IMG/VR virus record: IMGVR_UViG_3300033571_001474 | Location: 1-20,909 of that record | Strand: one strand, 5' to 3' | DNA: 20,909 nt | Origin: a virus | Part shown: positions 1-20,909 of the stretch, in pieces | Position numbering within the stretch: position 1 is the first letter of the stretch | Layout of the letters: each line of letters begins with the position of its first letter | The notes under the pieces: model-generated | The model's database searches: none | Told to the model about the DNA's origin: nothing | What the model saw: the letters and a program-made list of their open reading frames with translations, nothing else | Made by a program: the position numbers and the translations under genes

Positions 1-561
1 ATTACCGTAGCTGATGAGAAGAGCGGAGCCCGCCCAGTTAAGATTTGGTTTGGCTACCCTGACGTTGAAATACGCGCTCAGGAGTTCCCATTCATCACTA
101 TTGATTTGATTGACGTTATCCCAGCAAATGAACGTCAGACCTCTGGTTGGATGTGGGATGAAGACAACCAAGGAACCATTGCAGAGTCTGGCGTTAAGTA
201 TGGATATGACATACCAGTTGCCTATGACCTTTCTTATCAGGTTACTTCTCACTCACGTCACCCACGCCACGATAGAGCCATTATGTATGCGCTCTTCAAT
301 AAGTTTCCATCAAAGTTCGGAAAGCTAGCAGTCCCTAACCAGCTTGGTACAGAGACCGCTTACCGCTCAATGTTCCTTGATGGATTTGTAAAACGAGATG
401 CTGTAGATGGTGAAACGGGTAACCGCCGCCTTCTACGTAATGTTCTAACAGTAAGAGTTGTAAGCGAAATGTCACCACTTCAAGTCGCATCAACTCCATT
501 GGTAGAAGAAGCTATCTTGGATACTATCCCGACTACCCCGTCCGATTTCTATATCGTCTAA
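1..561 (+). CDS. Probable tail terminator/completion protein (5'-partial)
   Basis: The reading frame is open from base 1, so the gene starts outside the window; 186 residues are visible and it ends in TAA at 559-561. The internal TTG at 106 is not the real start, because conserved-looking sequence (KIWFGYPDVEIRAQEFPF) lies upstream of it in frame. No catalytic motif or membrane segment is seen. The stretch around YDLSYQVTSHSRHPRHDRAIM resembles the mixed alpha/beta proteins that cap contractile tails, and its position directly before the sheath gene is where tail terminators usually lie (T4 gp15-like or lambda gpU-like role). Such proteins stop tube and sheath growth and dock the tail to the head. 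The function is inferred mainly from gene order; a neck or head-completion protein is the main alternative. Confidence 0.45.
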   Translation: MTVADEKSGARPVKIWFGYPDVEIRAQEFPFITIDLIDVIPANERQTSGWMWDEDNQGTIAESGVKYGYDIPVAYDLSYQVTSHSRHPRHDRAIMYALFNKFPSKFGKLAVPNQLGTETAYRSMFLDGFVKRDAVDGETGNRRLLRNVLTVRVVSEMSPLQVASTPLVEEAILDTIPTTPSDFYIV

Positions 562-573
562 TACAAGGAACCT

Positions 574-600
574 ATGTCTAACTTTAAGGAGATAATCTAA
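574..600 (+). CDS. Possible 8-codon leader ORF coupled to the sheath gene
   Basis: In the gap before the sheath gene an ATG at 574 opens an 8-residue ORF (MSNFKEII). Its TAA at 598-600 shares its last A with the sheath ATG (TAATG). An AAGGA at 565-569 precedes it with a short 4-base spacer. The sheath gene's own AAGGAG (586-591) lies inside this mini-ORF, so ribosomes translating the leader would cross the sheath ribosome binding site. This could couple or tune sheath translation, but an ORF this short can arise by chance. Confidence 0.25.
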   Translation: MSNFKEII

Positions 601-2093
601 TGGCATATTTAAGACCTGGGGTCTACGTCCAAGAGACGCTCAACCCTACAGCACCAGTTGTTGGTGCAGCCTCTGACACAGTTGCAGCCTTTGTTGGCCC
701 AAATGACCGAGGACCAACAACACCCGTATTAATCGCTTCTTGGAGCGACTATACATCTCAGTTTGGTACATGGAATACAACAGCAAGTAATAACTTGCCT
801 CTTGCTATTTACATGTACTTTGCAAATGGTGGAAGCCGCGCTTATGTAGCACGTGCTACTGCTGGAAGCCCAGTTGCAGGAACACGTACGTTTACTGACC
901 GCGCTGGAACACCTTTAAACACTCTTCGTATTAGCGCAAAAAACGTTGGTACTTGGGGTAACAACATTAACGTAACTATCACAGACTCAATTACTACTGG
1001 AAAATTTGATATAACTGTCTACTACGGTGGAACAACAGATGCAGATATTGTTGAACAGTTTACAGAGCTTTCTATGGTGTCAACAGAAGCTCGATACGCC
1101 CCAACAGTAATTAATGCTGGTTCAAGCTACGTTGCTGCGACTGACCTAAACTCAGCTACTACAGGAACTAATAAGAACCCTGCTATTGTTACAAACGTAT
1201 CTTTGGCTAGCGGTACAAACGGCTCAACTGTTTCTACTATCACAGCTTTTGGTGCATTTGATACTATCAAGGAATCTCTTATCGTTAACGTTCCTGGATA
1301 CACAGATGCAGTTACTGTTAACGCAGCAATATCTTATGCAAATGCTCGTGGAGATGTGTTTGTTGTGGTTGATGGTATTAATGACACAGCCGCTAATCAG
1401 CTTACATTAGCTGCTTCTTATACAGCTTCTTCACAGGCTGCTGTGTATTTCCCACAAATTACAATTGCTGACCCAACACTTGGTGTTGGTGGAGCCGCAG
1501 GTTCCACTAAGACTATTGGAGCGGGAGCTGCCGTTGTAGGTCTTTATGTTGCTACAGATACAGCACGTGGGGTATTCAAGGCGCCTGCTGGACTTACAGC
1601 TCGCCTTGCTGGAGCAGTCTCTGTCCCATCCCTTACAAATACAGAGCTTGATAACCTTAACTCAGCGTCAGCTGCTGTTAATGCTATTAAGTACATTTCT
1701 GGTTCAGGAATTGTTGTAATGGGAGCACGTACACTTAAGTCAGGTTACATTGACAAGTATGTACCTGTTCGCAGAACTTTGATTTACCTACGTAAGTCAT
1801 TAACAGACCTCAGTCAGTTTGCTTTGTTTGAGCCAAACGATGCTGCTCTATGGCGCCGTATTAACTCAACATTCTCAAGCTTCCTAACAGGGTTCTGGTC
1901 ACAAGGTGGATTAGTTGGAGGAAGCCCTACACAGGCTTACTACGTAAAGGTAGATGCAACTAATAACCCACAAGCATCAATTGATAATGGCGAAGTCCAT
2001 ATTGAAGTTGGTGTGGCTCTTCAGCGCCCAGCTGAATTCGTAATCATCAAAATCGGTCAGTTCAACGGTAGCACTACCGTTACTGTGGCGTAA
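600..2093 (+). CDS. Tail sheath protein
   Basis: The 497-residue product is a contractile tail sheath subunit, the protein that polymerises around the tube and shortens to drive it through the host envelope. The N-terminus (MAYLRPGVYVQET, then a GPNDRGPTTPVLIASWSDY stretch) is the classic sheath signature: the PGVYV strand takes part in inter-subunit beta-sheet augmentation. The C-terminus has the usual sheath features: a region around KYVPVRRTLIYLRKSL, then FEPNDAALWRRINS, and a final RPAEFVIIKIGQ strand. The middle (about residues 90-330) is Thr/Ala/Gly-rich and is likely the surface-exposed domain. AAGGAG at 586-591 supports the ATG at 600. The tube gene follows 15 bases after the stop, as in most myoviruses. 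Confidence 0.95.
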   Translation: MAYLRPGVYVQETLNPTAPVVGAASDTVAAFVGPNDRGPTTPVLIASWSDYTSQFGTWNTTASNNLPLAIYMYFANGGSRAYVARATAGSPVAGTRTFTDRAGTPLNTLRISAKNVGTWGNNINVTITDSITTGKFDITVYYGGTTDADIVEQFTELSMVSTEARYAPTVINAGSSYVAATDLNSATTGTNKNPAIVTNVSLASGTNGSTVSTITAFGAFDTIKESLIVNVPGYTDAVTVNAAISYANARGDVFVVVDGINDTAANQLTLAASYTASSQAAVYFPQITIADPTLGVGGAAGSTKTIGAGAAVVGLYVATDTARGVFKAPAGLTARLAGAVSVPSLTNTELDNLNSASAAVNAIKYISGSGIVVMGARTLKSGYIDKYVPVRRTLIYLRKSLTDLSQFALFEPNDAALWRRINSTFSSFLTGFWSQGGLVGGSPTQAYYVKVDATNNPQASIDNGEVHIEVGVALQRPAEFVIIKIGQFNGSTTVTVA

Positions 2094-2108
2094 AGGAGGA
2101 AATAAAAA

Positions 2109-2771
2109 ATGGCAGGAGATAACGTAATCAATAGATTCTCTACCTTGGCAACCGACCCGTTACGTTCGTTTCGGTTCCGTGTAGAGTTCACAGCAGCGTC
2201 AGATGGCGTGTTCCAAGACAAGCTTCAAACAAAAGCTGGTCTTTCAGCAAGCACATCAGCAATGTCTACAGGATTCATTGGTGGATTCACATCTATCAGC
2301 GGCCTTAACATCACAACACAGGCTATCCAATACCGTGAAGGTGGGTACAACACCACTGTTCACCAGGTACCTGGAATGACTACATTTACACCAGTTACCA
2401 TGCAGCGTGGGGTTCTTTACGGAAACGACCAGGCAATCACATGGATGCGTGGTTTATTTGCAGCAGCCTCTGGTGATGGGCTTTCTTCAGGAGTTGCTAA
2501 CGGAAAGGGCTTCCGCGTAAACATTAAGATTTACGTAATGGACCACCCAAACACAGCAGCTAATAACACACCTCGCATGGGATTTGATATCCGTAATGCT
2601 TGGATTACTCAGCTAAACTATACAGACCTTAATGCAAATGATGGAGCAATCCTATTTGAATCAATGAACCTAGTTCATGAAGGACTATCTGTATTCTTTA
2701 CTGATGCTAACTACGCACCACAAGGGGTTAGCTCAACCGATACTGCAGCTCGCACAGCGGCGCTAGCGTAA
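2109..2771 (+). CDS. Tail tube protein
   Basis: This 220-residue protein belongs to the T4 gp19-like tail tube family, which stacks as hexameric rings to form the DNA conduit inside the sheath. Supporting sequence includes the early FRFRVEFTA strand, the GFTSISGLN motif followed by QYREGGYN, the HQVPGMTTFTPVTMQRGVLY stretch, and the C-terminal NYTDLNANDGAILFESMNLVHEG block, all typical of this family. There is no signal peptide or membrane segment. A strong AAAGGAGG precedes the ATG at 2109. It lies directly after the sheath gene, as expected for proteins needed in roughly equal copy number. Confidence 0.93.
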   Translation: MAGDNVINRFSTLATDPLRSFRFRVEFTAASDGVFQDKLQTKAGLSASTSAMSTGFIGGFTSISGLNITTQAIQYREGGYNTTVHQVPGMTTFTPVTMQRGVLYGNDQAITWMRGLFAAASGDGLSSGVANGKGFRVNIKIYVMDHPNTAANNTPRMGFDIRNAWITQLNYTDLNANDGAILFESMNLVHEGLSVFFTDANYAPQGVSSTDTAARTAALA

Positions 2772-2793
2772 TTTAACTAAAGGAGCATAATAA

Positions 2794-3594
2794 GTGTCAA
2801 ACGTCATCACTGATGCGGAACTCGTATCACAATTTGCTAAAAAAGCTATGGAAGAGCCTGAGGCGGTCATTGCACCGTCTCAGGCCCCTTCCGATACAAC
2901 TGTGGAACTTCCAGGAGGTTTTATAGATGAAGAAGGAGCTGTTATTAAAACGGCTGAGGTTCGTGAGCTTACTGGGGCTGATGAAGAAGCAATCTCTAGG
3001 GCAGGCTCTAGAGCTAAAGCTTTAGGTATCCTTCTTAATAGAGGCCTAGTAAAAGTCGGAACTAAAGAGGCAAGTAAAGAGATATTAGAGTCTCTTTTAT
3101 CTGGAGACCGTGACGCTATTCTAATTGGAATTCGTAAGGTTACCTTTGGTTCTGAAATGCCAGTCCAGGTCCGCTGCTTTAACTGCTCTGAAGAACAGGA
3201 CACCGTAATTGATTTAAATACAGATGTGCCTTACGAAGTTTTAAAAGACCCTGTTCAAGATAGAAATTGGATTGTAAAGACAAAGAACGGTAGGTCAGTA
3301 GCTGTGGCACTTCCTAATGGTGTTGTTCAGCAAAAGCTTATGGATAACGCAGATAAGACATCATCGGAGATAAATACAATGCTTTTATCTGGATGCATTA
3401 TCTCTATAAACAATAGCCCATCTATGGGTGCGCACACGGCTTTATCTTTGGGAATGTCAGACAGAACAAAAGTTATTGAAGAGATTTTAAAAAGAAACCC
3501 AGGCCCACGCCTTGGGGAGGTGAAGAAGCTTTGCAAGGCATGTGGAGAAAATATTCCTACTCCACTGAGCTTGCTTGATTTGTTTCAACTCTAG
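2794..3594 (+). CDS. Tail assembly chaperone candidate with zinc-ribbon cysteines
   Basis: The 266-residue product starts at a GTG supported by AAGGAG at 2780-2785. It lies between tube and tape measure, the standard place for tail assembly chaperones, which coat the tape measure protein before the tube forms. The N-terminal half has chaperone-like features: a VELPGGFIDEEGAVIKTAEVRE-type strand region, the TGADEEAISRA helix, and a run of short helices ending in DRDAILIGIRKVTFG. Two CxxC pairs (C128/C131 and C247/C250) could close one zinc site. This pattern also recalls T4 gp26/gp51-type baseplate hub assembly proteins, so hub assembly is the main alternative. The frame ends TTT CAA CTC TAG, and a second conserved-looking frame continues to 3736 (next entry), as expected for a frameshifted chaperone. 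Confidence 0.6.
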   Translation: MSNVITDAELVSQFAKKAMEEPEAVIAPSQAPSDTTVELPGGFIDEEGAVIKTAEVRELTGADEEAISRAGSRAKALGILLNRGLVKVGTKEASKEILESLLSGDRDAILIGIRKVTFGSEMPVQVRCFNCSEEQDTVIDLNTDVPYEVLKDPVQDRNWIVKTKNGRSVAVALPNGVVQQKLMDNADKTSSEINTMLLSGCIISINNSPSMGAHTALSLGMSDRTKVIEEILKRNPGPRLGEVKKLCKACGENIPTPLSLLDLFQL

Positions 3595-3736
3595 TTCATA
3601 TGACGATTTACTAAATCAATATGAGGTTTTAAGCAGGGCCTTTAACGGGTGGACTTTAACAGAGATTAAAGAGTTATCAGTTAGAGAAAGAAAGAATTGG
3701 TTAGATAGAGCAATGCGGTATATGGGAAGGAGCTAA
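3569..3736 (+). CDS. Out-of-frame C-terminal extension of the chaperone, by +1 or -2 frameshift
   Basis: The next frame is open from 3569 (after a TGA at 3566-3568) to the TAA at 3734-3736 and overlaps the end of the chaperone ORF by 26 bases. It encodes YDDLLNQYEVLSRAFNGW and then TLTEIKELSVRERKNWLDRA, a short helical segment typical of the second half of tail assembly chaperone fusions. It has no ATG start; the only candidate is a TTG at 3575 with no ribosome binding site. Within the overlap, TTT-C at 3583-3586 would let the Phe tRNA slip from UUU to UUC, a plausible +1 site just before the CTC TAG stop. A +1 slip (or -2, which reaches the same frame) gives a fusion of about 313 residues. 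The tape measure gene's AAGGAG (3727-3732) lies inside the last codons. Confidence 0.6.
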   Translation, partial: ACLICFNSSSYDDLLNQYEVLSRAFNGWTLTEIKELSVRERKNWLDRAMRYMGRS

Positions 3737-3738
3737 CA

Positions 3739-6024
3739 ATGGCTGATAGTAAAAGCGGCATGAATTTGCCAGCGTCTAATAGGACAAGCCTTGTTATCTC
3801 CGACCTCAAAAGCGGCATCTCTGGCATGCGCCAAGAGACCTCATTACTTAAGCAAGACTGGACAAATCTTGTTCAGACCATGGGCACTGGTGTGGCTAGG
3901 CTTAATGGTGCGGGTGGGAACGGGCCTGGTGGTCAATCTTCAAGCAAGGTTGCACCAGACCCAACATTCTCAAACACAGGTCAACAAGCTATTGGTAATG
4001 GTAATCAAGTATTTGCTGGGCCGAACCAATCGGGTGCGCAAGCGGCTATTGGCGGCGGCGGTTCTGGTACCCCACCAACTCAGACTGGTACTGGGGGCGG
4101 CGGTGGCGGAGGAATGTTTCGCAACCTAAGCGACTTTGTTTCACAAAACCCAGGGTCAGCAGCTCTATACGGTGCAGGTACCGCTCTTATGGGGGCCAAT
4201 GCAACTTCAGATATGGTTCAGTCTGAGCTTCTTCAGACTCGTATTAATGCTTATATGCCTCAGCAAAAAGCTGGACCAGCATTAGCTAAAGCTGAGGCTA
4301 TTAACTCTCAAATCTTTGGTCCTCAAAATACTGCATACGTTCGTAATGCAATTAATGCTTTTGCTAATCGCGGAGCTATGAATGACAAAATGGATTCCTT
4401 TAACGCGCTTGCCGCGGCTCAAAGCTATGGATTAAATGGCCCCAATTTCTTAGTGGGTAAAGGCGGACAGTTTGAAGGAAGCTTTGCTGAAGGCGTAGCG
4501 CAGGCTTCTCAACTAACACCAGGTATGGGTGGGCAAGGCGCTATGCGAGCTGCTGGTGCAATGCAGCGCGGTAAAACCGTAAATATGCTTAAAGGCGTTG
4601 GAATTAACATTAGAGATGAGCAGGGAAACCTAAAGCCGCCTAATGAGATTATTGAAATGCTTTGGAAAAAGATTTGTAGAGAATACGCTGGCGCATACGG
4701 TAGCGGTAAAACACCTAGTGAGCGCGAAGTTCTTATTGGTTTTCAACAAGGTAACTCTATGGACTCTATGGTTCAAAACCTATTTGGTGATGACCCAATG
4801 GTTTATATGATGATTAAAAACGGACTTATCTTTAAAGCTAGAACTGCGGGAGCCCCTGCCGCAGACCAGGCAATGACTGCAACAAATATGATTAAAGCTG
4901 GTATGACTACTGATGCAGTTAGAGCTATGAATAGGGGCGCAGCAACTGCAACAGAGGGTCTTACCCTTACTAATACTGCTGGTGCTAAAGCCTATGGTTT
5001 AACAAAAACAGCTTTGACTGAACTAGGTGAGTTTTCTAATTTAACAAACCCGCTTGGGGTTATTGGTTTAAACTCTACAGCTGCTGTACTTCAAACACTT
5101 GGAGCTGCTGGAAACGGCGCAGTTGGAAATATTCTTAAATTCCTTACAGCTCTTGCTGCGAATGGCGGCAAAGCCGCTGGTGGCGAAGTAGGAGGACAAA
5201 GCCCGTACATTGTTGGTGAAAAGGGTCCAGAAATGTTCATCCCTAAAACGGATGGCGTTATTATTCCTAACCATTTAATGGATACTAAAAATAGACATCA
5301 AGGTGGTGGTGTTCATGGTCCAGCTCACCCAGTTGGAAAGACTTACAAAGGCGCTGAGCTAGAAAAGCTCCTTAAGCAAGCTGGATTTACAGGCAAAGGC
5401 CTTGAAGATGCAATAAAAATTGTTGGTGCCGAGTCTGGTGGTCGTTCTAGCGCTGAGGGTGACAAAGGACTTGCTGATTCTACTTGGGATTACAGTATTG
5501 GTCTATTCCAAGTCCGTTCACTAAAAGATTGGAAAAATGACCCTAAGCGCGAACCTACACATCTTTATGACCCCCTACAAAATGCAAAAGAAGCGTACAA
5601 GATTAGCCACGGCGGTACGGATTGGGGAGCTTGGAGAAACTCTGCTGCTAAATTAGGATTTAAAGACTCATCTGGAAAACCGTATGAAAGTAACGGCTCT
5701 AGTAGTGCAGAGGCGGATAAAGATGCCGCAATTAAAGCCTTGGCTGGGGTTGCTGGAATTGACGCAGCTAAATTTAAAGAAGCGTTTGCTTACTTTGAAA
5801 AGACTGGAAAGATTAAATCAGGAACTTCATTAGCTAGCATTTTAGGTACTGGAGTGGATGCAAATGCTATAGGTGGATTAGCTACTTCAGCCGCCTCTAC
5901 CTATAACTATGGTGGGGTTACTTTTAATATGAACGTTGTTGGCGGAGACCCTAAGAAGATTGAAAGCATCCTTAAGGGGCTATTAGAGAAGCTTAAAAAT
6001 GGCCTTACGATTGGAAATAACTAA
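3739..6024 (+). CDS. Tape measure protein with peptidoglycan-hydrolase-like domain
   Basis: The 761-residue product is the tail length ruler. Its position after the chaperone, an N-terminal helical part, Gly-rich linkers (about residues 105-125), alternating Ala/Gly/Met-rich helices and the motif GEKGPEMFIP (from G493) all point to this family. About residues 540-650 look like a lysozyme/transglycosylase fold: a GAESGG motif with candidate catalytic E565, SIGLFQVRS at 586-594, then LYDPLQNAKEAYKI and GGTDWGAW. This is the usual order of Glu, GLFQ and DP-N-A motifs in SLT-type enzymes. Such domains locally digest the cell wall during DNA injection. A hydrophobic Ala/Leu/Gly stretch near residues 430-480 could help membrane insertion. 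AAGGAG at 3727-3732 sets the ATG. Confidence 0.88.
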   Translation: MADSKSGMNLPASNRTSLVISDLKSGISGMRQETSLLKQDWTNLVQTMGTGVARLNGAGGNGPGGQSSSKVAPDPTFSNTGQQAIGNGNQVFAGPNQSGAQAAIGGGGSGTPPTQTGTGGGGGGGMFRNLSDFVSQNPGSAALYGAGTALMGANATSDMVQSELLQTRINAYMPQQKAGPALAKAEAINSQIFGPQNTAYVRNAINAFANRGAMNDKMDSFNALAAAQSYGLNGPNFLVGKGGQFEGSFAEGVAQASQLTPGMGGQGAMRAAGAMQRGKTVNMLKGVGINIRDEQGNLKPPNEIIEMLWKKICREYAGAYGSGKTPSEREVLIGFQQGNSMDSMVQNLFGDDPMVYMMIKNGLIFKARTAGAPAADQAMTATNMIKAGMTTDAVRAMNRGAATATEGLTLTNTAGAKAYGLTKTALTELGEFSNLTNPLGVIGLNSTAAVLQTLGAAGNGAVGNILKFLTALAANGGKAAGGEVGGQSPYIVGEKGPEMFIPKTDGVIIPNHLMDTKNRHQGGGVHGPAHPVGKTYKGAELEKLLKQAGFTGKGLEDAIKIVGAESGGRSSAEGDKGLADSTWDYSIGLFQVRSLKDWKNDPKREPTHLYDPLQNAKEAYKISHGGTDWGAWRNSAAKLGFKDSSGKPYESNGSSSAEADKDAAIKALAGVAGIDAAKFKEAFAYFEKTGKIKSGTSLASILGTGVDANAIGGLATSAASTYNYGGVTFNMNVVGGDPKKIESILKGLLEKLKNGLTIGNN

Positions 6025-7067
6025 TGGTTGACACAACTAGCCTTAAGGGAATTACTGCAGCTTCTTCTGGAACTAACTCCAGAGTAGCTCAACAGGGTGT
6101 TCAACAGCCGTACCCTTATGCAATTACTGACGCCGCAAACACAGCTAGGTTGGCGCAGGAAAAAAGACTTTTAGATGCACAAAATAAAACAATAGATACC
6201 CCTGCTAAAAAACAAAGTGGTGTGCCAACCCCTACAGATTATCGTTGGAACTTGCCGCCACATGAGTGGAGCTTGCCCCTTTCACCTTCCACAATAGAAC
6301 CGTTTGCAGGAAACAACGTAAAAACTTCTGATTCGTTTCATGGACTTAGAAGAGGTCGTATTTGGTTTTGGGGAGGCGCATCAGAAATTACTCAGTTAGA
6401 TGATAAAGGCGAAGCAGTAACAGTGGGCGCAACTGCAGCACAAGGCCTTAAGTCTAGCGGTGTTCAAACAGGCTCTGGCGGAGCGCTATCTCAAACAGAT
6501 AACAAATATGGTTTTCAATTTTTATGGAACCCATCCTCTATTAGTACTAGCGTTGCTAGAAATATGGATATTACCCCTAGCCCAGCAGATACCCTTAAAG
6601 TTGTAGCTGGCGCGTTTCCTGGACAAGAAACCGTATCTTTTACTATTCAACTTGATAGAGTAAACGACTTCGCTTGTTTAAAAGCTTTAGGCAACCCAGG
6701 GCTATACGATAAATATTACAAGAGCTTTTACCCAGCAAGTAATAACGAGGGCATATCAAAAAAAATAAATGATTTGTTAGCTAGAGGTACTATGGCTGAC
6801 CTTGAATACTTATTCAAAGCTATTAACGGTGGGTATGCCTGGAAAAACCTACTTGGAAAAGAAACTGCAAATATTGGATTTTTAATGCCTACTTTGCTTG
6901 GTATGCAAATTGGACCAGATTTAGATAGCTTAAACTATGTTGGTTGGCTAACCACCATAGGGATTCAGCACACAGACTTTACTCAAAATATGATTCCTTT
7001 ACGAACAACCGTATCTATTAACATGGAATGCTTTGCTGGCAGCGCCATCACAGCTTTGGGAGGTTAA
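6024..7067 (+). CDS. Putative tube-baseplate adaptor protein (CIS-tube/gp53-like position)
   Basis: The ATG overlaps the tape measure stop by one base (TAATG). The 347-residue product has a low-complexity N-terminus (to about residue 65), a DYRWNLPPHEWSLPLSPST segment, a central FQFLWNPSSIS motif and a C-terminal block with YVGWLTTIGIQHTDFTQNMIPL and RTTVSINMECF. An aromatic strand followed by NPSSI is seen in proteins that start the tail tube on the baseplate, including the N-terminal part of LysM proteins in contractile injection systems (Afp7/Pvc7-like). The next gene encodes a stand-alone LysM domain, so the two may together match one fused protein elsewhere. No enzyme motif or membrane segment is seen. 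The structural role is fairly secure from context; the exact role is inference. Confidence 0.5.
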   Translation: MVDTTSLKGITAASSGTNSRVAQQGVQQPYPYAITDAANTARLAQEKRLLDAQNKTIDTPAKKQSGVPTPTDYRWNLPPHEWSLPLSPSTIEPFAGNNVKTSDSFHGLRRGRIWFWGGASEITQLDDKGEAVTVGATAAQGLKSSGVQTGSGGALSQTDNKYGFQFLWNPSSISTSVARNMDITPSPADTLKVVAGAFPGQETVSFTIQLDRVNDFACLKALGNPGLYDKYYKSFYPASNNEGISKKINDLLARGTMADLEYLFKAINGGYAWKNLLGKETANIGFLMPTLLGMQIGPDLDSLNYVGWLTTIGIQHTDFTQNMIPLRTTVSINMECFAGSAITALGG

Positions 7068-7068
7068 A

Positions 7069-7347
7069 GTGTCTATTTATAAAGGCTCTCGATACGAGTA
7101 CTCAACAATTGATTATGTGGCTACTAATACTTATGTAGAAAAGCCTATTGTATTCTATACGTTTTCTGATTTAGGCTTTGTCAACTATTGGGAGCACACT
7201 TATTTAGCTGGAGAACGCTTGGACCAATTAGCTAATCTATACTATAAGAACTCAGACTATTGGTGGGTGATTGCTGAGTTTAACCCTGCCATTATAGATT
7301 TAAATAATATTGAACCAGGTACTGTCCTAAAGGTGCCTAATGTTTAA
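7069..7347 (+). CDS. Small LysM-like baseplate protein
   Basis: The chosen start is the GTG at 7069, with GGGAGG at 7058-7063 and a 5-base spacer. An in-frame TTG at 7033 would overlap the upstream gene and lacks such a site. The product is 92 residues. Its second half (LAGERLDQLANLYYKNSDYWWVIAEFN, then IEPGTVLKVP) is a LysM-like fold: a first helix ending near LYYKN, a WW pair in the second helix, and the closing G-T-x-L-x-V-P strand. In myoviruses, small LysM proteins (P2 gpX-like, T4 gp53-like) attach wedges or hub to the tube or bind peptidoglycan. It lies between the adaptor and the hub gene and overlaps the hub gene by 8 bases. Confidence 0.8.
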   Translation: MSIYKGSRYEYSTIDYVATNTYVEKPIVFYTFSDLGFVNYWEHTYLAGERLDQLANLYYKNSDYWWVIAEFNPAIIDLNNIEPGTVLKVPNV

Positions 7348-8686
7348 ATACATTACTGTTAATTTTCCGCAAGCACGTGTTAGCCCAACTACTGTGTATA
7401 GCTTTACCCTGTCACAAAAAAGGTATGAACACGAAATTGCTGAAATTGAGTTTAAAGACTGGGGTACGGAGTTTGATGTTATTGCCCCAGGCGAGCCTAT
7501 AACTGTAACTATTACTAATAAAGTAGAGTCTAAAACTTTTTATGGCTATGTTCATAGCGTGTCAGTTGATAGGAGCCCTGGTAAGTTTTTTGCCTCCGTA
7601 ACTTGCGTTGGAGGCTCAATGAGAATGAAACAAAGTCGTCAAACTGTGTTTAAAGACATTACTGCAGAAGAAGTAATTAAAAAAATAGCAACAATTCACG
7701 ACTTTGTTTGTTATACCGTCCCTTATGGCCGCGTGTACCCCCAGATATCACAAGCTGGGCTATCGGACTGGCAATTAATGACGCGTCTAGCTAAACAATG
7801 TGGGTACACACTACGTGCTCAAAATACAGAGCTTTACTTTCAACCTATCATGGAAGAATACACAAAATACCGTTCAGAAGCTCCTCTTTTTACAATGCGC
7901 TCATTGGCGCACCCTGACGGTTCTAACTTGTACTCATTTAAACCTATAATTAGCGAATTAATGACATATGACGGCAATACAAAAGCTGCGGTAGCCGTCA
8001 GCGGAGTAGATGTGTTAGCTAGCGTACCTTTAACTGTAACTCAGCAGGTTAGAAATAAAAAAACAAGAAAGAAACAACAACTTGAGTTTATTGACAAGTT
8101 TGCAACCGATACTGTGGCTTTAGACCAAACAGTTGCAAAATTTGAAGCTGAGGCTGCAGAAAATAGAAATTATTTTCCGTATAGAGCTGAGGCTGAAGTA
8201 TTAGGTAATCCAAACCTTAGGCCAGACATGGCTGTATATCTAAACGGAGTAGGGCAACCTTACTCTGGATACTGGATTATTTTAGAGGCTGAACATAACA
8301 TTATTGAACAAGAAAGAAACATGTTTGTTTATACTACTACTCTTAAACTTGGGGCTGACTCTTTAGGGGCATCTGACACATGGACAGATAGCCAAACCAT
8401 TAACATACCAGCCTCAAAACCACAGAGAACCGTAATACCAAATGTAAAACAAACTAAGGTTAGACCAGTTACTGCGCTGGCTAGTCCAAAACGAATTACA
8501 AATCAAGCTTCAAAAAGTAGCTTTGGAACTATTGAAAATAGAGCTAAACAGGCTAGCACCACCTCTAGAGCAAATACCCCAGTTACTTGGAAGAGTAAAA
8601 CTTCTTCTTTGAACACCATCATTCCTACTGCTAAGAAGTCGCCTATAATTAGCACCCGTTTAGCGCAAAAGAGGGTGGGTAAATAA
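7340..8686 (+). CDS. Baseplate hub protein (gpD/gp27-like)
   Basis: The 448-residue product starts at an ATG inside the end of the LysM gene (ATGTTTAA overlap), with AAGGTG just upstream. It matches the phage late-control gpD/VgrG N-terminal fold: two beta-barrel domains that trimerise to continue the tube and hold the spike. Visible signatures are the early YSFTLSQKRYEHEIAEIEF strands, GYVHSVSVDRSPGKFFASVT, the ITAEEVIKKIA helix, the SDWQLMTRLAKQCGYTLRAQ segment (the usual E/D-W/F-L-x-R-L-A-x-x-x-G hub motif) and a late barrel with GQPYSGYWIILEAEHNI. The last 80 or so residues are Lys/Ser/Thr-rich and probably disordered. The spike gene follows with a one-base overlap. Confidence 0.85.
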   Translation: MFKYITVNFPQARVSPTTVYSFTLSQKRYEHEIAEIEFKDWGTEFDVIAPGEPITVTITNKVESKTFYGYVHSVSVDRSPGKFFASVTCVGGSMRMKQSRQTVFKDITAEEVIKKIATIHDFVCYTVPYGRVYPQISQAGLSDWQLMTRLAKQCGYTLRAQNTELYFQPIMEEYTKYRSEAPLFTMRSLAHPDGSNLYSFKPIISELMTYDGNTKAAVAVSGVDVLASVPLTVTQQVRNKKTRKKQQLEFIDKFATDTVALDQTVAKFEAEAAENRNYFPYRAEAEVLGNPNLRPDMAVYLNGVGQPYSGYWIILEAEHNIIEQERNMFVYTTTLKLGADSLGASDTWTDSQTINIPASKPQRTVIPNVKQTKVRPVTALASPKRITNQASKSSFGTIENRAKQASTTSRANTPVTWKSKTSSLNTIIPTAKKSPIISTRLAQKRVGK

Positions 8687-9147
8687 TGGACGCTAGATTC
8701 TATGGAATATACAGAGGCGTCTGCATAGACAACGACGACCCAGACAAGCTTAATAGAATTACTCTTCAGGTTCCTCAACTTTTAGGAACTCAAGTAACCA
8801 CATGGGCTTTGCCATGCACACCTGTAACAGATAATGCTAATCACTTAGACCATAAGAACCACACTGCCGCACAGGTAGCTGCGCTTCTTACCACTACTGC
8901 TGTTGGAATTACAGATTCTAGAGGAGACACCTCTACAGTGCCAGCACTAACAGTTGTAGCTAAAAACAGCAACTATCTAGACCACGCACATAAAACATCA
9001 ACTGACCCGTTGGACAAAGATGGGTCTGAAGACGGGTTAACCGCAGCGGAGCATACTTATCACCGCGCTGTTCCAAATGTTGGACAGCAGGTATGGGTCA
9101 TGTTCGTAGCGGGAGACCCTAACTTTCCAGTTTGGATGGGGGTATAA
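8686..9147 (+). CDS. Baseplate spike OB-fold protein with His-rich insertion
   Basis: The 153-residue product has the gp5/gpV-type OB-fold signature split in two. The start (GIYRGVCIDNDDPDKLNRI, then VPQLLG and WALP) and the end (VPNVGQQVWVMFVAGDPNFP, then VWMG) frame an insertion of about 75 residues. The insertion holds seven histidines (53, 56, 59, 100, 102, 123, 126). It includes an internal repeat, NANHLDH (from residue 50) and NSNYLDH (from 94). The protein stops right after the OB-fold, with no beta-helix spike or PAAR tip. It follows the hub gene (TAATG overlap), so it probably forms the trimeric plug or spike below the hub. The His motifs might bind metal, as HxH motifs do in other phage spike tips; that is inference. 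Confidence 0.8.
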   Translation: MDARFYGIYRGVCIDNDDPDKLNRITLQVPQLLGTQVTTWALPCTPVTDNANHLDHKNHTAAQVAALLTTTAVGITDSRGDTSTVPALTVVAKNSNYLDHAHKTSTDPLDKDGSEDGLTAAEHTYHRAVPNVGQQVWVMFVAGDPNFPVWMGV

Positions 9148-9149
9148 AA

Positions 9150-9557
9150 ATGACAGAGCGCGCTATATCAATGCCATTTTCTATTGACGCTTCTGGGGGC
9201 GTTGCGTATTCAGAAAAATTAGAAAAAATATGGCAGGACAGAGTCCTTTTAGCTGTGATGACAAACTTTGGTGAGCGGGTGATGAGGCCAGATTTTGGTG
9301 GCACAGTTCCGTCAACCTTGTTTGAGAATGTAAACGATGCTATCTCTTTGATTAAGCAGTCTGTGCAAGTCACGTTTGCACGTTGGCTAAAGCCATTAAC
9401 TTTATTAAGTGTGTCTGGGTACGTTGGGGATGACAACGTTTTAATGGTTGAAATCTTCTATAACTTAAGAGAAAGCTCTCAAGAGCAGAGTGTAACGATA
9501 AAAACTGCTATCCTAAGTAGGTCTGGCGACATAATCCTGGAGGTTCCAAATGGCTGA
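9150..9557 (+). CDS. Baseplate wedge protein, gp25-like (gpW)
   Basis: This 135-residue protein belongs to the T4 gp25/P2 gpW family, which links the hub region to the wedges and nucleates the sheath. The family signature GERVMRPDFG lies at residues 41-50, after the usual helix (SEKLEKIWQDRVLLAVMTN), and is followed by a LxENVNDAI helix. The ATG at 9150 is preferred over an in-frame ATG at 9132 because a G-rich run (9137-9142) precedes it at about 8 bases and the 9132 start would lie inside the spike gene. Despite the Pfam name gp25 lysozyme, members are mainly structural. It overlaps the J-like gene by 8 bases. Confidence 0.9.
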   Translation: MTERAISMPFSIDASGGVAYSEKLEKIWQDRVLLAVMTNFGERVMRPDFGGTVPSTLFENVNDAISLIKQSVQVTFARWLKPLTLLSVSGYVGDDNVLMVEIFYNLRESSQEQSVTIKTAILSRSGDIILEVPNG

Positions 9558-11244
9558 TATTAACTACGTCCCGCAAGTGGACTATACCTCTAAGGACTAT
9601 ACCTCTATTAAAGAGGACATGATTTCTCTTATTCCAAACTATTTGCCTTCATGGACTAACCGAGACAGTTCTGATTTTGGAATTACTATGATTGAACTGT
9701 TTTCATATATGGGAGACGTACTTAATTACTACATTGACCGCTCAGCAAATGAGGCTTTTTTATCTACAGCTAGTCAAAGAGATAGCGTTTTGCAGATTGC
9801 TCGTCTATTGGGATATAGCCCAAGTAAAGCTATTGCAGCTACAACCACACTAACTTTTTATAACGCTACAGCCTCTGTAATTACGGTTCCAGCTAAAACA
9901 CAAGTAGCAACAAGTGCTTCAACAAGCGGTACTCAAATCATATTTGAAACTAACTCTGCCGTAAGCGTACCAGCTCAGGTTGGAAGCGTTAAGGGTTCAG
10001 CAACAGTTACAGCAACTCAAGGCTCCACTGTTTATTCAGAAAATATTGGCACATCGACTGGTTTAATTAACCAAGTGTGGGAACTGCAAAAGGCCCCTTT
10101 AATTCAAGGCTCAATCTCAATTGTAGCTGGTGCCTCTAACTTCACAGAAGTCCCTTATCTTATTGACTACAACAACTATGACCCTGTATTTGCCACATAT
10201 ACAAACGCTACAGGAAACTCTTTTGTTTTGTTTGGCGATAACATTAGCGGTCGAGTCCCAGACACCGACGCAATTATCTATGCAACTTATCGTATTGGTG
10301 GCGGATTAACTGGAAACGTGGCCGCTAACTCATTAAAGACTATCCTAACAAATGCGGTAACAGGGCTTTCTGTAACTAATATATCAGCGGCTTCTGGAGG
10401 AGCGAACGAGGAGTCAACTGACTCTATTAGAGCAAACGCACCACTAAGTTTAAAAGCATTGAACAGGGCGGTATCACTAGCGGATTACTCTGCGCTAACG
10501 GTAGCCGCGGGCGCTGCTAAAGCAAACGCTGTTGCAGACGTTTACACAAGTGTAACTGTGTACTTTGCACCTTCTGCAGGTGACCTTGGAGTCACTAATG
10601 ATGGCGTAACCCCATCAGACGTCTTTAATACGTATAAGACCAATATTAATAGCTATCTAATCGGTAAAGTACCAGCTAATACAACTGTTACTTTTCAACC
10701 GCCAAGTTATGTAGAAGTTGCTATTCAAGCCTCAGTTACTGTGCTACCACAGTATCGACAAACTTTAGTAAACACAGCTGTAAACGCTATTATTACTGAA
10801 CTATTGGCTTTTGATAACGTTACATTTGCAGACACAATCAGATTAAACGACGTTATGGGCGCAATTAACTCTGTAGAAGGTGTTGCGTACTGCCAAGTAG
10901 ATAAGCTTGTAAGAAAAACAAATGACCTAACATATGTTGTTACTAATAAAGCAGCTTCTGGAACTCTTGCTACGTTAACTATTGGTACCCACAGTTTAGC
11001 TGTTGGCGACACCGTTTCTATTAGTAATGTTGACACTACCTTTAATGGAACGTTTGTTGTAACGGCTATTGGTGGAACTACAATCTCATTCCCATTGATA
11101 TCTGCAGTCGTATCTTCAACCCCCTCCGCTACAGGTGGGGCCACAAAGCTTGTTACTTCAGATGTGGTGTGCGCTGCCAACGAAATCCCTAAACTAAGCA
11201 CAACTAATCTAACTTTATCCTTTACTGGGGGTATTACTAACTAA
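9550..11244 (+). CDS. Baseplate wedge protein, J-like (T4 gp6-like)
   Basis: The 564-residue product is a baseplate J-like wedge protein that dimerises to form the ring around the hub. Family features are the N-terminal DYTSKDYTSIKEDMI and TMIELFSYMGDVLNYYIDR helices, SQRDSVLQIARLLGY (residues about 75-90), VPAKTQV, the G-N-V-A-A-N-S segment and the ESTDSIRANAP...ALNRAVSLADYSAL block. GGAGG at 9539-9543 supports the ATG. Near the C-terminus (about residues 465-530) a beta module (ATLTIGTHSLAVGDTVSISN, then FNGTFVVTAIGGTTISF) is inserted before the closing IPKL...LSFTGGI strand. The same module occurs twice in the next gene, which is unusual for a wedge protein. The next gene overlaps by one base. 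Confidence 0.92.
   Translation: MADINYVPQVDYTSKDYTSIKEDMISLIPNYLPSWTNRDSSDFGITMIELFSYMGDVLNYYIDRSANEAFLSTASQRDSVLQIARLLGYSPSKAIAATTTLTFYNATASVITVPAKTQVATSASTSGTQIIFETNSAVSVPAQVGSVKGSATVTATQGSTVYSENIGTSTGLINQVWELQKAPLIQGSISIVAGASNFTEVPYLIDYNNYDPVFATYTNATGNSFVLFGDNISGRVPDTDAIIYATYRIGGGLTGNVAANSLKTILTNAVTGLSVTNISAASGGANEESTDSIRANAPLSLKALNRAVSLADYSALTVAAGAAKANAVADVYTSVTVYFAPSAGDLGVTNDGVTPSDVFNTYKTNINSYLIGKVPANTTVTFQPPSYVEVAIQASVTVLPQYRQTLVNTAVNAIITELLAFDNVTFADTIRLNDVMGAINSVEGVAYCQVDKLVRKTNDLTYVVTNKAASGTLATLTIGTHSLAVGDTVSISNVDTTFNGTFVVTAIGGTTISFPLISAVVSSTPSATGGATKLVTSDVVCAANEIPKLSTTNLTLSFTGGITN
10960..11150 (+). repeat. Shared beta module, copy 1 (in the J-like gene)
   Basis: This stretch encodes a roughly 65-residue unit with the pattern ATLTIGTH-x-L-x-VGD-x-VSIS...FNGTFVVTAIGGTTISF. 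Copy 2 lies in the next gene. The 14 bases ACGTTAACTATTGG are identical at 10972-10985 and 12174-12187, and the similarity continues on both sides, which suggests a fairly recent copy within the genome. Boundaries are approximate. Confidence 0.7.
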
Positions 11245-13853
11245 TGGCACGGTATGGAATTAGCTACTACGGGCTTTCAACTTATGGTGCTGAAAGCCCC
11301 GTTAGCTATGCCGTAAATAATTTAAAAGCTAAATCCATTACATACGGAACTATTAAAATTACTTGGGATAGCCCTAGCGGTAACTGGTCAAAGATTAAAT
11401 TAGTTCGTAACTCTTACGGGTTTCCTGTGGATGAGACTGATGGAACGCAACTTGATATTAAAGGCAACGGTTTATACGAAGCGTACAAAGAGACTGACCC
11501 TGTTACGTACCTAGATGAAAATTTAGCTCAAAATGAGTTTTACTATTACTCGTTATTTGTATTTGAACGCATTAACTTTAAATGGCTTCGCGTTGGCGAC
11601 ATTACAGGTTTGTCTGTAAAAGACTATGGGTATTCAACTAAATTGTTGGAATACCTACCAAACGTATATAAACTACCTGTTGTAAATGCAGCCGTTAGCA
11701 TTACAGACACCGTAGAAAATACAACTTTAAATTCATTTTTAGACCTATTTGCGTTTCAACTGAGTGAGTATCACACACTTACTAATCTTCTTGTAAATAG
11801 GTATAACACCTCTACCCTTGGAGGAATGCTTCTTCCATCTCTTCTACAAGAACTTGCTATTCAATATGAGCCAGAGATTGGGTATCAACAGTCACGTATT
11901 TTAGCTAGAGATGCGGGAGCTATTTATAAAAGTAAAGGTAGCTATGACGGTCTAAGAGAGTTTTTAAAAGCGTTTACTGGATGGGCTGTCCCAACTATTG
12001 CTGACGTTCCCAACCCCACTATCAACGGCATTGTAGTAAGCCATAATAAAATGCTTGATTATAACGACTCTTCATTTGAGGAGTCTGTAGGTCATTGGCT
12101 AGGTACTGGTAGCTCACTGTATTGCCTAAAGAAAAGAAACGTAACAGCGGTTGCTATAAATACAAATGTAGCAACGTTAACTATTGGCACACACGATTAT
12201 CAAGTTGGAAACAAGATAACAATCTCTGGATTTGACAAGCCGTTATTTAACTCAGTAACTGGTTTAACTATTACTGCTAGAACAGCAACTACTATTTCAT
12301 ACGCTCTAACTGCGGGTAATTTAGTAACAACAGATGCTTGGAATAAAAGCACAGCTAAATACCCTGTAGTTGCTCCGTCCCCAGCACCTTGGGTTGAGTC
12401 TACGGCCCCATCAGATTATCCAAACAAGCAACTTGGAATTATGGCTATAAAGAACGCGAGCGGTTCAGCGGGAACTGTAACTGCTGATTGCGGTTCAGAT
12501 GCTCCAATTACTAAGGGTATCCCTGTCACGGCAGGTACAGCATACACATTTAGCGTCTACACTGTTAACTCAAGTAATAGCCGACAAGTTACATTAAATA
12601 TTAAATGGTACAACCGTTTTGGAGTTTTGATTAGCACATCAACTGGTTCTGCTACAGCCAGCGGTGTTGGTACTTTTTCTGCTCGCCCTACAGTTACTGG
12701 AACTGCACCAGCTAATACTTACTATGCTGTGCCAGGGCTATCTATTGCCGCCCTTGCTGGGTCTGCAAGTAATGAGTACCAATATTTTGATTGCGGTCAG
12801 TTTGAGGCCGCTGGTGCCGTAACGTCTTTTGATGAGGCTCGTCAACTTCATGTTACTTTTAGAGCTACTAGAGTTAATGAATTAAAGAACCCACACTTTG
12901 CTTATGTAAGTGGTACCCCAGCGTCTCCAGTAATTACCCCTTGGACTGTTACAGGCGCTGCAGTTAAAACTATTGATGAAGCAACCGCTGAACCTGGAAC
13001 AACTATATGGGCTACTAGATTTAAAAGAGTTGTGTCTAATGTTGCCAGAGTAGAAACTTTATATACTCACTGGTTTAAGGTTGGAAACGCTATTTCTATT
13101 TATGGTATGGGCGCCCCATTTGATGGAGTTCATACAGTTACTGGGGTGGGTGACACACTTCTTAGTGGAAGCACTGTACTCAACTATTCTTATGTTGAGT
13201 TCTCTGTAGCTAACCCAGACGTCACACGAACCGCTGATACAGATGGAGAAGTTTGGAGCTCTGGAAATGCACTTAAACTTGTGGCCTCTTCAACAGGAAA
13301 CGTTAACGTTAAGTCTTGGGACGGCTCTAACGGCTCACAATTAATGCCTATTTATTACCCAGGGACCAGCTATACATTTAGTTTGTACGCTAATAAAGAC
13401 GAATATGTAACCTCTCCAAGTTATGAGGCGGTAACTCCTTATATTTCTTGGTACAACGCTTCTAATACATTAATTAGTACCTCTACTGGTACTGCAACTA
13501 ATGTTACTAAATTTGAAGGTTCTTGGGATAGACCACACGTAACCGCTGTAGCCCCAGCCACTGCTGCATATGCTGTTGTTGGTATTAACTGGGCAGCTAC
13601 TAATGGTCACACACTTTGGTTAGACTCTGCTTTATTTGAAGAAGCTGCGGAAGTGTTTACTTTCTTTGATGGTTCTAGCGGATTTGGCGATACCCCTAAC
13701 TATATTTGGGAAGGCAGCGCACCAAACGCTGCTAGAAGCCACTTCTATAAAAATCGTTATGCGGTAGCTTCTAGAACTGGAAACGCGACCTTTTTAGATA
13801 AGCTGCCTTTAGGCTCAACTGTTGCAATTTACGTAGGTCAGCCAAAAACTTAA
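11244..13853 (+). CDS. gpI-like baseplate wedge protein fused to carbohydrate-binding-like modules
   Basis: The 869-residue product joins a tail protein I-like wedge domain to a long C-terminal adhesin part. Residues 1-125 look like an FN3-type beta domain (GISYYGLSTYG, TIKITWDSPSGNWSKIKLVRN). Residues about 130-255 match P2 gpI-type proteins: LLEYLPNVYK, a helix with LDLFAFQLSEYHTL, and ARDAGAIYKSKGSYDGLREFLKAFTGW. The rest holds two CBM4/9-like jelly-roll modules, each starting near an N-x-S/P-x-FE/FA element and each with a YTFS strand (Y434 and Y710) followed by WYN...LISTSTG. A smaller beta module is inserted in each (about 300-365 and 595-665), related to one in the J-like protein. No separate fibre gene follows, so this is the likely receptor-binding protein. 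Confidence 0.82.
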   Translation: MARYGISYYGLSTYGAESPVSYAVNNLKAKSITYGTIKITWDSPSGNWSKIKLVRNSYGFPVDETDGTQLDIKGNGLYEAYKETDPVTYLDENLAQNEFYYYSLFVFERINFKWLRVGDITGLSVKDYGYSTKLLEYLPNVYKLPVVNAAVSITDTVENTTLNSFLDLFAFQLSEYHTLTNLLVNRYNTSTLGGMLLPSLLQELAIQYEPEIGYQQSRILARDAGAIYKSKGSYDGLREFLKAFTGWAVPTIADVPNPTINGIVVSHNKMLDYNDSSFEESVGHWLGTGSSLYCLKKRNVTAVAINTNVATLTIGTHDYQVGNKITISGFDKPLFNSVTGLTITARTATTISYALTAGNLVTTDAWNKSTAKYPVVAPSPAPWVESTAPSDYPNKQLGIMAIKNASGSAGTVTADCGSDAPITKGIPVTAGTAYTFSVYTVNSSNSRQVTLNIKWYNRFGVLISTSTGSATASGVGTFSARPTVTGTAPANTYYAVPGLSIAALAGSASNEYQYFDCGQFEAAGAVTSFDEARQLHVTFRATRVNELKNPHFAYVSGTPASPVITPWTVTGAAVKTIDEATAEPGTTIWATRFKRVVSNVARVETLYTHWFKVGNAISIYGMGAPFDGVHTVTGVGDTLLSGSTVLNYSYVEFSVANPDVTRTADTDGEVWSSGNALKLVASSTGNVNVKSWDGSNGSQLMPIYYPGTSYTFSLYANKDEYVTSPSYEAVTPYISWYNASNTLISTSTGTATNVTKFEGSWDRPHVTAVAPATAAYAVVGINWAATNGHTLWLDSALFEEAAEVFTFFDGSSGFGDTPNYIWEGSAPNAARSHFYKNRYAVASRTGNATFLDKLPLGSTVAIYVGQPKT
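12135..12345 (+). repeat. Shared beta module, copy 2 (in the gpI-like gene)
   Basis: This stretch encodes VATLTIGTHDYQVGNKITISG, then FDKPLFNSVTGLTITARTA and TTISYAL, the same pattern as copy 1. It sits inside the first carbohydrate-binding-like module. A third, more diverged copy lies near 13014-13245 (THWFKVGNAISIYGMGAPFDG, HTVTGVGDTL). Boundaries are approximate. Confidence 0.7.
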
Positions 13854-13871
13854 AAGTACTGATAGTGTGTG

Positions 13872-13888
13872 CCTCCCCTACAAGGAGG
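13872..13888 (+). promoter_or_regulatory. Hairpin covering the ribosome binding site at the tail/replication boundary
   Basis: CCTCC at 13872-13876 is perfectly complementary to GGAGG at 13884-13888, with a 7-base loop (CCTACAA); one more G-U pair (13871 with 13889) is possible. GGAGG is the Shine-Dalgarno sequence for the ATG at 13893, so the folded mRNA would hide it. This could lower or condition translation of the first gene after the tail module. The stem is short, so the effect is inferred. Confidence 0.45.
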
Positions 13889-13892
13889 TCCA

Positions 13893-14567
13893 ATGGACAA
13901 AAACTATGTGATAGTCGCTGGTAACGGCGTAACAAGTAGAGCCAACATAGAAGCTCTTATAGAAGACCATTTCTATGCTCATGGTAAAAACGACGATGAA
14001 GTAATCGTTGTTATCCCTTATAAAGAAAAAGCTAGTCAAGGTCAAGTCTTTGCAACTCAGCTTGCAAAAGATAAAAATAAAGAACTCATCGTCTACTCTG
14101 AGTCTGGCAAGTTTGATGGAATGCCGACCGCCTCAGTTATTGACGGGTCAATTGAGGATGCCGCAAAAGCATTTGCTAAAGAGAACACCCTTGCCTTTAT
14201 CCTGTGGTCTGATGAGGATGCAGAAACCCTAGACATTCTTAACGCTATGTCTGCCGAGGGTATCCCTTGCTTTGATTTAACCGAGGGCCTAATGAAGCTT
14301 CAGCCTTCCGACGGTAAGAAGGTTGCTAAGCCCGTAATCCCAGAACAGGAGCAGGTAAAACCAAAGTTGGAGGTAGTTGAAGATGGCGAAGATGAAGAGG
14401 GTGAGGAAGAAGAGTTCGAAGACGAAGACGAGGAAGAAGACCTCGACGAAGAAGTCTTGGAAAATCTCTATTACGGAATCCAAGCGGTCGCCCAAATCTT
14501 CGCGCAAGCCTTAGTAGAAGCCATGGGCAATGCCCCTGAGAAGCCTTTAAAGGGCCCTCAGACGTGA
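13893..14567 (+). CDS. Rossmann-like protein with a highly acidic C-terminal tail, function unknown
   Basis: The start is ATG 13893, with AAGGAGG at 13882-13888; a GTG at 13869 in the same frame is less likely because it lies upstream of that site. The product is 224 residues. Residues 1-140 alternate beta strands and helices (YVIVAGNGVTSRANIEALIEDHF, DEVIVVIPY, LAFILWSDEDAETLDILNAM, GIPCFDLTEGL), suggesting a nucleotide-binding-like fold with an early glycine turn (AGNG). Residues 163-190 contain 22 Asp/Glu out of 28. An Ala/Leu-rich helix (about 190-212) closes the protein. I do not recognise the family. It is the first gene of the replication side; the acidic tail could mimic DNA or bind a basic partner, but this is untested inference. 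Confidence 0.75.
   Translation: MDKNYVIVAGNGVTSRANIEALIEDHFYAHGKNDDEVIVVIPYKEKASQGQVFATQLAKDKNKELIVYSESGKFDGMPTASVIDGSIEDAAKAFAKENTLAFILWSDEDAETLDILNAMSAEGIPCFDLTEGLMKLQPSDGKKVAKPVIPEQEQVKPKLEVVEDGEDEEGEEEEFEDEDEEEDLDEEVLENLYYGIQAVAQIFAQALVEAMGNAPEKPLKGPQT
14525..14558. promoter_or_regulatory. Cluster of three palindromes just before the winged-helix gene
   Basis: Three perfect palindromic elements lie within 34 bases: GGGCA-A-TGCCC (14525-14535), CCTTTAAAGG (14544-14553) and AGGGCCCT (14551-14558), the last two overlapping. The winged-helix protein gene starts at 14564. Such sites could be operators bound by that protein or by a host regulator. They also lie inside the coding end of the previous gene, so chance is possible. 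Confidence 0.25.
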
Positions 14568-15400
14568 TTACAGGCTTGCCTCTACAGGTGTTACAGGAAA
14601 TGGCTAGACGACCCCGTAATCGGGGCGCTGAGCCTCTTTCTAAGGCCCTTGGAATCGGACGAAACCGCATCCAAGACGCCATCACCTACCTTCGTAATAT
14701 TGGGGCAATTGAGACAATCACCGTAAAGTTCGCAAATGGAAGCCCACTCAGAACCATCAACATTACTGATTTGGGCGATGAACTGCTGGGGCATACAGTC
14801 GGGGCATACAGCGGGGCATACATACAGCAACCTGAGCAGAATAGCTATATACCCAATATAGCTTATTCATATATAAGCAAACCGAATAGCGAACAGAGTT
14901 CGCGGGAGACACACGTGAGTGAATATTATTATGATGAAGAAGAGCGTCTAGAGGCTCAACGCAAGTTCCGTGAAAAACAGCATGAAGAAAAGCTTCAGGC
15001 TCATGAGGATAGGCGCCGTCAAAAGATGACTAAGCGCAACAGGACTAACGCTGTCCGTTGGTCGTCTACAGATTCAGCGTTTGAGTTCGCAGAGCAGATG
15101 CATGAGCTGTGGCATATTAAGCCGTGGCAGGTAACACGTAGCCGTTTTCGTTACGCTCTTGACGCTAAGCGCAAGGAGTTCAACACCGACGGTTCTATTG
15201 AGTTGGAGATGATGAAGCTTTTCTTCAGTCAGATTAAACACGATAGAAAACTTGTAGACCCTGAGATGGTTTGGAAGAAGTTCATTGTCCAGTTCCATAA
15301 CTTGCTCACCGAGGTCCAGCGTTCTAATGTTACGCCAGAAGAGATTGAAGTTATTAAAGAGAAGGCCAAGCGCTCTCTGGAATGGATGGATAATGTTTAA
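14564..15400 (+). CDS. Winged-helix DNA-binding protein, probable replication initiator
   Basis: The GTG start overlaps the previous stop (GTGA); there is no strong ribosome binding site, so translation is probably coupled. The 278-residue product has three parts. Residues 1-72 form a winged-helix domain: a VLQEMARRP helix, then LSKALGIGRNRIQDAITYLRNIGAI as helix-turn-helix, then a TITVKF...RTINITDLG wing. Residues 73-118 are a polar linker whose DNA carries direct and inverted repeats. Residues 119-278 begin with a charged Glu/Arg/Lys helix and continue as a helical domain (FEFAEQMHELW, KPWQVTRSRFRYALDAKRKEF). The helicase loader gene follows, overlapping by 8 bases. The layout mirrors lambda O followed by P, which suggests an initiator; a transcription regulator is the alternative. 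Confidence 0.65.
   Translation: MITGLPLQVLQEMARRPRNRGAEPLSKALGIGRNRIQDAITYLRNIGAIETITVKFANGSPLRTINITDLGDELLGHTVGAYSGAYIQQPEQNSYIPNIAYSYISKPNSEQSSRETHVSEYYYDEEERLEAQRKFREKQHEEKLQAHEDRRRQKMTKRNRTNAVRWSSTDSAFEFAEQMHELWHIKPWQVTRSRFRYALDAKRKEFNTDGSIELEMMKLFFSQIKHDRKLVDPEMVWKKFIVQFHNLLTEVQRSNVTPEEIEVIKEKAKRSLEWMDNV
14788..14821 (+). repeat. Three iteron-like direct repeats, GGGGCATACAG
   Basis: GGGGCATACAG occurs at 14788-14798 and 14801-14811, and GGGGCATAC at 14813-14821 (then ATACAG), with start-to-start distances of 13 and 12 bases. Copy 1 is read as L-G-H-T, while copies 2 and 3 are read as G-A-Y. The same DNA is thus kept in two different codon phases, which argues that the DNA itself is under selection. 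Likely binding sites for an initiator. Confidence 0.7.
14822..14905. other. AT-rich stretch with three perfect inverted repeats, candidate replication origin core
   Basis: Directly after the direct repeats lie AGCTATAT/ATATAGCT (14843-14850 and 14856-14863, 5-base loop), GCTTAT/ATAAGC (14861-14866 and 14873-14878, 6-base loop) and GCGAAC/GTTCGC (14889-14894 and 14898-14903, 3-base loop). Bases 14841-14880 are markedly AT-rich compared with the flanks. Iterons beside an AT-rich unwinding region are the usual parts of an initiator-dependent origin; in lambda this set lies inside gene O. An RNA structure acting on translation is another reading. Confidence 0.5.
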
Positions 15401-16082
15401 ACTTGATGAGCTAAAGATTCGTCGTCGCTCATGGGTTCAGATGGCTAACATCCCAACTGCGCGTCTTGGTTGGACTCTAGAAGACTGCACAGAAGTAAAC
15501 GACGAAGACCTAACCATGATTAGAAAATGGTTAGATGCAGTTAAGAACAAAAAAGTAATTAGAGCCGTTGGTTCAAACGGTTGCGGTAAAGGTCTTATGT
15601 TTTGGGGAACCCCAGGGCATGGCAAGACCACCCTGTCTTTGTCCGTTATACAAGAGGTAATGTCTACATTCCCCCTTGACGCCTTTGATGTTAAAGAGAA
15701 CGGCCCTTTGATTAGGCCTTGCTACTTTGCCACCTTCAACGACGTCCTAGATTTAAAGGGCGCCATGATGGATGGGCCAACGGATGACCAAGAGGTTATC
15801 TTTACAGGGATGCTGGGGGAGTGCCGAAATGACGCCTATAACATCAGAATCCTTGTTATAGACGATATTGGCAAGGAACACGCCAGTCTGAGCGGCTGGC
15901 AAAAAAATATGTTGCATCACGTTTTACGTACCAGATTCAACAATGGATTGCCTACCATTGTTACCACTAACATCGAGTTAGAGGATTGGGCAGGTCTATA
16001 CGGTGACGCTACAGAAAGCTTTGCTAACGAAGCCTTTGGCTACCTTCCAATTACTTCTAAACGTGGGGACCTACGCCGATGA
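15393..16082 (+). CDS. DnaC-like AAA+ helicase loader
   Basis: The start is the ATG at 15393 (MFKLDELKIRRRSW), overlapping the previous stop by 8 bases; the same frame is open further upstream but that part is read in another frame by the previous gene. The product is 229 residues. It is an AAA+ ATPase of the DnaC/IstB type: Walker A GTPGHGKTT at 72-80 (K78), Walker B ILVIDDIGKE with D157/D158, sensor 1 in TIVTTNIEL, and a C-terminal SKRGDLRR with candidate arginine finger and sensor. Such proteins load the DnaB-type helicase onto single-stranded DNA at the origin. The DnaB-like helicase is encoded three genes downstream and the probable initiator directly upstream. Helicase loader is preferred over IstB because there is no transposase nearby. 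Confidence 0.9.
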   Translation: MFKLDELKIRRRSWVQMANIPTARLGWTLEDCTEVNDEDLTMIRKWLDAVKNKKVIRAVGSNGCGKGLMFWGTPGHGKTTLSLSVIQEVMSTFPLDAFDVKENGPLIRPCYFATFNDVLDLKGAMMDGPTDDQEVIFTGMLGECRNDAYNIRILVIDDIGKEHASLSGWQKNMLHHVLRTRFNNGLPTIVTTNIELEDWAGLYGDATESFANEAFGYLPITSKRGDLRR

Positions 16083-16396
16083 GAGAACGCAACATGAGTG
16101 ATACCAGCAATCGTCTTGTTCAAGTATTTCTAAGTCAAGCGCAGACACCTGGACCTGGAATCTTTGAAGTTACTGCTGATGAGCCAGGAAATCTATTTTG
16201 CACATGCCCTGGGTTCCGCGGACGACACACCTGTAAGCATACTAAGTTTGTACAGGCTAGGATAGATAGCAACAAAGGAAACTATCCTTTGGAAATCTCA
16301 AGTCGTGCTACACGTGATGACGCTTTGAAAGCTAAAGAGTCTAATGATAACTTTCGAGAGTTCGTTATTAGGTTTGGAAAAATAGAGGTCTACTAA
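16079..16396 (+). CDS. Small SWIM zinc-finger protein
   Basis: The ATG at 16079 overlaps the loader stop (ATGA); an ATG at 16094 is an alternative start that removes five residues. The 105-residue product has a SWIM-type motif: C41-x-C43, eight residues, C52-x-H54, in the context LFCTCPGFRGRHTCKH. SWIM fingers bind DNA or proteins and are named after SWI2/SNF2 and MuDR; they often accompany helicases and recombination factors. The rest of the chain is a short beta-rich N-terminus and a charged C-terminal helix region. It sits between loader and helicase genes, and an SNF2-type helicase is encoded further downstream, so it may be an accessory DNA-binding factor. Its precise role is unknown. 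Confidence 0.8.
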   Translation: MRERNMSDTSNRLVQVFLSQAQTPGPGIFEVTADEPGNLFCTCPGFRGRHTCKHTKFVQARIDSNKGNYPLEISSRATRDDALKAKESNDNFREFVIRFGKIEVY

Positions 16397-16803
16397 TGCT
16401 CAAGGGGGATATCAGCAATGAGCTCCCACAAAGAATAATAGTAGTAGCCGACGTATTCTTAAATGTAGAGCGAACTGTAAAAAAGAAGTTTAAAGTTTTT
16501 CCCGTTGTCAAGGTTAATAAAACTACTAGGCGGGAAATATTAAGTTACCTGTTTCTATTAACTAACAAGCGCGGGGTAACTCTTGAGCTTGTTTCATTTG
16601 ATTTGTCTGAAGAAGAACTTAACGAGGTCATGCTTGTGCTTGACAAGATGGGTACTAATCCATTTAGATACTGCACAACGTACGACAGGTTTGAGCAGTT
16701 GGTTGCTGAACTTCCGTATAGACCTGAGGTCATAGGTGTGCTAGACATACCTACTCGATTACTACGATACGGTCACTGGGGATTGGACTTCACTGCGCTA
16801 TGA
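16396..16803 (+). CDS. Unknown protein, weak HAD-like resemblance
   Basis: The ATG overlaps the SWIM gene stop (TAATG), and an AGAGG lies just upstream. The 135-residue product has a Rossmann-like alternation: RIIVVADVFLNVE near the start, a helix with TRREILSYLFLLTNKRG, LELVSFDLSEEELNEV, YCTTYDRFEQLVAEL, and a final VIGVLDIPTRLLRYGHWGLDF. The last segment resembles the late motif of HAD-type phosphatases, where an acidic residue precedes a G-x-x-G-like turn. However, the catalytic D-x-D-x-T/V motif I is not present (VVADVFLN instead). It may be a degenerate, non-catalytic HAD-like protein or an unrelated Rossmann fold. Its place between replication genes suggests a part in DNA metabolism. 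Confidence 0.7.
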   Translation: MLKGDISNELPQRIIVVADVFLNVERTVKKKFKVFPVVKVNKTTRREILSYLFLLTNKRGVTLELVSFDLSEEELNEVMLVLDKMGTNPFRYCTTYDRFEQLVAELPYRPEVIGVLDIPTRLLRYGHWGLDFTAL

Positions 16804-18026
16804 ATAACGAAGCAAGGTTAATAAGCAAGATAATTGCTGACCGTAATATTGGTATAGCTCTTGAAAGCAGTGTGAACGAAAACTGGTTTGCCGATGCTGC
16901 AGATAAAAAGATATTTAGATTTCTACACGCGCACTATACAAACTATCAAGAGTGCCCAAGCCTTGACGTTGTAGTTGAGAACTTCCCTACTTATCAGTTG
17001 TTAGATGTTCAAGACAACATTCACTATCTACTTGACAAGTTAGTTGAGAACCGTAGAAAAGTTGCCATTATCCATACTATTGGTGAGGCCTTAGATTCTA
17101 TTGAGAAAGACCAAGACCACGAAGGTGCATTAACCGCTATTGAACGTGGCCTTATTAAGTTAGAAGAGTCTGGATTAAACCGCTCTAACGACTTAGAAAT
17201 TACTGAAGCGGCTAAGCGAGCTAAAGAAGAGTACGAGTTTAGAAAAGCAAACCCTGGGCTTCTAGGTATGCCTACTGGGTTTCCTACAATGGATGAGGCC
17301 ACCTCAGGGTTACAGGGCGGACAGCTGATTGTTATTGTGGCTCCACCAAAGACTGGTAAGTCAACCCTTGCTTTGCAGATTGCTTTGAACGCCCACCTTA
17401 ATGGCAAGGTTCCTATGTTCATGTCTTTTGAGATGAGCAACGCTGAGCAGAAAAGCCGTTACTACGCTATGCGCTCTAGAATCTCACACCGCAGACTTAT
17501 GACAGGTACTCTGACCTCTGAAGAAGAAACCCGATACTTCAAAATTGTTGAAGGCATTGAGCAGATGACAGAGCGTTTCTGGTTCGTAGATTCATCAGGG
17601 GGTCAGACTGTAGGAGCTGTAGCAAGTAAGGTACAGAGCAAAAACCCAGACATTGTATTTATTGACGGTACTTATCTTATGATTGATGAGCAGACTGGTG
17701 AGTCAAACACTCCTCAGGCAATCACTAACATTACTCGTTCTTTAAAACGTTTAGCTCAGAAAATTAACAAGCCCATTGTCATCTCTACTCAGGCTCTTAC
17801 TTGGAAGATGAAGAAGGGTCAGGTAACCGCAGACTCTATTGGTTACTCATCCTCATTCCACCAAGACGCTGACGTTATCTTTGGTCTACAACGCGAAGAT
17901 GAGAACGTAGATGACACTCGTCTGCTTCGTGTAGTTGCTAGTCGTAACGGTGGGCTTAGCGAAGTATCTTTGATGTGGGATTGGAACACTGGTTACTTCC
18001 GCGAGATTAGTGATGATGACCTATGA
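16800..18026 (+). CDS. DnaB-like replicative helicase
   Basis: The 408-residue product is a RecA-fold DnaB-family helicase that unwinds DNA at the fork. Residues about 1-110 form the helical DnaB N-terminal domain (early LISKIIADRNIGIALE, ENWFADAADKKIF). A linker leads to the ATPase: LLGMPTGFPTMDEATSGLQ, Walker A APPKTGKST at 181-189 (K187), FEMSNAEQKSR (motif H1a, with the usual S-x-EM pattern), Walker B PDIVFIDGTYLM with D289, IVISTQAL (motif H3-like), and the late HQDADVIFGLQRED with an arginine in the finger position. There is no primase fusion, unlike T7 gp4; a separate primase gene follows. The ATG overlaps the previous stop (ATGA), and the downstream gene does the same. Confidence 0.93.
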   Translation: MNNEARLISKIIADRNIGIALESSVNENWFADAADKKIFRFLHAHYTNYQECPSLDVVVENFPTYQLLDVQDNIHYLLDKLVENRRKVAIIHTIGEALDSIEKDQDHEGALTAIERGLIKLEESGLNRSNDLEITEAAKRAKEEYEFRKANPGLLGMPTGFPTMDEATSGLQGGQLIVIVAPPKTGKSTLALQIALNAHLNGKVPMFMSFEMSNAEQKSRYYAMRSRISHRRLMTGTLTSEEETRYFKIVEGIEQMTERFWFVDSSGGQTVGAVASKVQSKNPDIVFIDGTYLMIDEQTGESNTPQAITNITRSLKRLAQKINKPIVISTQALTWKMKKGQVTADSIGYSSSFHQDADVIFGLQREDENVDDTRLLRVVASRNGGLSEVSLMWDWNTGYFREISDDDL

Positions 18027-18949
18027 CACTCGAAGAGATGACAGATACGTTATCTCGTCTCGGCATTGAGGTATTAGATACTCGCGGGTACGAGATTAAT
18101 GGCTACTGTGCAGCTCATGAGCAGCGTACAGGACACGTTGACCATAATCCTTCATGGTGGATTAACGCAGACTCAGGCGCGTTCATTTGTTTTTCATGTG
18201 GATGGAAAGGCAACCTTTATACACTGGTTAGCTATATCCAAGATATCGAGTACACAAAAGTTGGGGATTGGTTAGGCTCTGCCGCTAGTCTTACTGCTCG
18301 CTTTAGTAGGTTAACTAACGCTATCAAGCGCAAGCCCATTGAAGATATAACTGTTGTTACTGAGTCTATGTTGTCTGCCTACACACAGGTTCCAGACTAT
18401 GCTCTTGAGGTGCGTGGGCTAACTAATAACGCGGCTCGTTACTATGGTCTTTTATGGGATGAGCGCGCTGGTAATTGGATTATTCCAATCAGAGACCCAA
18501 TCAATAACACTCTATTAGGATGGCAAGAGAAGGGCTTCTCTCATCGTTACTTTAATAATAAGCCTGCAAAGATAAAGAAGAGCACAAGTTTATTTGGATA
18601 CGAACAGTATAAAGGCGGGGACATGATTGTCGTCGAGTCCCCACTGGATGTTGTTCGTCTTAGTTCTATCGGTATTGATGGGGCTGTCGCAACCTATGGA
18701 GCCATAGTGTCCGCCGCTCAATTCAATCTCATACGTGGCGCCGATAGAATTATTTTTGCTATGGATAACGACGACGCAGGGCGCGCCTCATCCCAAGCTC
18801 TACTGGAAATGTGTGAGCAGATGGGTGTAGAGTGCTGGTTCTTCAACTACGACGGTATTGATTTAAAAGACGTAGGCGGTATGAGCAGGTCAGAGGCTTT
18901 GACTGGCTTATCAACAGCTCGTCATATCCTTAGAGGAGTGGCAAAATGA
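18023..18949 (+). CDS. DnaG-like DNA primase with zinc-finger and TOPRIM domains
   Basis: The 308-residue product has an N-terminal zinc ribbon (C29, H32, C56, C59; context GYCAAHEQ and FICFSCGWKG) of the CHC2 primase type, which recognises template DNA. A TOPRIM domain follows: VVESPLDVVRL with metal-binding E205, and FAMDNDDAGR with D248 and D250. A middle region with NWIIPIRDPINNTLLGWQ and FNNKPAKIKKS matches the basic RNA-polymerase core strand region of short phage primases. It is compact compared with bacterial DnaG (about 580 residues) and lacks the C-terminal helicase-binding domain. It would make primers for the fork driven by the upstream helicase. The ATG overlaps the helicase stop (ATGA). 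Confidence 0.92.
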   Translation: MTLEEMTDTLSRLGIEVLDTRGYEINGYCAAHEQRTGHVDHNPSWWINADSGAFICFSCGWKGNLYTLVSYIQDIEYTKVGDWLGSAASLTARFSRLTNAIKRKPIEDITVVTESMLSAYTQVPDYALEVRGLTNNAARYYGLLWDERAGNWIIPIRDPINNTLLGWQEKGFSHRYFNNKPAKIKKSTSLFGYEQYKGGDMIVVESPLDVVRLSSIGIDGAVATYGAIVSAAQFNLIRGADRIIFAMDNDDAGRASSQALLEMCEQMGVECWFFNYDGIDLKDVGGMSRSEALTGLSTARHILRGVAK

Positions 18950-19479
18950 TTATTGGATTAACTGGATACGCACAGTCGGGTAAAGATACTGTGGCTAATA
19001 TCCTTGTAGAGAATTACGGGTACCAACGAATCGCTTTTGCTGACCCCATACGTGACCTGCTATACGAAACCAACCCAATGCTAAAAGAAGGCTACAGAGT
19101 TCAAGGTCTGGTTGATGTATACGGGTGGGACAGAGTTAAAGTAGATTATCCCGAAGCTCGTGACCTTCTTCAGAGGTTAGGTGTTGGTGCCCGTAAAACT
19201 TTTGGTGACATGTTCTGGGTAAATCAGGCTCTTAAGGGCGTGTACCCAGAGGGTGACTTTGTTATCACTGATGTGCGTTTTCCTAATGAGGCTAAGGCTA
19301 TTCGATTACATGAAGGCTCTCAGATATGGCGTATTAAGCGCACAGGGTTTGATGCGGTAAATGCCCACGTATCAGAGTCAGCAATGGACGGCGAAAAAGT
19401 TGACCAAATCTTTCTTAACAGCAGTACAGTAGAGGACCTTAAAGTTCTTATCCAAACTAGGATGCGAGCATACGCGTGA
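18946..19479 (+). CDS. Deoxynucleoside monophosphate kinase
   Basis: The 177-residue product is a P-loop kinase of the T4 gp1-like dNMP kinase type, which phosphorylates dNMPs to dNDPs using ATP to feed phage DNA synthesis. Residues 4-15 (GLTGYAQSGKDT) form the P-loop with K13. The next helix and AFADPIRDLLYE match the family (usually F-A-x-P-L/I-R/K). RDLLQRLGVGARKTFGDMFWV is a substrate and lid region, and FVITDVRFPNEAKAIR holds the second conserved acidic strand (D-V-R-F-x-N-E). The length is normal for short members of the family. GAGGAG lies just before the start, which overlaps the primase stop (ATGA). Confidence 0.88.
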   Translation: MIIGLTGYAQSGKDTVANILVENYGYQRIAFADPIRDLLYETNPMLKEGYRVQGLVDVYGWDRVKVDYPEARDLLQRLGVGARKTFGDMFWVNQALKGVYPEGDFVITDVRFPNEAKAIRLHEGSQIWRIKRTGFDAVNAHVSESAMDGEKVDQIFLNSSTVEDLKVLIQTRMRAYA

Positions 19480-20909
19480 CCTTTACTGGCACCCTACTTC
19501 CATATCAACCAGAGGCTGTTGACCGCATGTGCGAGCGCAGCAAGATGCTGGTTGCCTATGACCTTGGTTTAGGTAAAACTGTTATCACCATCGCTGCCAT
19601 AGAGCGCCTTATGGATGAGAACAAAATTAAAGAGCCAGGTCTTATAATCTGCTTGTCCTCATTGAAATACCAATGGGCTAATCAGATTGAGAAATTTACA
19701 GATGGAACTTCAAAAGCTTTGGTTATTGATGGAACGCCGAAGAAACGCGCAGAACAGTACGAACAAGCGTTCGACTGGCGGAACACGGGGGTTGATTATG
19801 TCATCCTTAACTATGAGCAAATTGTTAACGACTGGGACAAAGTACGACACCTCCCACGAGGCTTCGTGGTGCTCGACGAAGCGACAGCCATTAAATCATT
19901 CAAATCAAAACGCTCCAAAGCCGTAAAGAGGTTAATCAATGCTCCGTTTAGATTCGCGCTTACTGGAACTCCTATTGAAAACGGTAAGCCCGAAGAGCTT
20001 TACAGCATTATGCAATTTGTCGATGCCAACGTACTTGGTAGGTTTGACATCTTTGATTCTGCTTTTATTGTAAGAAACTCTTGGGGGGCCCCACAGTATT
20101 ACCGTAACCTTGACACGCTTCACACAAAGATGAAAGAGGCTTCTGTTCGTAAAGCGCAGAAGGATGAAGACGTAGCTCCGTATCTTCCAGATACCATTCA
20201 CAAAGAGCCTATTAAGATTAGCTTTGACCGTAAGTGTTCTAAGTTATATACCCGTATTGCTGGGGATTTACTATTTGATTTAGATGAGGCTCAGGCTTTG
20301 TTTGGTTCAGGGTTTAATGTGATGGCCCATTATGGATACGCTTCACAGCGCGGCGGTCCAGAGGATGAGATGCGCGGTAAGATTATGTCTAAGATTGGCT
20401 CCTTAAAGATGCTCTGCTCACACCCAGACCTTCTTCGTAGTAGCGCGGCTAAGTTTAAATTACAATCAGGAGAAGGGTCTTCATATGCAAATGAGTTGGT
20501 TGATTCTGGGGCTCTTGATGGCATTAGCAATTCACCTAAACTGGACTATCTGGTCCAGTACGTTAAAGAGTTTCTTGAACAAGATGAGGCAAACAAAGTA
20601 GTTATTTTTGCTACCTATGTAGACATGCTTGACAAGATTGCTGAGGCGTTGGGCCCTGACCAATGTAGACTTTATTCGGGTAAACTAGATGCTAAGACTA
20701 AAGAGGAGAACAAGATTGCTTTCAATACTGATTCAAGCGTTCGTGTTCTTATTTCTTCCGATGCTGGCGGGTATGGTGTTGATTTACCAGCGGCTAACTT
20801 ACTTGTTAACTACGACCTTCCCTGGTCTTCGGGAGCCGCGGTCCAAAGAAACGGACGTATCAGAAGAGCTTCCTCAACCTGGCCCTCAATCGTAATTCAA
20901 GATTTATTA
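19476..20909 (+). CDS. SNF2-type DNA helicase (3'-partial)
   Basis: A GTG start overlaps the kinase stop (GTGA), and the frame is open for 478 codons to the window edge. It is an SF2 helicase/translocase of the SNF2 class. A Q-like LLPYQPEAVDRM precedes motif I DLGLGKT (29-35); then motif Ia LIICLSSLKYQW, motif II LDEATAIKS (D134, E135), motif III LTGTPIEN (T163), motif IV VVIFATYVDML, motif V LISSDAGGYGVDL and motif VI QRNGRIRR (457-464). Only the C-terminal end is missing. The protein would move along double-stranded DNA using ATP; in phages such enzymes assist replication, repair or recombination. Together with the SWIM protein upstream it may form one DNA-handling unit. Confidence 0.92.
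   Translation, partial: MTFTGTLLPYQPEAVDRMCERSKMLVAYDLGLGKTVITIAAIERLMDENKIKEPGLIICLSSLKYQWANQIEKFTDGTSKALVIDGTPKKRAEQYEQAFDWRNTGVDYVILNYEQIVNDWDKVRHLPRGFVVLDEATAIKSFKSKRSKAVKRLINAPFRFALTGTPIENGKPEELYSIMQFVDANVLGRFDIFDSAFIVRNSWGAPQYYRNLDTLHTKMKEASVRKAQKDEDVAPYLPDTIHKEPIKISFDRKCSKLYTRIAGDLLFDLDEAQALFGSGFNVMAHYGYASQRGGPEDEMRGKIMSKIGSLKMLCSHPDLLRSSAAKFKLQSGEGSSYANELVDSGALDGISNSPKLDYLVQYVKEFLEQDEANKVVIFATYVDMLDKIAEALGPDQCRLYSGKLDAKTKEENKIAFNTDSSVRVLISSDAGGYGVDLPAANLLVNYDLPWSSGAAVQRNGRIRRASSTWPSIVIQDLL

Follow-up and report, generated by a model that had tools for sequence, protein, structure and literature searches.

The window, by which we mean the whole stretch of 20,909 nucleotides analyzed here (IMG/VR record IMGVR_UViG_3300033571_001474), contains an initiator-like gene that is followed by a set of replication genes:

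14564 to 15400, plus strand: initiator-like gene, 278 aa, with a winged-helix domain (about residues 1-78), a disordered linker (79-121) and a helical C-terminal domain according to AlphaFold2
15393 to 16082, plus strand: DnaC-like AAA+ helicase loader gene (phrog_50, 8e-27; IstB_IS21, 2e-7)
16800 to 18026, plus strand: DnaB-like replicative helicase gene (DnaB_C, 2e-36; phrog_19, 5e-68)
18023 to 18949, plus strand: DNA primase gene with zinc ribbon and Toprim domains (profile matches)

The initiator-like gene and its neighbors

An earlier note, made from the DNA letters, had described a winged-helix gene followed directly by a DnaC-like loader gene, and both the structure model and the phrog_50 match bore this out. 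In the AlphaFold2 model of the initiator-like protein, pLDDT values below 50 are confined to residues 79-121. Foldseek matched the fold of the N-terminus to winged-helix regulators, with the N-domain of DnaD among the weak matches; for the C-terminal domain the search gave no PDB match, and none confirming loader binding. When 20 members of the family were compared with PHROG profiles, ten matched the DnaD-like loader phrog_186 (best 1e-5) and eight a replication initiation protein (best 3e-4), pointing weakly to DnaD-like and replication initiation proteins. The O-type families of Pfam matched neither the window protein nor any of the 20 members, and the 'O-like' phrog_678 was matched by only one of them (at 0.0025).

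The start of the loader gene (15393) overlaps the end of the initiator-like gene (15400). On the 3' side of the initiator-like gene the order is DnaC-like loader, SWIM-type protein, 135-aa protein, DnaB-like helicase, primase and deoxynucleotide kinase. Helicase and primase are phage genes here, whereas lambda uses those of its host. The small protein encoded within this replication module at 16079-16396 has a match to the SWIM-type zinc finger that falls short of the Pfam cut-off (E 0.003). Between its gene and the DnaB gene, a 135-aa protein is encoded (16396-16803) that is 70% identical in the related locus L007 and is without a Pfam or credible PHROG match; its location in the replication module suggests a role in replication. 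The gene on the 5' side of the initiator (13869-14567) codes for a protein of 232 aa with a long acidic tail, for which Pfam and PHROG gave no credible family match and which has a syntenic, acidic-tailed homolog in L007. Since the stop of this gene overlaps the GTG start of the initiator gene, translational coupling is suggested.

Elsewhere in the window, two overlapping ORFs (266 and 53 aa, 2794-3736) are located just 5' of a probable tape measure gene, where genes for tail assembly chaperones expressed through frameshifting would be placed; inspection by eye of 3530-3594 showed no classic slippery heptamer. From its translation, inspected by eye, a gene starting within 19476-20909 encodes an SNF2-like helicase/ATPase and runs past the window end.

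Close relatives of the initiator were found in seven viral contigs, and searches with loader alignments yielded 27 and then 73 loci, which partly overlap. The gene order is kept in L007, where it was checked in detail; a locus on the same contig, L039, is 63% identical over residues 88-278. A tblastn search with the window protein gave no match in 50,697 phage records, and among annotated phage genomes the initiator had relatives neither at the DNA nor at the protein level. The nearest loaders are those of Streptomyces phages, which are preceded by short hypothetical genes (compared by annotation alone). Bacterial genome contigs contained no relative, and therefore no host was found.

Repeats and frozen synonymous sites in the linker-coding region

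Inside the initiator-like gene, the following features were located:

14788 to 14798, plus strand: copy 1 of the candidate iteron, GGGGCATACAG
14801 to 14811, plus strand: copy 2, GGGGCATACAG
14813 to 14823, plus strand: copy 3, GGGGCATACAT
14834 to 14923, plus strand: block of frozen synonymous sites, the first part of which (14843-14888) is A+T-rich and a candidate unwinding region
14843 to 14863, plus strand: hairpin I, AGCTATAT-accca-ATATAGCT, with an A+T stem that covaries in most relatives
14861 to 14878, plus strand: middle inverted repeat, GCTTAT-tcatat-ATAAGC, which shares bases with hairpin I
14889 to 14903, plus strand: hairpin II, GCGAAC-aga-GTTCGC, with compensatory stem replacement across the family

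The repeats lie at the border of the DNA-binding domain, and GGGGCATACAG is 11 bp long and non-palindromic. The earlier note had claimed three near-tandem copies, 13 and then 12 apart, with copy 1 in a codon phase of its own, and both claims held: copy 1 is in phase 2, copies 2 and 3 are in phase 0. A 60-bp span with three copies of one 10-mer occurred once in the window and in one of 300 Markov-2 simulations. The repeats change together in close relatives. All three copies read AGGGCATAC in L002 and L005 (first G to A), a change that is silent in copy 1 and replaces Gly by Arg in copies 2 and 3; in L003 and L004 the fourth base is changed from G to A in all three copies, which is again silent in copy 1 and replaces Ala by Thr in copies 2 and 3. 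Residues of the recognition helix are altered in both pairs of relatives.

Synonymous identity was compared among 12 representatives in 15-codon windows, a comparison that the earlier note had proposed. It reached 0.89-0.95 in 14834-14923, against 0.42-0.78 elsewhere, with intermediate values of up to 0.84 at the block edges, so that the stretch is far more conserved than its flanks. Between the window and L039, 19 of 19 comparable codons are identical in the block and 56 of 106 outside it (p = 2e-5). The protein encoded over the frozen block is predicted by AlphaFold2 to be the least ordered part. Taken at the sequence level, the relatives support selection acting on the DNA of this stretch. 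Its extent had been put at 14788-14905, but conservation reaches to about 14923.

Iterons of the type GGGGCATACAG are limited to the closest relatives, and in the others the candidate site is loosely palindromic, or no clear one can be made out. The repeats and the DNA-binding domain vary together, since relatives without GGGGCATACAG carry a different domain. In most pairs compared, the DNA-binding domain and the candidate site form an island of divergence between conserved flanks. For L023 and L025, identity amounts to 91% on the upstream side, 79% within the domain, 100% within the element, 93% for the C-terminal part and 97% for the loader; for L029 and L033 the values are 86, 51, 73, 90 and 91%, in the same order. 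Exceptions are L040/L042 and L095/L124, in which the C-terminus has diverged more than the domain; L038/L078 show no contrast.

Loci without iterons (such as L120, L029, L033, L039 and L101) often contain a short dyad where the part coding for the winged helix ends, for instance TTTCTGG-gcc-CCAGAAA in L120, about 36 nt 5' of hairpin I, and GATGGG-agt-CCCATC in L039. This candidate binding site differs with the DNA-binding domain. The covariation of the palindromic site with the domain was set aside as evidence, because both lie in the same coding stretch and linkage alone could explain it.

Hairpin covariation across the family

The A+T-rich stretch 14843-14888 (about 72% A+T by count) adjoins the repeats on the loader side. 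Three perfect inverted repeats had been described for this region; all are present, each once in the window, but the middle one is not generally conserved in relatives. It was dropped because of its overlap with hairpin I and because L023, L039 and L029 have it in broken form. Folded as single-stranded DNA, the stretch reaches -12.5 kcal/mol, compared to -4.1 +/- 1.7 in shuffles (z = -4.9), and this fold contains hairpins I and II, the first and third inverted repeats.

MAFFT alignments of the element were out of structural register, and pairs were therefore counted by a script with the stems chosen first; a synonymous-shuffle test and a position control served as guards against bias from this choice. 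Hairpin II, which is located 43-46 bases past the AGC anchor in most relatives, was found with 17 distinct arm pairs. Watson-Crick pairs fill 99 of 102 cells, compared to about 35 expected with shuffled arms, and the remaining cells are two G-T wobbles and one A-G. The hairpin occurs in all three reading frames, and it stays while the linker peptide differs among relatives. The loops consist of purines only in 19 of 22 distinct hairpins, with GAA or GGA common, and the closing pair is C-G in only part of the family. Against synonymous shuffles, 17 of the 22 distinct hairpins have p < 0.05; the combined value of 4e-18, like the other combined p-value given here, is optimistic because related sequences are not independent and kinship was ignored. 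In the position control, the strongest hairpins of each gene concentrate at the site of hairpin II.

Hairpin I consists of AGC, often one extra base, five to six A+T pairs, a short loop and GCT. Its arms covary in most relatives (TATAT/ATATA, TATTA/TAATA, ATTTA/TAAAT and ACTTA/TAAGT with AGT/ACT). It is statistically weaker than hairpin II (combined 4e-6, synonymous shuffles, kinship ignored) and poorly formed in L096 and L092. As judged from the sequences of the family, both hairpins are kept by compensatory changes, and because their arms change in matching fashion, we suggest that the initiation of replication makes use of the hairpins as such.

A candidate origin embedded in the initiator gene

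The stretch from 14788 to about 14923 is very probably a replication origin of the phage, embedded in its initiator gene. This reading draws together the repeats, the frozen synonymous sites over a disordered linker, the concerted change of repeats and DNA-binding domain, the compensatory hairpins and the order of loader, helicase and primase genes. It is the interpretation put forward in the earlier note, and the comparisons proposed there, of synonymous sites and of repeats across relatives, mostly favored it.

Compensatory stems are equally typical of RNA and of single-stranded DNA, and the block might instead be an RNA element of the initiator mRNA, controlling how the initiator-loader transcript is translated or processed or how stable it is, or an antisense terminator on the other strand, with the origin elsewhere or at the iterons only. 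On the minus strand, a tail containing T follows hairpin II, and a terminator scan detects the hairpin; the first five bases of this tail hold one to four T, which is weak for a terminator. A plus-strand terminator was rejected, as no T run follows hairpin II. The G-T wobbles in only two of 102 cells are few for an RNA helix, no credible match to an Rfam family was obtained, and an RNA element would leave unexplained why the adjoining iterons track the DNA-binding domain. We consider this explanation unlikely. A role mainly in autoregulation, with the repeats as operator and the A+T-rich part serving the loader operon as a promoter or a region resembling one, is less probable still: the protein shares its fold with many transcriptional regulators and the site lies inside its own gene, but the region contains a single weak promoter-like match, fewer than in shuffles, the PHROG families matched are those of initiation and DnaD-like proteins, and a covarying hairpin together with a conserved C-terminal domain beside the loader gene fits an initiator better. 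That the protein accounts for the repeats and the conservation, through a peptide that is repeated and a linker motif that is conserved, is hardly credible, as the earlier note had already argued for the repeats: copies 2 and 3 both encode G-A-Y, but copy 1 sits in another phase, silent and non-silent repeat changes are concerted across the phases, the linker is predicted to be disordered, its peptide differs among relatives while the hairpin, in three frames, stays, and the conservation of synonymous sites contradicts it.

The origin reading was also compared with GC skew, which the earlier note had proposed to examine for a switch at this place. At the element, the GC skew of third positions goes up in three large relative contigs (-0.216 to -0.001, -0.101 to -0.026 and -0.144 to -0.056). 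The step is small in two of the three and falls at the late/early boundary, where structural genes give way to replication genes; it agrees with an origin but is weak and confounded by this change of gene class.

At such an origin, the winged-helix domain would bind the three iterons, and binding would strain and open the adjoining A+T-rich stretch. On the opened plus strand, hairpins I and II could form or persist and mark or shape a single-stranded entry site. The C-terminal domain of the initiator may then bring the DnaC-like loader, which would place the DnaB-like helicase, and the phage primase would start synthesis. The few wobbles, the N4-like purine loops on the plus strand and the precedent of the ABC primosome, where a hairpin directs helicase loading (PMC6127211), favor a role of the hairpins as single-stranded DNA, perhaps in the loading of the helicase, with a role in the mRNA as the less favored alternative.

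Several known systems resemble parts of this arrangement. In lambda ori, iterons and then an A+T-rich stretch lie in the middle of gene O, with loader gene P next (PMC7466680, PMC3349717). Here, too, repeats and an A+T-rich stretch are placed between the DNA-binding and C-terminal parts with the loader gene directly 3', and, as in Stx phages, the linker of the protein becomes longer with additional iterons (PMC7466680, PMC3349717). Lambda ori has four 18-bp iterons, each an inverted repeat bound by a dimer of the initiator, whereas the three repeats found here are 11-bp, non-palindromic and spaced by 12-13 bp. The lambda initiator belongs to the Pfam O-type, to which the present protein has no detectable homology, and the loader here is a DnaC-like AAA+ protein. 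In line with the earlier note, lambda-type sequences gave no match.

SPP1 oriL has direct repeats and an A+T-rich unwinding element inside the initiator gene 38, and separate genes for a loader (gp39) and a DnaB-type helicase (gp40) (PMC6316719). SPP1 differs from the present case in a second origin, oriR, and in the use of the host primase, and the description of oriL consulted contains no hairpin pair (PMC6316719); no sequence match to SPP1 was found. In the PLE satellites of Vibrio cholerae, the DNA-binding domain of the initiator likewise changes along with the iterons of the origin, and the remainder is conserved; there, however, the origin is intergenic, the element is a satellite and not a phage, and the initiator belongs to the RepA_N family (PMC8263062).

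A small hairpin of single-stranded DNA is the functional form in the early promoters of N4 and in the A site of the ABC primosome (PMC4496689, PMC6127211). In N4 the stems are short and the loops consist of three bases, with a 5' G and a 3' A as in many hairpin II loops here, but these hairpins serve a virion RNA polymerase (PMC4496689). The stem of the A site contains a DnaA box (PMC6127211), whereas the stem sequence is free to change here.

The embedded-origin plan is thus already known, and the joint variation of domain and iterons has its precedent in PLE (PMC8263062). In the open-access literature searched, we found neither a covarying hairpin pair beside lambda ori nor a hairpin pair of conserved structure and free sequence in an embedded origin. 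The best reading of these comparisons is an origin apparently built like lambda ori or SPP1 oriL, of unrelated sequence, in which the conserved hairpin pair is new. More tentatively, and with somewhat less than even confidence, we propose a family of origins in which the helicase-loading or priming site is set by the shape of the hairpin pair and not by its sequence, and is kept by compensatory mutation in a coding linker, while the adjoining site and the DNA-binding domain form a replaceable specificity module of fast turnover. The high variability of this binding module suggests that new specificities of replication are selected for, as in conflicts between satellites and phages.

Embedded origins are known from few cultured phages, and the present case comes from an uncultured phage group whose initiator has no detectable relative in the annotated records searched. 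If this reading is right, it would provide a sequence signature by which the origins of metagenomic phages could be located, together with a set of natural covariation data pointing to recognition of origin DNA by its structure.
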